This document shows, piece by piece, positions 1 through 64,000 of a stretch of DNA of 64,000 bases. How positions within the stretch are numbered: position 1 is the first letter of the stretch; the number at the start of each line of letters is the position of its first letter. Below the pieces are notes generated by a model. It made no database searches. It saw only the letters and a program-made list of their open reading frames with translations, and was not told where the DNA came from. The DNA comes from Microbacterium sp. LWH7-1.2 (GTDB taxonomy: Bacteria > Actinomycetota > Actinomycetes > Actinomycetales > Microbacteriaceae), in the NCBI RefSeq assembly GCF_038397755.1, contig NZ_CP151637.1:3906001-3970000 (forward strand), given 5' to 3'. The position numbers and the translations under genes were made by a program.

Positions 1-1161
1 GCGCTCGACCTCGAGGCCGAGGCGTCGCGTGCGACGCTGACGGAGCAGCTCGCCGACGCCCGCACGCGGATCGCGGCGTTGCAGGAGCGCGTGGCCGCCG
101 CCCGCGAGGCGGTCGAGGCGGCTCGCGGCGAGCACCCGAGCGTCGCCGACCGCGTCGCGCACGCCACCGCGGTCCGCGACGCCGGCCGCGCGGCGGCCGA
201 GGCCCGCGCCGACGCGGACCGCGCGGCGATCCTGGCTGCGCAGGCACATGCCGACGTCGACGAGAGGGTCGCGGCATCCGTCTTCGCCGATGTCGCCGAC
301 GTCACCGCCGCGCTCGTGGCACCGCCGGAGGCGGAGACGCTCGCCGAGCGGATCTCGGCGCACGACACGCAGCTCGGGGCTGCGCGCGCCCGCATGCTCG
401 AGCTCGAGCTCGAACTCGCCGGCGCTCCCACCGATCCTGTCGACACGGAGGCGTCGCGGAACACGCTCGCGGCAGCCGACGCGGCGCGCACCGCAGCACT
501 GCGCGCCGAGAGCGACGCGCGCACGCTCGTGGCGGGACTGCGCGACCTTGCGATGCAGATCGATCAGGCCTACGCCGGGGTCGCCGCTCGGGCCGCCGAC
601 GCGGCGGCCATCGCGCGGCTCGCCGACACCGTTGCGGGCCGCGCCCCTAACACGATGAAGATGGACCTCGAGACGTTCGTGCTCGCCGCCGAGCTCGAAG
701 AGATCGTGGCCGCCGCGAACCTGCGGCTCAGCGACATGTCGTCGGGCCGCTACCGGCTGCAGCACACCGACGCGCGGGCGGCCCGCGGCGCGGCCTCCGG
801 GCTCGGCCTCGAGATCATGGACGCGTTCACCGGCCAGTCCCGTCCGGCCCAGTCGCTGTCGGGTGGCGAGACCTTCCTCGCGTCTCTCGCGCTGGCCCTC
901 GGGCTCGCCGAGGTCGTGACGGCCCGCGCGGGCGGCATCCGGCTCGACACGCTGTTCGTCGACGAGGGATTCGGCTCGCTCGATGAGGAGACGCTCGACC
1001 TCGCCATGCGCACTCTCGACGAGCTGCGCCAGGGCGGGCGCACCGTCGGCGTCATCAGCCACGTCGCCGCGATGAAGGAGCAGCTCCCGGCACAGCTCGC
1101 CGTCGAGGCGACACCCGCGGGCCCGAGCATCATCCGCCAGGACGCCGGCGTGCGCGTCTGA
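1..1161 (+). CDS. sbcC: SbcC-type nuclease subunit, 3' part only
   Basis: The gene enters from the left edge in frame 1, so only the last 386 residues are visible. SbcC is the SMC-like ATPase partner of the SbcD nuclease, which processes double-strand breaks and hairpins. The first half of the visible part is rich in Ala, Glu and Arg without Pro, as expected for the returning coiled-coil arm. The second half is the C-terminal ATPase lobe, with the signature LSGGETF near visible residue 286 and the Walker B/D-loop LFVDEGFGSLDEET near 316. The C-terminus faces the convergent gene at 1188 across only 26 nt. SbcD would be expected upstream, outside the window. Confidence 0.93.
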   Translation, partial: ALDLEAEASRATLTEQLADARTRIAALQERVAAAREAVEAARGEHPSVADRVAHATAVRDAGRAAAEARADADRAAILAAQAHADVDERVAASVFADVADVTAALVAPPEAETLAERISAHDTQLGAARARMLELELELAGAPTDPVDTEASRNTLAAADAARTAALRAESDARTLVAGLRDLAMQIDQAYAGVAARAADAAAIARLADTVAGRAPNTMKMDLETFVLAAELEEIVAAANLRLSDMSSGRYRLQHTDARAARGAASGLGLEIMDAFTGQSRPAQSLSGGETFLASLALALGLAEVVTARAGGIRLDTLFVDEGFGSLDEETLDLAMRTLDELRQGGRTVGVISHVAAMKEQLPAQLAVEATPAGPSIIRQDAGVRV

Positions 1162-1187
1162 CTCCTCCGGCTCGTCCGCCGCGGGGA

Positions 1188-1745
1188 TCAGACGCCGTAG
1201 TCGTCCCGGATGCGGTCGCGCAGCTGGTGGCTGCAGGCGGTCACCGCGGTGCGCCAGTCCGTGATGGCGCCGCCCTGCGCGCGATCCGAGACGGCCTTCA
1301 GCACGCGGATCGGCACCCCGAACCGCTGCGCCACCCAGATGTACGCGTACGTCTCCATGTCGACAAGGCCCGCGCCGAGCGGGCGGATGACCTCCACCGC
1401 CTCGGAGTCGTCGACGAAGTGGTCGCCGGTCGCGATCGTCACGCCGTCGGCGCCGAGCTCGACGCGCGCCGGCAGCGACACATGCTGGCCGACGATGCCG
1501 TCGATGTCGGTGACGTCGTGCTGGAGGGCCGCCGAGATCTCGTAGACGGACGCCTCGAGCCGCGGGTCGATCGCTCCCGCGGTGCCGACCACCACGATCT
1601 CGTCGTAGGCGGTCGCGTCGAGTGCGCGGGTGAGGGCGTAGGTCGCCTGCAGCTTGCCGGGGCCGGTGACGAGGCGGTCGAATCCGTCGAGGTCGTCAGG
1701 GAAGGCGACGAGCTCGGAGGCGAGGGCGGCGACGAGGAGTCTCAC
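1188..1745 (-). CDS. Phosphorylase-superfamily nucleosidase (MTA/SAH nucleosidase-like)
   Basis: A 185-residue protein of the PNP/UDP phosphorylase superfamily, closest in pattern to MTA/SAH nucleosidases. It has the glycine motif VVGTAGAI, the segment GLVDMETYAYIWVAQRFGVP (Met-Glu binds the ribose in the family) and a final VSDRAQGGAITDW carrying the catalytic-type Asp. It is shorter than the usual ~230 residues and lacks part of the N-terminal loops, so substrate is uncertain. The start is GTG at 1745, six nt after CATGAT, which fits a leaderless message. The likely role is cleavage of a purine nucleoside by-product of methylation. Futalosine hydrolase-like activity is an alternative, but the menaquinone genes here belong to the classical Men pathway. 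Confidence 0.72.
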   Translation of the reverse strand: MRLLVAALASELVAFPDDLDGFDRLVTGPGKLQATYALTRALDATAYDEIVVVGTAGAIDPRLEASVYEISAALQHDVTDIDGIVGQHVSLPARVELGADGVTIATGDHFVDDSEAVEVIRPLGAGLVDMETYAYIWVAQRFGVPIRVLKAVSDRAQGGAITDWRTAVTACSHQLRDRIRDDYGV

Positions 1746-1813
1746 CCCTCCATCATGTCCCGCCTGCCGGAGTTTCCGCCGATGCGCCGTGGAACGGGGT
1801 TAGCCTGGGCACG

Positions 1814-3361
1814 ATGTCCGAGCCGCACCCGACGCCCCCGAAGACCTCGACGAAGGGGCGTGCGGTGCCGGTGACGACCGCCGTCATCCCGCTCTCGCAC
1901 GGAGCCCGCTGGCGGGCTTTCTGGGTGTGCGTCTCGGTTGCGGCGATCACCATCCTCGACATGACGAAGGTCAACGTCGCGCTCCCGTCGATCGGCGAGG
2001 TGCTCGGCGCGAGCTCGACCCAGCTGCAGCTGATCGTCTCGGGGTTCGTGCTGACCTTCGGGCTCGTGCTGGTGCCGATGGGCCGCCTCGGCGACCAGCG
2101 GTCGCGGCGCACGCTGTTCGTCGTCGGACTGTCGCTGTACACGGTCACCAGCGTGCTCTGCGCGCTCGCGCCGACCGCGGAGGCGCTGCTCGTGGGACGG
2201 CTGCTGCAGGGCGTGGCCGCCGGTATCCAGATGCCCCAGGTGCTGGGCATGGCGCAGGAGCTGTTCCAAGGCAAGGAGCGTGCCCGGGCCTTCGGCCTCT
2301 TCGGTGCGACGATCGGCATCGCGACCGCCTTCGGTCCGACGCTGGGCGGCCTGCTCATCGCGCTGGGCGGGCCGACCAACGGGTGGCGGCTCATCTTCTG
2401 GATGAACGTGCCGCTGTGTCTCATCGCGATCGCCCTCGCGCTGTGGCTGCTGCCCGACACCCGTACGCGGTCTCAGCGCAAGGTGCAACTGGATCCCGTC
2501 GGCGTGCTGCTGTTCGGTGCGAGCGTCGTCTCTCTGATGTGGCCCTTCCTCTTCACGACCGGCGCGCCCACCGACAACCCGGCGCGCTGGTGGCTGCTCG
2601 TCGCCTTCGCCCTCTTCGCGTCGGCGTTCATCGCGTGGGAGCGCCGCTATGCCAAGCGCGGCCGCAACCCGCTCATCCCACTGGGCCTCTTCCGCATCAC
2701 GTCGTACCGCAACGGCACCCTGCTGCAGACCGCGTACTTCACGGCGGCGCCGGCGATGTTCCTCGTCACGACGCTGTTCCTGCAGCTCGGACTCGGGCTC
2801 GCGCCGGTGTACGCCGGGATGGTCTCCATCGGATTCGCGCTGGCGTCCGCCGTCACGTCGTGGATCGGCGGCAACCTCGTCAGCACCCACGGCAGGGTCG
2901 TCGTGGTGTGGGGTCTCGCCGGCATGCTTCTGTGCGTCGGTGGGCTGGTGCTCGCCGCACTGTTCAGCGACCCCGCGTGGACGCCGTACATCGCCGCCGC
3001 CGTCATGACCGTCGGCGGTGCCGGTGGCGGTCTCGTGATCGCCCCGAACCAGGCGCTCACCCTGGGCGACATCCCGGTCAAGCAGGGCGGCCTCGCCGGC
3101 TCCGTCGGTCAGCTCGGTCAGCGGATCGGCGCCGCGGTCGGCACGGCCGTCGCGCTGTCGCTGTTCTACGCCGCGATCTACCGGGAGTCCGGCTCGCACG
3201 ACAGCCTCGTCGTCTACCACGACGCGTACGCGTTCGGGATGCTGTCGGTCGCAGTCTTCCTCGCGCTCGCGTTCCTGGTGGCCATCATCGACCTCACCGC
3301 CCGCCGCAGCGCACGCGAGCGCAGCGCCGCGGTCAGCGGCGCAGGGACACCGGTCCCATGA
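1814..3361 (+). CDS. MFS multidrug exporter, DHA2 family
   Basis: A 515-residue polytopic membrane protein of the drug:H+ antiporter-2 family. The first helix holds DMTKVNVALPSIG, the D/N-x-ALP pattern typical of DHA2 proteins. Motif A follows TM2 (GRLGDQRSRRTLF), and motif C-like glycines are seen in ATIGIATAFGPTLGG. Length and hydrophobic spacing suggest 14 helices. It probably exports hydrophobic or cationic compounds; the substrate cannot be read. ATG 1814 follows TAGCCT (1801-1806) by 7 nt, so it looks leaderless. The last 29 nt overlap the end of the convergent lipase maturation factor gene. No regulator gene adjoins it. Confidence 0.88.
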   Translation: MSEPHPTPPKTSTKGRAVPVTTAVIPLSHGARWRAFWVCVSVAAITILDMTKVNVALPSIGEVLGASSTQLQLIVSGFVLTFGLVLVPMGRLGDQRSRRTLFVVGLSLYTVTSVLCALAPTAEALLVGRLLQGVAAGIQMPQVLGMAQELFQGKERARAFGLFGATIGIATAFGPTLGGLLIALGGPTNGWRLIFWMNVPLCLIAIALALWLLPDTRTRSQRKVQLDPVGVLLFGASVVSLMWPFLFTTGAPTDNPARWWLLVAFALFASAFIAWERRYAKRGRNPLIPLGLFRITSYRNGTLLQTAYFTAAPAMFLVTTLFLQLGLGLAPVYAGMVSIGFALASAVTSWIGGNLVSTHGRVVVVWGLAGMLLCVGGLVLAALFSDPAWTPYIAAAVMTVGGAGGGLVIAPNQALTLGDIPVKQGGLAGSVGQLGQRIGAAVGTAVALSLFYAAIYRESGSHDSLVVYHDAYAFGMLSVAVFLALAFLVAIIDLTARRSARERSAAVSGAGTPVP

Positions 3362-4817
3362 CCGGACGCCTCCGGTCGCGCGTCCACCGGGCGTGCGACT
3401 CGCGGAACTCCGCGCGCGTCGTGAAGCGGTAGCGGTACGAGACGGCACGCACCCAGCGGGGCCGGGCACCCGCGAACGGATCGTCGGCGAGCAGGCGCAG
3501 GGTCGCAGCATCCGCTTGCAGAAGCCGCACGAGGAATGCCGTGAACCAGTCGTCCAGCGAGCGGCCGAGCGGCAGGAACCACATCAGCCAGTCCAGGCGC
3601 AGGTGATACGGCGCGAACTGACGCGGGATGCGGTGCACGTCGCCGGGCTTTCCCTTGAAGGCGTACTCGCGCCAGGTGGCGTTGTCGGGATCCTCGTCCA
3701 TCGTGCCCTCGACGACGATCTCGATGCGCTGCTTCGTCACAGTGCCGAATGCGCCGTAGGCGTTGGCGAGCTGCCACCGGTTGAACGACGCGTTCATGAG
3801 CTGCCGCCGCGCGAACAGGTTCTGCAGCGGCCACCAGCTGATCACGAGGTACAGCACACCGACCGCGCACGTGATGACGAGCCAGGAGAGCGGGATCCCA
3901 TCGAGCACGCCAGGAGGATCGGATGCCGCGCCCTGGTGCTCCGCGACGATGCCCGGCAATCCGATGGCGGAGAACGCGAGCACGATGGTCATCCAGTTCA
4001 GCCACGCGAAGTTGCCGGTGACGACGAGCCAGGCCTGCGTCGCGATGACGATCGCGGCCGCCACCGCACCCACGATCGCGGGCACCGGGCCGGGTGCGAA
4101 GAGTCCGACGAGCGGCGCGAAGAGGAACCACGGCACCACGAGCTGCGCGAAGTGGTTGCCGAGCACCTCGCCCTTGTGGAACCAGCGGGGGAGCAGGTGC
4201 GCCTGGCGGCTGAGCGGCCCGGGCATCGGCTGCGTCTCGTGGTGGTAGGTGAGCGCGGTCAGGTCCCGCCACTCACGCCCGCCCCGGATCTTGATCATGC
4301 CCGCGCCGAACTCGAGCCTGAACACCAGCCACCAGAACAGCACGATGACGACGACGGGTGGAGGCTGGTCGTTCGAACCCAGGAACGCCGCGAGGAAGCC
4401 GGCCTCGAGCAGCAGCATCTCCCACCCGAAGCCGTAGAAGGTCTGCCCGATACTCGTGATGGACATGTACCCGAGCCACAGCGCGAGGAAGCACAGCATC
4501 GGCACCCACGGCGGACCGTGCTGCGGGATGCCGGCGACCAGCGTCGCCGCGACCACGATGCCCGTCCCGCACAGCGCGACGAGCCTGCGATCGCTGTACC
4601 GGAGGTAGCGGAACAGGGTGGGGCGCAGCATCCGTGCCCCTCGTTTCGAGGTCCGCACCCACTCGAGGAGTTCCGGCGCCGGCAGCAGGCCGTTCTCGCC
4701 GAGCAGCGGGCGGAACTGGTTCAGAGACGAGACGAACGCGATGACGAACAGCGCCGCGACACCCCGCTGCAGAACCTGACGAGCGAACTCGAAGTCGACC
4801 GCGGCGAAGCCTTCCAC
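3333..4817 (-). CDS. Lipase maturation factor family membrane protein
   Basis: A 494-residue membrane protein matching the lipase maturation factor (LMF1) family. In animals these proteins help secreted lipases fold in the ER; the bacterial role is not established. Hydrophobic segments cover residues 15-350, with the family-typical N-terminal NQFRPLLGENGLLP motif, a YMSITSIGQTFYGFGWE loop and a soluble C-terminal part with EYAFKGKPGD and RLDWLMWFLP. Start is GTG 4817, four nt after the stop of the upstream oxidoreductase, so the two are co-translated. Its 3' end overlaps the convergent MFS gene. Size agrees with bacterial members. Confidence 0.87.
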   Translation of the reverse strand: MEGFAAVDFEFARQVLQRGVAALFVIAFVSSLNQFRPLLGENGLLPAPELLEWVRTSKRGARMLRPTLFRYLRYSDRRLVALCGTGIVVAATLVAGIPQHGPPWVPMLCFLALWLGYMSITSIGQTFYGFGWEMLLLEAGFLAAFLGSNDQPPPVVVIVLFWWLVFRLEFGAGMIKIRGGREWRDLTALTYHHETQPMPGPLSRQAHLLPRWFHKGEVLGNHFAQLVVPWFLFAPLVGLFAPGPVPAIVGAVAAAIVIATQAWLVVTGNFAWLNWMTIVLAFSAIGLPGIVAEHQGAASDPPGVLDGIPLSWLVITCAVGVLYLVISWWPLQNLFARRQLMNASFNRWQLANAYGAFGTVTKQRIEIVVEGTMDEDPDNATWREYAFKGKPGDVHRIPRQFAPYHLRLDWLMWFLPLGRSLDDWFTAFLVRLLQADAATLRLLADDPFAGARPRWVRAVSYRYRFTTRAEFRESHARWTRDRRRPVMGPVSLRR

Positions 4818-4821
4818 GGCG

Positions 4822-6297
4822 TCACGCTCCGAAGAGGTCCCCGAGTTCGAGGCGCTCGCCGGGGCGTCGGCGTGCGCCGTCGCGCAGCGCCTGGCGTGCG
4901 GCGTACCAGCCCGGCATGCCCGTCACGCCGGGACCCGGCGGCGTCGACGCCGACGCGAGGTAGACCCCTCGCAGCGGCGTGCGCCACGGGGTCGCGGACA
5001 CGACAGGACGCCGGAGGGCCTGCGCGAACGTGAACGCGCCGCCGAGGATGTCTCCGCCGATGTCGGCGGGGTTGTAGGCCTCCCGCTGAGCGGCGGTCAT
5101 CGCGTGGCTGGCGAGGATGCGGTGCCGGAAGCCCGGGGCGAAGCGCTCGACCTGTCGGACGACGGCTTCGGTGGGATCGAACGTCGAGCCGGCCGGAACG
5201 TGGATGTACGCCCACAGCACCTGTCTGCCCTCAGGCGCGCGCGTGCCGTCGAGCACGCTCGGCTGCACCGTGAGCACGTAGGGGCGGTCGGTCAGGCCGC
5301 CGCGCGCGACCGCGTTCTCACTCGCCTCGACCTCCGCCCGCGTGCCGCCGAGGTGCACGGTCGGGGCGAGAGCGACGTCGGGATGGGCCCACGGCACCGG
5401 GCCGTCGAGAGCGAAGTCGACCTTCGCGGCGGCCGGGCCGTACCGGTACTGCCGGATGGCGTGCGCGTACCGTGCGGGAAGATCCGGATGCGTCAGCAGC
5501 AGGCGCGGTGTGGTGTCGAGCAGCAGCAGGTCGCCGGCATCCGGATCGCCCCAGTCGAGCCCCGCGAGCGTCTGCACCCGCGTGTTCGTCTCGATCGTGC
5601 CGTCGTGCGCTGTCAGGTCGGCGACGAGGGCGTCCGCGATCGTCTGCGATCCGCCGCGAGGGAAGGCCCAGCCGTCGGCCGAGTGCCCGTGCGCCGCGAG
5701 GAAGAGCCCCGACGCGGCCCCTCCGAGTGAGGGCATCGGCGTGTTCGCGTGGGCGAGCACGCCCGCGAGGAGCGCGTTCGCCTCCTCGGTGCGGAACGTG
5801 CCGCGCCCGAGGCGCGTGCCGAGCTGCAGGGCGCGGAGCCCGAACCGGACGGTGGTGATCGGATGCCGCGGCCACCGCAGCAGCTGCGAACCGGTGAAGT
5901 CGACCAGGCCGCTGAGATGGCGGCTGAGGGGGCGGAGCACCGCCCGCCACGCGCGGCCGTCGGGGCCGAGCGCATCGGCAGTGCGTTCGATGTCACGCCA
6001 CGCGATCGCCGCGCGTCCGCCGTCGAGTGGCTGCGCGTAGGACGCGAGCGGGTGGATCCAGCCGACGCGGTCGCGGATGCCGAACGCGCGGAAGAAGGGG
6101 GACGAGAGCGCCGCCGGATGCACCGCGGAACACACGTCGTGGTGGAACCCGGGGAGCGTGAGCGGCGACGTGCGCACGCCGCCGCCGACCGTCGAGGCGG
6201 CCTCGAGCACGCGCACCTCGTACCCGGCGCGCGCGAGCGCGACCGCGGCCGACAGACCGTTGGGACCGCTGCCGATCACCGTCGCGCGCCTCGCCAT
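4822..6297 (-). CDS. CrtI-like FAD-dependent NAD(P)/FAD oxidoreductase
   Basis: A 491-residue flavoprotein of the phytoene desaturase-like family. The N-terminal Rossmann motif is GSGPNGLSAAVALARAGY (residues 9-26), followed by an acidic strand end (LEAASTVGG). The C-terminal FAD-contact region ASASTPPGPGVTGMPGWYAA is also present. ATG 6297 was chosen because the Rossmann fold begins at once; a longer in-frame ATG lies at 6426 but would place a nested palindrome in coding sequence. No carotenoid genes are near. The coupling to the lipase maturation factor (4-nt gap) suggests a lipid-related oxidoreduction, which is inference only. Confidence 0.85.
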   Translation of the reverse strand: MARRATVIGSGPNGLSAAVALARAGYEVRVLEAASTVGGGVRTSPLTLPGFHHDVCSAVHPAALSSPFFRAFGIRDRVGWIHPLASYAQPLDGGRAAIAWRDIERTADALGPDGRAWRAVLRPLSRHLSGLVDFTGSQLLRWPRHPITTVRFGLRALQLGTRLGRGTFRTEEANALLAGVLAHANTPMPSLGGAASGLFLAAHGHSADGWAFPRGGSQTIADALVADLTAHDGTIETNTRVQTLAGLDWGDPDAGDLLLLDTTPRLLLTHPDLPARYAHAIRQYRYGPAAAKVDFALDGPVPWAHPDVALAPTVHLGGTRAEVEASENAVARGGLTDRPYVLTVQPSVLDGTRAPEGRQVLWAYIHVPAGSTFDPTEAVVRQVERFAPGFRHRILASHAMTAAQREAYNPADIGGDILGGAFTFAQALRRPVVSATPWRTPLRGVYLASASTPPGPGVTGMPGWYAARQALRDGARRRPGERLELGDLFGA

Positions 6298-6355
6298 GGC
6301 CCCATCCTTCCATCGGGTCGAGGGGACGGGAGGGGGTTGACGGCCCGGCCATCGT

Positions 6356-6438
6356 GCCGAAACACGGGCGCGTGACGCGACACGCCGGGCGGCAGCATCC
6401 GTCAACGGCGTGTCGCCGTGACCCACCCGTGTTTCGGC
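6356..6438. repeat. Nested double palindrome (outer 13 bp, inner 11 bp)
   Basis: Outer arms GCCGAAACACGGG (6356-6368) and its exact complement (6426-6438) enclose inner arms GCGACACGCCG (6377-6387) and its exact complement (6406-6416). The loop carries one copy of CGGATGCTGC in reverse orientation (6392-6401). The same two-storey layout is seen at 41139, 56179 and 61802. Confidence 0.85.
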
Positions 6439-6500
6439 GCGGAGCAGGAGGGACGGGGGACGAGGGCGGACGGGGACGGGCGGACGAGCGGTTGGCGAGG

Positions 6501-6544
6501 CGGGGGGATGGGGGGACGGGGGGACGGGGGGACGGGGGACGGGG
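6501..6544 (+). other. G-run array, potential G-quadruplex
   Basis: Six runs of four to six guanines follow each other, separated by only two bases (AT or AC), in an 8-bp period GGGGGGAC. The array sits about 90 bp upstream of the start at 6633 on the non-template strand. Such short loops favour a parallel quadruplex in DNA or in the 5' leader RNA. The simple repeat could also vary in length by slippage. Confidence 0.75.
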
Positions 6545-6632
6545 ACACGGACGGAGGCGTGGCGATCTTCCTCACCGACCGCCCCCGCGACAGGATGGAG
6601 GGGCGGACGGTCCGCGGAGAAAGAGGTGGATC

Positions 6633-7211
6633 ATGCAATCGGTGCTTCTCGAGACTCCGGCGGGGATCACGGCGCGGCTCGGCTGGGACCCCAAGCTCTC
6701 GGACCACGACCGCAAGCGCGTGCTCGCGAAGGAGCTCGTCGCCACGAAGCTCGGCGTCGACCCGAAGGACGTGCGCGTCGAGCGCGAGGCGCCCCGCACG
6801 TTCGGATTCCACACGCAGTTGATCGCCGAGGTCGGCGGCGCCGAGCTGCCGCTGAAGATCCGCAACACGAACTTCCGCGCCGCCACGGTCGTCGCGGTCA
6901 GCGACCCCGACGTGTCGCTGGGACTCGACCTGCGCGACGCGCACCCCGACGACGCCGAGCTGCACCTCATGAAGCGGCACTCCCACCTTCTGGAAGAGGC
7001 CGACCTGACGAAGCTGCTCGCCCACTGGACCCGCGTGCAGGCCGTGCGCGACGCGGATGGCCGCGGCGCGCGCGTCGCCGCCGATCACGTGCGGCTCGAC
7101 AGTCCGCTCACGAAGGGCTGGATCCCCGACCGCAAGATCTACTACCAGCTGGCCGATCTGTCCCGCGACAGCTGGATCATCACGCTGGCGTACACGCAGG
7201 CGCCCGCCTGA
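6633..7211 (+). CDS. Degenerate 4'-phosphopantetheinyl-transferase-like protein
   Basis: A 192-residue protein of uncertain function. ATG 6633 was chosen because AAGAGGTGG precedes it by 3-4 nt. The layout recalls the AcpS/Sfp superfamily. SLGLDLRDAHPDD sits where family members have the metal-binding GIDIE. LLAHWTRVQAVRDADGRGARV sits where they have W(S/T)xKEAxxKAxGxG. The catalytic Lys-Glu pair and the second Lys are replaced (TRVQA, VRDA), and the GIDIE Glu is absent, so transferase activity is unlikely. The last segment resembles the family's closing strand (SWIITLAYTQ). It could be a regulatory or moonlighting paralogue, or an unrelated fold. Confidence 0.5.
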   Translation: MQSVLLETPAGITARLGWDPKLSDHDRKRVLAKELVATKLGVDPKDVRVEREAPRTFGFHTQLIAEVGGAELPLKIRNTNFRAATVVAVSDPDVSLGLDLRDAHPDDAELHLMKRHSHLLEEADLTKLLAHWTRVQAVRDADGRGARVAADHVRLDSPLTKGWIPDRKIYYQLADLSRDSWIITLAYTQAPA

Positions 7212-7227
7212 CGCGCACGCCGGTGGG

Positions 7228-7256
7228 CACGGATGCTGCGGGCCGCAGCATCCGTG
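7228..7256. terminator. Bidirectional hairpin made from an inverted motif pair
   Basis: A perfect 13-bp stem with a 3-nt loop lies between the convergent ends of the gene at 7211 and nadE at 7261. Both arms are copies of the CGGATGCTGC word. No T-tract follows, as is common in high-GC actinobacteria. Confidence 0.75.
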
Positions 7257-7260
7257 ATCC

Positions 7261-9339
7261 TCAGTCCTGCACGAGATCGGGGAGAGCGGCCTTCAGCTCG
7301 GCCAGCCACACGCGGGCGTTGCCGTCGGACGGTGCGCGCCAGTCGCCGCGCGGTGACAGCGACCCCGCAGGCGACACCTTCGGGCCGTTCGGGATCGCGG
7401 AGCGCTTGAACTGCGCGAACGCGAAGTAGCGTTTCAGGAACACCTGCAGCCACTTCGCGACCGTCGGCAGGTCGTAGGCGTAGCGGTCCTCGTCCGGGAA
7501 GCCGGGAGGCCATGCACCCGCCTCGGCATCGCCCCACGCGTGCGCGGCGAGGTAGGCGATCTTCGAGGGCCGGAACCCGTAGCGGAGGATGTGGAACAAC
7601 GCGAAGTCGTGCAGCGCGTAGGGACCGATGCGGTCCTCGGTGGACTGCATCTTGCCGTCCTGACCGGCGGGGACGAGCTCGGGCGAGATCTCGGTGTCGA
7701 GCACCGACTGCAGGACCGCGCGGGCGTCGTCGCTCAGGTCGGTGGATCCGCCCTCGTCGCCGCGGTGCGAGATCACCCAGCGGATCAGGTGCTGGATGAG
7801 GGTCTTCGGCACGCCGGCGTTGACGGCGTAGTGGCTCATGTGGTCGCCGACGCCGTACGTCGCCCAGCCCAGGGCGAGCTCCGACAGGTCGGAGGTGCCG
7901 ATCACCATACCGCCGTGGTGGTTGGCGAGGCGGAAGAGGTAATCGGTGCGCAGGCCCGCCTGCACGTTCTCGAACGTGATGTCGTGCACCGGCTCGCCGT
8001 CGGCGAAAGGATGGTCGAGCCGCTCGAGCATCTCGGTGGCGAGCGGTCTGATGTCGATCGTCTCGATCGAGGCGCCGACGGATTCGGCGAGGGCGATCGC
8101 ATTCGACTTCGTGTGGTCGCTCGTCGCGAAGCCGGGCATCGTGTACGCGAGGATGTCGCTGCGCGGGCGTCCCATGAGGTCCATCGCCCGTGCCACCACA
8201 AGCAGCGCGTGCGTCGAGTCGAGGCCGCCGCTCACGCCGATGACGGGCTTGGGCCCGCCGATCGCCCGCATGCGCTGGACGAGGCCCGACACCTGGATGT
8301 TGAACGCCTCGTAGCAGTCCTGCGCGAGGCGGGCGGGGTCGTCGGGCACGAACGGGAACCGGTCGAGCGTGCGGCGCAGCCCCACGTCGGTGCGCGGCGG
8401 GTCGAGGCGGAAATGCACGGTCCGGAACGCAGCATCCGCCGCCGTCGCCCGGCGGTTGTCGTCGAAGGTGCCCTGCCGGAGACGGTCCTGGCGCAGACGG
8501 TCGAGGTCGACGTCGGCGATCGAGCGGCGCGGCCCGTCGGGGAACCGCTCCGTCTCGACGAGCAGGTTGCCGCCCTCGTAGATCATGGTCTGGCCGTCCC
8601 ACGACACGTCGTTCGTGGACTCGCCGCTGCCGGCGGCCGCGTAGGCGTAGGCGGCGAGGCAGCGCAGCGACTGCGACTGGCAGAGGTCCTTGCGGTCCTC
8701 TGCGCGCGCGATCGTGATCGGGCTGCCGCTGAGGTTCAGCAGCACCGTCGCGCCTGCGAGCGCCGCGCGCGACGACGGCGGGATCGGCACCCACACGTCT
8801 TCGCAGACCTCGGCGTGCACGACGAGCCCCGGGATGTCGAGCGCCTCGAACAGCAGGTCGGGGCCGAAGGGCGCCTCGAGCTCGCCGACGCGGATGTCCT
8901 GCCCCGCCTGGTCGTCGCCGGGCGCGTACCAGCGCCGCTCGTAGAACTCGCGGTACGTCGGCAGGTAGGCCTTGGGGGCGACGCCGAGCAGCTCGCCGCG
9001 GTGGATCACGACCGCGCAGTTGTAGAGGCGGTTGCGGTGGCGCAGCGGCGCGCCGACCACGAGCACCGGCAGGAGATCGACGGATGCCTCGACCAGTCGC
9101 CCGATCGCGGCGACGACGGCATCGAGCACCGGATCCTGCATGACGAGGTCGTCGATCGCGTAGCCGGTCAGGCACAGCTCCGGGAAGACCGCGACGGCGA
9201 CCGCGTCGGCGTCGCATACCCGCGCGGCCTCGAGCACCGCGTCGGCGTTGGCGGCGGGGTCGGCGATCTCCACCGGGATCGTGCACGCGGCGACGCGGGC
9301 GAACCCGTGCCGGTACGCGCTGTCGAAGGACACGCTCAT
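7261..9339 (-). CDS. nadE: Glutamine-dependent NAD+ synthetase
   Basis: A 692-residue NadE that amidates nicotinic acid adenine dinucleotide to NAD+ in the cytosol, using ammonia tunnelled from glutamine. The N-terminal nitrilase-type glutaminase has its catalytic triad visible as Glu54 (FPELCLTGY), Lys122 (VAPKAYLPTY) and Cys178 (HAEVCEDVW), spaced as in Mycobacterium tuberculosis NadE. The synthetase half has the PP-loop SGGLDST at 369-375 and the typical TSDLSELALGW. Length matches the actinobacterial glutamine-dependent form. It is monocistronic. Its promoter lies in the region that holds the palindromic minisatellite. Confidence 0.96.
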   Translation of the reverse strand: MSVSFDSAYRHGFARVAACTIPVEIADPAANADAVLEAARVCDADAVAVAVFPELCLTGYAIDDLVMQDPVLDAVVAAIGRLVEASVDLLPVLVVGAPLRHRNRLYNCAVVIHRGELLGVAPKAYLPTYREFYERRWYAPGDDQAGQDIRVGELEAPFGPDLLFEALDIPGLVVHAEVCEDVWVPIPPSSRAALAGATVLLNLSGSPITIARAEDRKDLCQSQSLRCLAAYAYAAAGSGESTNDVSWDGQTMIYEGGNLLVETERFPDGPRRSIADVDLDRLRQDRLRQGTFDDNRRATAADAAFRTVHFRLDPPRTDVGLRRTLDRFPFVPDDPARLAQDCYEAFNIQVSGLVQRMRAIGGPKPVIGVSGGLDSTHALLVVARAMDLMGRPRSDILAYTMPGFATSDHTKSNAIALAESVGASIETIDIRPLATEMLERLDHPFADGEPVHDITFENVQAGLRTDYLFRLANHHGGMVIGTSDLSELALGWATYGVGDHMSHYAVNAGVPKTLIQHLIRWVISHRGDEGGSTDLSDDARAVLQSVLDTEISPELVPAGQDGKMQSTEDRIGPYALHDFALFHILRYGFRPSKIAYLAAHAWGDAEAGAWPPGFPDEDRYAYDLPTVAKWLQVFLKRYFAFAQFKRSAIPNGPKVSPAGSLSPRGDWRAPSDGNARVWLAELKAALPDLVQD

Positions 9340-9761
9340 GGCTTCAGTCTGTCAGGTGCCCTGCCTCGCCGATCGGTGCGTTCTGGCGACTCGCCAGAAC
9401 GCGGGGCGCGCTTGCCGGCAATCTGGCGACTTGCCAGAACGCCTCGAGGCGGACCGCGGCGTCGGGCACCGGTCCGTATTGGCGACTCGCCAGGAATGAC
9501 GTGCGCGTTCGCGCACCGGTCCGTCTTGGCGACTCGCCAGGAATCACGTGCGCGTTCGCGAATTCTGGCGACTCGCCAGGAATGACGTGCGCGTTCGCGA
9601 ATTCCGGCAACTCGCCAGGAATGACGTGCGCGTTCGCGAATTCTGGCGACTCACCGGGATGTCGGCGCGGGCGGGCGGCGATCGGCGCGGGCGGGCGGCG
9701 ATCGCGGGGGAGGGCGGAGGTGTCGGATGCCGCGGCTATCGTCGTTCAAGAAGGGCGGGGT
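9340..9761. other. Divergent intergenic region dominated by repeats
   Basis: This 422-bp gap between nadE and the nuclease-helicase gene is filled mostly by the palindromic repeat array at 9381-9656. The array has no stop codons in several frames on both strands, which makes the downstream reading frame appear to begin earlier than 9762. A doubled GCGGGCGGCGATCG segment follows at about 9668-9706. Promoters for both flanking genes must lie here, but none is clear. Confidence 0.7.
9381..9656. repeat. Palindromic minisatellite, seven TGGCGACTCGCCA copies
   Basis: Seven copies or close variants of the odd palindrome TGGCGA-C-TCGCCA start at 9384, 9424, 9480, 9527, 9566, 9605 and 9644. The first is a perfect 9-1-9 palindrome (9381-9399). 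From 9527 on, the period is exactly 39 bp, with a shared 26-bp spacer containing GGAATGACGTGCGCGTTCGC. Because 39 is a multiple of three, the array stays open in several frames. Confidence 0.9.
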
Positions 9762-12700
9762 ATGCGATACATCGAGGACGAAGGCCGGATCGTCTGGAGC
9801 GCGAGCGATCTGAAGACCGCGGCGGAGTGCGAGTTCGCATGGCTGCGCGCGATCGATGCGCGGCTCGGGCGTGTGGCCGCGGTCGAGGATCCCGAAGACC
9901 TCACCCTCGAGCGCGCCGGGCGCCTCGGCACGGCGCACGAGCACCGGGTGCTGGCGGACTACATCGAGCGCTTCGGCGACCGGGTGGTCGAGATCCCCGA
10001 GACACGGTCGTCGGATGCTGCGGCCCTTGCCGATGCGGTCGCACAGACGAACGCGGCCCTCGCGTCGGACGCCGAGGTCGTCTACCAGGCTGCGTTCTCG
10101 ACCGCGTCGTTCGTCGGATTCGCGGACTTCCTCGTCCGCGACGAAGCCGGCCGATGGCTCGTGCAGGACACCAAGCTCGCGCGGCACGCGCGGGTGACGG
10201 CGCTCATGCAGCTGGCGGCATACGTCGACCAGCTCGACCGCCTCGGGGTCGCGCGCTCGGACCGCGTGCAGCTGCTCCTCGGCGACGGCAGCGTCAGCGA
10301 GCACGAGGTGGACGACCTGCTGCCCGTCTTCGGACTGCGTCGTGAGCGGCTGGCGGACCTCATCGCCGACCGCCGCCTCGACCTCGGCGCGGCGGGCACG
10401 CCGATCGCCTGGGGTGATCCCCGCGGCGAGCTCGGCGTCGTCGCGTGCGGGCGCTGTGCGACATGCGACGCCGAGGTCGTGGCATCCCGTGACCTGCTCC
10501 TCGTGGCCGGCATGCGCCCGGTGCAGCGCGAGCGGCTGCGCGCCGCCGGCGTCGAGACGATCGAGCAGCTCGCGGGGGCACCGAGCGGGCCGGCGGGCAT
10601 GAACCCCGATGTGTTCGCGTCGCTGCGCACGCAGGCACGTCTGCAGCTCGAGAACCCGGCGGGCACGCCGCCGCTCATCGCGCCGAAGCCCGTGCCGCAC
10701 GAGATCGTGGTGGCCGAGAGCGTGATCGCCGCGGACGGCGCGTCCGTCGCCCAGGCGACGGTGGCCGCAGTGCTCGAAGCGCCCGTGTCGACGCCGGCGC
10801 CGCCGATCCCGGTGTTCGAGGTCGTCGCGCCCAAGGCACTCGGCGCGCTCCCGCGGCCCGATCACGGCGACCTGTTCTTCGACTTCGAGGGCGACCCGCT
10901 GCACACCGAGCCGCCGGCCCCGGGTGAGCCGACCCAGTGGGGCATCGACTACCTCTTCGGCTGGGTCGACACCCGCGAGCAGTACACAGCCCTGTGGGCG
11001 CACTCGTTCGCCGACGAGAAGCGCGCGCTCGAGGCGTTCCTCGACATCGTGAACCTGCGGCGGCAGCAGTTCCCCGGCATGCACATCTACCATTACGCAC
11101 CGTACGAGCCGACGCACCTCCTGGCCATGGCCGCGCGCCACGGCGTGCGCGAGGCCGATGTCGATCGCCTCCTGCGCGACGGCGTGTTCGTCGACCTGTA
11201 CCCGATCGTGCGCCGGGCGCTGCGCGTCGGCTCCCGCTCGTACTCGATCAAGAAGCTCGAGCCGCTCTACATGGGCGACGAGGTGCGCACGAGCGACGTG
11301 CAGAAGGGCGACGACTCGATCGTGCGCTACGTCGAGGCGCGTGCGCTCCACGCCGACGGCGCCGAGGCGGAGGCCTCCCTCGTGCTCGACGACCTCGCCG
11401 ATTACAACCGGTACGACTGCGTGTCGACCCGTCGCCTGCGCGACTGGCTCGTCGACCGCGCACGCGAAGCGGCCCTGGTCCCCTCGCCGAACCCCGAGCC
11501 CGACGAGCGCGCGTACGAGCCGTCGCCGCGCGCGACGCTGCTCGACGCGCTCGCGCTCGACCACCCCGAGGACTCCGTCGGGTCGCGCTCGCTGCGGCTC
11601 GGCGCGGCCGCGATCGACTACTACCCCCGCGAGGCCAAGTCGTTCTGGGCGACGCATTTCCTGCGATTGCGCGAGCCCGTCTCGCTGTGGGACGAGACGC
11701 GCGACGTCGTCGCGATCGACCCCGCGCGCAGCCGCGTGCGCGAGGACTGGCACTTCCTCGAGAGCGGCAAGGGGGGCGAGCGGCGCATCGTCGAACTGCG
11801 CGGCGATCTCGCCCCGGGCACCCGCATCAGCGAGGGCACGAATCCGTTCGCGCTCTACGAGCTGCCGGCGCCCTTCCCACTGGAGGCCTCGCCACGCTGG
11901 ATCCACGCCCACCGCTCGGTCACGGTGCTCGAGGTGCTCGACGACGGCGCCGTGATCGAAGAGACCGCCGTGGACGGCGTGACGTGGAGCGTTCTCCCCG
12001 TCGCGCTCACCCCGCAGGCGCCGCCGGCCGCAGGCAACCAGCAGAAGGCGATCGACGCCTGGGCGGATGCCGTCATCGCGGCCGCGCCAGACCTCCCGGC
12101 CGACCCGGCCACCGACATCCTGTGCCGTCGGCCGCCGCGTACCCTGTCGGGCTCGTTGCCCGCCGCGGCGGAGGATGCCGTCGAGGCGATCGCGCGGGCC
12201 GTGCGCGACCTCGACCGCAGCTACCTCGCCGTGCAGGGTCCTCCCGGCACCGGCAAGACCTACGTCGGATCCCACGTGATCGCCCGGCTGGTTCGCGACC
12301 ACGGGTACAAGGTGGGTGTCGTCGCCCAGGGGCACGCGACGATCGAGCACCTCCTCGACCGCGTCATCGCCGCAGGCGTGCCCGCGTCCCAGGTGGCCAA
12401 GGCCCCGAAGGACACGGCGGCCGACCATTCTTTCACCGTGCTGCCGAAGAACGGCGTGGCGGCGTTCACGGCCGAGCACGAGGCATCGGGTTACGTCATC
12501 GGCGGCACCGCGTGGGACTTCAGCCACGAGGGCCGCGTCCCGCGCGGCAGCCTCGATCTGCTCGTCGTCGACGAAGCGGGCCAGTTCTCGCTCGCCTCGA
12601 CGATCGCCGTGTCGCTCGCCGCCCCGCGACTGCTGCTCCTGGGCGATCCGCAGCAGCTGCCGCAGGTCAGCCAGGGAACGCATCCCGCGCCCGTCGACAC

Positions 12701-13391
12701 GTCGGCGCTCGGCTGGGTCATGGACGGCGCCGACGTCATCCCGCCCGAGTACGGCTACTTCCTCGCCGAGACCCGGCGCATGCGGCCTGAGGTCGCGGCG
12801 CCCGTGTCGGCGCTGTCGTACCGCGGTGAGCTCGAGGCGCACCCCTCGACGGCGCTCCGCCGCATCGACGGCGTGCCCGCGGGCCTCGTCCCGATCGCGC
12901 TGCGCCATCACGGCAACGCCACGCAGTCCCTCGAGGAGGCCGCGGAGGTCGCGCGTCTCGTCACCGACCTCGTCGGTCGGGAGTGGACGGATGCCGCCAC
13001 CGACGACACCAGCGGATCCTCGGTCGCGTTGCCGCCCCGGCCGCTCGAGCAGCAGGATCTCATCGTCGTCACGCCGTACAATGCGCAGCAGGTCGCCGTC
13101 GAGGAGGCGCTCGCGGCCGCGGGCTTCCCCGACGTGCCCGTCGGCACGGTCGACAAGTTCCAGGGCAAGGAGGCGGCCGTCGCCATCGTCTCGATGGCGG
13201 CCTCGAGCGGGCGCGACGCACCGCGCGGCCTCGAATTCCTGCTGCTGCGCAACCGCCTCAACGTCGCGATCTCGCGCGCGATGCACACGGCGTTCGTCGT
13301 GTACTCGCCCGGCCTCCTCGACGACCTGCCGTACACCCCGGAAGGCGTGGCACGACTGAGCGGATTCGCGCGGCTCGTCGGCCGCGGCTGA
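9762..13391 (+). CDS. TM0106-type RecB-like nuclease fused to SF1 helicase
   Basis: A 1209-residue protein. Residues 1-240 form a Cas4/RecB-type nuclease: Cys23 plus Cys229, Cys232 and Cys235 (CGRCATC) would bind a 4Fe-4S cluster, as in Dna2 and AddB. A middle exonuclease-like domain begins with LFFDFEGDPL near 370. The C-terminal part is an SF1 helicase of the AAA_11/AAA_12 type, with Walker A GPPGTGKT near 826, VVDEAGQFS near 936, DKFQGKEA near 1128 and the closing LNVAISRA near 1167. It probably unwinds and cuts DNA in repair. ATG 9762 was chosen because the conserved N-terminus starts there; the frame is open back to 9501 only because of repeats. Confidence 0.9.
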   Translation: MRYIEDEGRIVWSASDLKTAAECEFAWLRAIDARLGRVAAVEDPEDLTLERAGRLGTAHEHRVLADYIERFGDRVVEIPETRSSDAAALADAVAQTNAALASDAEVVYQAAFSTASFVGFADFLVRDEAGRWLVQDTKLARHARVTALMQLAAYVDQLDRLGVARSDRVQLLLGDGSVSEHEVDDLLPVFGLRRERLADLIADRRLDLGAAGTPIAWGDPRGELGVVACGRCATCDAEVVASRDLLLVAGMRPVQRERLRAAGVETIEQLAGAPSGPAGMNPDVFASLRTQARLQLENPAGTPPLIAPKPVPHEIVVAESVIAADGASVAQATVAAVLEAPVSTPAPPIPVFEVVAPKALGALPRPDHGDLFFDFEGDPLHTEPPAPGEPTQWGIDYLFGWVDTREQYTALWAHSFADEKRALEAFLDIVNLRRQQFPGMHIYHYAPYEPTHLLAMAARHGVREADVDRLLRDGVFVDLYPIVRRALRVGSRSYSIKKLEPLYMGDEVRTSDVQKGDDSIVRYVEARALHADGAEAEASLVLDDLADYNRYDCVSTRRLRDWLVDRAREAALVPSPNPEPDERAYEPSPRATLLDALALDHPEDSVGSRSLRLGAAAIDYYPREAKSFWATHFLRLREPVSLWDETRDVVAIDPARSRVREDWHFLESGKGGERRIVELRGDLAPGTRISEGTNPFALYELPAPFPLEASPRWIHAHRSVTVLEVLDDGAVIEETAVDGVTWSVLPVALTPQAPPAAGNQQKAIDAWADAVIAAAPDLPADPATDILCRRPPRTLSGSLPAAAEDAVEAIARAVRDLDRSYLAVQGPPGTGKTYVGSHVIARLVRDHGYKVGVVAQGHATIEHLLDRVIAAGVPASQVAKAPKDTAADHSFTVLPKNGVAAFTAEHEASGYVIGGTAWDFSHEGRVPRGSLDLLVVDEAGQFSLASTIAVSLAAPRLLLLGDPQQLPQVSQGTHPAPVDTSALGWVMDGADVIPPEYGYFLAETRRMRPEVAAPVSALSYRGELEAHPSTALRRIDGVPAGLVPIALRHHGNATQSLEEAAEVARLVTDLVGREWTDAATDDTSGSSVALPPRPLEQQDLIVVTPYNAQQVAVEEALAAAGFPDVPVGTVDKFQGKEAAVAIVSMAASSGRDAPRGLEFLLLRNRLNVAISRAMHTAFVVYSPGLLDDLPYTPEGVARLSGFARLVGRG

Positions 13392-13494
13392 GGCCCCGCG
13401 TAGACTCGCGCTCACAGCCGAATTCGTCGCACACGACAGCCCCCGAGCGTCTCGCACCGGTCAGGGACGAGACGCCCGCCGAACAGGAGCCCAC

Positions 13495-13815
13495 ATGGCC
13501 GACGACGCATCGCAGCAGTTCGAGATCGACCTCCCGCCCGAGCTCATCGGCGGCAACTACGCCGACTTCGCCAACGTCTGGCACACGCCGACGGTGTTCG
13601 TGATGGACTTCCTCACGCTTGCGCAGCCGCCGCGCGAACAGGTTGATGCCGAGACGGGTCAGCGCCACACGGTCGTTCCCGCCCGCGTCGTGAGCCGCAT
13701 CCGGATCCCACCGGACCAGGTGTTCGAACTCGCCAAGGCGCTCACCCAGCAGCTCGAGTTCTGGGAGCGCGAGACGGGCCGGCGCACCCCGCAGGAGCCT
13801 CCGCTGGGCGACTGA
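13495..13815 (+). CDS. DUF3467 family protein
   Basis: A 106-residue soluble protein of the DUF3467 family, function unknown. The family core PPELIGGNYADFANVWHTP is at residues 14-32, followed by FVMDF and a C-terminal helix that ends in LTQQLEFWERETG. ATG 13495 has AGGAG six nt upstream. A TAGACT box at 13401-13406 suggests transcription from about 13413, leaving an ~80-nt leader. It is followed by 215 bp without a gene. Confidence 0.85.
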   Translation: MADDASQQFEIDLPPELIGGNYADFANVWHTPTVFVMDFLTLAQPPREQVDAETGQRHTVVPARVVSRIRIPPDQVFELAKALTQQLEFWERETGRRTPQEPPLGD

Positions 13816-14030
13816 CGCCGACCCCTGACGGCACCTGGAACCCCCGCGCTGCTAGACGGCCGCTGTGGCCAAAGTCAACCCCTTTGGGGGAAAAATCTCG
13901 GCCACGTACCCTTGCCAGGCGTCCTCAAAGGCGCAGAGGCGCGGCGTCCGTTCGGCGAGGGGCGGATGCCGCGCCGTTCCTCGCGGTATCACTGCCGGCG
14001 CTTCCTCCTCTGACACACGGAGGGGGCGAC

Positions 14031-14585
14031 ATGACCACGACGAACCGGCCGCTCGCGACGATCCAGGCGACGCCGCAGCACGCCCAGCAGGCCACGACGG
14101 ATGCCGCGCCCCGGCGTCGCGGGATCGTCTTCTGGATCGTCCGCTACCTGCCCGCAGAGATCGCCGGAACCGCCGCGATGGTGGTCGGAGGACTTCTCGC
14201 CACGCTGTGGACCGACGCCGCACCGGTCATCGCCGTCGCGGCGCTCGCCGGCGAGGTCGTCGGCTTCTACGCCGTGCTCGCCGTCACGATCTACATCGAG
14301 CAGGCGCCGGTGTCGACGACCCGGCGACGTGCCCTCCGCCGCACCGTCGGGCTGCTGGTGGCGGAGTTCGGCGCAGCCGAGCTGCTCGACACCTTCCTGG
14401 TGCGCCCGGCAGCCCTCATGCTCGGCGTCTGGCTGATCCCTGATCCCCTCTGGGGCATGCTGACGGGCAAGGTCGCCGCCGACATCGTGTTCTACGCGGT
14501 CGCCGCGGGCGCATTCACCGTCACCGCCAGGACCGGCCTCCGCGACGGACGTAGCCCGGCCGGTCTGCAGGAGGTGGCGACGTGA
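14031..14585 (+). CDS. Small four-helix membrane protein coupled to a PLP decarboxylase
   Basis: A 184-residue predicted inner-membrane protein of unknown function. After a polar N-terminus of about 30 residues it has four hydrophobic segments (roughly 38-60, 63-85, 105-130, 140-160). ATG 14031 is preceded by GGAGGGGG at 14020-14027. The frame is open further upstream but without conserved features. Its stop overlaps the GTG start of the decarboxylase gene by four nt (GTGA), so the two proteins are translationally coupled and probably work together, for example in moving a substrate or amine product. Confidence 0.7.
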   Translation: MTTTNRPLATIQATPQHAQQATTDAAPRRRGIVFWIVRYLPAEIAGTAAMVVGGLLATLWTDAAPVIAVAALAGEVVGFYAVLAVTIYIEQAPVSTTRRRALRRTVGLLVAEFGAAELLDTFLVRPAALMLGVWLIPDPLWGMLTGKVAADIVFYAVAAGAFTVTARTGLRDGRSPAGLQEVAT

Positions 14586-15844
14586 ATCTCGCAACGCTGC
14601 GGCGCGAGCCTCGCACGACCCGGGCGCTCGAGCGGAGGCGGCGGGCCGAGGCATCCGCTCTGCTGTCGTCGGTGGCAGGCCGTGCGGCGATCGCCCTGCA
14701 CGGCACGCCCCTGCTGCTGCTCGACCCGGAGCGCGTGCGCCGCCAGTACCGGCACCTGCGCCACGCGCTGCCGTTCGTCGGTTTCCACTACGCGGTCAAG
14801 GCGCTGGCCCACGGCGCGGTGCTCGACGCGCTCGACGACGCCGGCTGCGGCTTCGATGTCGCGACCGGCGAGGAGCTTGCGATGCTCACGCGCCGGGGCG
14901 TCGCAGCATCCCGCATCATCCATACGCACCCGATCAAGAAGCCCACCGAGATCGCCGAAGCACTGGCTGCGGGCGTGCGAACATTCGTGGTCGACAACGA
15001 CGTCGAGATCGAGAAGTTCCATGCTGCGCCCGCCGACACGCGGTTGCTGGTGCGGCTCGCCTACCGCAGCCCGCACGCGAAGAGCGACCTGTCCAGCAAG
15101 TTCGGCGTCGGGCCGTTCGAGGCGGCGCGCCTGGTCGAGCAGGCATCGGCCGCCGGGATCACGGTCGCCGGCTTCAGCTACCACGTGGGCAGCCAGCTCG
15201 ACGACCCGGGCCGGTTCGCGACAGCGGCCTCCGACACGCTCGAGCTCATGGGCATCCTCGAGCGGCGCCTCAACGTGCAGTTCGACACCCTCGACATCGG
15301 TGGGGGACTCCCGGCATCGTACGACTCCGAGTCGGCGGCGATCGAAGATGTCGCGAGGGTGCTCCGCCCCGTGCTCGAGCCGCATGCGCGCCGCCTCGAC
15401 GTCATCGCCGAGCCCGGCCGGGTCATGGTGGCCGACGCGATGACGCTGGTCACGAGCGTCGTGGGTATCGCGGAGCGCGGCGACGGCCGGTGGTATTACC
15501 TCGACGACGGCCTCTACGGCTCGTACTCGAACGTCCTCACCGAAGATGTGCACCCGCTCGTGTTCGCCGAGCGCGACCTCGTGAGCAGGGATGCCGCGAA
15601 CCACCGCTGGGCGACCCTCGGCGGCCCGACCTGCGACTCGTCGGACGTGATCGCACGCGAGGTGCTGCTGCCCGAGCTGCAGGTCGGCGACCTGCTCGTG
15701 AGTCCGACGATGGGGGCGTACACGACGGTCACCGCGACACGGTTCAACGGGCGCCCGTTCACGCCGGTCGCCGTCGTCGGGCGCGGCGCGACGACCGCGG
15801 AGGTCGCGGCGGCGCCTGACGTGCGCCGCGTGCCGATCGTGTGA
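14582..15844 (+). CDS. Fold-type III PLP-dependent decarboxylase (ornithine/DAP decarboxylase-like)
   Basis: A 420-residue alanine-racemase-fold decarboxylase. The PLP lysine is Lys73 in FHYAVKAL. SYHVGSQ carries the stacking His, DIGGGLP and EPGR bind the phosphate, and GPTCDSSD supplies the Cys of the partner subunit's active site. The family removes the carboxylate of ornithine, lysine, arginine or meso-diaminopimelate; the residues seen do not settle which. It lacks the usual LysA length and context, so an ornithine/lysine decarboxylase role is more likely than lysine synthesis. GTG 14582 overlaps the upstream membrane gene stop. Confidence 0.85.
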   Translation: MNLATLRREPRTTRALERRRRAEASALLSSVAGRAAIALHGTPLLLLDPERVRRQYRHLRHALPFVGFHYAVKALAHGAVLDALDDAGCGFDVATGEELAMLTRRGVAASRIIHTHPIKKPTEIAEALAAGVRTFVVDNDVEIEKFHAAPADTRLLVRLAYRSPHAKSDLSSKFGVGPFEAARLVEQASAAGITVAGFSYHVGSQLDDPGRFATAASDTLELMGILERRLNVQFDTLDIGGGLPASYDSESAAIEDVARVLRPVLEPHARRLDVIAEPGRVMVADAMTLVTSVVGIAERGDGRWYYLDDGLYGSYSNVLTEDVHPLVFAERDLVSRDAANHRWATLGGPTCDSSDVIAREVLLPELQVGDLLVSPTMGAYTTVTATRFNGRPFTPVAVVGRGATTAEVAAAPDVRRVPIV

Positions 15845-15860
15845 GGAGGGCCGCCGGAGG

Positions 15861-16493
15861 TCAGACCGTGCCGTAGAGCCGGTCGCCGGCGTCGCCGAGT
15901 CCCGGCACGATGTAGCCGTGCTCGTTGAGACGCTCGTCGAGGGCGCCGAGCACGAGCGTCACGTCGCGGCCGTCGACCTGCTTCTCGATCGCGGCGACGC
16001 CCTCGGGGGCGCCGAGGATGCAGATCGCCGTGACGTCCTGCGCGCCGCGGTCGAACAGGAAGTCGATGGCCGCACCCAGCGATCCACCGGTCGCGAGCAT
16101 GGGGTCGAGTACGAAGCACTGGCGGTCGCTCAGGTCGTCGGGCAGCCGCTCGGCGTACGTCGACGGTTCGAGCGTCTCATGGTCGCGCACCATGCCCAGG
16201 AAGCCGACCTCGGCGGTCGGGATCAGCTTGACCATGCCCTCGAGCATGCCGAGACCGGCACGGAGGATCGGCACGACGAGGGGGCGCGGGTCGTCGATGC
16301 GGACGCCGGTCGTCGTCGTCACGGGCGTCTGGATCTCGATCGGCGCCACCCGGACGTTGCGGGTCGCCTCGTAGGCGAGCAGCGTCACAAGCTCCTCGGT
16401 GAGCTGGCGGAACACCGGCGAAGAGGTGCGCTGGTCGCGCAGCACCGTGAGCTTGTGGGTGATGAGGGGGTGGTCGGCGACGTGCAGGCGCAT
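15861..16493 (-). CDS. upp: Uracil phosphoribosyltransferase
   Basis: A 210-residue Upp, converting uracil and PRPP to UMP for pyrimidine salvage. It begins with [20 protein letters not shown] and carries the PRPP loop [18 protein letters not shown] and the uracil-binding C-terminus [16 protein letters not shown], the family pattern at the family length. ATG 16493 follows a TAACCT box on the minus strand by six nt, a leaderless arrangement. It is divergent from tadA, with only 69 bp between starts. Confidence 0.97.
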
Positions 16494-16562
16494 AGAGACA
16501 GGTTAGTGCGTCGCGATGCCCGAACCCGGGGCGACTTCCGTGCGGGCGGCTACGCTCGTGCT

Positions 16563-17024
16563 GTGCTTGCCGCCCCCGCCGACCTCGCTGCGATGGACCG
16601 CGCGCTCGCGCTCGCCGCCGCCGCGGGGGACGCGGGCGACGTCCCGGTGGGGGCAGTGGTGACGGATGCTGCGGGCACGGTGATCGGCGAGGGCCGCAAC
16701 CTCCGCGAGGTCGAGCACGATCCGACCGCGCACGCCGAGGTGGTGGCCCTGCGCGCGGCGGCGGCCGCGCGCGGCAGCTGGAACCTCGAGGGCTGCACGC
16801 TCGTCGTGACCCTCGAGCCGTGCGTGATGTGTGCGGGGGCCGTGCTCCAATCACGCATCTCGCGGCTCGTCTTCGGCGCGTGGGACGAGAAGGCCGGCGC
16901 GGCGGGATCCATGTACGACGTCGTGCGCGACCGGCGCCTGCCGTATCGGGCCGAGGTCGTCGCGGGTGTGCGCGAGGGCGCAGCATCCGCTCTCCTGCGC
17001 GCCTTCTTCGACGCGCGCCGCTGA
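16563..17024 (+). CDS. tadA: tRNA-specific adenosine deaminase
   Basis: A 153-residue TadA that converts adenosine-34 to inosine in tRNA-Arg(ACG), an essential wobble modification. The zinc site is visible as His57-Ala-Glu59 (TAHAEV) and Pro-Cys87-Val-Met-Cys90 (EPCVMC). GTG 16563 was chosen because TACGCT lies seven nt upstream, fitting a leaderless message; ATG 16593 is the alternative and would remove ten residues. The motif word CGGATGCTGC occurs twice within it (16663, 16980), encoding TDAAG and AASA. Confidence 0.95.
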   Translation: MLAAPADLAAMDRALALAAAAGDAGDVPVGAVVTDAAGTVIGEGRNLREVEHDPTAHAEVVALRAAAAARGSWNLEGCTLVVTLEPCVMCAGAVLQSRISRLVFGAWDEKAGAAGSMYDVVRDRRLPYRAEVVAGVREGAASALLRAFFDARR

Positions 17025-17027
17025 TCC

Positions 17028-17041
17028 GGGGGTCAGCCCCC
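17028..17041. terminator. Possible terminator hairpin after tadA
   Basis: GGGGG-TCAG-CCCCC lies 3 nt after the tadA stop. The stem is short but pure G/C. There is no T-tract. Confidence 0.4.
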
Positions 17042-17100
17042 ACGGACCGGGGGGACTGCACCCTGCTGGGCGCCCCGAGCCCGGGCCTAGCGTGACGGCC

Positions 17101-17826
17101 ATGACCCGCCTCATCGAACCCGTCCGGACCGCCACCGCCGTCGCACGGCCCGGCGGCGTCCGCTCCCGCATCGGCTGGACGTTCGTCCTGCTGACGGCGT
17201 TCGCCATCGTCGCGTACTCGGCGGTGCCCTACTTCACCGCGTCGCTCGCGGACCTCGCCGGGCAGGATGTCGGCCTCGCGCCGACCTACGCCGCCGTGCC
17301 TGCATTCGTGCAGGGCGCCCTGTATGTGCACATCGTCGGGGGAGCGGTGGCGCTCGTCACCGGGCCGCTGCAGTTCTGGCGCGGGCTGCGCGCCCGCGCG
17401 CCGCGGGTGCACCGCTGGATCGGTCGCGTGTACCTGATCGCGGTGGCGATCGGCGCCGTCGGCGGCCTGATCATCGCGCCCTCGAGCCCCGCCGGCTACG
17501 TGGGCTTCTTCGGGTTCGGCGCGCTCGCCGTGCTGTGGCTCATCACAGGATGGAGGGCGTACCGAGCGATCCGCCGCCGCGATGTGCGGGGCCACCAGGC
17601 CTGGATGATCCGCAACTACGCGCTGACATACTCCGGGGTCATGCTGCGCATTTGGCTGCCGCTGCTGCTCATGGCTCCGCTGGTGTTCGGGCAGCCGTGG
17701 GAGCTGGACTCCGCGTTCGCGAACGCGTACGCCGCGGTGCCGTTCCTGTGCTGGCTCCCGAACCTCGTGTTCGCCGAGTGGCTCATCCGCCGCCGCGGCC
17801 TGCCGTCGTACCGCCTGCCCGTCTGA
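17101..17826 (+). CDS. DUF2306 family membrane protein
   Basis: A 241-residue polytopic protein matching DUF2306. Seven or so hydrophobic segments are visible, with family-typical features HIVGGAVALVTGPLQFW near residue 78, RVHRWIGRVYLI near 100 and RGHQAWMIRNYALTYSGVMLRIWLP near 163. The function is unknown. The paired histidines in the first and fourth conserved segments recall haem- or metal-ligating membrane families. ATG 17101 is preceded by a short GC-rich spacer without a strong ribosome site. It stands alone between tadA and a tiny ORF. Confidence 0.85.
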   Translation: MTRLIEPVRTATAVARPGGVRSRIGWTFVLLTAFAIVAYSAVPYFTASLADLAGQDVGLAPTYAAVPAFVQGALYVHIVGGAVALVTGPLQFWRGLRARAPRVHRWIGRVYLIAVAIGAVGGLIIAPSSPAGYVGFFGFGALAVLWLITGWRAYRAIRRRDVRGHQAWMIRNYALTYSGVMLRIWLPLLLMAPLVFGQPWELDSAFANAYAAVPFLCWLPNLVFAEWLIRRRGLPSYRLPV

Positions 17827-17924
17827 CCGGTGGCGGGCGCCCGAGCCGACTCGACACCGGATCACGACGTCCTCCGGATGGCAACCCCCTCTCCATTGCC
17901 TCGTCGTCGGCGAAGGCTCGGCGC

Positions 17925-18131
17925 ATGAGCCACCACCCAGACGACATCAAGCAGCCCCTCGACCACCTGCCGCCGCTGGAGGAGCGGGACAAGGCGATCG
18001 AGATCGAAGAGCCGCGCTATCCCGGCACCGATGGCCCCACCGAGTCCTCTACCGTCAGCCCGGCGACCGCCGCCGAACCGGACCGGCCCGGGCGGCACGG
18101 CCTCGACAAGCCGCCGACCAGCGGGGCCTGA
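17925..18131 (+). CDS. Small hydrophilic hypothetical protein
   Basis: A 68-residue acidic, proline-rich protein (MSHHPDDIKQPLDHLPPLEE...), probably disordered. No known domain is recognised. GAAGG at 17911-17915 is a weak ribosome site. Codon use is of the host type (third-position G/C), which supports a real gene. It may be expressed under stress, as similar short Pro/Glu proteins in actinobacteria are, but nothing here shows this. Confidence 0.5.
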   Translation: MSHHPDDIKQPLDHLPPLEERDKAIEIEEPRYPGTDGPTESSTVSPATAAEPDRPGRHGLDKPPTSGA

Positions 18132-18175
18132 GCCCGGCCGTCCCTGCTGCGAAGGCTCCCCCGCCGAGGTGAAGG

Positions 18176-19102
18176 TCAGCGGGGCAGGTGCGGAAGCACC
18201 TCGCCGAGATAGTCGACGTGCGAGACGTCCTGCAGGTCCATGAGCTGGAAGTACACGCGTTGCGCGCCGATCGCGACCATGCGCTCGACCTTCGCGACGA
18301 TCTCGTCGCGGGAGCCGACGATGTTCACGTCGCCGCGCAGCTCGTCGACGGTGCGACCGAGGTTCTCAGCTCGGCGCTCGAGTTCGGGGACGGATGCTGC
18401 CGCCAGCGTAGGCAGCGCCACCGAGAGCTTGAGCGACTCCGGGTCACGGCCGAGGCGCTCGCAGGCGGCACGCGCGCCGGCGAACTTCTCCGCGGATTCC
18501 GCCTCGGACCGGAAGCCGATGTTGAACTCCGTCGCGAAGCGCGCGGCAAGCTCGGGCGTGCGCTTCGGTCCGCCGCCGCCCACGATGACGGGCACCCTGG
18601 ACTGCACCGGCTTCGGCAGGGCCGGGGCATCCGTCAGCCGGTAGTGCTCGCCCGCGAAGCTGTACGTCTCGCTCACGGGTGTCGACCACAGACCCGTCAC
18701 GATCTCGAGCTGCTCCTCGAGCAGGTCGAACCGCTTGGCCGGGAACGGGATGCCGTAGGCCTCGTGTTCGCGCCCGAACCACCCCGTGCCGAGGCCGAGC
18801 TCTGCACGGCCCCCTGACATCGCGTCGACCTGCGCGACCTGGATCGCCAGGAGCCCCGGAACGCGGTAGGTCACCGACGACACCAGCGTGCCGAGACGGA
18901 TGCGGGAGGTCTCTCGCGCGAGTCCTGCCAGCGTCGTCCACGCGTCGGTGGGGCCCGGGAGCCCGTCGCCGTCGCCCATGTGCAGGTAGTGGTCGGAGCG
19001 GAAGAAGCCATCGAAGCCGAGACGCTCGGCCGCCTGCGCGAAGGCGAGCTGGTCGTCGTAGCTCGCACCCTGCTGGGGCTCGGTGAAGATGCAGTATTCC
19101 AT
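18176..19102 (-). CDS. LLM-class F420-dependent oxidoreductase
   Basis: A 308-residue TIM-barrel protein of the luciferase-like superfamily, actinobacterial F420-dependent branch. It opens with MEYCIFTEPQQG. It continues with FFRSDHYLHMG near residue 38, RLGTLVSSVTYR near 70, the phosphate-contact segment AELGLGTGWFGREHEAYG near 106 and VPVIVGGGGPKRTPELAARF near 170, all standard for the family. It probably moves hydride between F420H2 and an unknown organic substrate. ATG 19102 was chosen because the fold begins there. It follows the CDF transporter gene by 25 nt, a gap that is entirely a GTTGAGC...GTCGAAG repeat copy. Confidence 0.88.
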   Translation of the reverse strand: MEYCIFTEPQQGASYDDQLAFAQAAERLGFDGFFRSDHYLHMGDGDGLPGPTDAWTTLAGLARETSRIRLGTLVSSVTYRVPGLLAIQVAQVDAMSGGRAELGLGTGWFGREHEAYGIPFPAKRFDLLEEQLEIVTGLWSTPVSETYSFAGEHYRLTDAPALPKPVQSRVPVIVGGGGPKRTPELAARFATEFNIGFRSEAESAEKFAGARAACERLGRDPESLKLSVALPTLAAASVPELERRAENLGRTVDELRGDVNIVGSRDEIVAKVERMVAIGAQRVYFQLMDLQDVSHVDYLGEVLPHLPR

Positions 19103-19104
19103 GT

Positions 19105-19127
19105 CGGTCGTTGAGCCTGTCGAAGCG
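19105..19127. repeat. Single GTTGAGC-GTCGAA repeat copy
   Basis: CGGTCGTTGAGCCTGTCGAA and the next three bases fill the gap between the CDF gene stop and the start of the F420 oxidoreductase. It is a short variant of the repeat that forms the tandem array at 46993. Confidence 0.7.
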
Positions 19128-20093
19128 TCAGTCCGTCGACTTGATGACGAACTCCGACGTGGGCGGAGTCGTGTCGTCGCCGGGGCGGTAGATGTCGGGT
19201 TCGAAGTAGATGATGCGCGCTGCGGGCACAGCGGCACGCACGCGCGCCTCGATGCGGTCGATGTCGGAGGCGACGTGCATCAGTGACGCATCGGACGCGA
19301 ATCCGAGCTTGGCCGCGACGAGCAGCTCGTCGGGGCCGAGGTAGAGCGTCTTGATGTGGATGATCTTCTCGACTTCTGGCCCGTCGCTGATGGCGTCGAC
19401 GATGCGGTCGTGGTCGGCGTCCGTCGCACCCTCGCCGACGAGGAGGCTCTTGGTCTCGATGCCGAGGGTGATGGCCACGAGGATCAGCAGCGTGCCGATC
19501 ATGAGCGTGCCGATCGCATCGAAGACGGGGTTGTGCGTGATCACGGTCATGCCGACGCCGAACAGGGCGAACACCAGACCGGCCAGGGCGGCGATGTCTT
19601 CGAGGAGCACGACGGGCAGCTCGGGCGCTTTCGCGTGCCGCACGAACGAGACCCAGGACTGGCCCATTGCGCGGACGTGGTTGCTCTCCTTCACAGCCGT
19701 GCGCAGCGAGAACGACTCGAGCACGATCGCGACGACGAGCACCGCGATCGGGATCCACGCGTTCTCGAGCTCGTGCGGGTGCGTGAGCTTCTCGATGCCC
19801 TCGTAGATCGAGAACAGGCCGCCGACCGAGAAGAGGATGATCGACACGACGAACGCGTACACGTAGCGTTCGCGGCCGTAGCCGAAGGGGTGCTCTCGGT
19901 CGGCCTTCTTCTTCGCCCGGCGCCCGCCGAGCATCAGCAGCAGCTGATTGCCCGAGTCGGCGACCGAGTGGATCGCCTCGGCGAGCATCGACGCCGAGCC
20001 CGAGAGGAACCAGGCGATGAACTTCGCCAGGGCGATGCCCATGTTCGCCAGGAACGCCGCGAGGATCGCCTTGCCGCCGCCGGAAGCACTCAT
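19128..20093 (-). CDS. Cation diffusion facilitator metal exporter
   Basis: A 321-residue CDF-family transporter that exports Zn2+, Fe2+, Mn2+ or similar ions by proton antiport. Six membrane segments lie in residues 10-210. The TM2 metal site is seen in AEAIHSVADSGNQ (His and Asp four apart) and its TM5 partner near PVFDAIGTLMIG. A C-terminal ferredoxin-like cytosolic domain (about 215-315) ends in RIIYFEPDIYRPG. TM5 begins with Asp, but the metal cannot be assigned. It is the first gene of a pair with the F420 oxidoreductase. Confidence 0.92.
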   Translation of the reverse strand: MSASGGGKAILAAFLANMGIALAKFIAWFLSGSASMLAEAIHSVADSGNQLLLMLGGRRAKKKADREHPFGYGRERYVYAFVVSIILFSVGGLFSIYEGIEKLTHPHELENAWIPIAVLVVAIVLESFSLRTAVKESNHVRAMGQSWVSFVRHAKAPELPVVLLEDIAALAGLVFALFGVGMTVITHNPVFDAIGTLMIGTLLILVAITLGIETKSLLVGEGATDADHDRIVDAISDGPEVEKIIHIKTLYLGPDELLVAAKLGFASDASLMHVASDIDRIEARVRAAVPAARIIYFEPDIYRPGDDTTPPTSEFVIKSTD

Positions 20094-20159
20094 GCGGACG
20101 AGTCTACGGATGCTGCGACCCGCACCTCGCAGCCCGTGCGCGACGGCGCGCGTCCTGTC

Positions 20160-21272
20160 TCAGTCGGACGAGCGCAGGATGATCGCCTCGGTCGGCGGAG
20201 CGGGATCATGCGGGTGCCCGACGTACCCGATCACTTCGAGCAGCGCGTGGCGGAACTCGGCTGGGCGCTCCAGATGCGGCGTGTGGCCGGTGTCCTCGAG
20301 GTCGATCTCGGTCACCTCGCCCCCCGCGTCCGCATACCGCGCGAGGACGTCGCGCATCTGCGAGACCATCTCCTGCGGCGGCGCCACCTCCTCCCCGGGC
20401 CAGCCGGGGACGATGCCGAGCTTGCCGAGGTTGTTCAGATCGTAGAGCGACGCGTCCGACACGATCGGGTCGAGGGCGCCGTGGATCCAGAGGATCGGGA
20501 ACTTCTCCTCCAGGTCGACGATGCCCGACACGTCGTAGTTCCCGGGTGCCAGCGTGTTGAGCACGCCGATCCTGCCGGCAGCGAAGCCCGGCCAGTTCTC
20601 GGTCTTCTCGGAGTCGCCGGGGTAGTTGCCCGTCGCGGTCGAGGTGGTGAGCATCGACTCGACCCAGACGTCTTCGTGCTGTGTCTGGTAGCCCGGCGCC
20701 ACGTAGTGGGCGCGGAACACGTTGCGGGGCGAGGTGGGGGCGTCTGTCCCCGTGTCGTGGTCGATCAGCCGCTGCACGAAGTCCGGGTTGGCGGCTCCGC
20801 CGCCGGTGCCGGCGTCGTCGTCGGTGAGTCGCGTGCCGTCGCGACGGGTGCCGCCGAAGCCATAAGGCGACACCGGTGCTTCCAGCGTGAGGCTCAGCAC
20901 CGGGTGGTCGAGCGCGTACTGCATGACCACCCCGGCGCCGAGCGACCAGCCGACGAGATGGGCCGTCGGGATGCCGAGCGCCTCGAGCGTCGCGTGCACG
21001 TCGTCGCTGAAGTCCCGCACGCCCCGCGTCGCGTCGATGGGGGCGTGCTCGGTGGCGCCGTAGCCGCGCAGGTCGATCGCGATCACCCGCAGATCGTGAG
21101 GGAGGTCCTGCATCAGCTCCTGCCAGAAGAGCGACGAGGACGCATTCCCGTGGATGAGCACCACGATGCGATCTGGTGGAGTGCCGGGATCGTCACCGTT
21201 GCGCTCCAGCACGTTCACCGACAGGCCGGGCGTCTCGACGATGCGTGCGGCGATGCCGTCGAAGAGGGTCAT
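20160..21272 (-). CDS. Alpha/beta hydrolase
   Basis: A 370-residue alpha/beta-fold hydrolase. The oxyanion region is LIHGNASSSLFW (39-50), the nucleophile elbow is GWSLGAG with Ser110, the acid is in WIHGALDPIV and the catalytic His is in TGHTPHLERP near the C-terminus. About 70 extra residues between strand 6 and the acid form a long cap. The natural substrate is unknown; the fold suits esters, lactones or epoxides. ATG 21272 was preferred over ATG 21323 because GGGAGG lies eight nt upstream of it. Confidence 0.88.
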   Translation of the reverse strand: MTLFDGIAARIVETPGLSVNVLERNGDDPGTPPDRIVVLIHGNASSSLFWQELMQDLPHDLRVIAIDLRGYGATEHAPIDATRGVRDFSDDVHATLEALGIPTAHLVGWSLGAGVVMQYALDHPVLSLTLEAPVSPYGFGGTRRDGTRLTDDDAGTGGGAANPDFVQRLIDHDTGTDAPTSPRNVFRAHYVAPGYQTQHEDVWVESMLTTSTATGNYPGDSEKTENWPGFAAGRIGVLNTLAPGNYDVSGIVDLEEKFPILWIHGALDPIVSDASLYDLNNLGKLGIVPGWPGEEVAPPQEMVSQMRDVLARYADAGGEVTEIDLEDTGHTPHLERPAEFRHALLEVIGYVGHPHDPAPPTEAIILRSSD

Positions 21273-21368
21273 TCCGGGTGCCTCCCACGTCCTGCGGAAG
21301 CTCCTGCGCCCCCGCCCACTCATGAGAATAGACCGGCGGCTGGTTCTTGCGAATCGGCTTTCATGTTT

Positions 21369-21393
21369 CGGATGCCGCGGACTGCGGCATCCG
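21369..21393. terminator. Terminator hairpin from an inverted GGATGCCGC pair
   Basis: A 10-bp perfect stem (CGGATGCCGC and its complement) with a 5-nt loop lies just past the stop of the minus-strand SRPBCC gene at 21396. It is built from the GGATGC word family. Confidence 0.7.
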
Positions 21394-21395
21394 TG

Positions 21396-22067
21396 TCATT
21401 CCTCCGTGGATGGCGAGGTCTGGCCGGTGTAGAAGGCGTACGTGTTGTCGGCGGCTCGCGTGGCGGCGGCAGGATCCGCGCCGTCGGCGGCGTGGGCGGC
21501 ACCCCACGCATCGGCGGCGCCGCGGTAGAACGCGCGACCCTCGTCGGTGTACGCCCACGCCTCGGCGTCTTCGGGCTTCGGGCCGCCGCCACCGGTGAGG
21601 TGCAGGCCGAGCCCGAGGAGCCCGCCGTCCCAGCCGACACCGGTCGCGCCGGGGCCGTACAGATCCCAGAACTCGGTCGGCACGTCGTCGGTGCGGGCGA
21701 TGTGCTCGAGCTCGAAGCGGGTCGCGTCCTCGCCCTCGGCGGTGAGTCGCACGGTGAGCCACGTCACGCCGCCGCCGTACTCCCACGTCGCCCTGAAATG
21801 GGCGGCGCCGTTCGCGGGAGGCGCGCACTCCTGGATCTCGCCGCCGGCGTTGCCCTCGATCTGGTAGCGGCCGCCGAGCGTGAGGTCGCCCGAGACCGGC
21901 TGGAACCAGCGCGCGTTCCGTTCGGCGCTGGTCACGGCATCCCACACGTCGTCGATGGGGGACGGGTAGGTCTGCGCGAGCGTCTGCACGCGCGACGGAA
22001 AGCCGTCGACCTCCTCGCTCGCGATCTCGCGGCTCACCGCGGCGAGCTGGCCCTGTACGTCGACCAT
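21396..22067 (-). CDS. SRPBCC (Aha1-like) domain protein
   Basis: A 223-residue START/SRPBCC-fold protein of the type often paired with ArsR repressors. Core features are TYPSPIDDVWDAVTSAERNARWF near residue 33, GGRYQIEGNAGGEI near 65 and RFELEHIARTDD near 117. These proteins bind hydrophobic ligands in a deep cavity; no substrate is indicated. ATG 22067 lies one nt after the arsR stop, and AGGAGG sits six nt upstream inside that gene's end, so translation is coupled. It may be a detoxification or sensing partner of the repressor. Confidence 0.85.
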   Translation of the reverse strand: MVDVQGQLAAVSREIASEEVDGFPSRVQTLAQTYPSPIDDVWDAVTSAERNARWFQPVSGDLTLGGRYQIEGNAGGEIQECAPPANGAAHFRATWEYGGGVTWLTVRLTAEGEDATRFELEHIARTDDVPTEFWDLYGPGATGVGWDGGLLGLGLHLTGGGGPKPEDAEAWAYTDEGRAFYRGAADAWGAAHAADGADPAAATRAADNTYAFYTGQTSPSTEE

Positions 22068-22068
22068 G

Positions 22069-22476
22069 TCATTCCTCCTGGGGTTCGGTCGTGCCGGCTT
22101 CTTCAGTCTCGGAGTCTGCGGTGTCGGCATCCGCCTGCCGCTCGGGGGCGAGGCGGCGGGCGTGGCGCCCGCGTGCGAGCTCGGTGCCGAGCGCGTCGAG
22201 GTGCGGCTGCCAGAATCGCCGGAACGGGTCGAACCACGCCGCGGCGTTCTCGAGCGGCTCGGGGGCGATCGCGTAGAGGCGCCGCGCGCCCTCCGGGCGG
22301 GCGGTCGTGAAGCCCGACTCTCGCAGCACCCGCAGATGCTGCGAGACGGCGGGCTGCGAGATGCCGAACTCGCGCTGCACGACCTCGCCGATCTCGCCGG
22401 CGCTGCGCTCGCCCTCCGCCAGGAGTTCGAGGATGCGGCGGCGCACCGGGTCACCGAGGATGTCGAGCGCGTGCAC
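22069..22476 (-). CDS. ArsR-family repressor
   Basis: A 135-residue winged-helix repressor. The fold begins directly at HALDILGDPVRRRILELL. The recognition helix is in ISQPAVSQHLRVLRESG, and a wing follows (ARPEGARRLYAI). No Cys-rich metal site is seen, so it probably senses an organic ligand or acts with its SRPBCC partner. GTG 22476 was chosen over ATG 22560. A strong promoter (TTGACT, 17 bp, AATAAT) ends six nt before it, so the message would be leaderless and the longer start would lie upstream of the transcript. Confidence 0.85.
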   Translation of the reverse strand: MHALDILGDPVRRRILELLAEGERSAGEIGEVVQREFGISQPAVSQHLRVLRESGFTTARPEGARRLYAIAPEPLENAAAWFDPFRRFWQPHLDALGTELARGRHARRLAPERQADADTADSETEEAGTTEPQEE

Positions 22477-22482
22477 GCCACA

Positions 22483-22511
22483 ATTATTGCGTTCGCGCTT
22501 ATATAAGTCAA
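22483..22511 (-). promoter_or_regulatory. Promoter and likely operator of the arsR-SRPBCC operon
   Basis: Read on the minus strand, TTGACT (22511-22506), 17 bp, AATAAT (22488-22483). The spacer begins with a TATATAAG run forming the palindrome CTTATATAAG, a likely ArsR binding site. It is the most AT-rich point nearby. Confidence 0.75.
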
Positions 22512-22671
22512 CACCTATCCTCTCGCTCACGCCGTTCACAGGACCGATCAGGTGCGGCACGAGGCGTGTCTCGGAAATGCGGGGCCGACGGGCACGCGCG
22601 GGCTCGGTGATCCTGCAAACGGGTCAGCGGGAGGCGGAGGGGGAGATCGGTGTCGCTCGTAGGATCGGACC

Positions 22672-23517
22672 ATGGCTGCAGACACCCCCGACCTCCCGCC
22701 CATCGCGATCCTCGGCGCCGGCTCGATGGGCGGCGCGATCGCCCGCGGTCTCTCGCGCTCCGGGCTCGCGGGCGCCGGGGTGACGGCGACGAACCGCTCC
22801 GTCGCGAAGGCGGCCGAGCTCGACGACCTCGCGAATGTCACGAGCGTCGCCCTCGAGACGGATCCGACCGGGAACACGGATGCTGCGGCCGCCGCCCGCG
22901 TCGTGCTCGTCGGCGTCAAGCCGGTCATGGTTCCGGACCTGCTGCGCGAGATCGCACCGGCCCTGCAGGCCGGCGCCATCGTGGTGAGCCTCGCCGCCGG
23001 CGTCACGATCGCGACGTTCGAGGAGATCCTCGGCGATCGCGTCGCCGTGCTCCGCTCCATGCCGAACACTCCGGCACTCGTCGGTCGCGGCGTCACCGGG
23101 CTCGCGGCCGGTTCGCACGCCGACGAGACCGCGGTCGCCACGGTCCGCCGCCTGTTCGAGACGGTGGGCACCGTCGTCGAGGTGCCCGAGTCGCAGATCG
23201 ATGCGCTGTCCACGATCTCGGGATCAGGTCCCGCGTACTTCTTTCTCCTCGTGGAGGAGTTCACGAAGGCCGCTGTCGGCAAGGGGTTCGCGGAGCGGGA
23301 GGCGCGACTCATGGCCGAGCAGACCTTCATCGGCGCTGCGGCGCTGCTCGATGCATCCCACGACGATCCGGCGGAGCTGCGTCGACGCGTGACCAGTCCG
23401 AAGGGCACCACCGAGCGCGCGATCGCCGTGCTGCAGGGCGCGCGCCTGGACGACGTGTTCGCCGAGGCGACGGATGCGGCCCTGGCCCGCGCGAAGGAGC
23501 TCGCCGCGGGCGCATGA
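22672..23517 (+). CDS. proC: Pyrroline-5-carboxylate reductase
   Basis: A 281-residue ProC, the last step of proline synthesis, reducing pyrroline-5-carboxylate with NADPH. The dinucleotide motif ILGAGSMGGAIARGL is at residues 13-27. VLRSMPNTPALVGRGVTG near 127 and the C-terminal signature TISGSGPAYFF near 181 are diagnostic. ATG 22672 follows TAGGAT by six nt, so a leaderless start is likely. It appears monocistronic. One CGGATGCTGC copy at 22877 encodes TDAAA. Confidence 0.96.
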   Translation: MAADTPDLPPIAILGAGSMGGAIARGLSRSGLAGAGVTATNRSVAKAAELDDLANVTSVALETDPTGNTDAAAAARVVLVGVKPVMVPDLLREIAPALQAGAIVVSLAAGVTIATFEEILGDRVAVLRSMPNTPALVGRGVTGLAAGSHADETAVATVRRLFETVGTVVEVPESQIDALSTISGSGPAYFFLLVEEFTKAAVGKGFAEREARLMAEQTFIGAAALLDASHDDPAELRRRVTSPKGTTERAIAVLQGARLDDVFAEATDAALARAKELAAGA

Positions 23518-23526
23518 ACCCGCTCG

Positions 23527-23919
23527 TCAGTCCCGCGGTTCCTTCATGTACCACTCGGTGAAGGCGCGCGCCCGACCGTTCTCGGCGAGATCTATCACCC
23601 AGAGGTTTCGATACGCGTTGCCGTCTTTCTCATCGCCCTCCGGTGCATAGACCGTGCGGGCCTGGATGAAGGCCCTGTCGCCGTCGACGCCGGCGACATC
23701 CCACTCGAACGTGTAGGTGCCGGGCTCGTCGCGGGACTTCAGCCATCCGTCGACGATCGCGTCCGCGCCGGCCCATGGCGGACCCCACGGTTCGGTGGCG
23801 TACACCGCGTCGTCGGTGAAGAGCGCGCGGATGTCGTCGGTGTCGTTCGTCCGCCAGGCGGTCTCGTACGCGGCGACCCAGCGCCGGGCCGCGGCATGCG
23901 TGGTGTTGCGGTCACTCAT
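23527..23919 (-). CDS. NTF2-like (SnoaL) domain protein
   Basis: A 130-residue cone-fold protein of the SnoaL/NTF2-like superfamily. It has the N-terminal helix RRWVAAYETAWRTNDTDDIRAL and the strand pattern FTDDAVYATEPW, then GADAIVDGWLKSRDEPG and a long closing beta region. Members act as enzymes (isomerases, cyclases) or ligand binders. No catalytic dyad is certain here. It is convergent with proC, with 9 nt between stops. Confidence 0.8.
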   Translation of the reverse strand: MSDRNTTHAAARRWVAAYETAWRTNDTDDIRALFTDDAVYATEPWGPPWAGADAIVDGWLKSRDEPGTYTFEWDVAGVDGDRAFIQARTVYAPEGDEKDGNAYRNLWVIDLAENGRARAFTEWYMKEPRD

Positions 23920-23956
23920 GCCGCGAGTATGCCGCGGGGCTCTGACATCCGTAAGG

Positions 23957-24616
23957 TCAGCGCTCGAGGGATGCGAAGCGCTCGATGTCGGAGTTGGTGC
24001 CCGACACGATGATGAGGTCGTGGTTGGTGACGACGGTGTTGGCCTCGGCGTAGCGGAACGGCTTGCCCGGGCTCTTCACGCCCACGACGGTGACGTTGTA
24101 CTTCGTCCGCACGCCCGACTCGTTGAGGCCGACTCCGCGGATGAACTTCGGCGGGTAGAGCTTCGCGAGCGCGAAGTCGTCGTCGAAGCGGATGAAGTCG
24201 AGCATGCGGCCGCTGACGAGGTGCGCGACGCGCTCGCCCGCCTCGCGCTCGGGGTAGATCACGTGGTTCGCGCCGACGCGGGCGAGGATCTTGCCATGCG
24301 ACTGCGAGACCGCCTTCGCCCAGATCTGCGGCACCTTGAGGTCGACGAGGTTGGCCGTGATGAGGACGGATGCCTCGATCGACGAGCCGACCGCGACGAC
24401 GGCGACCGAGAAGTCCTGGGCGCCGATCTGCTTCAGCGCGTCGATGTTGCGCGCGTCGGCCTGCACCGTGTGGGTGACCCGCTCCGACCACTTCTGCACG
24501 AGGTCGAGGTTGTCGTCGATGGCCAGCACCTCACGGTCGAGCCTGTCGAGCTCACCCGCGCACGCCGCGCCGAAGCGCCCGAGTCCGATCACGAGTACGG
24601 GCGCATCGCCCCTCAT
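23957..24616 (-). CDS. TrkA/KtrA-type potassium channel regulatory subunit
   Basis: A 219-residue RCK protein, the cytosolic gating ring of a Ktr/Trk K+ uptake system. The N-terminal Rossmann motif VLVIGLGRFGAACAGEL is at residues 6-22, with the acidic ligand end LAIDDN. The RCK_N core includes SVAVVAVGSSIEASVL, and a C-terminal RCK_C subdomain ends in LIIVSGTNSDIERF. It binds nucleotides to gate its membrane partner. ATG 24616 lies four nt after the trkH stop; an in-frame TTG at 24628 is possible and would overlap trkH. The order H-A is the common actinobacterial operon. Confidence 0.9.
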   Translation of the reverse strand: MRGDAPVLVIGLGRFGAACAGELDRLDREVLAIDDNLDLVQKWSERVTHTVQADARNIDALKQIGAQDFSVAVVAVGSSIEASVLITANLVDLKVPQIWAKAVSQSHGKILARVGANHVIYPEREAGERVAHLVSGRMLDFIRFDDDFALAKLYPPKFIRGVGLNESGVRTKYNVTVVGVKSPGKPFRYAEANTVVTNHDLIIVSGTNSDIERFASLER

Positions 24617-24620
24617 CCGC

Positions 24621-26069
24621 TCAACCAACGATCGGCCTTTCCACGGGCAGCGAGTACAGCTGCGATCGGGATGACGCGGCCACCGCCGCGGCGAGTGTCA
24701 CTGTACCAACGCGACCCATGACGATCGTGATGGCCAGCACGTAGACGGCGGGATCGGGCAGCTCCGCCGTGAGGCCTGTCGACAGCCCCACGGTCGCGAA
24801 GCCCGAGATCACGTCGAAGAGCACGTCGCCGAGGTCCGCCTTGGTGATCTGCGTGATGATGATCGTCGAGATCGCGACGATGGTCGATCCCCATGCCACG
24901 ACCGACAGCGCAACGCGGAGCACATCGCTCGGGATGCGTCGACCGAACACCTGGTTCGATGCGCGGCCCTTCGCCTCGGAGACGACCGCGAGCGCGATGA
25001 CCGCGAGCGTCGTGACCTTGATGCCACCCGCGGTCGATGCCGAGCCGCCGCCGACGAACATGAGCATGCACGCGACGAGCAGGCTGGACTGATTGAGCTC
25101 GCCGATGTCGAGGATCGCGAAGCCGCCGGATCTCGTCATCGCGGATAAGAAGAACGCCTGGAAGGTCGTGTCCCACGCATCGTTCGTGCCGAGCGTGAGC
25201 AGGTTGTCGTACTCGAGGACGAGGAAGACGACGCCGCCGAGGAAGAACAGCGTGACGGTCGTGATGATGGTGAGCTTCGCGTGCAGTGACCACCGCCGCA
25301 CCCGCCACCGCTGCCGGAGGAGGGTGTAGATGACGGGGAATCCGATGGACCCCAGGAACACGCCGGCCATGAGCACGGTCAGGAAGAAGTAGTCGTGCCG
25401 GAACGGCGCGAGCCCCTCGGCGTTCGGCGTGAAGCCCGTGTTGGTGAACGACATCGCCGCGTAGAACGGCGCCTCCCAGAGTGCGACATGCCACGGGACG
25501 CCCGCGACGATCAGCCCGGGGTAGAGCAGGATCGCGATGATCGTCTCGATCACCAATGTCGACAGCGCGACCGTGGCCAGCAGGCTGCCGATCTGGCCGA
25601 GCTGAACGGTCTGCCCCTCGTTGACCGGGCCGCCGTGGGTGCGGAGGGGATTGGAGTCGCTGGCGGCGATCAGCTTCGCGCGCAGCCCGAGGCGGCGCGA
25701 GATCACGAGACCCAGGATGGAGGCGAGCGTCAGCACGCCGAGGGCACCGATCTGGACGCCGACGAACACCAGCACGTGGCCGAACGGCGACCAGTGCGTC
25801 GCCATGTCGACGGTCGCGAGTCCGGTGACGCAGATGGTCGAGACGGCGGTGAAGAACGCGTCCGCGAACGGCGTCACGCGACCGTCGGCCGCCGCCACGG
25901 GGAGCGAGAACAATCCCGTGAACACGAGGATGAGCGACAGGAAGATGATGATCGCGAACCGGGCGGGCGAGCGCTGCGTCAGGTCGCGGAAGAACTCCAT
26001 GAAGCCGTGGCCCACGGCGCGCAGGCGAGTCATGCCAGAGACGGGGGCGGCGCGCCTGCCATCCGTCAT
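24621..26069 (-). CDS. TrkH/KtrB-type potassium translocating subunit
   Basis: A 482-residue K+ transporter of the Trk/Ktr/HKT superfamily with four pore-loop repeats. The first selectivity loop is AVSTICVTGLATVDMATHW, and later ones include YAAMSFTNTGFTPNAEGL and AMTRSGGFAILDIGELN, each with the conserved filter glycine. Eight membrane spans are visible. AGGAGG precedes ATG 26069 by eight nt. It forms the uptake system with the RCK gene downstream. It is divergent from an arsR gene, although nothing shows that the regulator controls it. Confidence 0.93.
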   Translation of the reverse strand: MTDGRRAAPVSGMTRLRAVGHGFMEFFRDLTQRSPARFAIIIFLSLILVFTGLFSLPVAAADGRVTPFADAFFTAVSTICVTGLATVDMATHWSPFGHVLVFVGVQIGALGVLTLASILGLVISRRLGLRAKLIAASDSNPLRTHGGPVNEGQTVQLGQIGSLLATVALSTLVIETIIAILLYPGLIVAGVPWHVALWEAPFYAAMSFTNTGFTPNAEGLAPFRHDYFFLTVLMAGVFLGSIGFPVIYTLLRQRWRVRRWSLHAKLTIITTVTLFFLGGVVFLVLEYDNLLTLGTNDAWDTTFQAFFLSAMTRSGGFAILDIGELNQSSLLVACMLMFVGGGSASTAGGIKVTTLAVIALAVVSEAKGRASNQVFGRRIPSDVLRVALSVVAWGSTIVAISTIIITQITKADLGDVLFDVISGFATVGLSTGLTAELPDPAVYVLAITIVMGRVGTVTLAAAVAASSRSQLYSLPVERPIVG

Positions 26070-26161
26070 ACGGGGTTCCTCCTGATGCGAAACCGTGCTC
26101 GTGCGGCGGCCCGGCGGTCTCGCTCATGGTACTCCGCTGGGCTCCCGACTAATCTGAGCAC

Positions 26162-26569
26162 ATGGCGGACATCTTCGACGTGATCGCAGACGGAACGCGT
26201 CGCGACATCCTGCGACTGCTGCTCGATCGATCATCCGCCGGAGAGCGCGGCACCAGCGTGTCGCACATCGTGACCGAGCTCGGCGCCAGCCAGCCGACCG
26301 TCTCGAAGCACCTCAAGGTGCTGCGCGATGCCCACCTCGTCTCCGTGCGGGAAGAAGGCCAGCACCGCTACTACAGCCTCTCGGCCGCACCTCTCGACGA
26401 GGTCGACGACTGGCTCGTGCCCTTCCTCGACGACAGCGGCATCGAGGGCGACGGCGTCGCCGCCGCGCTCCCCGATTCCGCCGCGCACGCCGCAGAGGTC
26501 GTGGGCCGCGCCGCCGCCTCCGCGAAGCACGCCCTCGAGAACGCCTTCAAGCGCCTTCCCGGACGCTGA
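26162..26569 (+). CDS. ArsR-family helix-turn-helix regulator
   Basis: A 135-residue winged-helix protein. IADGTRRDILRLLLD is the first helix pair, ASQPTVSKHLKVLRDAHLV is the recognition helix and EEGQHRYYSLS is the wing. The C-terminal third carries DDWLVPFLDD and an Ala-rich amphipathic tail. No metal-binding Cys cluster is present. ATG 26162 follows TAATCT by nine nt, close to a leaderless start. It shares a 92-bp intergenic region with the divergent trkH, so regulation of potassium uptake is possible but unproven. Confidence 0.83.
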   Translation: MADIFDVIADGTRRDILRLLLDRSSAGERGTSVSHIVTELGASQPTVSKHLKVLRDAHLVSVREEGQHRYYSLSAAPLDEVDDWLVPFLDDSGIEGDGVAAALPDSAAHAAEVVGRAAASAKHALENAFKRLPGR

Positions 26570-26593
26570 TTCTGTCGAAGCGCCCGCTGGGGA

Positions 26594-27586
26594 TCAGCCG
26601 CGCAGCCAGGTGGTCCACTCCCCGGTCGAGTCGACCATCGTCGACAGCGCCCCGATCGAGATCCGCACGGCGCGAGTGAACTCGGCCCGCAGCTCGGGTC
26701 CGCCGCCGCGGTGACCGCACGCCATCCACAGCTCCCAGGCCGTCGACGCGAGTCGGCCGGCCAGCATGCCGGTGAACGCCGTCTCATCGGTCGGGCCGAT
26801 GGTGCCTCCGGCGTCGAGGTAGCCGGACAGCATGTTGTCGACGGTGGACCGGACGGGCTCCACGGTACGGACATCGTCACCGTCCATTCCGAACGCGGTC
26901 GAGATCAGATCCCACCACGGCACTCCCGGCGCGGCCCCGTCGAAGTCGAGCAGAACCGGGCCCTCCGCGGTGACCAGGATGTTGAGAAGGCTGATGTCGT
27001 TGTGCACCATGATCTTCTCCGGGGGACGCGCCACGGCCGATGTGATGATCCGGTTGACGTGCATCGCCGCGGCCTTGAGGTCCCGCGCCGCCTTCCGGTC
27101 GAGGACACCGAGGTCGACGGCCTGGGCGAGCCACTCATCCCAATCGGATTCCGGGTGCGGGATGAACGCGTAGTCGGCGGCCGGGCCGGTCGGAATCGCA
27201 AGTCGTTCGAGCGCGGCGATGGTCGCCCCGGTCCACGACGCGATCGACGGCGGGAGCGGTGTCTCGGGATGCTCGCCGGGGAGGAAGCGCTGGGCACTCG
27301 CGTGGTGATGCTCGTCGACCGGCTGCCATACGCCCACCGTGGCCGCGTCGGAGAGAAACGGCTCAGGCACGGCGATGCCCGCTCTCCACGCAGCGATCTC
27401 GAGCTGTCCCGCCCGTTCGATGACTCCGGAGTGGTCGTCACCCCAGTTGTCGCGGACCTTCACCACCCACACGCCCGAGTCGGTCGCGACCCTCCAGGCC
27501 CAGTTGCCCTCGTCGGCTTTGAGCACCGTCTCCCGCCCCCGCGACGCCCCGAGGCCGAGTCGCTCGGCCACCGTCGACGGATCCAT
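26594..27586 (-). CDS. Aminoglycoside-phosphotransferase-like kinase
   Basis: A 330-residue protein-kinase-like-fold phosphotransferase (APH family). The catalytic loop is VHNDISLLNILV (H-x-D-x4-N), followed by the metal motif LLDFDGAAPG. The N-lobe has ADEGNWAWRVATDSGVWVVKV with the ATP-contact Lys. Many such genes act on small metabolites rather than antibiotics, so a resistance role should not be assumed. The last 10-20 bases before its end include a CTGTCGAAGCG fragment of the GTCGAA repeat (26574-26584). Confidence 0.83.
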   Translation of the reverse strand: MDPSTVAERLGLGASRGRETVLKADEGNWAWRVATDSGVWVVKVRDNWGDDHSGVIERAGQLEIAAWRAGIAVPEPFLSDAATVGVWQPVDEHHHASAQRFLPGEHPETPLPPSIASWTGATIAALERLAIPTGPAADYAFIPHPESDWDEWLAQAVDLGVLDRKAARDLKAAAMHVNRIITSAVARPPEKIMVHNDISLLNILVTAEGPVLLDFDGAAPGVPWWDLISTAFGMDGDDVRTVEPVRSTVDNMLSGYLDAGGTIGPTDETAFTGMLAGRLASTAWELWMACGHRGGGPELRAEFTRAVRISIGALSTMVDSTGEWTTWLRG

Positions 27587-27692
27587 GCCGTGTATTCAAC
27601 ACCGTCTCCGCTTCCGCGCGAAACCGCTCATCCGCGACGCCCTCCCTCTCACCAGAGCCGAGGCCGCCAGGCGCTCCCGGGACCAGCGTGGA

Positions 27693-27784
27693 GGGATGTC
27701 GGGCCTGCGAAGCCGGCATCGGTCTACCGGGAGGCGACCGACGCACGAGGCCGCCGGGGGCATGCTTCGCCGGCCCGACCTCCC
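27693..27784. repeat. Long intergenic inverted repeat
   Basis: Arms of 21 bp (27693-27713 and 27764-27784), with two mismatches, enclose a 50-bp loop that holds a further CGGTC/GACCG pair. It lies between the end of the ABC permease gene and the start of the phosphotransferase gene, both on the minus strand. It could serve as the ABC operon terminator. Confidence 0.65.
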
Positions 27785-27800
27785 GTAGCGCACTGGATTT

Positions 27801-28594
27801 CTACCGGCGCCCGGCCTTGCGGCGGAACAGCCACCCGCCCCAGGCGAAGGACACCGCGAGGATCGCCAGGCACCAGCCGACGGCCCACCAGGCCGCGTCC
27901 CCCATCGGCGTGCCCATGAGGAGGCTGCGGAGGGCCTCGATGATCGGCGTCACCGGTTGGTTCTCGGCGACCCACTGCAGCCACTCGGGCATCGTGGCCA
28001 CGGGCACGAACGCGCTCGACAAGTACGGCAGGAACAGGATGATGAACCCGTAGGCGTTCGCGGCTTCGGGGCTGCCCGCGGCGAGCCCGATCGCGGCGAA
28101 GAGGTACGTGATCGCGAGGATGTACAGCGCGATGAGCCCGATCGCGCCGATCCACCCCCCGACGTCGGCGGTCGGACGGAAGCCCACCAGCAGCGCGACG
28201 CCGATCACCACCGCGGTGGCGAGGAGGTTGCGCAGCAGGCTCGCGACCACGTGGCCCGTGAGCACCGCACTGGCGCGCAGCGGCATCGTGCGGAAGCGGT
28301 CGATGATGCCCGCCTTCATGTCGTTCGCGACGTACACCGCCGTGGAGGCCGCGCCGAAGCCGGCGCACAGCAGGATGATGCCGGGGACGACGTAGTTCAC
28401 GTACCCGCCCGACGGGTCGATGGCGCCGCCGAAGACGTAGGTGAACAGCACCATGAGCAGCACGGGGAGCATGATCGCCATGAGCAGCGACTCCCCGTCG
28501 CGCAGCGAGTGCAGCAGGCTCCGGCCGACGAAGACGCTCTCGGCGGTGAGGCCCGCGATGCGCGGGCGCAGGGCGGGGGTGGGTGCGATGGCGG

Positions 28595-28598
<4 letters not shown>
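27801..28598 (-). CDS. ABC-2 type exporter permease (DrrB-like)
   Basis: A 265-residue ABC-2 membrane subunit. Six hydrophobic segments are seen, with an N-terminal amphipathic part (VFVGRSLLHSLRDGES), the typical FRTMPLRASAVLTGHVVASLLRN loop and the late EWLQWVAENQPVTPIIEALRSLLMG motif of DrrB proteins. ATG 28598 overlaps the ATPase stop by four nt (ATGA). Together with the ATPase it forms a two-gene drug or lipid exporter under a divergent TetR. Confidence 0.9.
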
Positions 28599-29524
<926 letters not shown>

Positions 29525-29557
29525 GGGGCTTCCTTCCATTCCTGTGTATGGGAGAAA

Positions 29558-29612
29558 CTGTTTACAGCGGTAACTGTTTATGACAGTAACACACTGTTTA
29601 CGGAATAAACAG
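29558..29612. promoter_or_regulatory. TetR operator cluster between the ABC operon and tetR
   Basis: CTGTTTA occurs at 29558, 29574 and 29594. The last forms a perfect inverted repeat with TAAACAG (29594-29612, 5-nt centre). ACTGT-TTATG-ACAGT (29573-29587) is a second dyad. The right site lies just upstream of the TAGACT box of tetR (29616-29621), consistent with autorepression. Confidence 0.75.
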
Positions 29613-29627
29613 TCTTAGACTGGCGCC

Positions 29628-30557
29628 ATGACCGATGCACCCGAGCCCGAACTCCCACGGGGCATCGCCCTCGCCTGGGGTGTGGCCGCCGACCCGCAGC
29701 GCGGGCCCAAGCGCGAGATGAGCGTCGAGCGCATCGTCGAGGCCGCGGTGGAGATCGCGGATGCCGAGGGGCTGGGCGCCGTGTCGATGGCTGCGGTGGC
29801 GGCGCGCCTGGGCTTCACGCCGATGTCGCTCTACCGGTACGTCAGTGCGAAGGAGGACCTGATCCTGCTCATGCAGGAGGAAGCCACCGGGACGCCGTCA
29901 GAGGCGACCCGCACGGCGGGGGGATGGCGGGAACGACTGGAGGCGCTCTACCGCGAGCAGCTCCAGCACTATCTCGCACACCCCTGGGTGCTCGACGTCC
30001 CCATCTCCGGTGTTCCCGCGACGCCGAACAGCGCGGCGTGGATGGACGCCGGGCTGAGCGCGCTCGCCGACACAGGTCTCACCTACGCCGAGCGGCTCGC
30101 CGTGATGCTCCTCGTCACCGGGACCGCCCACTGGGCGGGCACGGTCCTCGCGGGCTACGCACGGCTGGAGCGCGAGCGGGGCGTCGACGGCGAGGCGATC
30201 ACCCGCAGCGAGGACGCCCTGTTCCGCAGCCTCATCACCGCCGACGCGTACCCCGAGCTGCGCGCTGCGATCGAGGAGGGCGCATTCCTCGACGAATCCG
30301 ATCCGTTCGCGTTCGCGCTCGCGCGCGGCCTCGACGGAGTCAGCGACTACATCGCGGCCACGGCCGACGGGCGCCGCGAGCGCCCGGCGCCATGGGTCGG
30401 GGCAGACGACGCCGACATCGCCGACGACAAGAAGTTCCGCGAGGCGCGCAAGGCGGTCCGCGTCGCCGAGAAGGCGCTGCGCGACGCCCACCGGGCCGAG
30501 CGGCAGGCGGCACGTGAAGCCCGCGAGAGGCGCGCGCGTCAGCGTCCTGAGGCCTGA
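29628..30557 (+). CDS. TetR-family regulator (TetR_C type)
   Basis: A 309-residue repressor, long for the family. The helix-turn-helix is at about residues 26-70 (MSVERIVEAAVEIADAEG ... GFTPMSLYRYVSAKEDL), followed by a tetracycline-repressor-type ligand domain. The last 40 residues form an unusual Arg/Glu/Ala-rich, highly charged helix (RKAVRVAEKALRDAHRAE and on), probably a coiled coil or nucleic-acid tail. ATG 29628 follows TAGACT by six nt, a leaderless start. It is divergent from the DrrAB-like exporter and very probably controls it. Confidence 0.9.
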   Translation: MTDAPEPELPRGIALAWGVAADPQRGPKREMSVERIVEAAVEIADAEGLGAVSMAAVAARLGFTPMSLYRYVSAKEDLILLMQEEATGTPSEATRTAGGWRERLEALYREQLQHYLAHPWVLDVPISGVPATPNSAAWMDAGLSALADTGLTYAERLAVMLLVTGTAHWAGTVLAGYARLERERGVDGEAITRSEDALFRSLITADAYPELRAAIEEGAFLDESDPFAFALARGLDGVSDYIAATADGRRERPAPWVGADDADIADDKKFREARKAVRVAEKALRDAHRAERQAAREARERRARQRPEA

Positions 30558-30605
30558 TGATCCCACCGGCAACATGCGTCACACCGGTTCACACGAGTCT
30601 CTGTG

Positions 30606-30635
30606 TTTACACACCGGCCGCGCGCGTTCTAGAGT
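30606..30635 (+). promoter_or_regulatory. Promoter of bldC
   Basis: TTTACA (30606-30611), 18 bp, TAGAGT (30630-30635). The bldC start is 31 nt beyond the box, leaving room for the GGAAGGGG ribosome site. Confidence 0.55.
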
Positions 30636-30666
30636 GACTGCAGCACTTCTGGGGAAGGGGATCGAC

Positions 30667-30858
30667 ATGGCTGAATTGCCGGACGTGCGCTTCCTCACGG
30701 TGGCCGAGGTCGCCGAGCTGATGCGGGTCTCGAAGATGACGGTCTACCGCCTCGTGCACTCGGGCGAACTGCCCGCAGTCCGCTTCGGACGCAGCTATCG
30801 TGTGCCGGAGTCGGCGGTCACCGAGGCCTTGCAACGGCCGATCGCCGACGTCGGCTAG
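30667..30858 (+). CDS. bldC: BldC-type MerR-like DNA-binding protein
   Basis: A 63-residue winged helix protein nearly all of which is the BldC domain: FLTVAEVAELMRVSKMTVYRLVHSG, then ELPAVRFGRSYRVPESAV. In Streptomyces, BldC binds direct repeats cooperatively and delays development; in non-sporulating actinobacteria its role is open. ATG 30667 follows GGAAGGGG by seven nt. The stop codon overlaps a TAGACT box for the next gene (bS22). Excisionase-like proteins share the fold, but size, sequence and neighbourhood fit BldC. Confidence 0.88.
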   Translation: MAELPDVRFLTVAEVAELMRVSKMTVYRLVHSGELPAVRFGRSYRVPESAVTEALQRPIADVG

Positions 30859-30940
30859 ACTGTTCCGAGGCATTTTTCCTTTTGCCCCGTTCCCGGGCGC
30901 GGCCAGGCCGCGTCCAGACCCCGATCTAGTGAGGTTTTCC

Positions 30941-31039
30941 GTGGGTTCTGTCATCAAGAAGCGCCGCAAGCGCATGGCGAAGAAGAAGCACCGCAAGCTG
31001 CTTCGCAAGACCCGCCACCAGCGCCGCAACAAGAAGTAA
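30941..31039 (+). CDS. Small ribosomal subunit protein bS22
   Basis: A 32-residue, extremely basic protein (MGSVIKKRRKRMAKKKHR...) matching the AURKAIP1/COX24 domain. It is the bS22 protein seen in mycobacterial small subunits, where it sits near the decoding centre. GTG 30941 is preceded by GTGAGG. It is too short for most gene finders. The ~80-nt leader from the TAGACT box at 30856-30861 and the terminator after it suggest a short separate transcript expressed strongly. Placement next to bldC is common in actinobacteria. Confidence 0.92.
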   Translation: MGSVIKKRRKRMAKKKHRKLLRKTRHQRRNKK

Positions 31040-31054
31040 AGCGGCATCCGCACC

Positions 31055-31080
31055 AAGCGCCTGTCTCCGGACGGGCGCTT
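31055..31080 (+). terminator. Rho-independent-type hairpin after bS22
   Basis: AAGCGCCTGTC-TCCG-GACGGGCGCTT forms an 11-bp stem with one G-T wobble and a 4-nt TCCG loop, 16 nt after the bS22 stop. The right arm ends in TT. Confidence 0.8.
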
Positions 31081-31128
31081 CGTGTATCCCTGCTGCCGCC
31101 GGCAGAGCCCGCGACCCGAGAGGCCGTC

Positions 31129-31422
31129 ATGAAGTCCATCACCGTCCAGCAGCTGCGTGACCGCGTCGAGACCCCGCTCATCGACGTGCGCGAGGTCGAC
31201 GAGTACACCGCCGGTCACGTGCCCGGCGCCATCAACATCCCGATGTCGGCTATCGGCGGCCGCCTCGACGAGCTCCCCGACGGCGCATTCGATGTGATCT
31301 GCGCGATCGGCGGCCGCTCCGGGCGCGTGGTCGAGGCGCTCGAGGCCCGCGGCTATGACGTCACCAACGTCGACGGCGGCACCAACGAGTGGGTTGCCGC
31401 CGGGTACCCGGTCGAGGCGTGA
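31129..31422 (+). CDS. Single-domain rhodanese-like protein
   Basis: A 97-residue rhodanese domain. TPLIDVREVDEYTAGHVPGAINIP is the N-terminal signature. The active-site loop is ICAIGGRSGR with Cys as the persulfide carrier, followed by ALEARGYDVTNVDGGTNEWVAAGYP. It probably carries sulfane sulfur for cytosolic sulfur transfer or detoxification. GAGAGG precedes ATG 31129. The stop overlaps the GTG start of a glutaredoxin-like gene (GTGA), so the two are coupled and likely act in the same thiol chemistry. Confidence 0.92.
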   Translation: MKSITVQQLRDRVETPLIDVREVDEYTAGHVPGAINIPMSAIGGRLDELPDGAFDVICAIGGRSGRVVEALEARGYDVTNVDGGTNEWVAAGYPVEA

Positions 31423-31682
31423 CGCAAGCGCCGAGTGTGACCACCGTCACCCTGATCGGCAAGCCCGACTGCCATCTCTGCGACGTCGCGCGCGAGGTCG
31501 TCGAGACCGTCGTGGCGGAGCTCCCCGAGGACTCGGTCGATGTCGAGGAGTACTCGATCGCCGACGACCCCGCCCTCTACGCGCTGTGGTGGGAGAAGAT
31601 CCCGGTCGTGCTCATCGACGGCGAGCTCCACGGGCACTGGCGCGTGTCGCCCGACCGCCTGCGCGCCGCGCTGACCGCCTGA
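31419..31682 (+). CDS. Glutaredoxin-like (DUF836) thiol protein
   Basis: An 87-residue thioredoxin-fold protein with the redox motif CHLC (IGKPDCHLCDVA) and the cis-proline segment KIPVVLIDGE. It belongs to the glutaredoxin-like DUF836 group found in actinobacteria. It may handle mixed disulfides with mycothiol, since actinobacteria lack glutathione. GTG 31419 was chosen because it overlaps the rhodanese stop by four nt; GTG 31437 is the alternative. Confidence 0.85.
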   Translation: MTQAPSVTTVTLIGKPDCHLCDVAREVVETVVAELPEDSVDVEEYSIADDPALYALWWEKIPVVLIDGELHGHWRVSPDRLRAALTA

Positions 31683-31787
31683 GGAGCAGCATCCGTTCTC
31701 CGCATCAGGAGATCTGGCGGAGGCAGGACGATTCGCGCGCGATCGTCCTGCAGCGGCCGGATGTCCTGATCCGAGAGAGGGCCGGGC

Positions 31788-33128
31788 TCAGGGGGCGAGG
31801 CGCGTCGGCCCGCGGAAGAGGTACGTGACCTCGCGGATCGAGTCCTGGCCGAGCAGCAGCATCATCACGCGCGCGAGGCCCATGCCGAATCCGCCGTGAG
31901 GCGGGGCGCCGTAGCGGAAGAAGTCGAAGTAGAAGTCGAGGTGCTCGGCCCCGAGGCCCTTCTCCTTCGCCTGCTCGATCAGCACGTCGACGCGGTGCTC
32001 GCGCTGGGCGCCCGTGGTGATCTCGACGCCCTTGAAGAGGAGGTCGTAGGACTTGGTCAGCCCGGTCTCCTCGTTGCGCATGTGGTAGAAAGCGCGGATC
32101 TCGGGGTGGTAGTCGGTGATGAAGACGAACTGGTGGCCGTAGGTCTCCTCGACGTACGCGGAGATCTGACGCTCGCCCTCGGGGTCGAGGTCGCCGTCGG
32201 TGCGCGGGATGTCGTACCCGCGGCTCTTCACGATCTCGCGCGCCTCGGCCAGCGGGATGCGCGGGAACGGGATCGCGGGCACCTGCACCTCGAGACCGAA
32301 GAGCACCTCGATCTCGGCGCCGTGCTTGTCCTTGACGGCCTGGAAAGCGGTCTGCAGGAGTTCCTCCTGCATCGCCGCGACGTCCTCGTGGGAGTCGATC
32401 CAGCTGATCTCGGCATCCACCGAGGTGAACTCCGTCGCGTGGCGCGACGTGAACGACGGGTCGGCGCGGAAGGCGGGGGCGATCTCGAAGATCTTGCCGA
32501 AGCCGGCGACCTGGGCCATCTGCTTGAAGAACTGCGGCGACTGAGCGAGGTACGCGGTCTTCTCCTCGAAGTACGGCACCTCGAAGAGCTCGGCGTTGGA
32601 CTCCGATGCCGACGCCATGAGCTTGGGGGAGTGCACCTCGATGTAGTCGCGCTCGATCCAGTACGAGCGGAAGGCGTGCTCGAGGGTGGTCTGCACGCGG
32701 AAGATGAGGTTGTTGCGGCGCTGACGCAGGTCGAGGAAGCGCCAGTCCATGCGCTTGTCGAGACCCGAGTCGGCCGCGATGGGCGTCTCGGGGAGGGCCG
32801 CCGTGGCGACATCCAGCGCGCCGATCTTGATCTCCACGCCGCCGAGCTTGACCCGCTCGTCGTGCTTGAGGTCGCCCGTCACGGTCAGAAACGTGCCCGT
32901 GGCGAGGTTCGAGATGAGGTCGGTGAGGGCCAGGGCCGCAGCATCCTGTTCCGTGCCGTCCTCTGCCGGACGCGTCGCGGGGTTCACCAGCTGCACCGCA
33001 CCGGATTCATCGCGGAGGATGACGAACTGCACCTTCTTCTGATCGCGGACGGTCTCGACCCACCCGGAGACGGAGACGGGGCCATCGGCCAGACCCTGCA
33101 GCTGCTTGACGAGGACGCGTTCACTCAC
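31788..33128 (-). CDS. aspS: Archaeal-type aspartyl-tRNA synthetase, probably non-discriminating
   Basis: A 446-residue class IIb synthetase. An OB-fold anticodon domain (about 1-110) includes VSGWVETVRDQKKVQFVILRD. Class II motifs follow: motif 2 near FRADPSFTSRHATEF and motif 3 GAPPHGGFGMGLARVM. The GAD insertion of the usual bacterial AspRS is missing, so it is the short archaeal type. The residues that discriminate tRNA-Asp in Thermococcus (Trp26, Lys85) appear as Glu and Ala here. It probably charges both tRNA-Asp and tRNA-Asn, which would need GatCAB. GTG 33128 follows TAGACT by eight nt, a leaderless start; an upstream in-frame ATG at 33152 precedes the likely transcript. Confidence 0.92.
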   Translation of the reverse strand: MSERVLVKQLQGLADGPVSVSGWVETVRDQKKVQFVILRDESGAVQLVNPATRPAEDGTEQDAAALALTDLISNLATGTFLTVTGDLKHDERVKLGGVEIKIGALDVATAALPETPIAADSGLDKRMDWRFLDLRQRRNNLIFRVQTTLEHAFRSYWIERDYIEVHSPKLMASASESNAELFEVPYFEEKTAYLAQSPQFFKQMAQVAGFGKIFEIAPAFRADPSFTSRHATEFTSVDAEISWIDSHEDVAAMQEELLQTAFQAVKDKHGAEIEVLFGLEVQVPAIPFPRIPLAEAREIVKSRGYDIPRTDGDLDPEGERQISAYVEETYGHQFVFITDYHPEIRAFYHMRNEETGLTKSYDLLFKGVEITTGAQREHRVDVLIEQAKEKGLGAEHLDFYFDFFRYGAPPHGGFGMGLARVMMLLLGQDSIREVTYLFRGPTRLAP

Positions 33129-33199
33129 GAGCGACAAGTCTAGGTGACCCATCGCGCCCGCCCTCGCCGGAAGGGCGCGCGCGCCGCTACGATGCGGGC

Positions 33200-33655
33200 A
33201 TGACCACGCCTGAGCCCGAGCCGCGCCTTCCGGCCGCGGTCGCGGCATCCGTTCCTCCCTATCCAGGGGCGCCCGGCTACGTCATCCCCGAGGGCGGCGG
33301 GGAGCCGGCGGCGAAGCGTCCGGTGAAGACACTGGATCTGGTGATCACCATCGTCCTGCTCGTCGCCGACGGCGTGCTGGCCGCGCTCGCCTCGATGATG
33401 GGCATGTTCCTCGTGATGGCATCCGACCCGTGCGGCAACCTCACGTGCGACGGAAGCCTCATTGCGATCGGCTGGATGATGGGCATGATCCTGCCCTGGG
33501 TGGCATTCGCCATCACGACGGTCGTCGCGATCATCCTGATGGTCAAGCGTCGACTGGCGTTCTGGGTGCCGCTCGCGGGGGCCGCGCTCATCGTTCTCTC
33601 GCTCGTGCTCGCCTTCGTCGTCACGGCAGCAGGGGTGCCGGGCTCGAGCCTCTGA
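33200..33655 (+). CDS. Small three-helix membrane protein, unknown
   Basis: A 151-residue protein with a Pro-rich N-terminus (about 40 residues) and three hydrophobic segments (about 50-72, 85-115, 120-148). DPCGNLTCDG between the first two segments contains two Cys that may form an extracytoplasmic disulfide. No family is recognised. ATG 33200 follows TACGAT by seven nt, a leaderless start. A GACCCCC/GGGGGTC hairpin follows the stop. It is divergent from aspS. Confidence 0.7.
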   Translation: MTTPEPEPRLPAAVAASVPPYPGAPGYVIPEGGGEPAAKRPVKTLDLVITIVLLVADGVLAALASMMGMFLVMASDPCGNLTCDGSLIAIGWMMGMILPWVAFAITTVVAIILMVKRRLAFWVPLAGAALIVLSLVLAFVVTAAGVPGSSL

Positions 33656-33673
33656 GCAGGACGCGTTCCGGAA

Positions 33674-33696
33674 GACCCCCTCGGCTTCCGGGGGTC
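33674..33696 (+). terminator. Terminator hairpin after the 33200 gene
   Basis: GACCCCC (33674-33680) and GGGGGTC (33690-33696) pair across a 9-nt loop, 18 nt after the stop. Confidence 0.6.
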
Positions 33697-33800
33697 AGCA
33701 CCCGGGTTTCGCTCATCTCCGGTCCGTAGCGTGGACCCGTCGCGCCGAACGGTCGCGGCCGCCGCCACCAGGTGCCGACGGACGGACGGGGATCCGACGA

Positions 33801-34478
33801 ATGACGACTGCGACGACGACCGACGGCTCCTGGCTCAGCGCTCTCGCGGACTGGGCCGTCTCGCTGATGGACGTGATCGGACCCGCCGGGGCGGGCATCG
33901 CGATCGCGATGGAGAACCTCTTCCCACCGCTGCCCAGCGAGGTGATCCTGCCGATGGCGGGGCTCGCCGCCAGCCGCGGATCGTTCTCGCTGGTCGAGGC
34001 GCTGATGTGGACCACCGTCGGATCCGTCGCCGGCGCACTCCTCCTCTACGGGCTCGGCGCCTGGCTCGGGATCGCGCGGCTGCGCACGATCGCGACCAAG
34101 GTGCCGCTGCTGCGCCCGGAAGACATCGACCGCACGGTCGCGTGGTTCGGGCGTCATGGCGGCAAGGCGGTGTTCTTCGGGCGGATGATCCCGATCTTCC
34201 GGAGCCTCATCTCCATCCCCGCGGGAATCACCCGCATGCCGGTGTGGCGGTTCACGCTGCTGACGGCGACGGGAAGCCTGGTGTGGAACTCGATCTTCGT
34301 GTTCTCGGGCTTCTTCCTCGGGGAGTCCTGGCGCATCGTCGAGCGGTACGCCGACATCCTGCAGTACGTCGTCATCGCCGCCGCCGTCGCAGGCGTCGCG
34401 TGGTTCCTCTCCGTGCGGGTCCGCGCCGTGCTCGCGTCCCGCAGCACGTCGAGCGGTCCCGAGCCCGGGCTCGACTGA
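33801..34478 (+). CDS. DedA family membrane protein
   Basis: A 225-residue DedA/SNARE-associated protein. The first conserved segment is MENLFPPLPSEVILPMAGL; the second is FFGRMIPIFRSLISIPAGITRMP, the family's G-R-x-x-P-x-x-R core within a re-entrant loop. DedA proteins act as flippases for undecaprenyl phosphate or phospholipids and support proton-motive force and envelope integrity. The start is ATG 33801, with GGGGA ten nt upstream. A perfect 16-bp palindrome follows at 34485-34500 and may end transcription. Confidence 0.9.
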   Translation: MTTATTTDGSWLSALADWAVSLMDVIGPAGAGIAIAMENLFPPLPSEVILPMAGLAASRGSFSLVEALMWTTVGSVAGALLLYGLGAWLGIARLRTIATKVPLLRPEDIDRTVAWFGRHGGKAVFFGRMIPIFRSLISIPAGITRMPVWRFTLLTATGSLVWNSIFVFSGFFLGESWRIVERYADILQYVVIAAAVAGVAWFLSVRVRAVLASRSTSSGPEPGLD

Positions 34479-34484
34479 GCTCCC

Positions 34485-34500
34485 CGTCGACCGGTCGACG
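34485..34500. terminator. Perfect 16-bp palindrome after the DedA gene
   Basis: CGTCGACCGGTCGACG is fully self-complementary with no loop, 7 nt after the DedA stop. It could act as a terminator stem or a binding site for the next promoter (TAGACT at 34543-34548). Confidence 0.45.
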
Positions 34501-34554
34501 AAGCTGGGAGAACGCTCAGCCGGTCCACAGAGCACCCCCACGTAGACTGGGCCG

Positions 34555-35184
34555 GTGCCCGCCGCTCGCCTTCATCTCGTGCGCCACGGGGAGGTCCACA
34601 ATCCTGCCCGCGTGCTCTACGGGCGACTCCCGGGGTATGGGCTCAGCGTCGACGGCCGCCACATGGCCCGGCAGGCCGCCGAGTACATCGAGGCGCTCGA
34701 GCGTCCCGTGTCCGCGCTCGTGTGCTCGCCCCTGCAGCGCACACAGGAGTCGGCCGTGCCGTTCACCGAGATCTTCGGACTCACCCCCGTCGCCGACGAG
34801 CGGGTCATCGAGCCGACCAACGTCTTCGAGGGCAAGCGCATGGCGATGGCCCTCATCAACCCGTGGAACTGGCGGCATCTGCGCAAGCCCGCACTGCCCA
34901 GCTGGGGCGAGCCGTATGCGGACGTCGTGGGCCGCATGAACTCGGCGATGACGCACGCGTGGGATGCCGCGGACTCGGGTGACGTCGTCATCGTGTCGCA
35001 TCAGCTCCCGATCTGGATCACCCACCTCGCGGTGGCCGGGCTCCCGCTCCGGCACGACCCCCGGGCGCGGCGCTGCGCGCTGTCGAGCGTGACGAGCTTC
35101 GAGATGGTCGACGGCAAGTGGACCGAGACCGCCTACGCCGAACCGGCGTCGACGGCCGGCGCGGTGGACGTGGGGGCGGTATGA
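34555..35184 (+). CDS. Histidine phosphatase family protein
   Basis: A 209-residue phosphoglycerate-mutase-like phosphatase. The phosphohistidine motif is LVRHGEVHNP at residues 6-15, and the second catalytic His is in VVIVSHQLPIW. GTG 34555 follows TAGACT by six nt (leaderless). It opens the cytochrome c maturation operon: its stop overlaps the tlpA start (ATGA). The same order (mutase-like, TlpA, CcdA, ResB, CcsB) is known around Rv0525-Rv0529 in M. tuberculosis. Its substrate in that operon is not known. Confidence 0.9.
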   Translation: MPAARLHLVRHGEVHNPARVLYGRLPGYGLSVDGRHMARQAAEYIEALERPVSALVCSPLQRTQESAVPFTEIFGLTPVADERVIEPTNVFEGKRMAMALINPWNWRHLRKPALPSWGEPYADVVGRMNSAMTHAWDAADSGDVVIVSHQLPIWITHLAVAGLPLRHDPRARRCALSSVTSFEMVDGKWTETAYAEPASTAGAVDVGAV

Positions 35185-35831
35185 CCGAGCCGGTCGTTGA
35201 GCGAGCTTGCGTGTCGAAACGCCCCACACGCGGTGCACGACTGCGGGCCGCGGCATCCGCGCTCCTCGTCGCCGGGCTGATCTCGGGGCTCGCCGCGTGC
35301 ACGAGCGACCCCCTCGCCGAGCAGTACCGCTCGGGCGACAACAAGGGCTTCGTCGCCGCCGACGGGTTCCGCGTCGTCGAGATCCCGGCCGAAGACCGCA
35401 CCGAGCCGGTCGAGTTCGAGGGCGTGCTCGACACCGGCGGCTCGACCACGAGCGCCGATTATGCGGGCGAGGTGCTCGTCGTGAACTTCTGGTACGCCGG
35501 CTGCGCGCCGTGCCGCGTCGAGGCTTCCGAGCTGGCCGCTGTCGACGCGGAGTTCCAGGGCCAGGGCGTCTCATTCCTCGGCGTGAACCTGTACGACGGC
35601 GCCGCGGCGTCGCAGGCTTTCGCCGAGAAGTACGGCGTCGAGTACCCCAGCGCGCTGGCGATCGAGGACGGCTCGATCAAGCTCGCCTTCGCGGGGGAGA
35701 CCCCGCTCAACGCCGTGCCCGTCACGATCGTGCTCGACAAGCAGGGCCGCGTGGCAGCGCGCCTGGTCGGCCAGATCGAAGAGGCCTCGATCCTCGAGAC
35801 GATCGTGCGCGACGCCCTGGAGGAGTCGTGA
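35181..35831 (+). CDS. TlpA/ResA-like thioredoxin lipoprotein
   Basis: A 216-residue membrane-anchored thiol-disulfide reductase that would reduce apocytochrome c cysteines outside the membrane. A hydrophobic segment ends in the lipobox LAAC near residue 35. The thioredoxin fold has the redox motif CAPC in NFWYAGCAPCRVEA, and the cis-Pro is in NAVPVTIVLD. Residues 4-14 are encoded by a copy of the GTTGAGCGAGC repeat, giving an odd PVVERACVSKR start. The true start could instead be further in. Stop overlaps ccdA (GTGA). Confidence 0.9.
   Translation: MTEPVVERACVSKRPTRGARLRAAASALLVAGLISGLAACTSDPLAEQYRSGDNKGFVAADGFRVVEIPAEDRTEPVEFEGVLDTGGSTTSADYAGEVLVVNFWYAGCAPCRVEASELAAVDAEFQGQGVSFLGVNLYDGAAASQAFAEKYGVEYPSALAIEDGSIKLAFAGETPLNAVPVTIVLDKQGRVAARLVGQIEEASILETIVRDALEES
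35191..35221 (+). repeat. GTTGAGCGAGC repeat copy inside the tlpA-like gene start
   Basis: A 31-bp copy of the dispersed repeat lies 10 nt inside the gene and is read in frame. It differs from the tandem-array copies by about one base (GCGTGTCG for GCGAGTCG). Confidence 0.8.
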
Positions 35832-36658
35832 ACCTCGGCGCCCTCGTCGCCGACGGGTCGCTCCTGATCGCCATCCCGATCGCGATCCTCGCCGGCGCCA
35901 TCTCGTTCCTGTCGCCGTGCGTGCTCCCGCTCGTTCCGGGCTATCTCGGATTCATCGGCGGCGCGGTCTCGCCGCGGCCGGCGCCCGTGGCCGTCGGCAC
36001 GGCGACCCGGTCGTTGAGCGAGCGAGGAACGAGGGAGTCGAAACGCGCCGACCCTGCGACGGACCCTGAACCCAGCCCCGCCCGAGGCCGCCTCGTGCTC
36101 GGCGTCCTCCTCTTCATCGCGGGGTTCACCGTGGTGTTCGTGAGCATGGCGATGCTCGGCGGCACGCTGGGACGCTTCCTGCTCGAGTACCAGGACCTCA
36201 TCACGCGCATCCTCGGCGTCGTCATCATCGCGATGGGCCTCGTCTTCATCGGGTGGTTCGGGCTCGCGCAGCGCATCGCGCGGCCGCAGGTCCGCGGAAA
36301 CCTCGGGCTCATCGGCGCCCCGTTGCTGGGCATCGCGCTCGGCATCGGCTGGGCGCCGTGCATCGGCCCGACCCTCGCGGTCATCCTGACGATGGCGTTC
36401 GACTCCGGCTCGGCCGCGCGCGCAGCGCTGCTGGGCGTCGCGTACTCGTTGGGCCTCGGCATACCGTTCCTCCTCCTCACCCTCGGGTTCGGGTGGGCGA
36501 CGCGTTCGGTGTCGTTCGTGCGGCGCCACATCCGCGTGGTCAACCTCATCGGCGGCGCCCTGCTCATCGTGCTGGGCCTGCTCATGGTGACGGGTGTCTG
36601 GACCGCCGTGATGGCCCAGCTCCAGGGGGTGTTCGCCAGTGTCCCGGCCCCGCTCTGA
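35828..36658 (+). CDS. ccdA: CcdA-type cytochrome c biogenesis membrane protein
   Basis: A 276-residue DsbD-beta/CcdA thiol transporter that passes electrons from cytosolic thioredoxin to the outer-face TlpA protein. The two redox Cys sit in FLSPCVLPLVPGYLGF (TM1) and GWAPCIGPTLAVI (TM4). Six membrane segments are seen. The loop between TM1 and TM2 is lengthened to about 45 residues, of which 61-73 (RSLSERGTRESKR) are encoded by a copy of the dispersed repeat. GTG 35828 overlaps the tlpA stop. Confidence 0.93.
   Translation: MNLGALVADGSLLIAIPIAILAGAISFLSPCVLPLVPGYLGFIGGAVSPRPAPVAVGTATRSLSERGTRESKRADPATDPEPSPARGRLVLGVLLFIAGFTVVFVSMAMLGGTLGRFLLEYQDLITRILGVVIIAMGLVFIGWFGLAQRIARPQVRGNLGLIGAPLLGIALGIGWAPCIGPTLAVILTMAFDSGSAARAALLGVAYSLGLGIPFLLLTLGFGWATRSVSFVRRHIRVVNLIGGALLIVLGLLMVTGVWTAVMAQLQGVFASVPAPL
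36008..36045 (+). repeat. GTTGAGCGAGC repeat copy inside ccdA
   Basis: The sequence starts CCGGTCGTTGAGCGAGCGAG and ends GAGTCGAAAC. It is read in frame, adding charged residues to a loop. It is the longer variant of the repeat seen at 46993. Confidence 0.8.
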
Positions 36659-38387
36659 CGCTCCGGAAGGTTCCACGACCGACGAGATGACCGACCCCCT
36701 CAGGCCCTCCGACCACGCGGACTCCGCAGCATCCGACATCACTCAGCCCGCTCTCGGCATCGTCGGGTGGCTGCGCTGGGGCTGGCGTCAGCTCACGTCG
36801 ATGCGCACCGCCCTCGTGCTCCTGCTCCTGCTCGCGATCGCCGCCGTGCCGGGCTCCCTCGTCCCGCAGCGCAGCGCCGACCCCAACGGCGTGCGCCAGT
36901 ACTTCGTCGACAACGCCGACCTCGCGCCGGTGCTCGACAACCTGAGCCTGTTCGACGTGTACACGTCGCCGTGGTTCTCGGCGATCTACATCCTGCTGTT
37001 CGTCTCGCTCGTCGGATGCGTCATCCCGCGCACCACGCACCACTACAAGGCGATGCGCGCGCGGCCGCCGCGCACCCCGGTGCGATTGGCTCGTCTTGAC
37101 GCCCATCGCTCCGAGATCCTGGAATACCAGAACGACACGGATGCCGCCGCCGCCGCGGCGACCGCGATCGAGGCCGCCGGGCGGCAGCTGAAGAAGGCGG
37201 GGTACCGCGTCGCCCGCTACGACGGCGCGAAGGGGCTCTCGGTGTCGGCGGAGCGCGGGTACCTGCGCGAGACCGGCAACCTGGTGTTCCACGCGTCGCT
37301 GGTCGGCGTGCTGCTCGCGGTCGGCATCGGCGGCGGGTTCACATACACCGGCCAGACGGTCATCATCGAGGGCCGCACGTGGGTCAACACGATGCTCGAC
37401 TACACATCGTTCAACCCGGGCCGGTTCGTCGACGAGGACGCCCTCGAGCCCTACGCGCTCACCCTCGACGACTTCTCACTCTCGTACGTGACCCCGGGTA
37501 GGAAGGGCGCGGGCCAGGCGGGCGACTTCGTCGCGCACCTGACGACCCGGTTCCCGGACGCCGACGCCGCCGAAGGCGAGGTGCGCGTCAACCACCCGCT
37601 GCAGATCGCCGGCGACAAGGTCTACCTGATGGGCAACGGCTATGCGCCCACCATCACGATCCGCAACGCTGACGGTGACGTGGTGTTCTCGGAGTCGGTG
37701 CCGTTCCTGCCGCAGGACAACAACATGACCTCGCAGGGAGTCGTGAAGGTGCCGGACGGCCTCCGTGAGCAGGTCGGCCTCGTGGGCTTCTTCTATCCCA
37801 CCGCGCAGGAGCTCACGAACGGCGCCTACACCTCGGTGTACGGCGACCTCGAGTATCCGATGCTCACGTTCTGGGTCTACGCCGGCGACCTCGGCATCGA
37901 CGGCGGCGTGCCGAAGTCGGTGTACACGCTCGACCCGAGCGAGATGACGCAGCTCGCCGGCGGCGACTCGGGCACCGAATCGCTCGCGCTGAAGCCCGGC
38001 GACACCGTTGACCTTCCGGACGGCCTCGGCACCATCACGTTCGAGAACGAGGCACCGGACGCCGCCGGCTTCCAGGACTCGGTCAAGCGCTACGTGTCGC
38101 TCTCGATCCACCGCGACGCCGCCGCAGCCTGGGTGCTCGTGTTCGCGGTGCTCGCGACAGCTGGCCTGCTCGCCGCGCTCTTCGTGCCGCGGCGGCGCAT
38201 GTGGGTGAAGGCGACCAGGCAGGGCCACACCGTGCACCTCGAGTACGCCGGTCTGGCGCGTGGGGAGGACCCCGCGCTCGACGGCGCGGTCGAGCAGTTC
38301 GCCCAGCGTCACCTCGCGTCGCTCGCCGGCGCCGCTCCCGCGGGCGACCTCGACTCCCAGCGCGAATCCACCCCCGACGTAGACTGA
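36639..38387 (+). CDS. resB: ResB/Ccs1 cytochrome c biogenesis protein
   Basis: A 582-residue ResB that, with CcsB, forms the System II haem-delivery and cytochrome c synthase complex. Three N-terminal membrane segments lie around residues 58-75, 105-125 and 220-240. A large outer domain (about 245-500) follows, and a last membrane segment is AAWVLVFAVLATAGLLAAL. Motifs TSMRTALVLLLLLAIAAVPGS and the late SVKRYVSLSIHRD are typical. GTG 36639 overlaps ccdA by 20 nt with AGGGGG upstream; ATG 36687 is a possible later start. Confidence 0.92.
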   Translation: MSRPRSDAPEGSTTDEMTDPLRPSDHADSAASDITQPALGIVGWLRWGWRQLTSMRTALVLLLLLAIAAVPGSLVPQRSADPNGVRQYFVDNADLAPVLDNLSLFDVYTSPWFSAIYILLFVSLVGCVIPRTTHHYKAMRARPPRTPVRLARLDAHRSEILEYQNDTDAAAAAATAIEAAGRQLKKAGYRVARYDGAKGLSVSAERGYLRETGNLVFHASLVGVLLAVGIGGGFTYTGQTVIIEGRTWVNTMLDYTSFNPGRFVDEDALEPYALTLDDFSLSYVTPGRKGAGQAGDFVAHLTTRFPDADAAEGEVRVNHPLQIAGDKVYLMGNGYAPTITIRNADGDVVFSESVPFLPQDNNMTSQGVVKVPDGLREQVGLVGFFYPTAQELTNGAYTSVYGDLEYPMLTFWVYAGDLGIDGGVPKSVYTLDPSEMTQLAGGDSGTESLALKPGDTVDLPDGLGTITFENEAPDAAGFQDSVKRYVSLSIHRDAAAAWVLVFAVLATAGLLAALFVPRRRMWVKATRQGHTVHLEYAGLARGEDPALDGAVEQFAQRHLASLAGAAPAGDLDSQRESTPDVD

Positions 38388-38392
38388 GAGCC

Positions 38393-39460
38393 ATGCCCGA
38401 CGCCTCCCCCCTCACCCTCGACTCGGTCTCGGTGCTGCTGGTCTGGACGGCCATCGCGATCTACGCCCTCGCGTTCATCGCGTACGCGGTCGACCTGGCC
38501 CGCCGCGGCGCCCTGGCCGTCGATGCGAAGGACGCCGCCGCCCAGACCGCGCGCGAGCGCGAGCTCGTCGCCGCAGGCGCCGGCTCGCGTACCGGCATCG
38601 TCGAGCAGATGCGCGCTCAGGAGACGGCGTCGGAGGAGGCTCTCAACGCTCCTGTCGGAAAGCGCGCGCGGCTCGTGTGGGCCCGCATCGGGACGTCGCT
38701 CGCGGTGCTCGGGTTCCTGTTCCACCTCGGCGGCGACGTCACCCGCGGCATCGCCGCGGGGCGCGTGCCGTGGTCGAACATGTACGAGTTCGCCCTCACC
38801 GGCACGCTCCTCATCGTCGCCGTCTACCTCGGTGTGCTCTTCCGCTACGACCTGCGCTTCCTGGGCACCTTCATCACCGGCCTCGTGGTGGTGCTGCTGG
38901 GCGGCACGGCCATCTGGTTCTACACCGACATCGTCCCCCTCATGGACCCGCTCAAGTCCGTGTGGCTCGTCATCCACGTCTTCGTCGCGTCGCTCGCAAC
39001 CGCGCTGTTCGCCCTCGCGTTCGGCCTCTCGGTGCTGCAGCTCATGCAGGCCCGGCGCGAGACGAGGATCGCGGCTCTCGCGAAGGCGGAAGCCGCAGCA
39101 TCCGATGGCGTCAAGACCGGACCGGGCTTCCTCAAGACCCTCCCGAGCGCCGATGCGCTCGAGTCGCTGGCATACCGGTTCGCGATCCTCGGGTTCATCT
39201 TCTGGACCTTCACTCTCATCGCCGGCTCGATCTGGGCGAACGACGCGTGGGGCCGCTACTGGGGCTTCGACACCAAGGAAGTCTGGACCTTCGTGATCTG
39301 GGTGCTCTACGCGGGCTACATCCACGCGCGCGCGACGCGGGGCTGGCGCGGTGCGCGGTCGGCGTGGCTGTCGATCATCGGCTTCACCGCCGTGATCTTC
39401 AACTTCACCATCGTCAACATGTTCTTCAAGGGCCTGCACGCCTATTCGGGCCTCAGCTGA
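38393..39460 (+). CDS. ccsB: CcsB/CcsA cytochrome c synthase subunit
   Basis: A 355-residue polytopic protein, partner of ResB. The haem-binding WWD-type motif is WGRYWGFDTKEVWTFVIW near residue 284, flanked by His-containing helices (HVFVASLATALF; YIHARATRGW). Eight or so membrane segments are seen. ATG 38393 is five nt after the ResB stop. A TAGACT box overlaps the end of resB (38379-38384), so an internal leaderless promoter may add transcription. Confidence 0.93.
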   Translation: MPDASPLTLDSVSVLLVWTAIAIYALAFIAYAVDLARRGALAVDAKDAAAQTARERELVAAGAGSRTGIVEQMRAQETASEEALNAPVGKRARLVWARIGTSLAVLGFLFHLGGDVTRGIAAGRVPWSNMYEFALTGTLLIVAVYLGVLFRYDLRFLGTFITGLVVVLLGGTAIWFYTDIVPLMDPLKSVWLVIHVFVASLATALFALAFGLSVLQLMQARRETRIAALAKAEAAASDGVKTGPGFLKTLPSADALESLAYRFAILGFIFWTFTLIAGSIWANDAWGRYWGFDTKEVWTFVIWVLYAGYIHARATRGWRGARSAWLSIIGFTAVIFNFTIVNMFFKGLHAYSGLS

Positions 39461-39469
39461 GCTCACCCG

Positions 39470-40408
39470 TCACGTTGTGCTGCCGCGAGCAGCTGTTCGC
39501 GAAAGGGGAGCGGGACCTTTCGTCGGCTCACTCGGCGGTGAGTCCTTTCGGGGGCTGCGCACTTTCCTCCACCACACGATGACGGCGAGGATCGCCGCTC
39601 CGACCGCGCTTCCGATCGTCCAGATGAGCGGCCGGTTCACGTCGACCCAGTAGGCGGCGTGGTGGAGCGCCGACGCCTTCACGCGCACGTCTGTCGTGAA
39701 CGACGACACATTCTTCCCCGCGTACTCGAGATCGCCCGCCGACTCGTCGACGACGATGGCGGGTCGAAGCTCGAGTCGCAGCTGCTCGTCGACGGGCTTG
39801 TGGGCGGTCACGGTCCACGACCACTCGATGACGCCGCTCGGCGTGAACTCCTGCAGCACCCATCCTGCGTCCGTCTCTCCGGTCCGGCGGACGACCTCCA
39901 GCGCCTCGCCGACGGCGGTCAGCCGCGCGGCCACGGTGCACTTCACGAGGACGGCTTCGCTCGTCGCCGTGCCGTCCTGGACCTCGACGACCTCGTCGGC
40001 GGGAAGAGGCTCGGAGCGCGCGTCGACGGCCGCGTTGTAGTTGGCGCCGACCTCGATCGTCACGCTCATGTGATCGGGGTAGTCGACGAGGGCATCGCGC
40101 CATTCCTCGACGCCGCGCGCGCAGCGCTCCTGGAACGCGATCACGGCGTCTCCCTTGCCGCCGCCGATGTCTGCACCCTCGTCGTCGGGGCCGCCGATCG
40201 GAGGCGGCAACAGGGTGGGCTGGGGATCGACGGGGACGTGGTCGCCCGGAGGCGTTCCCGGGAAGGGCGGGGGAGCGCCGCCATCGACGTCTCCCGGCGA
40301 GGGGTTCGGCACCGGGTCCGCGGGCGGCGCGTCGCCGTGCGCGACGCATCCGGTCAGGAGGGCCAGCACCGCGCCGATCAGCGCTGCTGAGGCGAGACGT
40401 CCTTTCAT
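39470..40408 (-). CDS. Lipoprotein with a C-terminal membrane anchor, unknown
   Basis: A 312-residue secreted protein of unknown function. An N-terminal signal ends in the lipobox LLTGC. A Pro/Gly/Asp-rich linker (about 25-75) follows, then a beta-rich domain (IAFQERCARGVEEW ... VEWSWTVTAHKP) with two Cys. A single hydrophobic helix (LIWTIGSAVGAAILAVIVWW) and a basic tail close the protein. Double anchoring, with lipid at the front and a helix at the back, is unusual. ATG 40408 was chosen because GGGAG lies five nt upstream. The gene is convergent with ccsB, 9 nt between stops. Confidence 0.75.
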   Translation of the reverse strand: MKGRLASAALIGAVLALLTGCVAHGDAPPADPVPNPSPGDVDGGAPPPFPGTPPGDHVPVDPQPTLLPPPIGGPDDEGADIGGGKGDAVIAFQERCARGVEEWRDALVDYPDHMSVTIEVGANYNAAVDARSEPLPADEVVEVQDGTATSEAVLVKCTVAARLTAVGEALEVVRRTGETDAGWVLQEFTPSGVIEWSWTVTAHKPVDEQLRLELRPAIVVDESAGDLEYAGKNVSSFTTDVRVKASALHHAAYWVDVNRPLIWTIGSAVGAAILAVIVWWRKVRSPRKDSPPSEPTKGPAPLSRTAARGSTT

Positions 40409-40552
40409 GTCGGCTCCCACCGATTCGACGTCGTCCGGGGTGAACGGCTACTCGTCAAGGGAGAGGGGTGCTGGGGGCTCCGAGATACGCCGGAACGCGG
40501 CATCCGCCCCTCCGCAACGCGTGCGCGCACGGACGGATCGCAGCGAGTAGGG

Positions 40553-41053
40553 TCAGGCCGCGGCGGGCCGGGGGCTCAGGACGACCACCGGGGTCTCGCG
40601 GTTGCGCAGCGCCGCGTAGGCGTCGAGGTCCGCGTCGCCCTCGAGGGTGCGCCACACTGCCCACAGGCGTTCGCGCTCCGCACCCGTCGCCTCGTGGGCG
40701 AGCACGTCGCGCGTGCCATCGGGAAGATCCACGGATGCCGCGGGCCGGGCCTTGAGGTTCAGCCACCACGCCGGCGGCGGGTCGCCCCAGCCGTTCATCG
40801 CGAGGGTGACGAGGTCGGGGCCGTCCTCGAAGTACCCGAGGATCGCGACGCGCGGACTGCCCGACCGGCGGCCGACCGTGTGCAGGCGCATCATCCCGTA
40901 GACGGTGGGGGACGGATGCCGCAGCCCCACGCGTCCGCCGGTCACACGGTACAGCGCACGATGGACGACCCACGCGGTTCGGATGAACCAGCGCGGCGGG
41001 ATCCGGGCGCTCTCGCGCGGCGCCTCGGTCGGATGCGGGGAGGGGGCGTTCAT
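40553..41053 (-). CDS. Ddn-like deazaflavin (F420)-dependent nitroreductase family protein
   Basis: A 166-residue split-barrel protein of the F420-dependent Ddn family. The F420-binding pattern is LHTVGRRSGSPRVAILGYF, followed by LVTLAMNGWGDPPPAWWLNLKARP, both standard. In mycobacteria Ddn reduces quinones and activates nitroimidazoles; here the substrate is open, though menaquinone is plausible given the men genes nearby. ATG 41053 is the start nearest the conserved region. It is one of three F420-type enzymes in the window. Confidence 0.88.
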   Translation of the reverse strand: MNAPSPHPTEAPRESARIPPRWFIRTAWVVHRALYRVTGGRVGLRHPSPTVYGMMRLHTVGRRSGSPRVAILGYFEDGPDLVTLAMNGWGDPPPAWWLNLKARPAASVDLPDGTRDVLAHEATGAERERLWAVWRTLEGDADLDAYAALRNRETPVVVLSPRPAAA

Positions 41054-41138
41054 GGCTCCGATCCTGGCGCCCCGGCCCGGCGTGGGCAATCGGCCGATCG
41101 GCCAGAGTCCGCCGCCGAAGGAACGAGGCCGCCGAGAC

Positions 41139-41209
41139 GGTTTGGGGCGTGTGCCGCGCGTTCAGGGCGCGTGCTGTGCGCCCCGAACCTCCGGATTGCG
41201 CCCCAAACC
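41139..41209. repeat. Nested double palindrome, GGGGCG type
   Basis: Outer arms GGTTTGGGGCG (41139-41149) and its exact complement (41199-41209) enclose inner arms GTTCAGGGCGC (41160-41170) and GCGCCCCGAAC (41178-41188, one mismatch). It lies between two minus-strand genes. It is clearly related to the copy at 56179-56245. Confidence 0.85.
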
Positions 41210-41235
41210 CGACCAACGCGCCGAGCATGAGCGGG

Positions 41236-43308
41236 TCAGGCGGTCGCGGGGGTCGCCTTCAGCAGCGCCCGCGCCGATGTGCTGCGCCGGCGCGCGACCG
41301 CCAGGATCGTCGCGCCCAGGCCGAGAAGCGTCCACACCACGAGGCCGGCGATCGCGGCGCCGAGGCCGGACGCCGACGTGAGGGCTGCGAGCATGCCGTT
41401 GTAGGCGGGGCCGGTGGGCAGCAGCGCCGCGACGCTCGAGAGCACACCGGGCACCGTCGAAACGACGCCGGTCGCGACGGCGAACACGCCGATGAGCGCG
41501 GCGATCCAGCGCCCGGCGCCGCCGAACACGGCGATCAGCGCCTGGTTCACCGCGGAGAACGCGATGCCCGCGACGACCGCGACCAGGGCGAACACCCACC
41601 AGTCCGCCCATGCGTACGACGCGGCGAGCTGCACGACGCCGGCGACCAGCAGACCCTGCAGCGCACCGAGTCCGGCGGCCGGCGCGAACGAGCGAAGCGC
41701 CAGCGCCGCCGAGGGCTTGCGCGACGTGAGTGCGCGACGCGACACCGCCTGAAGCGCGACGAAGGTGCCGAGCCCGCCGAACCACAGCGCGAGGGTCGCG
41801 AGCAGGGGGATGGCGGAAGCGCCGAACAGGGACGTGCCCACGCCCTCGGCCTCCACGGGGTTCGCCACCACGGCGGCGAGGTCGGTCGCCTCGTCGTCGG
41901 TGTACGACGGGAGGGAATCGGATGCTGTGGCGAGGCCGGTCGCGAGCTCGCCGGTGCCGTCCGCGAGCTGGGCCATACCGTCGGCGAGGCTCGTCGCACC
42001 GTCGGCGGCCTGGGTTGCGCCAGAGGCCAGTTGCGATGCGCCGTCGGAGAGACCGCTCGCACCGCTCTGGATGCCGGTGACGCCGGTCGCCAGCTGGCCC
42101 GCGCCCGCGGCCGACTGGTCGATGCCGCCGGCGAGCTGGGTGAGACCCCCCGCGAGTGTGCCGACCCCGGCGCCGATCTCCCGGAACTGGGCGGCGAGCT
42201 TCGCCGTGCCGTCCGTGTCGAACGCCTTCAGGGCGAACTGCGTGGTGCCGGCATCCTTCGCTGCCGTGGCGGCCTGTTCTGCCGCGTCGCCCGTGTCAGC
42301 TGCGGCGGTCGCGAGCTGCGTGCAGAAGTCGGAACCGGCCGGTGCGCACTGGGCCGCGAGCTTCGCGAGAGTGGCCGCCTGCGTGCCGATCGCCTGCGCC
42401 GTCGCGGCCGTGCTGGCGGCGGCCGTGTCCGCGAAGTTCGACACCGGGTCGGGAACGAGCCCGTTCTGCTCGAGCGTCGCGGCTCCGGCGTTCACGCCGT
42501 CCGCGATCTGCTGCGCACCGCCCGCGGCCTCGCGCGTCTTGCCGGCGATCGTCGTGAGCCCCGACTGCAGCGATGTCGCGCCGCCCGCGATCTGACCGGC
42601 GCCGCTCGCGAGCTGCGAGGCCCCGTCAGCCAGCTGCTCGTTCCCGTCGGCGAGCTGCGAGATGCCGCCCGGCAACTCGGCCGCGCCGTCGGCGGCCTGG
42701 GTCGCGCCGTCCGCGAGCTGCTGCGCGCCGTCGGCGGCGGTGCCGAGCTGGTCGCCCAGCGTCGTGAAACCGAGGAAGACGTTCTCGAGGTAGACGGTCG
42801 ACAGCTGCGCCCCCATGGTGGAGGCGGCCGCCGAGGCGACCTGCGCCGTGATGGCGTCGTCGACGATGAGGCTGTCGGGCGGCGTCGTCACCTCGATCGT
42901 GGCCTGCTCGGGCGTCTCGCCCGGCCGGGTCGACAGGGCGGCCGCCGTGAAGTTCTCGGGGATCGTGATGACGGCGGCGTACGTGCCGTCCGCGAGGCCT
43001 GCGGCCGCGTCATCCGCGTTCGACAGCGTCCAGGTGAGGTTGCTGTCGAGGTCGTCCGAGCCCTCGACGAGGCCGGCGGTGAGCTGGCGGCCGAGCGGCA
43101 CCAGCTGCCCGTCGACCGTGACCGGCTCGTCCTCGTTCACGATGGCTGCGGTCAGGTTGTCGAGCCGCTCCACCGGGTTGTACAGCGCGGCCACCAGGAT
43201 GCCGCCGATGACGACGGGCAGCAGCAGCACGCCGATCAGCGTCAGCCACGTGACGGGCCGCGTCGAGCGCGCGCGCTCGACGGCCGTGGTGATCCAGTTC
43301 GGGGTCAT
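41236..43308 (-). CDS. YhgE/Pip-family membrane protein
   Basis: A 690-residue protein of the YhgE (phage infection protein-like) ABC-2 family. TM1 is near residue 25 (WLTLIGVLLLPVVIGGIL). A large external domain (about 45-460) holds many QLADG/QLASGA-type repeats in an 11- to 14-residue rhythm that should form a long helical stalk. Five C-terminal membrane segments follow (about 485-680). The family takes part in export or cell-envelope stress; substrates are unclear. ATG 43308 overlaps the MMPL stop (ATGA), so it is the second gene of a TetR-controlled efflux operon. Confidence 0.92.
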   Translation of the reverse strand: MTPNWITTAVERARSTRPVTWLTLIGVLLLPVVIGGILVAALYNPVERLDNLTAAIVNEDEPVTVDGQLVPLGRQLTAGLVEGSDDLDSNLTWTLSNADDAAAGLADGTYAAVITIPENFTAAALSTRPGETPEQATIEVTTPPDSLIVDDAITAQVASAAASTMGAQLSTVYLENVFLGFTTLGDQLGTAADGAQQLADGATQAADGAAELPGGISQLADGNEQLADGASQLASGAGQIAGGATSLQSGLTTIAGKTREAAGGAQQIADGVNAGAATLEQNGLVPDPVSNFADTAAASTAATAQAIGTQAATLAKLAAQCAPAGSDFCTQLATAAADTGDAAEQAATAAKDAGTTQFALKAFDTDGTAKLAAQFREIGAGVGTLAGGLTQLAGGIDQSAAGAGQLATGVTGIQSGASGLSDGASQLASGATQAADGATSLADGMAQLADGTGELATGLATASDSLPSYTDDEATDLAAVVANPVEAEGVGTSLFGASAIPLLATLALWFGGLGTFVALQAVSRRALTSRKPSAALALRSFAPAAGLGALQGLLVAGVVQLAASYAWADWWVFALVAVVAGIAFSAVNQALIAVFGGAGRWIAALIGVFAVATGVVSTVPGVLSSVAALLPTGPAYNGMLAALTSASGLGAAIAGLVVWTLLGLGATILAVARRRSTSARALLKATPATA

Positions 43309-46202
43309 GCGTTCACCTCTGCGGTGGGGGTGGTCTGGGCGGTGGCGGGGCGCAGCGTGATCGAGGTCACGTCGGGGCGGTGCGCGTCCGCGAGGAGCGC
43401 GAGAGCCGCGCTCTCGGTGCGGCCGGTCACGACGAGCGTCAGACGCTCATCACTCGCGGCCAGCGCCGCAGCCGCGTCGCGGAGCAGCGCTGCGGCCTGG
43501 TCGCGCTCCGCGTGATCGAGCGCGTCGACGCCCTCTATCACGACGAGGCCTGTCCTTCCGGCGAGGGCTCGGCGCAGCGCCGGAACGCGATCGTCGGCGT
43601 CGGCCAGGAGCGCGAGCCCGACGTGCGCGCGCACCCAGGCCCCGCGCTCGGGGAGCAGGTGCCCGGCGACGCGCAGGCGTCCGTCGGTGCTGGCGAGCCG
43701 CGCCGCGATCGTGAGCGCGAAGGCCCGCGCGGCGCGGGGTTCGCCGGTCGCGATGAGCGTGCCGCCCGGCTCGACGCGGAACGCGGCGTCCTCGAACAGC
43801 ACGACCTCGCCGGCCGAGCCGCCCGCGTCCGCGCGCACGGCGACGCCGTCGCCGACGACCACGGCCGTCGTGTCCGGCTCCGGCCACCCGGCGAGCGACA
43901 GCTCGCGCTCGACGGCCTCACCCTCGATGTCGAAGTGGGGGAGGACCCGCTCGAGCCAGCGCGGCATCCACCACGCCTTGTCGCCGAGCAGCGTCATGAT
44001 GGCCGGCACGAGCGTCATGCGCACGAGGAAGGCGTCGACGGCGATGCCGACGGCGAGGCCCAGCGCGATGGGCTTGATCGACGAGTCGCCCTCGGGCACG
44101 AAGGCCGCGAACACCGCGAACATGATGACGGCCGCCGCGGTGACCACGCGCGCCGAGGCCGTGAAGCCCGAGCGCACGGCGCCGACCGCGATGTCGCGAC
44201 CGCTGCGCGTCGCATGGCCGCCGGCGGCGCGGCGGGCGTGGACGTAGTCCTCGCGCATACGGCTGACGAGGAAGACCTCGTAGTCCATCGCCAGTCCGAA
44301 CAGCACGCCCATGAGGATGATGGGCATGAAGCTGATCACCGGGCCCGTGCGGTCCACGTGCAGGAGGTCCGCGCCCCAGCCCCACTCGAACACGGCGGCG
44401 ACGACACCGAACGCCGCCATCACCGACAGCAGGTAGCCGAGAGCGGCCTTGATCGGCACCCAGATCGAGCGGAACACGATCATGAGGAGCACGAGCGACA
44501 GCCCCACGACGAACACGCCGAATGGCAGCAGGGCGGCGCCGAGGCGGTCCGAGATGTCGATGCCGACGGCGGTGAATCCGGTCACTTTCAGGTCGACGCC
44601 GTACTCGTCCTCGAGCTCCGGGGCGAGCGCGCGCAGATCGCGGACGAGCTGGGCGGTCGCGGGGTCGTCGGGTGCCGTCTCGGGCACGATCTGGATCAGC
44701 CCGGTGTCGGCGGTCTCGTTCGGCGTCGCGAGGGCGACCTCCTTCACGCCGGGGACCTTCTCGATCTCCGCCTTGAGATCGGCCATGAGTCCGAGCGGAT
44801 CCGTGGAGGTCACGATCGTGCCCGTCATGATGAGCGGCCCGTTCGACCCCGGACCGAAATGCTCGGCCGTGAGGTCGTACGCCTGACGCGCCTGGCTCGA
44901 CTCCGGCTGCTGGCCGGCGTTCGGCAGGGCGAGCGCGAGGCTCGCGGCAGGGATCGCCATGACGCCGAGGGTGAGGACCACGGCGACGGTGGTGACGATC
45001 GGGTGCCTGGTCACCAACTGCACCCAGCGGTTCGTCCTCTTCTTCAGCGCGGGCGCCGGGAGTGCCGCTTCGCCCGCCTCGACATCGGGGTCCGCGGTCC
45101 CCGCCGCGCTGTCGGCTTCCGGCGTCGTGGAGCGGCGGGCGCCGGGAAGCGGCATCCCTCTCCGCTTCCTGCCGTGGCCCCAGCCGGCGACGCGGTGCTT
45201 CGCGAAGCCGAGGAGGGCGGGCGTCAGCGTGATGGCGACCACGACGGCGATCGCCACGGCGACGGCGGCGGCGATGCCCATCGTCGTGAGGAAGGGGATG
45301 CCGGCGAAGCCGAGGCCGATGAGGGCGATGAGCACCGTGATGCCGGCGAACACGACGGCGGACCCCGCGGTGCCGGTCGCGCGCGCGGCGGACTCCTCGG
45401 GCTCGACACCGGCGCGCACCTGGTCCTGATGTCGCGCGACGATGAACAGGGCGTAGTCGATCCCGACCGCGAGGCCCAGCATGATCGCGAGCATCGGCGT
45501 CGTCGAGGACACCGAGACGAACGCCGTGGCGACGAAGATGAGCGCGATCGCGAGGCCGACTCCGATGAGCGCGGACACGAGCGGGAACCACGCGACGGCG
45601 AACGAGCGGAACGTCACGATGAGGACGAACAGCGCGATCAGCACGCCCACCGCCTCGATGAGGGACAGCGCGGGCACGGACGTCGAGAAGAGGTCGCCGC
45701 CCATGGCGACCTGCGAGCCCTCGGGGAGCGTCTCGCGCAGGTCGTCGGCGACGTCTTCGAGGCCTTCCTTCGTCTCGTCCGAGACATCGGTGGACTGGCC
45801 GTCGAACTGCAGACGGATGATCGCGGCGGAGTCGTCGTCCGACACCATGCCCGTCACCATCTCGTTGAAGGGGTCGGTCACGGCGATGACGCCGCCGAGG
45901 TCCTCGAGGTGCGCGACGGTGTCGTCGATCGCAGCCGCGTAGGGATCCTCGTCGATGTGGTCGCCTTCCGCGGTGACGATCACCAGCTGCGCGCTCGTGC
46001 CGCTCGCCTGCGGGAAGCTGCGGTCGAGGAGGGCGATGCCCTCTTGCGCCTCGGTGCCGGGGATCGTGAAGGAGTTGTCGGTGCCGCCCAGGTGAGGTGC
46101 GGCGAAGCCGAGGGCGATCAGCAGCAGCAGCAGCCACGAGACCAGCACCCGCCACGGGTGGCGGTAGGTCCAGCGGCCGAGCGCGTACAGAAGAGTCGAC
46201 AA
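43305..46202 (-). CDS. MMPL/RND-type exporter with an extra C-terminal NTPase-like domain
   Basis: A 965-residue MMPL-family transporter. Two repeats of six helices each follow an N-terminal TM (WRVLVSWLLLLLIALGFAAP). The RND relay region is seen in IMLGLAVGIDYALFIVARHQ and MGVLFGLAMDYEVFLVSRM, each with Asp-Tyr. After about residue 780 comes a soluble domain unusual for the family. It resembles an ABC ATPase without a working P-loop (RVEPGGTLIATGEPRAARAF in place of Walker A; GLVVIEGVDALD in place of Walker B). TTG 46202 has GGAGG seven nt upstream. It probably exports lipids or drugs. Confidence 0.9.
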   Translation of the reverse strand: MSTLLYALGRWTYRHPWRVLVSWLLLLLIALGFAAPHLGGTDNSFTIPGTEAQEGIALLDRSFPQASGTSAQLVIVTAEGDHIDEDPYAAAIDDTVAHLEDLGGVIAVTDPFNEMVTGMVSDDDSAAIIRLQFDGQSTDVSDETKEGLEDVADDLRETLPEGSQVAMGGDLFSTSVPALSLIEAVGVLIALFVLIVTFRSFAVAWFPLVSALIGVGLAIALIFVATAFVSVSSTTPMLAIMLGLAVGIDYALFIVARHQDQVRAGVEPEESAARATGTAGSAVVFAGITVLIALIGLGFAGIPFLTTMGIAAAVAVAIAVVVAITLTPALLGFAKHRVAGWGHGRKRRGMPLPGARRSTTPEADSAAGTADPDVEAGEAALPAPALKKRTNRWVQLVTRHPIVTTVAVVLTLGVMAIPAASLALALPNAGQQPESSQARQAYDLTAEHFGPGSNGPLIMTGTIVTSTDPLGLMADLKAEIEKVPGVKEVALATPNETADTGLIQIVPETAPDDPATAQLVRDLRALAPELEDEYGVDLKVTGFTAVGIDISDRLGAALLPFGVFVVGLSLVLLMIVFRSIWVPIKAALGYLLSVMAAFGVVAAVFEWGWGADLLHVDRTGPVISFMPIILMGVLFGLAMDYEVFLVSRMREDYVHARRAAGGHATRSGRDIAVGAVRSGFTASARVVTAAAVIMFAVFAAFVPEGDSSIKPIALGLAVGIAVDAFLVRMTLVPAIMTLLGDKAWWMPRWLERVLPHFDIEGEAVERELSLAGWPEPDTTAVVVGDGVAVRADAGGSAGEVVLFEDAAFRVEPGGTLIATGEPRAARAFALTIAARLASTDGRLRVAGHLLPERGAWVRAHVGLALLADADDRVPALRRALAGRTGLVVIEGVDALDHAERDQAAALLRDAAAALAASDERLTLVVTGRTESAALALLADAHRPDVTSITLRPATAQTTPTAEVNA

Positions 46203-46241
46203 CAGCGCCTCCGGTTACGGGTGGAGAGTTCGGGAACCGTC

Positions 46242-46274
46242 GATACAGCGCTGTATCGGATACATGAGTGTATC
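46242..46274. promoter_or_regulatory. Twin 16-bp palindromic operators for the TetR regulator
   Basis: GATACAGCGCTGTATC (46242-46257) and GATACATGAGTGTATC (46259-46274) share the arms GATACA/TGTATC, with centres 17 bp apart. They sit between the divergent MMPL and tetR starts, and are strong candidates for cooperative binding by the TetR protein. Confidence 0.88.
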
Positions 46275-46337
46275 GTAGGGCGGACCCGTGGCCCGAACCT
46301 GAGTAGTGCGTGTGAGACTGGACGAGATGGAGGACCG

Positions 46338-46976
46338 ATGACCGACACCCCCGTGGCCGAAGCGACCGGCACCTCTCGTCGTCGCGAGGCGACCCGGCAG
46401 AAGCTGCTGGATGCCGCCGCCCTGGTGTTCGCGGAAGTCGGCCTGGATGCAGCATCCGTCGAAGCGATCTGCGAGCGCGCGGGCTTCACGCGGGGGGCGT
46501 TCTACTCGAACTTCGAGACCAAGGACGAGCTCATGCTGGCGCTCACCGAACGAGTGGCCGGCGAGAAGATCGACGAGGTCGCCGAGCGCGTGGCTCTGCT
46601 GCAGGAGCGCGGCGAAGACCTCGAGCCGGGCGCCCTCGTGCGCCAGCTGCTCGACGTCGCGTTCGACAAGAAGCAGGGCATCCTGCTGACGAGCGAGATC
46701 CGCACCCGCGCCATGCGCGATCCGCGGCTCGCCGAGACCTACCTCGCGTGGCAGACGGGGATGGTCGAGCGCGTCGGCTCGTTCATCGAGGAGCTTGCGC
46801 TCACGTATCGGTTCCGCTTGCGCGTGCCCGCGCGAGAGTTCGCCGGCATCATCCTGCAGACCTGGGAAGACACCTCGGCCTTCGCCATCATGTCGGGCCT
46901 CAGCACCGCCCAGACGCACGCTCTCGTGAACGAGCGCACCGCGCGGCTCGCCACGGCTCTCGTCGACCCCCTCTGA
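46338..46976 (+). CDS. TetR/AcrR-family regulator of the MMPL-YhgE operon
   Basis: A 212-residue TetR protein. The DNA-binding domain is REATRQKLLDAAALVFAEVG ... SVEAICERAGFTRGAFYSNFETKDEL (about 16-65). A helical ligand domain follows, with no close match to a named regulator. GGAGG precedes ATG 46338 by five nt. It is divergent from the MMPL gene across two matching palindromes, so it should repress both itself and the efflux operon. A four-copy repeat array follows its stop. Confidence 0.92.
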   Translation: MTDTPVAEATGTSRRREATRQKLLDAAALVFAEVGLDAASVEAICERAGFTRGAFYSNFETKDELMLALTERVAGEKIDEVAERVALLQERGEDLEPGALVRQLLDVAFDKKQGILLTSEIRTRAMRDPRLAETYLAWQTGMVERVGSFIEELALTYRFRLRVPAREFAGIILQTWEDTSAFAIMSGLSTAQTHALVNERTARLATALVDPL

Positions 46977-46992
46977 TCTCCTCGGGCTCTAT

Positions 46993-47214
46993 CCGGTCGT
47001 TGAGCGAGCGTGCGAGTCGAAACCCCCCGCGCTTGTCGACCCCCTCCGAGTTCCCCGGTCGTTGAGCGAGCTTGCGAGTCGAAACGCCTCGCGCTTGTCG
47101 ACCCCCTCCGAGTTCCCCGGTCGTTGAGCGAGCTTGCGAGTCGAAACCCCCCGCGCTTGTCGACCCCTCCGAGTTCCCCGGTCGTTGAGCGAGCTTGCGA
47201 GTCGAAACGCCCCG
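46993..47214. repeat. Four-copy tandem array of the GTTGAGCGAGC-GAGTCGAAAC repeat
   Basis: CCGGTCGTTGAGCGAGC begins at 46993, 47055, 47117 and 47178, a period of 61-62 bp. Each copy continues to GAGTCGAAAC. The spacers (CGCGCTTGTCGACCCC...GAGTTCC) are also nearly identical, so the array arose by tandem duplication. It lies between the convergent tetR and menC genes. Confidence 0.92.
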
Positions 47215-47245
47215 AGCCTTCCTCAGGCACTGAGCCCCGCCGGCG

Positions 47246-48253
47246 TCACTGCGCGGTGCGAAGCACGTCGTAGCAGCGGGCCACGCGGTCGAGCCACCAC
47301 TGACGGCGGTCGGCGGATGCCGCGTGCGCGGCGAGCAGCGCCGGGTCGGGGGTCACCCTGCCCACGGCGAGCACGCCGGCGCGCGGCGTGAGTGGCGGAT
47401 CCACGACGTCGGCCGTGAACAGCGACGCGGTGCCGAGCCCGCAGTCGTAGTCGTAGTCGAGCTCAGGGAGCGCCGCAGCCAGCGCCACGCCCATCGACAG
47501 CCCCACGGACGTATCGAGAGCGCTCGACACGATCGCGGGAAGCCCGGCCACCTCGACGATTCCGAGCGCCCGCCGCACCCCACCGAGCGGCTGCGCCTTG
47601 ATCACCAGCAGGTCGGCCGCGCCCGCTCGTGCCACGGCGAGGGGATCCGTCGCCTTGCGCACGCTCTCGTCCGCCGCGATCGGGATGCCCATGTACTTCA
47701 CGCGCCGGCGCAGCTCGGCGAGCTCCTCGACGCTCGCACACGGCTGCTCGACGTACTCGAGGTCGAATTCGGCCAGCGCATGCACCGCGTGCTCGGCCTC
47801 GTCGACGTTCCACGCGCCGTTGGCATCGACGCGGATGCGCCCCTCAGGCCCCATCGCCTCGCGCACCGCGCGCACGCGGGCGACGTCGTCCGCGAGCACC
47901 TGTCCGGGCTCGGCCACCTTGATCTTCGCGGTCCGGCAGCCGTCGTATCGCGCGAGAACGGACGGAACGGATGCTGCAGCCACGGCTGGCACGGTGGCGT
48001 TGACGCCGATGAGCTCCCGGCGGGCGGCGGGGCGCGGCATCCGTGAATCCTCGATGGCGGCAGCCAGCCACGTCGAAGCCTCGACGTCGTCGTACTCGGC
48101 GAAGGGGGAGAACTCGGCCCAGCCCTCCGGACCTTCGAAGAGGAGCGCCTCGCGCACGTCGATGCCGCGGAACCGCGTCGCGAGCGGCAGCGCCACCACG
48201 TGCGCGGTGTCGAGGATCTCGGCGAGCGGGGGGAGGTCTGCTGCGCTGCTCAC
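47246..48253 (-). CDS. menC: o-Succinylbenzoate synthase
   Basis: A 335-residue enolase-superfamily enzyme that dehydrates SHCHC to o-succinylbenzoate in menaquinone synthesis. The catalytic lysine is in TAKIKV (K-x-K type), and metal ligands appear in RIRVDANGAWNVDEA, LEYVEQPC and IPIAADESVRK, followed by LLVIKAQPLGG. The length and short N-terminus fit actinobacterial MenC. GTG 48253 was chosen because CAGGAT lies six nt upstream; no other start has a ribosome site. It is separated from menB, menE, menA and menD by 10 kb of other genes. Confidence 0.93.
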   Translation of the reverse strand: MSSAADLPPLAEILDTAHVVALPLATRFRGIDVREALLFEGPEGWAEFSPFAEYDDVEASTWLAAAIEDSRMPRPAARRELIGVNATVPAVAAASVPSVLARYDGCRTAKIKVAEPGQVLADDVARVRAVREAMGPEGRIRVDANGAWNVDEAEHAVHALAEFDLEYVEQPCASVEELAELRRRVKYMGIPIAADESVRKATDPLAVARAGAADLLVIKAQPLGGVRRALGIVEVAGLPAIVSSALDTSVGLSMGVALAAALPELDYDYDCGLGTASLFTADVVDPPLTPRAGVLAVGRVTPDPALLAAHAASADRRQWWLDRVARCYDVLRTAQ

Positions 48254-48364
48254 GCCTCCATCCTGCCCCCAGTCGCCGACGCCTCCGTTCGCTTGCGTTG
48301 AATGTACGTGTCTTCCGCGTTCTCGCGTAGAGACACCGCAGGTGACGCGAACATCGATGTGCCG

Positions 48365-48394
48365 TTGACGATAGTGTGTGACACACAGTATGGT
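48365..48394 (+). promoter_or_regulatory. Promoter and PadR-type operator
   Basis: TTGACG (48365-48370), 18 bp, TATGGT (48389-48394). The spacer holds the perfect odd palindrome TGTGTG-A-CACACA (48375-48387), a likely autorepression site for the PadR protein encoded next. Confidence 0.75.
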
Positions 48395-48401
48395 GTGAGG
48401 C

Positions 48402-48737
48402 ATGAGCGAATCCGAGATCCTCGAGACGCACCTGCAGGAGCTGCGGCGCGGCACGGTCGTGCTGGCGTGCCTGCGGCTGCTCGAGACGCCCGGGTACGGC
48501 TACGGATTGCTCGAAGAGCTGGGGGAGCGAGGCTTCTCCACCGACGCCAACACCCTCTACCCGCTGCTTCGACGCCTCGAGAAGCAGGGGTACCTCACGA
48601 GCGAGTGGAACACCGACGAGTCCCGTCCGCGCAAGTTCTACCGCACCAGCCCCGCCGGTTCGCGCCTGGCGGGCGCTCTCACCGACGAATTCCACGCGAT
48701 CGCCACGGCGATCGACGACCTTCCCCAGGAGAACTGA
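48402..48737 (+). CDS. PadR-family repressor
   Basis: A 111-residue winged-helix protein: LRRGTVVLACLRLLETPGYGYGLLEEL, then STDANTLYPLLRRLEKQGYLTSEW, RKFYRTSPAG and a short C-terminal helix (PadR-s2 class). It starts eight nt after TATGGT, close to leaderless. The next gene begins one nt after its stop. PadR-HAAS pairs commonly form self-regulated envelope-stress modules. Confidence 0.92.
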   Translation: MSESEILETHLQELRRGTVVLACLRLLETPGYGYGLLEELGERGFSTDANTLYPLLRRLEKQGYLTSEWNTDESRPRKFYRTSPAGSRLAGALTDEFHAIATAIDDLPQEN

Positions 48738-48738
48738 C

Positions 48739-49701
48739 ATGCACGCCACCACCCCCGCCACCCTCACCGACCGCTACGTCGACGCCGCCACGCGGACCGT
48801 CCCCGAGACCCAGCGGTCCGACCTCGCCGCCGAGCTGCGAGGCTCCATCGACGACCAGATCGAGGCGCGCATCGCCGACGGCGAGGAGTTCGCCTCGGCC
48901 GAGCGCGCGGTGCTCACCGACCTCGGGGATCCCGACAAGCTCGCCGCGCTGTACACCGATCGCCCCCTGTGGCTCGTCGGTCCGAAGTACTTCCTCGACT
49001 GGTGGCGGCTGCTCAAGCTGCTCCTCTACATCGTGCCCGCGTGCGCGGCGTTCGGGGTCTCGCTCGCGATGGTGCTCGACGGCGCCTCGTTCGGTGAGAT
49101 CGTCGGCGCCGTCGTGCCGCTGATCCTCACTGTGGTCGTGCATCTTGCGTTCTGGACCACCCTGGTCTTCGTCATCCTCGAGCGCACCGGCCACGAGACG
49201 ATGACCGGCCAGCCCTGGACACCCGACCAGCTGCCCGAGCCACGGCAGCGCGGCGCCGGCCTCGGCGACATGATCACCTCGCTCGCGTTCCTCGTGATCA
49301 TGGCGGGCGTCGTGATGTGGGACCTCTTCGTCGGCTTCGTGCCCACCGAGCCGGGGCTCTCGTTCCTCGACCCGGGCCTCTGGCCCTGGTGGATCCTGGC
49401 GCTCTTCGGCGTGATGGCACTCGAAGCCGTGCTCGCCGTCGCCGTCTACGCCGTCGGACGCTGGACTGTGCCGCTGGCCGTGGCCAACGGCATCCTGAAC
49501 CTCGTCATCGCGGTGCCGGCGCTGTGGCTGCTGTTCGAGGGACGCCTCATCAACCCCGAGTACTTCGCGACGATCATCTCCGACGACGCTGACGTCGTCG
49601 GCCCGATCGTGGGGACGGTGATCGGCTTCGTGATCGCGGGAGTCGCGATCTGGGACACGGTGGATGCCTCTCTCAAGGCGGTGCGCGCGCGTCGGCCGTG
49701 A
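48739..49701 (+). CDS. HAAS-domain membrane protein
   Basis: A 320-residue protein. The N-terminal HAAS domain (about 5-70) reads LTDRYVDAATRTVPETQRSDLAAELRG and on to ERAVLTDLGDPDKLAALYTDRP, the permease-associated helical signalling domain. Six or seven membrane segments follow (about 90-310). It is coupled to the PadR gene one nt away and probably senses or answers membrane conditions. Function of the membrane part is unknown. A strong hairpin follows the stop. Confidence 0.87.
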   Translation: MHATTPATLTDRYVDAATRTVPETQRSDLAAELRGSIDDQIEARIADGEEFASAERAVLTDLGDPDKLAALYTDRPLWLVGPKYFLDWWRLLKLLLYIVPACAAFGVSLAMVLDGASFGEIVGAVVPLILTVVVHLAFWTTLVFVILERTGHETMTGQPWTPDQLPEPRQRGAGLGDMITSLAFLVIMAGVVMWDLFVGFVPTEPGLSFLDPGLWPWWILALFGVMALEAVLAVAVYAVGRWTVPLAVANGILNLVIAVPALWLLFEGRLINPEYFATIISDDADVVGPIVGTVIGFVIAGVAIWDTVDASLKAVRARRP

Positions 49702-49725
49702 CGCGCGCTCACCTGAGGACCCGAG

Positions 49726-49767
49726 CCGGGATGCGGACGCGAGACCCGATCTCGCTCCGCATCCCGG
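49726..49767. terminator. Strong terminator hairpin after the PadR-HAAS operon
   Basis: CCGGGATGCGGACGCGAGA and TCTCGCTCCGCATCCCGG pair over 18 bp with one bulged base and a 5-nt loop, 24 nt after the stop. The arms contain GGATGCGG, close to the dispersed GGATGC word. Confidence 0.8.
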
Positions 49768-49819
49768 CGCAATCCCTCCAACGAGGACCACCCCTCCGCG
49801 GCGGCCCTAGTCTTTCCCC

Positions 49820-50617
49820 ATGCCCCTCCTCGACACTCCTGTGCGCCTCGGCGTGCAGCTGCAGCCCCAGCACGCCCCCTACTCCGCCTTCCGCGACGCG
49901 GTTCTCCGCCTCGAGGAGATGGGCGTCGACATCCTCTTCAACTGGGACCACTTCTTCCCGCTGACCGGCGACCCCGACGGCCTGCACTTCGAGTCGTGGA
50001 CCATGCTCGCCGCGTGGGCGGAGCAGACCGAGCGCGTCGAGTTCGGTGCCCTCGTCAACTGCAACAGCTACCGCAACCCCGACCTGCAGGCCGACATGGC
50101 CCGCACGATCGACCACATCTCCGCGAAGGACGGCGTCGGCCGCTTCATCTTCGCCACCGGCTCGGGCTGGTTCGCCCGGGACTACGAGGAGTACGGGTAT
50201 GACTTCGGCACCGCCGGGTCGCGCCTGAACGACCTCGCGGCCGGGCTCGAGCGCATCGAGGCGCGCTGGCAGAAGCTCAACCCGGCCCCGACGCGAGACA
50301 TCCCGGTCATGATCGGAGGTTCGGGCGAGCAGAAGACGCTGCGCCTCGTCGCCCGCCACGCCGACATCTGGCACAGCTTCGTGCGCCCGGACCACCTGCC
50401 CCACAAGCTCGGCGTCATCGAGCGGTGGGCCGGGCGCGAGCAGCGCGACACGTCGAACCTGGTCATCTCGAACGAGCTGCACCGCCGCGACGAGGCCTAC
50501 GCCGACGAGCTCTACGACGCCGGCGTGCGCCTCTTCACGCTCGGCTTCCACGGCCCCGACTGGGACTACGACCTCATCCGCCAGTGGCTGGCCTGGCGCG
50601 ACGCCAAGAACGCCTGA
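49820..50617 (+). CDS. LLM-class F420-dependent oxidoreductase
   Basis: A 265-residue luciferase-like TIM-barrel protein, a different subgroup from the one at 18176. It has VRLGVQLQPQHAPYSAF at the start, LFNWDHFFPLTGD near 38, FIFATGSGWFARDYEEYGYDFG near 110 and VMIGGSGEQKTLRLVARHAD near 162, matching actinobacterial F420-dependent proteins. It is shorter than usual (about 300-350). The substrate is unknown. ATG 49820 follows TAGTCT by six nt (leaderless). Confidence 0.88.
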   Translation: MPLLDTPVRLGVQLQPQHAPYSAFRDAVLRLEEMGVDILFNWDHFFPLTGDPDGLHFESWTMLAAWAEQTERVEFGALVNCNSYRNPDLQADMARTIDHISAKDGVGRFIFATGSGWFARDYEEYGYDFGTAGSRLNDLAAGLERIEARWQKLNPAPTRDIPVMIGGSGEQKTLRLVARHADIWHSFVRPDHLPHKLGVIERWAGREQRDTSNLVISNELHRRDEAYADELYDAGVRLFTLGFHGPDWDYDLIRQWLAWRDAKNA

Positions 50618-50627
50618 CTCTTTTCCC

Positions 50628-50674
50628 GACGGATGCTGCCGCCCGGCGCACGGCGCCGGGCCGCGGCATCCGTC
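50628..50674. terminator. Long hairpin built from an inverted GGATGC pair
   Basis: Arms of 22 bp (50628-50649 and 50653-50674) with two mismatches and a 3-nt loop lie 10 nt after the F420 oxidoreductase stop. The outer part of the stem is CGGATGCTGC against GCGGCATCCG. Confidence 0.8.
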
Positions 50675-50772
50675 ATCCTCCGCGGACCGGTGCGGGGCTG
50701 GGGGGCGCCGCGCCGGGGCGGGCATCCGTCACGAACGAACCACAAGACAGGCCGGCGACTAAAATCGCCGGG

Positions 50773-53700
50773 GTGACCGCAGCACCGCCCGCACCCCGGT
50801 TCAGCCTCGACATCGACGGGGTTCCGCGTCCCGCGCGCTCGCAGCAGCTGCTCGACGGCGTGCGCGAGCGGGTCGTCATCGCCGACGGCGCGATGGGCAC
50901 CATGCTTCAGCGGTACGACCTCTCGATCGACGGCGACTTCCAGGGGCTCGAGGGGTGCAACGAGATCCTCAACGTGTCGCGCCCGGACGTCGTGGGCGAG
51001 ATCCATGACGCGTACCTCGCGGTCGGTGTCGACGCCGTCGAGACGAACACGTTCGGCGCGAACTGGTCGAACCTCGACGACTACGGCATCGTCGATCGCA
51101 TCGCCGAGCTCGCCGAGAGGGGCGCCCGCATCGCGCGCGAGCGCGTCGAGGCTGCCGAGGCCGCCGACGGCCGCGTGCGCTGGGTGCTCGGGTCGATGGG
51201 TCCGGGCACCAAGCTCCCGAGCCTCGGGCACACCACCTACGACAACCTCAAGCAGACCTTCGCGCTGCAGGCCGAAGGCCTCATCGACGGCGGCGCCGAC
51301 GCCTTCCTGGTGGAGACGAGCCAGGACCTCCTTCAGACGAAGGCCGCGATCAACGGCTGTCGTCAGGCGATCGTGAGCCGCGGCATCCGCCTCCCGATCT
51401 TCGTCGAGGTGACCGTCGAGACCACCGGCACCATGCTGATGGGGTCCGAGATCGGCGCTGCGCTGACGGCGATCGAGCCGCTCGGGGTCGACGCGATCGG
51501 CCTCAACTGCGCCACCGGTCCGACCGAGATGAGCGAGCACCTGCGGCACCTCTCGAAGCACGCGACGGTGCCGATCGCCTGCATGCCCAACGCCGGCCTG
51601 CCCGTGCTCGGCGCGAACGGAGCGCACTATCCGCTGACGCCCGTCGAGCTCGCGACCGCGCATGAGCAATTCGTGCGCGAGTTCGGGCTGGGCCTCGTCG
51701 GCGGGTGCTGCGGCACCACGCCCGAGCACCTCGCCGCGGTCGTCGAGCGCCTGCGTCCGGTCGGGGGCGTCGAGGCGCGCCGCCCGGAGCTCGACCCGGG
51801 CGTCGCGTCGCTGTACCAGCACGTGTCGTTCCAGCAGGACGCCTCGTACCTCGCGATCGGCGAGCGCACCAACGCGAACGGCTCGAAGGCGTTCCGCGAG
51901 GCGATGCTGGAGCAGCGCTGGGACGACTGCGTCGAGATCGCCCGCGATCAGATCCGCGTCGGCGCGCACCTGCTCGACGTCTGCATCGACTACGTCGGCC
52001 GCGACGGCGTCGCCGACATCCGCGAGGTCGTCTCGCGGCTCGCTTCGGCCTCGACGCTCCCGCTCGTCGTCGATTCCACCGAGCCCGCGGTCATCGCCGC
52101 CGGTCTCGAGCTCATCGGCGGTCGTCCGGTCGTGAACTCCGTGAACTACGAGGACGGCGACGGCCCCACCTCGCGGTTCGGCCGCATCATGCCGCTCGTC
52201 AAGGAGCACGGCACCGCCGTCGTCGCGCTGACGATCGACGAGCACGGCCAGGCCCGCACCGCGGACGGCAAGGTGCAGATCGCCTCGCGCCTCGTCGACG
52301 AGCTCGTGGGCGAGTGGGGCCTGCGCGTCAACGACATCATCGTCGACTGCCTCACCTTCCCGATCGCGACCGGCCAGGAGGAGACCCGGCGCGATGCGAT
52401 CGAGACGATCGAGGCGATCCGGCAGATCACCGAGAAGTACCCCGGCATCAACACGACGCTCGGCGTCTCGAACGTGTCATTCGGTCTGAACCCGGCCGCG
52501 CGCAGCGTGCTGAACTCGGCGTTCCTCCATGAGGCGGTGGAGGCGGGCTTGACCTCCGGCATCATCGACGCGGCCAAGATCGTGCCGCTCGCGTCGATCT
52601 CGGAGGAGCAGCGCAAGGTCGCCCTCGACCTGGTGTGGGACCGCCGCGAGTACGACGCCGACGGCAACGTCACCTACGACCCGCTGGCACGGATGCTCGA
52701 CCTCTTCGCCGGCGTCGACACCGCGGCCCTGCGCAACCAGCGGGCGGCCGAGCTCGCGGCCCTGCCGGTCGGCGAGCGGCTCGAGCGCCGCATCATCGAC
52801 GGTGAGGGCAAGGGCCTCGAGGCCGACCTCGACCTCGCCCGCGCGGGCGGGCTGTCGCCCCTGCAGATCATCAACGACCACCTGCTCGAGGGCATGAAGG
52901 TCGTCGGCGAGCGGTTCGGCGCCGGCGAGATGCAGCTGCCGTTCGTGCTGCAGTCCGCCGAGGTGATGAAGAACGCGGTCGCTCTCCTCGAACCGCACAT
53001 GGAGAAGTCGGATGCCTCGGGCAAGGGCCGCATCGTGCTCGCGACCGTCCGCGGCGACGTGCACGACATCGGCAAGAACCTCGTCGACATCATCCTCACC
53101 AACAACGGGTACGACGTCATCAACCTCGGCATCAAGCAGCCGATCGCCGACATCATCGCCGCCGCCGAGGAGCACGGCGCCGACGTGATCGGCATGTCGG
53201 GCCTGCTCGTGAAGTCGACGGTCGTGATGAAGGAGAACCTCGAGGAGCTCACCTCGCGCGGTCTCGGCACCAAGTGGCCGGTGATCCTCGGCGGCGCCGC
53301 GCTCACGCGCGCGTACGTCGAGGACGACCTCGCCTCGTTGTTCGACGGCGAGGTGCGGTACGCGCGCGACGCGTTCGAGGGCCTCGCGCTGATGGAGCCG
53401 CTGGTGAAGATCGCTCGCGGCGCCGACCCGGCGTCCGTCGGTCTGCCGGCGCTGAAGAAGCGGCGCCACGCGGCCGGCTCCAAGCTCACGCTGACCGAGC
53501 CCGAGGCGATGCCCGCGCGCTCGGACGTCGCATCCGACAATCCCGTGCCCGCCCCGCCGTTCTGGGGCACCCGCATCGTCCGCGGTCTCGCGCTGCACGA
53601 CTACGCGGCGTTCCTCGACGAGCGTGCGACGTTCATGGGCCAGTGGGGCCTCAAGCCCGGCCGCGGCGAGGACGGCGCCACGTACGAGCAGCTCGTCGAG

Positions 53701-54405
53701 ACCGAGGGCCGGCCGCGGCTGCGGTACTGGCTCGACCGCATCCTCGCCGAGGGCATGCTCGACGCCTCGGTCGCGTACGGGTTCTTCCCTGTCGTGTCGG
53801 AGGACAACGACGTCGTCGTGCTGCACCACCGGGACGACCCGTCGGGTGCCCTCGGCGCCCCAGGTCTCCTGGCCCCCGACGGCGGCTCGGGCGGCACGCT
53901 GGGCACCGACCGCCTCCGCTTCCACTTCCCGCGCCAGCGCCGCGACCGCCACCTGTGCCTGGCCGACTTCGTCCGATCGCGCGAGTCGGGTCAGGTCGAC
54001 GTGCTGCCGGTGCAGCTCGTGACCGCGGGCGCGAACATCGACTCGGTCACGGCGAAGCTCTTCGCCGCCGACAAGTACCGCGACTACTACGAGCTCAACG
54101 GGCTCGTGATGCAGCTGACAGAGGCGCTCGCCGAGTTCTGGCACGCGCGCATCCGCTCCGAGCTCGGCTTCTCGCACGAAGACCCGACCGACACCGCGGG
54201 CCTCTTCAAGCTCGAGTACCGCGGCGCCCGCTTCTCCCTCGGCTACCCCGCGTGCCCCGACATGGAGGACCGCCACAAGGTCGTCGAGCTCCTTCGCCCC
54301 GAGCGCATGGGCGTCGAGCTCAGCGAGGAGCTGCAGCTGCACCCCGAGCAGTCGACGGACGCCTTCGTCTTCCACCACCCCGAGGCGAAGTACTTCTCCG
54401 TCTGA
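50773..54405 (+). CDS. metH: Cobalamin-dependent methionine synthase
   Basis: A 1210-residue MetH with all four modules in order. The homocysteine domain has zinc ligands Cys246 (LNCATGP) and Cys312-Cys313 (GGCCGTT). The methyltetrahydrofolate domain begins near VSFQQDASYLAIGERTNANGS. The B12 cap and Rossmann domains have DVHDIGKN with the lower-axial ligand His764. The C-terminal reactivation (AdoMet) domain ends in GYPACPDMEDRHKVVELL. It methylates homocysteine using methyl-B12. GTG 50773 follows TAAAAT by seven nt (leaderless), which leaves no room for a B12 riboswitch. It needs cobalamin, and a candidate importer lies next to it. Confidence 0.97.
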   Translation: MTAAPPAPRFSLDIDGVPRPARSQQLLDGVRERVVIADGAMGTMLQRYDLSIDGDFQGLEGCNEILNVSRPDVVGEIHDAYLAVGVDAVETNTFGANWSNLDDYGIVDRIAELAERGARIARERVEAAEAADGRVRWVLGSMGPGTKLPSLGHTTYDNLKQTFALQAEGLIDGGADAFLVETSQDLLQTKAAINGCRQAIVSRGIRLPIFVEVTVETTGTMLMGSEIGAALTAIEPLGVDAIGLNCATGPTEMSEHLRHLSKHATVPIACMPNAGLPVLGANGAHYPLTPVELATAHEQFVREFGLGLVGGCCGTTPEHLAAVVERLRPVGGVEARRPELDPGVASLYQHVSFQQDASYLAIGERTNANGSKAFREAMLEQRWDDCVEIARDQIRVGAHLLDVCIDYVGRDGVADIREVVSRLASASTLPLVVDSTEPAVIAAGLELIGGRPVVNSVNYEDGDGPTSRFGRIMPLVKEHGTAVVALTIDEHGQARTADGKVQIASRLVDELVGEWGLRVNDIIVDCLTFPIATGQEETRRDAIETIEAIRQITEKYPGINTTLGVSNVSFGLNPAARSVLNSAFLHEAVEAGLTSGIIDAAKIVPLASISEEQRKVALDLVWDRREYDADGNVTYDPLARMLDLFAGVDTAALRNQRAAELAALPVGERLERRIIDGEGKGLEADLDLARAGGLSPLQIINDHLLEGMKVVGERFGAGEMQLPFVLQSAEVMKNAVALLEPHMEKSDASGKGRIVLATVRGDVHDIGKNLVDIILTNNGYDVINLGIKQPIADIIAAAEEHGADVIGMSGLLVKSTVVMKENLEELTSRGLGTKWPVILGGAALTRAYVEDDLASLFDGEVRYARDAFEGLALMEPLVKIARGADPASVGLPALKKRRHAAGSKLTLTEPEAMPARSDVASDNPVPAPPFWGTRIVRGLALHDYAAFLDERATFMGQWGLKPGRGEDGATYEQLVETEGRPRLRYWLDRILAEGMLDASVAYGFFPVVSEDNDVVVLHHRDDPSGALGAPGLLAPDGGSGGTLGTDRLRFHFPRQRRDRHLCLADFVRSRESGQVDVLPVQLVTAGANIDSVTAKLFAADKYRDYYELNGLVMQLTEALAEFWHARIRSELGFSHEDPTDTAGLFKLEYRGARFSLGYPACPDMEDRHKVVELLRPERMGVELSEELQLHPEQSTDAFVFHHPEAKYFSV

Positions 54406-54431
54406 CGGATGCCGCGGGCTGCGGCATCCGT
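54405..54431. terminator. Terminator from an inverted GGATGCCGC pair after metH
   Basis: ACGGATGCCGC and its exact complement form an 11-bp stem with a 5-nt GGGCT loop, directly at the metH stop codon. Confidence 0.78.
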
Positions 54432-54501
54432 GAAGGTGGCAGGTATGGGCGGCGTTGCGGCGGTCGCGGTGGTCACGTGGGCTCCTCCCGGCACGCGACC
54501 T

Positions 54502-57468
54502 TCACGACAGGGCAGCGGCGCGCTCTCGCGGGGCGGAGATGGACTGGGCACCCGATGCCAGCGGCTTCGTGCGGCGCAGTGCCGCGAGGATCGGCCGTCC
54601 GACGACGACCAGTCCGATGACGGTGGTGACCGCGCGGAGGGTGTCCCAGCTGAGGGTCGAGGTGACGAGCGAGTACAGCAGGAAGCTCGAGAGGTTCACA
54701 TCGAGCGGTGCGCCGCCGTCGTACGAGATGCCGGTGCCGTAGCCGACGGCGAACGGCCAGAACCACAGGTTCATCAGCAGGCCGAACGCGTACGAGGCGA
54801 CGACGCCGTAGACGCTCAGCATCGCGATCTCGCCGGCGCGCGGCATCCGTCGTGGCAGCAGTCCGGCGATGGCGCCCACCCACGCGCACGCGAACATCTG
54901 GAACGGCGTCCACGGGCCGAACGTGCCCGTGATGAGGGTGGAGAGGGCGATGGTCGCCATGCCGAGCAGCATCCCGAACCTGGCCCCGTAGGCGCGGCCG
55001 GCGAGGATCAGCAGAATGAACACCGCCTCGACGCCGCCGACGCCGGTGCCTGCGATACGCACGGCCGCACCGATCGCGGCGAGCGTGCCGAGGAGCGCGA
55101 GCATGTGAGCCGACCGCACGCTGCCGTCGAGTGTCGCGACGACGACGAGCGCCGCGAGCGGCACCAGGGCGAGCGCCGCGATCGGCACGGCCGCGTGCGC
55201 CTGCTCGGGCACCGCGGTCGCGACGAGTGGCCAGCAGAACGCCCCGAGCGCGACGAGGTTCGCGGCCGCGAGTGCGGCGAGCGGTGCAGCTGCGCGCCTG
55301 CGCCGCGGCGAGTCGCGTCGTCCGCCGACGCCTCCGCCGAGTGGGCGGGGTCCGGCGGATCCGGCGCCGCGATGCCTCGGGTCACCCGTCGTCCCGTCTC
55401 CACTGCCGTTTGCAGGACTCTCCACGCGACCGCCGTCGACAGCCGCAGAATTCCGGGCGGCGAACCAGTCGCCCCCGTATTGGTCCTGCGAACGGTCGGA
55501 GGGAGAGAGCGAAGATCGGGTCGCCGGCATCGCGACCGGGACGGATGCTGCGGCCAGCACGCCTGCGCTCATCGTCAGGGTCCGGTCGGCGAGGGCGATG
55601 AAGGCGGGCTCGTGCGATGCCACCAGCACGGCGGTGCCGGAAGCGGCGAGCGAGGTGAGCGCCGCCCAGACCAGGTCGCGTGCGGCGGGGTCGAGGCCGC
55701 GCGTGGGTTCGTCCACCATGAGCACTCGCGGCGAGCCCGCAAGCTGGATCGCCAGGGCGAGGCAGCGCCGTTCGCCCGCTGAGAGGTCGCGCGGGTGCCG
55801 TGCCATCCGCGCCGCGAACACGGGGGAACCGGGGTCGAGGCCCAGGAACCCCGCGAACCGCGCGGCGGTCGCGGATGCGGCAGCGCGCGCGGCCCGGCGA
55901 TCGGCTCGGCGGCATTCGGCCGCAACGGTGTCGGAGACGAAGAGGTCGTCGGAGGCGTCCGGAACCAGCGCCACCCGACCGGTCGACTCGATCTCCGTCC
56001 CTCGGGCCGGCAGCGCGAGCGCGGCGAGCAGGCTCGACTTGCCGGCGCCGTTGGCACCGACGAGGGCGACGATCTCGCCGGCGTGCAGCTCGACGTCCGC
56101 CCCGGCCACGGCCACCGTGTCGCGGTGACGCACGGTGATTCCGCAGGCGCGGAGCACGCGCTCCCGCGCCTGTCCGGCTTCGGGGCGCATCCCGTGCGTT
56201 CGGGGCGTATGCCGTGCGCCCCGAACGTCGGCGGTGCGCCCCGAACCCGTGGGTGACTCCGCGGAGCCGATCACGCCGCCGTCGATCCTCAGCACCGTGT
56301 CGGCGATCCCTGCGACTGCGTCCACACGGTGCTCGGCCACCACGACGCACAACCCCGCCTCGTGCGCGAGGGCATCGAGCAGGCCGGCGATCCGCACGCG
56401 GGCGTCGGCGTCGAGGTCGGCGAGCGGTTCGTCGACGAGCAGCAGGATCGGGTGCTCGACGATCGCCGCCGCGATCGCGACGAGCGTCGCCTCGCCGGCC
56501 GAGAGGCCCCGCGTGGGGCGGTCGAGCAGCGGCGTCACCCCGACGCGGTCGGCGACCTCGGCCACGCGGGCGGCGGCGATCACGGGTGCGACACCGCGCA
56601 GTTCGAGCGAGAGCCCGATCTCATCGCGGACGCGCTCGGTGGCGAACGCGTCACGCGGATGCTGCAGCACGACACCCACGCGCCGCGCGAGGTCGCGCGG
56701 GGGCACGGCGGCGCGCTCGTGGCCGACGACCCGCAGCGATCCGGCGATCCAGCCGCCGTCCGTGTGCGGGTGCAGTCCCGAGATCGCGCGGAGCAGCGTC
56801 GACTTGCCCGACCCTGTCGCCCCGACGACGAGCGTGAGCGTGCCCGCCGCGAGCGCGAGCGAGGAGGGAAGACGGATGCCTCGTCCCGCGGTGCCGTCGC
56901 CGAAGCCGAGCTCCATGCCCTCGGCCTCGACCGGGGCGAGGCAGTCCCCGGCGAGCCCGCGCCCCGCGAAGCCGCGCAGCTCGAGCGCTGCGGCGACGGC
57001 TCCGGCGCGCTCGAGTGTGCGTTCCAGCAGGGGGAGCAGCATCCGTGCCCCGCCCCGCTCGCCGCGGAGGCGCTGCGCGAACCGCACCGCCCGGGCGCCG
57101 TCGGCCAGGGAGGGGAGCGTCGCCGCCGCGATGGCGAGCGCCCGCGCGATGCCGCGAAGCGGGCCGCGTCGCGACGCGCGCGCGAACACCCGGTGCAGGT
57201 CGACGACGGCGTTCACCACGCCGAATGCCAGGATCGCGAGCGCGATCGGCAGGGCGCTGGCCGCAGCATCCCACAGTCCGTCGACCGTGACGGGGCCCAG
57301 CAGCACCACATGCGCGAACGGCGACGGCAGTCGCACCGCCGGAAGGTCCAGCAGGACGAAGCCGTCGCCGTCGGCGCCGTGGAAGAGGATGCGGTAGACG
57401 ACCCGGGCCGCCACGAACCCTGCGGCGAGGATCGCCGCGGCTCGCAGGGGACCGGGTCGGAACGTCAT
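54502..57468 (-). CDS. One-chain ECF transporter (T, A, A' and S modules fused)
   Basis: A 988-residue protein that reads as a complete energy-coupling-factor vitamin importer. Residues 1-180 resemble EcfT, with membrane helices and ARALAIAAATLPSLADGARAVRFAQRLRG as the coupling-helix region. Residues 195-405 are the first ATPase (Walker A GATGSGKS 216-223, signature LSAGE 322-326, Walker B LLLVDEP 342-348). Residues 440-640 are the second (GANGAGKS 471-478, LSAGE 562-566, VLMVDEP 582-588). Residues 725-965 are a six-helix S-component-like domain. ECF parts are normally separate genes or T-A-A fusions. The linker 407-432 comes from a palindromic repeat. ATG 57468 lies one nt after the DUF4430 lipoprotein stop. 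Confidence 0.9.
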   Translation of the reverse strand: MTFRPGPLRAAAILAAGFVAARVVYRILFHGADGDGFVLLDLPAVRLPSPFAHVVLLGPVTVDGLWDAAASALPIALAILAFGVVNAVVDLHRVFARASRRGPLRGIARALAIAAATLPSLADGARAVRFAQRLRGERGGARMLLPLLERTLERAGAVAAALELRGFAGRGLAGDCLAPVEAEGMELGFGDGTAGRGIRLPSSLALAAGTLTLVVGATGSGKSTLLRAISGLHPHTDGGWIAGSLRVVGHERAAVPPRDLARRVGVVLQHPRDAFATERVRDEIGLSLELRGVAPVIAAARVAEVADRVGVTPLLDRPTRGLSAGEATLVAIAAAIVEHPILLLVDEPLADLDADARVRIAGLLDALAHEAGLCVVVAEHRVDAVAGIADTVLRIDGGVIGSAESPTGSGRTADVRGARHTPRTHGMRPEAGQARERVLRACGITVRHRDTVAVAGADVELHAGEIVALVGANGAGKSSLLAALALPARGTEIESTGRVALVPDASDDLFVSDTVAAECRRADRRAARAAASATAARFAGFLGLDPGSPVFAARMARHPRDLSAGERRCLALAIQLAGSPRVLMVDEPTRGLDPAARDLVWAALTSLAASGTAVLVASHEPAFIALADRTLTMSAGVLAAASVPVAMPATRSSLSPSDRSQDQYGGDWFAARNSAAVDGGRVESPANGSGDGTTGDPRHRGAGSAGPRPLGGGVGGRRDSPRRRRAAAPLAALAAANLVALGAFCWPLVATAVPEQAHAAVPIAALALVPLAALVVVATLDGSVRSAHMLALLGTLAAIGAAVRIAGTGVGGVEAVFILLILAGRAYGARFGMLLGMATIALSTLITGTFGPWTPFQMFACAWVGAIAGLLPRRMPRAGEIAMLSVYGVVASYAFGLLMNLWFWPFAVGYGTGISYDGGAPLDVNLSSFLLYSLVTSTLSWDTLRAVTTVIGLVVVGRPILAALRRTKPLASGAQSISAPRERAAALS
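56179..56245. repeat. Nested double palindrome inside the ECF reading frame
   Basis: Outer arms TTCGGGGCGC (56179-56188) and its complement (56236-56245) enclose inner arms GTTCGGGGCG (56198-56207) and its complement (56217-56226). It is read in frame and encodes the linker between the two ATPases. It is related to the intergenic copy at 41139-41209. Confidence 0.88.
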
Positions 57469-57469
57469 G

Positions 57470-58018
57470 TCAGGATGTCGGCGCGGCAGGCTCGCCGTTC
57501 AGGGTGAAGAGCAGCTCGAGCGACTCGCCCGGCTCGAGCTCGAGCGTCGAGATGCCCTCCTGGGCGTAGCCCCATTCGCCGCCGGCCGGCTTGACCCACA
57601 TCGACCAATACGCGAACGCCGGGGACATCGCCTCGCACGTCTCGAAATAGTCCGAGCCGTCTTCGGCAGGGATTGCGAGGTCTTCGGCAGGCACGCCGTT
57701 GACGCGGCACACGGCGTCGTCGCCGAACTCGACGTTGCCCTCGGTCTCGACGCCGACGAGCGTCAGCGCGTCCGCGGCGGCGAGCGTCTCGTCGGTCGCG
57801 ATGCACCACTGCTTGCTGTCGCCCTCATCGAGGGCCGACGCGTCGACGGCCACGGTGATGCCGGCGTCATCGGCGCACGCCTCGTCGCTGACCTGCACGG
57901 CCTGCGTCTCGGACGCCGTGGGCGTGGCCTCGGGCGCGTCGGACGAGCACGCGGCGAGGGCGAACAGCAGGGCAGCGGAGGCCGCGGCAGCCGCCACGGC
58001 GCGAAGAGTCGAAGTCAC
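57470..58018 (-). CDS. DUF4430 lipoprotein, likely vitamin-binding partner of the ECF transporter
   Basis: A 182-residue secreted lipoprotein. The signal ends in LFALAAC with Cys24 as the lipid site. An Ala/Thr/Glu linker follows, then a domain of the DUF4430 type, which resembles the C-terminal part of transcobalamin. Visible features are VNGVPAEDLAIPAEDGSDYF, AYWSMWVKPAGGEWGYAQEG and the late LELEPGESLELLF. Cys pairs (residues ~48, 67, 103, 128) may form disulfides. It is the first gene of a two-gene operon with the ECF fusion. A cobalamin-like ligand is inferred, not shown. Confidence 0.83.
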   Translation of the reverse strand: MTSTLRAVAAAAASAALLFALAACSSDAPEATPTASETQAVQVSDEACADDAGITVAVDASALDEGDSKQWCIATDETLAAADALTLVGVETEGNVEFGDDAVCRVNGVPAEDLAIPAEDGSDYFETCEAMSPAFAYWSMWVKPAGGEWGYAQEGISTLELEPGESLELLFTLNGEPAAPTS

Positions 58019-58094
58019 CGATCCAGGCTAGGCCCCGGTCGCGTGTGTCCGGTTGCAGATGACGGCCGCTCGGAGCCCGCCGTAGGCTGGCCGG

Positions 58095-59009
58095 GTGAGC
58101 GTTTCGGAACTCTTCGACGACAGCGAATGGCAGCAGGCACCCGGCCAGCCGGACGGCGGCTACACCGACATCACCGCCCACGTCTCGAAGGACGGCCGCA
58201 TCGCGCGCATCGCGTTCGACCGGCCGGAGGTGCGCAACGCCTTCCGCCCGCACACCGTCGACGAGCTCTACCGCGCCCTCGACATCGCCCGCCAGGACCC
58301 GCGCGTCGGTGTCGTGCTGCTCACGGGCAACGGACCGAGCCCGAAAGACGGCGGCTGGGCGTTCTGCTCTGGCGGCGACCAGCGCATCCGCGGGCGCGAC
58401 GGCTACAAGTACTCCGAGGACGAGACTGCCGTCCCCGCCGACGCGCAGGCCCGCGCCGGCCGGCTGCACATCCTCGAGGTGCAGCGACTCATCCGGTTCA
58501 TGCCCAAGGTCGTGATCGCCGTGATCCCCGGCTGGGCGGCCGGCGGCGGGCACTCGCTGCACGTCGTGTGCGACCTCTCGATCGCCTCCGCCGAGCACGG
58601 CCGGTTCAAGCAGACCGACGCCGACGTCGGGAGCTTCGACGCCGGATACGGCTCGGCGTATTTCGCCCGGCAGATCGGGCAGAAGTTCGCGCGCGAGGTC
58701 TTCTTCCTCGCCGAGGAGTACTCCGCGCAGCGCGCGTACGAGATGGGCGCCGTCAACCGCGTGGTGCCGCACGCCGACCTCGAGCGCGAGGCCGTCGCGA
58801 TGGCCCGCACCATCCTCACCAAGTCGCCGACCGCGATCCGGATGCTCAAGTTCGCCTTCAACGCCGTCGACGACGGCATGGTCGGGCAGCAGGTGTTCGC
58901 GGGCGAGGCCACGCGCCTCGCGTACGGCACCGACGAGGCGGTCGAGGGCCGCGACTCGTTCCTCGAGAAGCGCGACCCCGACTGGTCGCCGTACCCCTGG
59001 CACTTCTGA
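58095..59009 (+). CDS. menB: 1,4-Dihydroxy-2-naphthoyl-CoA synthase
   Basis: A 304-residue crotonase-fold enzyme that cyclises o-succinylbenzoyl-CoA. The signature is RIAFDRPEVRNAFRPHTVDEL; the CoA loop reads GGWAFCSGGDQRIRGRDGYKY, and AGGGHSLHVVCDLSIAS is diagnostic of MenB. GTG 58095 follows TAGGCT by six nt. The stop overlaps the ATG of a 31-codon ORF (TGATG), which in turn overlaps menE. It is divergent from the DUF4430-ECF operon, sharing a 76-bp promoter gap. Confidence 0.96.
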   Translation: MSVSELFDDSEWQQAPGQPDGGYTDITAHVSKDGRIARIAFDRPEVRNAFRPHTVDELYRALDIARQDPRVGVVLLTGNGPSPKDGGWAFCSGGDQRIRGRDGYKYSEDETAVPADAQARAGRLHILEVQRLIRFMPKVVIAVIPGWAAGGGHSLHVVCDLSIASAEHGRFKQTDADVGSFDAGYGSAYFARQIGQKFAREVFFLAEEYSAQRAYEMGAVNRVVPHADLEREAVAMARTILTKSPTAIRMLKFAFNAVDDGMVGQQVFAGEATRLAYGTDEAVEGRDSFLEKRDPDWSPYPWHF

Positions 59010-59104
59010 TGAGCATCGGCTCCTCCACATCCCATGCCGGGGTCCTGGGAGCGCGGCGAGACCGCCTGCGCCGCCAGGCTCTGCAGGGGTTGATGGCCGC
59101 GTGA
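59009..59104 (+). CDS. Tiny 31-codon ORF bridging menB and menE
   Basis: ATG 59009 shares one base with the menB stop (TGATG), and its own stop overlaps the menE start by four nt (GTGA). The product MSIGSSTSHAGVLGARRDRL and 11 more residues is basic, without a known domain. Both overlaps fit translational coupling. It may be a coupling peptide, a small protein, or a chance frame. Evidence is only its position and uninterrupted reading. Confidence 0.4.
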   Translation: MSIGSSTSHAGVLGARRDRLRRQALQGLMAA

Positions 59105-60255
59105 AGCTCGTACCCGTCGTCGGCGACGACCCCCGCGAGATCCTGCGGGGGCTGCGCGGCGCGCTCCACGGCGCAGGACCCGCGCTCGGGCTCGGTCTCG
59201 TCAGCGGGCATCCCGCCGACGTCCGGCCGGGGACCGCGGTGGTCGTGACGACCTCCGGATCGACCGGCATCCCGAAGAGCGTCGTCCTCAGCCGCGACGC
59301 CCTCACCGCGAGCGCGCTGTCGACGGCCGACCGGATCGGCGACGGCGCATGGCTGCTGGCGCTGCCCGCGAGCTACGTCGCCGGCCTGCAGGTGCTCGTG
59401 CGCTCGCTCGTCGCCGACCGTGAGCCCGCGATCCTCTCCGGCGCGTTCACCCCCCAGGCCTTCGCGGCTGCCGCCCTCACGATGGTGTCGACCGAAGGCG
59501 GCGAGCGCGTGCCCACCTACACGTCGCTGGTGCCCGCGCAGCTGTCGAAGCTGCTCGACGCGGCCGAGCACGACCCCTCCGTGCTCGCGGCCGTCCGCTC
59601 GTTCGAGACGATCCTCGTCGGAGGCCAGGCGCTTCCCGCCGTCACCCTGGAGCGCGCCGAAGCCGCGGGGGCGCGCATCGTGCGCACCTACGGCTCCACC
59701 GAGACCTGCGGCGGCTGCGTGTACGACGGCGTAGCCCTGGGCAACGTGCGGCTGCGCATCGAGCACGGCGAGGTGCAGGTCTCGGGCCCCGTCCTGGCCG
59801 ACGGCTATCTGGGCGACGAAGAGCGAACGGATGCTGCCTTCCTCCGCGACCGCGACGGATCCCGGTGGTACCGCACCGGCGACGCGGGGCTCATCGAGGA
59901 CGGGGTCCTGCGCGTGCGCGGCCGCCTCGACCACGTCATCGTCTCCGGCGGCCTCAACGTCTCGCTCGACCGCGTGGAGCGGATCGTGCGCGGGATCCCC
60001 GGACTCGCACTCGCCGTGGTGGTCGGGGTTCCCGACGAGCGGTGGGGCGAGGCATCCGTCGTCGTCGCCTCGCGGGGCGAGGCGCTGCGCCGCAGCGAAG
60101 CCGTACAGCTCGAGGAGGCGCGCGCCGCCGTGCAGGCCGAGATCGGCGCGCACGCCCGGCCGTCCCGGCTGGTGCTGGTCGACGAGCTCGCGACGCTGCC
60201 GTCCGGCAAGCCCGACCGCGAGGCGATCCGCCGCGCGGTGATGCTGCTGCACTGA
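59101..60255 (+). CDS. menE: o-Succinylbenzoate-CoA ligase
   Basis: A 384-residue ANL-superfamily adenylating enzyme of the short actinobacterial MenE type. The phosphate loop is VVTTSGSTGIPKSVVL near residue 43, the adenine motif is TYGSTETCGG near 197, YRTGDAGL is near 258 and the C-terminal catalytic lysine is in LPSGKPDREAIRR. It activates o-succinylbenzoate for MenB. GTG 59101 overlaps the 31-codon ORF. One CGGATGCTGC copy at 59828 encodes TDAA. It is convergent with a VOC gene and followed by a hairpin. Confidence 0.94.
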   Translation: MKLVPVVGDDPREILRGLRGALHGAGPALGLGLVSGHPADVRPGTAVVVTTSGSTGIPKSVVLSRDALTASALSTADRIGDGAWLLALPASYVAGLQVLVRSLVADREPAILSGAFTPQAFAAAALTMVSTEGGERVPTYTSLVPAQLSKLLDAAEHDPSVLAAVRSFETILVGGQALPAVTLERAEAAGARIVRTYGSTETCGGCVYDGVALGNVRLRIEHGEVQVSGPVLADGYLGDEERTDAAFLRDRDGSRWYRTGDAGLIEDGVLRVRGRLDHVIVSGGLNVSLDRVERIVRGIPGLALAVVVGVPDERWGEASVVVASRGEALRRSEAVQLEEARAAVQAEIGAHARPSRLVLVDELATLPSGKPDREAIRRAVMLLH

Positions 60256-60258
60256 CGC

Positions 60259-60286
60259 GCTCGACCGGCTCACCGACGGGTCGAGC
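60259..60286. terminator. Bidirectional terminator between menE and the VOC gene
   Basis: GCTCGACC (60259-60266) and GGTCGAGC (60279-60286) form an 8-bp perfect stem between two convergent stops. Confidence 0.6.
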
Positions 60287-60304
60287 CGGCGACCGAGGTC
60301 GCGG

Positions 60305-60688
60305 TCAGCCCAGCGGGTAGGGACCGGTATCGACGACGCAGAATCGGTTGCCCTCGGTGTCTTCGAGCACGATCCAGTCGGCGTCGTCGGGGTAGTCGTC
60401 CCAATCGACCTCGCGCGCGCCGAGACCCAGCAGGCGCTCGACCTCGGCCGCCTGGTCCTCGGCGTACAGATCGAGGTGGATGCGGGGCGGATAGTGCTGC
60501 GGGTAGCCGGTGACCGACAGCGCGAGGCTCGCGCCAGGCGCCGACCAGTCGGCCTTGCCCGGTGGATCCAGGATCACCCAGTCCTCGCTGGGCTCGCTGC
60601 GGTTCACGTAGCCGAGGGCGGCGCGCCAGAAGTCGCCGGCGCGGCCGATGTCCTCGACGGTGAGGACGGTGGATCCGATGCTCAGCAT
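60305..60688 (-). CDS. VOC (glyoxalase-like) domain protein
   Basis: A 127-residue vicinal-oxygen-chelate protein with two beta-alpha-beta3 units. Features are TVEDIGRAGDFWRAALGYV, PRIHLDLYAEDQAAEVERL and the closing VLEDTEGNRFCVVD, where His and Glu are the usual metal ligands. The true substrate is unknown; many such actinobacterial genes bind antibiotics or act as dioxygenases. ATG 60688 was preferred over ATG 60697 because of the GAGG/GGAG spacing. Confidence 0.85.
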   Translation of the reverse strand: MLSIGSTVLTVEDIGRAGDFWRAALGYVNRSEPSEDWVILDPPGKADWSAPGASLALSVTGYPQHYPPRIHLDLYAEDQAAEVERLLGLGAREVDWDDYPDDADWIVLEDTEGNRFCVVDTGPYPLG

Positions 60689-60776
60689 GGTCTCCATCCT
60701 CGACCCGTCCGCGGGCAACCGACAGGGGGTCGACGATGCGCGGACTTCATCGGCGGGGCCCCTATGATGTGCATTC

Positions 60777-61760
60777 GTGGCAGGAACCCCGAGCAAGAAG
60801 CGCACCACCGCCGGACGCAAGAAGCAGCAGTCGCGCGGAAACCCGCAGAAGGCGCACGTCTCGCGAGACCCCGCGCACGTCGAGAAGCCGACCGCGCGCG
60901 ACTGGATCGGCGCCGCGCGCCTGCGCACGCTGCCGCTCGCGATCACGCCCATCCTCGTCGGCACGGGGGCCGCGATCCTCGTCGTGGACGTCTTCCACTG
61001 GGTGATCGCGCTCTTCTGCCTCATCGTGTCGGTGTCGCTGCAGATCGGCGTCAACTACGCCAACGACTACAGCGACGGCGTGCGCGGCACGGACGACTTC
61101 CGCCTGGGTCCCGCCCGTCTCACGGCCGGCCGCAAGGTGAGGCCCCGCACCGTGCTGACGGTCGCGCTGGTGTTCTTCGCGATCGCCGCGATCGCCGGAC
61201 TCGCGATCACGATCCGCACCCAGCAGTGGTGGCTCATCGCCGTCGGCGCCGTGTGCATCATCGCCGCGTGGTTCTACACAGGCGGCAAGCGCCCGTACGG
61301 CTACTACGGGCTCGGCGAGCTCTTCGTGTTCCTCTTCTTCGGCCTGGTGGCGACGCTCGGCACGACGTGGGTGCAGGCGTTCGCCCTCCCGCAGGAGGCG
61401 TGGTTCGGCGCCGTCGGCGTCGGCCTCATCGCCTGCGCCGTGCTGCTCGCCAACAACCTGCGCGACATCGACCAGGACCGCAAGGCGGGCAAGCGCACGC
61501 TCACCGTGCTGATCGGCCGCACCGCGACGCGCTGGCTGTTCACGGTGTTCCTGCTGATCGCGTTCGCCATCGCGGTGTTCCTGGCATGGATCGGGTACCC
61601 GATCGCGTGGCTGACGCTGCTGGCCCTCCTGGCCGGCGCACCCGCGATCCTCATCGTGTGGACTTACCGCGATCCCCGGGAGCTCGTCGTCGCCCTGGGC
61701 CTCACGTCACTCACGTCGGTCGCCTACGGCGCGTTCCTGATGTGGGCCTTCATCGGCTGA
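60777..61760 (+). CDS. menA: 1,4-Dihydroxy-2-naphthoate polyprenyltransferase
   Basis: A 327-residue UbiA-family membrane prenyltransferase that attaches the side chain to the menaquinone ring. The first Asp-rich motif is NYANDYSDGVRGTD and the second is NNLRDIDQDRKAGKRTL. Eight or nine helices are visible. An unusually basic ~45-residue N-terminal extension (GTPSKKRTTAGRKKQQSRGN and on) precedes the domain. GTG 60777 follows TATGAT by eight nt (leaderless). The stop is followed directly by one CGGATGCTGC copy. Confidence 0.95.
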   Translation: MAGTPSKKRTTAGRKKQQSRGNPQKAHVSRDPAHVEKPTARDWIGAARLRTLPLAITPILVGTGAAILVVDVFHWVIALFCLIVSVSLQIGVNYANDYSDGVRGTDDFRLGPARLTAGRKVRPRTVLTVALVFFAIAAIAGLAITIRTQQWWLIAVGAVCIIAAWFYTGGKRPYGYYGLGELFVFLFFGLVATLGTTWVQAFALPQEAWFGAVGVGLIACAVLLANNLRDIDQDRKAGKRTLTVLIGRTATRWLFTVFLLIAFAIAVFLAWIGYPIAWLTLLALLAGAPAILIVWTYRDPRELVVALGLTSLTSVAYGAFLMWAFIG

Positions 61761-61801
61761 CGGATGCTGCGCCCCGGCCTCCTGCGCCGGCGGCAGCGGG
61801 T

Positions 61802-61866
61802 GAGAAACCCCGATCCGGTGGCGAAACCGCGTGAGGAGTGGTGTTTCGCCCTGATCGAGGTTTCTC
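61802..61866. repeat. Nested double palindrome between menA and DUF4229 gene
   Basis: Outer arms GAGAAACCCCGATC (61802-61815) and GATCGAGGTTTCTC (61853-61866, one mismatch) enclose inner arms GGCGAAAC (61820-61827) and GTTTCGCC (61843-61850). It lies in the 110-bp gap between two convergent genes and may double as a terminator. Confidence 0.82.
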
Positions 61867-61870
61867 GCGG

Positions 61871-62179
61871 TCAGGCGCGGGACTCGGGCCGGTCGGTTTC
61901 CGGCGTCGAGGAGGCCGCGGCGTCGGCTGCGGCATCCTCCGCCTCTTCGTCGCCTGCGGCGGCGCGAGCCTTCGCGCGGCGCTCGGCCAGGCCCGACGTG
62001 ACGTCGTCGAGGGGCTTGCGGAGGAACAGCACCGAGAGGCTGAGCCCGATGAGGGCGGCGAAGATGGCGGCGAGCCAGTAGTACTCGCGCATGATCGGGA
62101 ACAGCATCAGGATGCCGAACGGCACGAGGAACGCCAGCAGCCGCAGCACCGAGTAGACGATGGCAGAGCGCGCTTTCAC
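61871..62179 (-). CDS. DUF4229 family membrane protein
   Basis: A 102-residue protein with two membrane helices (about 7-29 and 33-55: LLAFLVPFGILMLFPIM; WLAAIFAALIGLSLSVLFL). An acidic Ala/Glu/Asp-rich tail follows. The pattern, with RKPLDDVTSGLAERRAKAR after TM2, is that of DUF4229, found beside menaquinone genes in many actinobacteria. The function is unknown; association with MenA or the quinone pool is inferred from context. Confidence 0.87.
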   Translation of the reverse strand: MKARSAIVYSVLRLLAFLVPFGILMLFPIMREYYWLAAIFAALIGLSLSVLFLRKPLDDVTSGLAERRAKARAAAGDEEAEDAAADAAASSTPETDRPESRA

Positions 62180-62281
62180 CTGTCCATCCTACGTTCCGCC
62201 CCGGGGGTGGCTTCGGCGACGGTTTCGTCTCGGAGCGCCCGCGACCGCCCACTCCGGGCCCCGCCCGCCTAGGATGGGAAG

Positions 62282-62773
62282 ATGCCTCGGCTGCTGCTGA
62301 TTCTGGCCCTGGTGGCGACCGCGTTCTGGGTCTTCACCATCGTCGATTGCGCGGTCCAGCCCCCGACCCGCCACCGCGGTGTGAGCAAGCCGATCTGGAT
62401 CCTCATCGTGGTCCTGCTGCCCGTGCTGGGCGGTCTTCTCTGGCTCATCGTGGGCCGCGGGCGCGCGTCGTCCGTCGCCTCTCGACGGGCCCCCGACGAC
62501 GACCCCGAGTTCCTCGGCCGCATCGGCACGATCAGCGACCAGGACGAGCGCATCCGTCGCCTCGAGGAGGAGCTCGCGCAGCTCGACGCCGAGGGCGAAG
62601 ACCCGCGGTACAACCCGCCGGGCGGCCCCGCGGCATCCGACGACGCCACCGCACCCGGAAGCGCCGCCGCCGGCGGCACCGCGACGCCGGGCACCCCGCC
62701 GCAGCCGAAGCCGCCGATCCGTCCCGCGGACGGCGACGACGACGCCCGCGGTCAGCGCGGGGCCATCGGCTGA
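62282..62773 (+). CDS. PLD-nuclease-N-terminal (PLDc_N) domain membrane protein
   Basis: A 163-residue protein. Two N-terminal helices (about 3-24 and 37-58) form the short PLDc_N domain, with WVFTIVDCAVQ and KPIWILIVVLLPVLGGLLWLIVGRGR. A charged coiled segment (DQDERIRRLEEELAQLDAEG) and a disordered Pro/Ala tail follow. Despite the name it has no phospholipase catalytic motif. ATG 62282 follows TAGGAT by six nt. menD starts one nt after its stop, so the two are co-translated. Confidence 0.85.
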   Translation: MPRLLLILALVATAFWVFTIVDCAVQPPTRHRGVSKPIWILIVVLLPVLGGLLWLIVGRGRASSVASRRAPDDDPEFLGRIGTISDQDERIRRLEEELAQLDAEGEDPRYNPPGGPAASDDATAPGSAAAGGTATPGTPPQPKPPIRPADGDDDARGQRGAIG

Positions 62774-62774
62774 C

Positions 62775-64000
62775 GTGACCGACTCCCACAGCGCCCCAGC
62801 CACTACCGAACCCGCTGCCGCGCTCGACTCCGCGCCCGCCACCGATGCCGCCGCGGCGCTGCTGTGCCGGCTCGTCGAGCTGGGCGTGCGTCACGTCGTG
62901 CTGAGCCCGGGCTCACGCTCGCAAGCACTCGCCCTGGTCGCCGCCGAACTCGAGCGGCGCGGCGCCGTCCGCCTCCACGTGCGGATCGACGAGCGCGTCG
63001 CGGGCTTCACCGCCCTCGGCATCGGTCGGGAGACGCGGATGCCGGCGGCCGTCGTCTGCACGTCGGGCACCGCGGTCGCGAACCTGCTGCCGGCCGCGCT
63101 CGAGGCCCATCACGCCGGCGTTCCGCTGCTGCTGCTCACCGCCGATCGCCCGCCGGAGCTGCGCGGCGTCGGTGCGAACCAGACGACGCGCCAGCCCGGG
63201 ATGTTCGCGCCCACCGTGCGGCTCGAGGCCGACGTGCCGGTGCCCGAGGCACTCGACGCCGACGGCACGCACGAGCAGAGCGCGATGCTGCGCCTCCTCG
63301 CCGAGGACGCCGTCGCCGCTGCGCTGGGCGCGGGCACGCGGTCGCCGGGGCCGGTGCACCTGAATCTGCCGTACCGCGAGCCGCTGTCGGGCGCCCTCCC
63401 CGCGTGGCTGGGCGTGCCCGCCGCCGAGCTCGAGACCGCTGTCGTCGACGACCCCGACGGACCCCCGGTCGCCGTCGACGCCGAGGATGAGGCATCCGGT
63501 GCGCTCTATCAGGGTGGGGGAGGCATCGGCGAGGCCGACCTCCCGACCGAGCCCGAGGACGCGCCGCTCGTGCTCGAGCGGGGTCCGCGCACGATCGTCC
63601 TGGCGGGCGCCGACGCCGGTCCCGACGCGGAGGAGCTGGCCCACGTCGGCGCATGGCCCCTCATCGCCGAGATCGTCAGCGGCGCACGCTTCGGGCGCCA
63701 CCTCGTGCACGGCTACCGCGCGCTGCTGCGCGACCCGCAGCTCGGCGGCCGCATCGAGCGCGTCGTCGTGCTGGGCCACCCGACGCTCAGCCGTGAGACC
63801 GCCGCACTGCTCTCCGACCCCGATCTCGAGGTCGTCGCGGTCCGCGGACCCGGCGAGCCGCTCAACCTCAACGGCGCGACGCTCGCCGCCGACCGCATCG
63901 CCGTCGCGACCGGCGACCCCGATCGCGAATGGCTCGGGGCGTGGCTGCAGGCGTCGCGCGCAGCATCCGTCGATCTCACTCCGCCGGCTCCCGACGCCGA
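62775..64000 (+). CDS. menD: MenD (SEPHCHC synthase), 5' part only
   Basis: The gene begins at GTG 62775, one nt after the previous stop, and runs off the right edge, so 408 residues are visible. MenD is the thiamine-diphosphate enzyme that commits isochorismate to menaquinone. The N-terminal domain has VVLSPGSRSQALAL, the activating Glu in VRIDERVAGFTALG, CTSGTAVANLLPAALEAH and LLLLTADRPPELRGVGANQTT, all diagnostic. A central domain (about 200-400) carries an Asp/Glu-rich insert. The pyrophosphate-binding C-terminal domain lies outside the window. Confidence 0.96.
   Translation, partial: MTDSHSAPATTEPAAALDSAPATDAAAALLCRLVELGVRHVVLSPGSRSQALALVAAELERRGAVRLHVRIDERVAGFTALGIGRETRMPAAVVCTSGTAVANLLPAALEAHHAGVPLLLLTADRPPELRGVGANQTTRQPGMFAPTVRLEADVPVPEALDADGTHEQSAMLRLLAEDAVAAALGAGTRSPGPVHLNLPYREPLSGALPAWLGVPAAELETAVVDDPDGPPVAVDAEDEASGALYQGGGGIGEADLPTEPEDAPLVLERGPRTIVLAGADAGPDAEELAHVGAWPLIAEIVSGARFGRHLVHGYRALLRDPQLGGRIERVVVLGHPTLSRETAALLSDPDLEVVAVRGPGEPLNLNGATLAADRIAVATGDPDREWLGAWLQASRAASVDLTPPAPDA

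What the first reader, a model, noticed from the sequence alone, without database searches (positions are those of the whole stretch)
54502..58018. Single-polypeptide ECF vitamin importer with a transcobalamin-like lipoprotein, next to metH
Seen: one 988-residue frame contains an EcfT-like domain, two intact ABC ATPases (Walker A at 216 and 471, LSAGE at 322 and 562, Walker B at 342 and 582) and a six-helix S-like domain at 725-965. A DUF4430 lipoprotein ends one nt upstream. Known: ECF importers are normally built from separate S, T, A and A' proteins; substrate-binding lipoproteins are not part of the standard scheme; DUF4430 resembles a transcobalamin domain. Inferred: a one-gene importer assisted by a lipoprotein that captures cobalamin or a corrinoid, feeding the adjacent B12-dependent MetH. 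Full T-A-A'-S fusions of this kind would be an unusual transporter architecture.
Basis: partly seen in the sequence, partly recalled or inferred. Interest (0 to 1): 0.82.

Follow-up and report, generated by a model that had tools for sequence, protein, structure and literature searches.

The report
Single-chain vitamin B12 importer
A Microbacterium-like bacterium carries a probable vitamin B12 importer whose four usual parts are fused into one protein, together with a small surface lipoprotein predicted to fold like part of the human B12 carrier transcobalamin; among its relatives it goes with B12-using enzymes, and it would let an open question about how such importers move be tested.

Summary
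The frame is real: 988 residues, T-A-A'-S in one chain, preceded 1 nt upstream by a lipoprotein. It is an ECF-type importer, very probably for cobalamin. Evidence: (1) in one draw of 150 Microbacteriaceae genomes the S part occurs in 29 and MetH in 27, 26 shared; the three S-without-MetH genomes carry B12-dependent ribonucleotide reductase downstream on the same strand and a cobalamin riboswitch upstream; none of the 150 passes the CobI/CbiL cut-off, and MetE shows no association. (2) Unfused Micromonosporaceae relatives have cobalamin riboswitches (4 of 5 loci examined) and secreted homologues of the lipoprotein. (3) The lipoprotein model matches transcobalamin-type beta domains first. Corrections: two helices precede the part of S that matches S families; the lipoprotein does not match Pfam DUF4430; metH is convergent, not co-transcribed; transcobalamin-like proteins beside CbiO/CbiQ were predicted as B12 scavengers in 2007. 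Additional: the T part is cut to about two membrane helices plus coupling helices (split relatives: 7-8 hydrophobic segments), and the four-part fusion is best read as mostly one event after a T-A-A' + S stage. Binding and transport are untested. New variant of a known kind, notable because a tethered S component cannot leave its motor.

The parts
57470..58018 (-). Lipoprotein, 182 aa, GTG start, lipobox LAAC (Cys24); predicted transcobalamin beta-domain (SLBB-like) fold
   Evidence: homology to secreted proteins of riboswitch-linked Micromonosporaceae operons, hhalign probability 99.6, E 6.2e-24
54502..57468 (-). T-A-A'-S fusion, 988 aa, ATG start 1 nt after the lipoprotein stop codon
56929..57468 (-). 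T part (residues 1-180): two membrane helices and two long coupling helices ending in QRLRG (132-136) and LELRG (162-166)
   Evidence: CbiQ profile matched from position 85 on, below cut-off
56254..56931 (-). First ABC ATPase (about residues 180-405)
55543..56187 (-). Second ABC ATPase (about residues 428-642)
55297..55542 (-). Flexible linker (residues 643-724), pLDDT under 50, rich in Gly, Arg and Ser. The stretch that matches residues 640-737 (98 in the window) is 56-141 residues, median 74, in 73 aligned rows
54571..55296 (-). S part (residues 725-966): two helices and then the part recognised by ECF S families
50863..54405 (+). metH, B12-dependent methionine synthase (1345 bits, cut-off 1010.85), convergent neighbour
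54405..54431 (.). 11-bp stem hairpin between the two convergent stop codons, perhaps a two-way terminator (inferred)
   Evidence: z-score of the whole 105-nt piece is only -0.95

Best explanation
It is a group I (dedicated) ECF-type ABC importer for cobalamin or a close corrinoid, with T, A, A' and S in one chain. Proposed working: the lipoprotein, anchored outside the membrane and folded like the beta domain of transcobalamin, captures B12 near the membrane (inferred) and passes it to the S part (inferred). The two ATPases, held by the coupling helices, drive S to topple and release B12 inside (by analogy with known ECF transporters). The vitamin serves mainly MetH. Because S hangs on the motor by a linker of about 80 residues, it can topple but cannot leave. 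Shown here: architecture, gene order, co-occurrence, predicted fold of the lipoprotein, riboswitch link of relatives. Not shown: binding, transport, movement of S.
For: Same draw of 150 Microbacteriaceae genomes: S in 29, MetH in 27 at E<=1e-50, 26 of them over cut-off, both in 26; Fisher p 1e-24, genus-level p 2e-15 (not corrected for kinship). Within genus code g1, S and MetH agree in 12 of 12 listed genomes (5 with both, 7 with neither), in g80 in 6 of 6, in family f2 in 5 of 5. MetE: no association, p 1.0. B12-binding domain PF02310 in 28 of 150: the 27 MetH genomes and one weak other. CobI/CbiL TIGR01467 over its cut-off in 0 of 150. The three S-without-MetH genomes (G064, G075, G138) have class II ribonucleotide reductase over cut-off on the same contig and strand, with a cobalamin riboswitch upstream of the operon in 3 of 3. 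Of 31 genomes with MetH or NrdJ, 29 have S. Lipoprotein profile in all 29 S genomes at E<=1e-3. Riboswitch upstream on the operon strand in 4 of 5 Micromonosporaceae loci examined. Fold of the lipoprotein. metH convergent downstream in 66 of 79 loci, menB near in 28 of 79.
Against: No riboswitch near the window's operon, even at E<=5, nor in the 14 of 73 fused-type loci examined. The S profile matches no solved chain by sequence, so the substrate is assigned by context. Foldseek E-values for the lipoprotein are modest (best 4.2e-3, none <=1e-3; query TM-scores 0.32-0.42), although ranking and probability are clear. G069 has a B12-dependent ribonucleotide reductase and no S (contamination possible, not shown). 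G038 has MetH and no detected S, but its lipoprotein, T and ATPase run into a contig end; G104 has lipoprotein, T and ATPases up to a contig end and neither S, MetH nor NrdJ over cut-off. The lipoprotein match is weak in G064 and G075 (E 4.5e-5, 1.5e-4). Only one B12-synthesis marker was searched, and it passes its cut-off in just 4 of 14 control genomes (rings in 10). The own genome also has MetE, so MetH need not be essential. BtuFCD-type importers were not searched.
Confidence: 0.88

Rival explanations
1. An ECF importer for a cobalamin precursor or another corrinoid (for example cobinamide, or cobamides with other lower ligands) rather than cobalamin itself.
For: Context (MetH, NrdJ, cobalamin riboswitches) cannot tell cobamides apart. 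Burroughs et al. 2007 also allowed for precursors.
Against: No CobI/CbiL over cut-off in 150 genomes, so early precursors would be of little use. Later salvage genes such as cobU, cobS or cobC were not searched.
Confidence: 0.25
2. An importer for another vitamin or metal (riboflavin, cobalt) that merely sits next to metH.
For: The weak Pfam matches are ECF-ribofla_trS and CbiQ 'Cobalt transport protein'.
Against: Those names are family-wide labels. MetH/NrdJ co-occurrence, cobalamin riboswitches of relatives and the transcobalamin-like fold all point to B12. Cobalt import would be of little use if B12 is not made.
Confidence: 0.04
3. The lipoprotein is not a B12 carrier but a structural partner of the transporter; S takes B12 directly from solution.
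For: Only the beta-type domain is present: the toroid-like partner found in 6 of 6 Micromonosporaceae loci is not found in the Microbacteriaceae loci searched (loci only, not whole genomes). The beta-grasp (SLBB) fold serves other ligands too.
Confidence: 0.25
4. The full-length chain is cut in the cell, so that the working machine is an ordinary multi-subunit ECF transporter.
For: Long low-confidence linkers at 406-427 and 643-724 could be cut.
Against: 31 of 79 loci keep one open frame and the full fusions cluster on the tree.
Confidence: 0.1

Closest known systems
ECF-CbrT of Lactobacillus delbrueckii, group II B12 ECF transporter (PMC12075633: passages; PMC5997447: start of abstract in a search listing, and two reference-list passages)
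   Same: ECF motor (T, A, A') with a membrane-embedded S component; substrate B12
   Different: CbrT is one of several S components that use the same motor and leave it on ATP; here S is dedicated and covalently tethered. The S profile matches no PDB chain by sequence.
Transcobalamin-like SLBB proteins with CbiO/CbiQ operons (Burroughs et al. 2007, PMC1796856: passages, and section 7 part 1 of 2)
   Same: Secreted transcobalamin-like beta-grasp protein next to CbiO-like ATPase and CbiQ-like membrane protein, predicted to scavenge B12 in bacteria that usually lack key B12-synthesis enzymes
   Different: Clade described there as widespread in low-GC Gram-positives and planctomycetes; the parts seen do not describe a fused transporter, an S part, MetH/NrdJ co-occurrence or a trimmed T. 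Section 7 part 2 and the supplement were not read.
ECF modules behind cobalamin and AdoCbl riboswitches in acI freshwater Actinobacteria (PMC5301498: passages)
   Same: Actinobacterial ECF module proposed as cobalamin transporter in genomes without B12 synthesis
   Different: Fusion and transcobalamin-like lipoprotein do not appear in the passages seen; no riboswitch was found at the window operon
Human transcobalamin, intrinsic factor, haptocorrin (beta domain)
   Same: Predicted fold of the lipoprotein
   Different: No toroid domain in the window protein; lipobox; 10-19 % identity over the aligned parts (ranks 1-15)

Membership tests
ECF-type ABC importer | Two ABC ATPase domains with Walker A, Walker B and signature motifs | tested here: met
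   signature is LSAGE rather than LSGGQ (recalled consensus) in both
ECF-type ABC importer | T component with two long coupling helices ending in X-Arg-X motifs (as described in a passage of PMC10368641) | tested here: met
   helices 105-134 and 141-164; QRLRG 132-136 and LELRG 162-166
ECF-type ABC importer | T component matches the CbiQ profile above the curated cut-off | tested here: inconclusive
   window 18.5 of 25 bits, Salinispora 24.4 of 25; PF02361 is listed among precomputed domains of many relatives
ECF-type ABC importer | Membrane-embedded S component of an ECF S family | tested here: met
   Met through relatives: Salinispora S 35.2 against cut-off 30.7 for PF12822; the five Micromonosporaceae rows are 46-48 % identical to the window S. 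The window itself is below cut-off.
Group I (dedicated) ECF transporter | S encoded with its own motor | tested here: met
   same frame in the window and 31 of 79 loci; adjacent genes in 47 more; 1 locus shows S alone on a short contig
ECF-type ABC importer | ATP-driven uptake of a micronutrient | not testable with these tools
   needs an uptake assay
Transcobalamin-like (SLBB) beta-domain proteins | Transcobalamin beta-domain fold | tested here: met
Transcobalamin-like (SLBB) beta-domain proteins | Beta-hairpin insert after the helix that contacts B12 | not tested
   no residue-level superposition was made
Transcobalamin-like (SLBB) beta-domain proteins | Binds B12 | not testable with these tools
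   needs purified protein
Pfam DUF4430 | Profile match | tested here: not met
   no match for the window protein or 19 aligned relatives, so not filed as DUF4430. Many relatives carry a precomputed PF28005; two of the relatives scanned here, P0022 (with it) and P0069 (with it), match nothing in the Pfam copy used
BtuM / solitary S component | S component working without an ECF motor | tested here: not met
   S is fused to T and two ATPases

The most novel reading that the evidence does not exclude
A fully covalent ECF importer in which S never leaves the motor: T has been pared down to about two membrane helices plus the coupling helices, the linker of about 80 residues lets S topple in place, and loss of most of the T membrane domain and of the riboswitch marks a lineage specialised for B12 supply to MetH, with a one-domain transcobalamin-like lipoprotein doing outside what the two-domain carrier does in animals. 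It would show that expulsion of S is not needed for ECF transport.
Probability: 0.5. Interest if true: 0.75.

Novelty: new variant of a known kind. Interest (0 to 1): 0.62.

Why it matters
ECF transporters are thought to work by toppling of the S component; in shared-motor (group II) systems S is also expelled. A single-molecule study on the B12 transporter ECF-CbrT says that it does not formally show expulsion to be essential for transport and that a comparison with a group I system would be interesting (PMC12075633, passages). [quoted passage not shown] A natural transporter with S tied to its motor is a direct test: the linker can be cut or shortened and uptake compared. It also offers a one-gene B12 importer for reconstitution, a T component reduced to its core, and a B12 uptake assignment for proteins that sources name only as ABC or ECF ATP-binding proteins or S components, without a substrate. 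S-family relatives occur in 210 of 394 genomes drawn from the class at E<=1e-10.

Tried and rejected
Sequence search of solved structures with the S profile (no match to E 1), the lipoprotein profile (one chance hit, E 1.8), the Micromonosporaceae profile (none to E 10) and the Salinispora toroid-like protein (complement C4 at E 0.1) gave nothing firm. Riboswitch in the window: none at gathering threshold; at E<=5 over 54300-58700 only a chance snoRNA-type hit. The lipoprotein start lies 76 bp from the divergent menB start, little room for an aptamer. A frameshift artefact as source of the fusion was rejected. L020, a metagenome-assembled genome, has T-A-A' and S in different frames inside the full-fusion clade; whether that is real is left open. 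Literature: ten searches, in an open-access library only, listed no description of this fused transporter; Rodionov et al. 2009 is not held, so an earlier mention of a four-domain fusion cannot be excluded. PMC12075633 says that ECF subunits are sometimes fused into multidomain proteins.

Riboswitches were sought in 19 of the 79 loci (14 fused-type, 5 of 6 Micromonosporaceae) and in L088-L090. T was measured in the window and 13 of the 72 fused-type loci that have T, on frames bounded by hits or stop codons, so lengths are approximate. The tree is a quick one of first-ATPase plus S segments, midpoint-rooted, with 24 of 79 inner branches open and long branches flagged (L072, L054, L047, L016, L015, L034). 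MetH was asked for in 19 handles from the class-wide draw, 14 of Microbacteriaceae and 5 of family f2; the other S-bearing genomes of the order and class were not asked. B12-dependent enzymes without PF02310, other than NrdJ, were not searched. Co-occurrence p-values treat genomes as independent, and the handle lists for one search were copied.

The passage on BioMNY had been left out; because of it I lowered interest if true from 0.8 to 0.75.
Full report
Observation. The window lies in a complete 4.45-Mb genome (G000) whose nearest named relatives in the searches are Microbacterium species. The minus strand carries a 182-aa frame (57470-58018) and, 1 nt on, a 988-aa frame (54502-57468). Pfam finds two ABC ATPases (E 1.1e-37), a weak CbiQ match at 53-168 (18.5 bits, cut-off 25) and a weak ECF riboflavin-type S match at 793-913 (20.2 bits, cut-off 26.7). 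The predicted structure (mean pLDDT 78.6, 73 sequences) shows helices at 5-29, 62-88, 105-134 and 141-164, two ATPases, low-confidence linkers at 406-427 and 643-724, and nine helical stretches at 724-966, the first few at pLDDT near 60. Hydropathy finds 6, 7 or 8 hydrophobic segments in the S part at thresholds 1.6, 1.4 and 1.3, so the number of membrane helices is not settled; what is clear is that the S-family match starts after about two helices, here and in Salinispora. With N and C termini of S components in the cytosol (passage of PMC12075633), an even number of extra helices fits a cytosolic ATPase in front; this is inference.

Relatives and the history of the fusion. Of 79 loci from species genomes, 31 have T, A, A' and S in one frame, 41 have T-A-A' plus a separate S, 6 (all Micromonosporaceae) have T, A-A' and S as three genes, and 1 shows S alone on a short contig. 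On a quick tree of 82 rows the full fusion needs three changes; 31 of 32 full rows (window included) sit with one non-full row (L020) in a branch of 99 % SH-aLRT support, and Leifsonia (L017) lies outside it. Best reading: split, then T-A-A' + S, then full fusion, mostly one event; the direction is inferred, as the root is a midpoint.

Trimmed T. In 13 of 13 sampled fused-type loci (of 72 with T) the T part before the first ATPase is 159-206 residues, with two hydrophobic segments in 8 and three in 5; the window's T (1-190) has two. In 7 of 7 split-type relatives the T frame is 345-499 residues with seven or eight segments, and the fused T aligns to its middle. The two long helices with X-Arg-X-like ends are kept. 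The CbiQ profile is matched only from position 85 on.

Link to B12. (1) Phylogenetic profile over the same draw of 150 Microbacteriaceae genomes: S in 29, MetH in 27 at E<=1e-50 and 26 over cut-off, both in 26; lipoprotein in 31, including all 29 with S, weakly in G064 and G075; MetE in 59, unrelated to S. Fisher p for S and MetH 1e-24; for S and MetE 1.0; genus level 2e-15. 15 of the 26 genomes with S and MetH lack a MetE match at E<=1e-50. Two genomes have the lipoprotein without a detected S: in G038 lipoprotein, T and first ATPase run into a contig end, and MetH is present; in G104 lipoprotein, T and both ATPases reach a contig end, and neither MetH nor NrdJ over cut-off was found. (2) Within groups: genus g1, 5 genomes with both and 7 with neither, 12 of 12; g80, 4 with both and 2 with neither; family f2, 2 with both and 3 with neither (members listed in those draws). 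(3) B12 synthesis: TIGR01467 over cut-off in 0 of 150, with four weaker hits including one in the own genome; the marker passes its cut-off in only 4 of 14 control genomes, so this is suggestive rather than proof. B12-binding domain PF02310 in 28 of 150, i.e. the 27 MetH genomes and one weak other, G034. (4) The three S genomes without MetH, G064, G075 and G138, have class II ribonucleotide reductase over cut-off. Its gene lies downstream of S on the same strand, about 0.5 kb away in G064 and G138 and 5.6 kb away in G075, and a cobalamin riboswitch lies upstream of the lipoprotein homologue in all three. NrdJ passes its cut-off in two more of 150: G092, which has S and MetH, and G069, which has no S. 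G069's enzyme best fits model PRK07562 and lies on a 33-kb contig, so contamination is possible but not shown. Together 29 of 31 genomes with MetH or NrdJ have S, and 29 of 29 with S have one of the two enzymes. (5) Neighbourhood: metH lies convergent and downstream in 66 of 79 loci, at 6 to 4863 nt, whereas menB, on the other side, is near in only 28 of 79. Of the 13 loci without it, 6 are Micromonosporaceae and 2 (L009, L046) end soon after S; the other five, L018, L019, L026, L055 and L056, belong to genomes that have MetH elsewhere (5 of 5). The two Micromonosporaceae genomes asked also have MetH. (6) Riboswitches: of five Micromonosporaceae loci examined, L075, L076, L078 and L079 have a cobalamin riboswitch upstream on the operon strand; L074 has only one on the other strand (L074-L076 also carry others on the opposite strand or downstream). 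None in the 14 fused-type loci examined or in the window.

Mechanism. I take it to be a dedicated ECF importer. Shown: parts, order, co-occurrence, predicted fold of the lipoprotein. Inferred: the lipoprotein captures B12 and offers it to S; S topples in place; the linker keeps S on the motor. The alternatives are listed with probabilities.

Known and new. ECF transporters for B12 (ECF-CbrT), transcobalamin-like proteins beside CbiO/CbiQ genes, and actinobacterial ECF modules behind cobalamin riboswitches have been described or predicted. Not found in the searches named under Tried and rejected: the four-part fusion with a trimmed T, the one-domain transcobalamin-like lipoprotein as its constant partner, and the MetH/NrdJ co-occurrence. 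I therefore call it a new variant of a known kind.

Noticed in passing
window 47246-48454 (-), 58095-59009 (+), 59101-60255 (+), 60777-61760 (+): Menaquinone genes menC, menB, menE-like (below its cut-off) and menA lie on both sides of the metH-transporter pair, so the B12 unit sits inside a menaquinone neighbourhood in this lineage.
   Followed up: partly
L088, L089, L090 (genomes G064, G138, G075): Split transporter operon with cobalamin riboswitch and class II ribonucleotide reductase in Microbacteriaceae without MetH: a second lineage of the same importer serving another B12 enzyme.
   Followed up: yes
L074-L076, L078, L079: Micromonosporaceae operons carry two beta-type secreted proteins and one or two toroid-like stretches, possibly a multi-protein bacterial counterpart of transcobalamin.
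   Followed up: partly
G069 contig C7 (L124): Class II ribonucleotide reductase of the PRK07562 type on a 33-kb contig of a Microbacteriaceae genome without the transporter; perhaps a contaminating contig.
   Followed up: partly
L073, L026: Genomes labelled Acidobacteria and Arthrobacter carry Microbacteriaceae-type copies; both are metagenome-assembled, so wrong binning or naming is possible.
   Followed up: no
window 49820-50617 (+): F420-dependent oxidoreductase of subfamily TIGR03856 upstream of metH.
   Followed up: no
L067 6001-10428: Locus of Cryobacterium sp. Y29 with an unusually long matched stretch (4.4 kb against about 2.8 kb).
   Followed up: no
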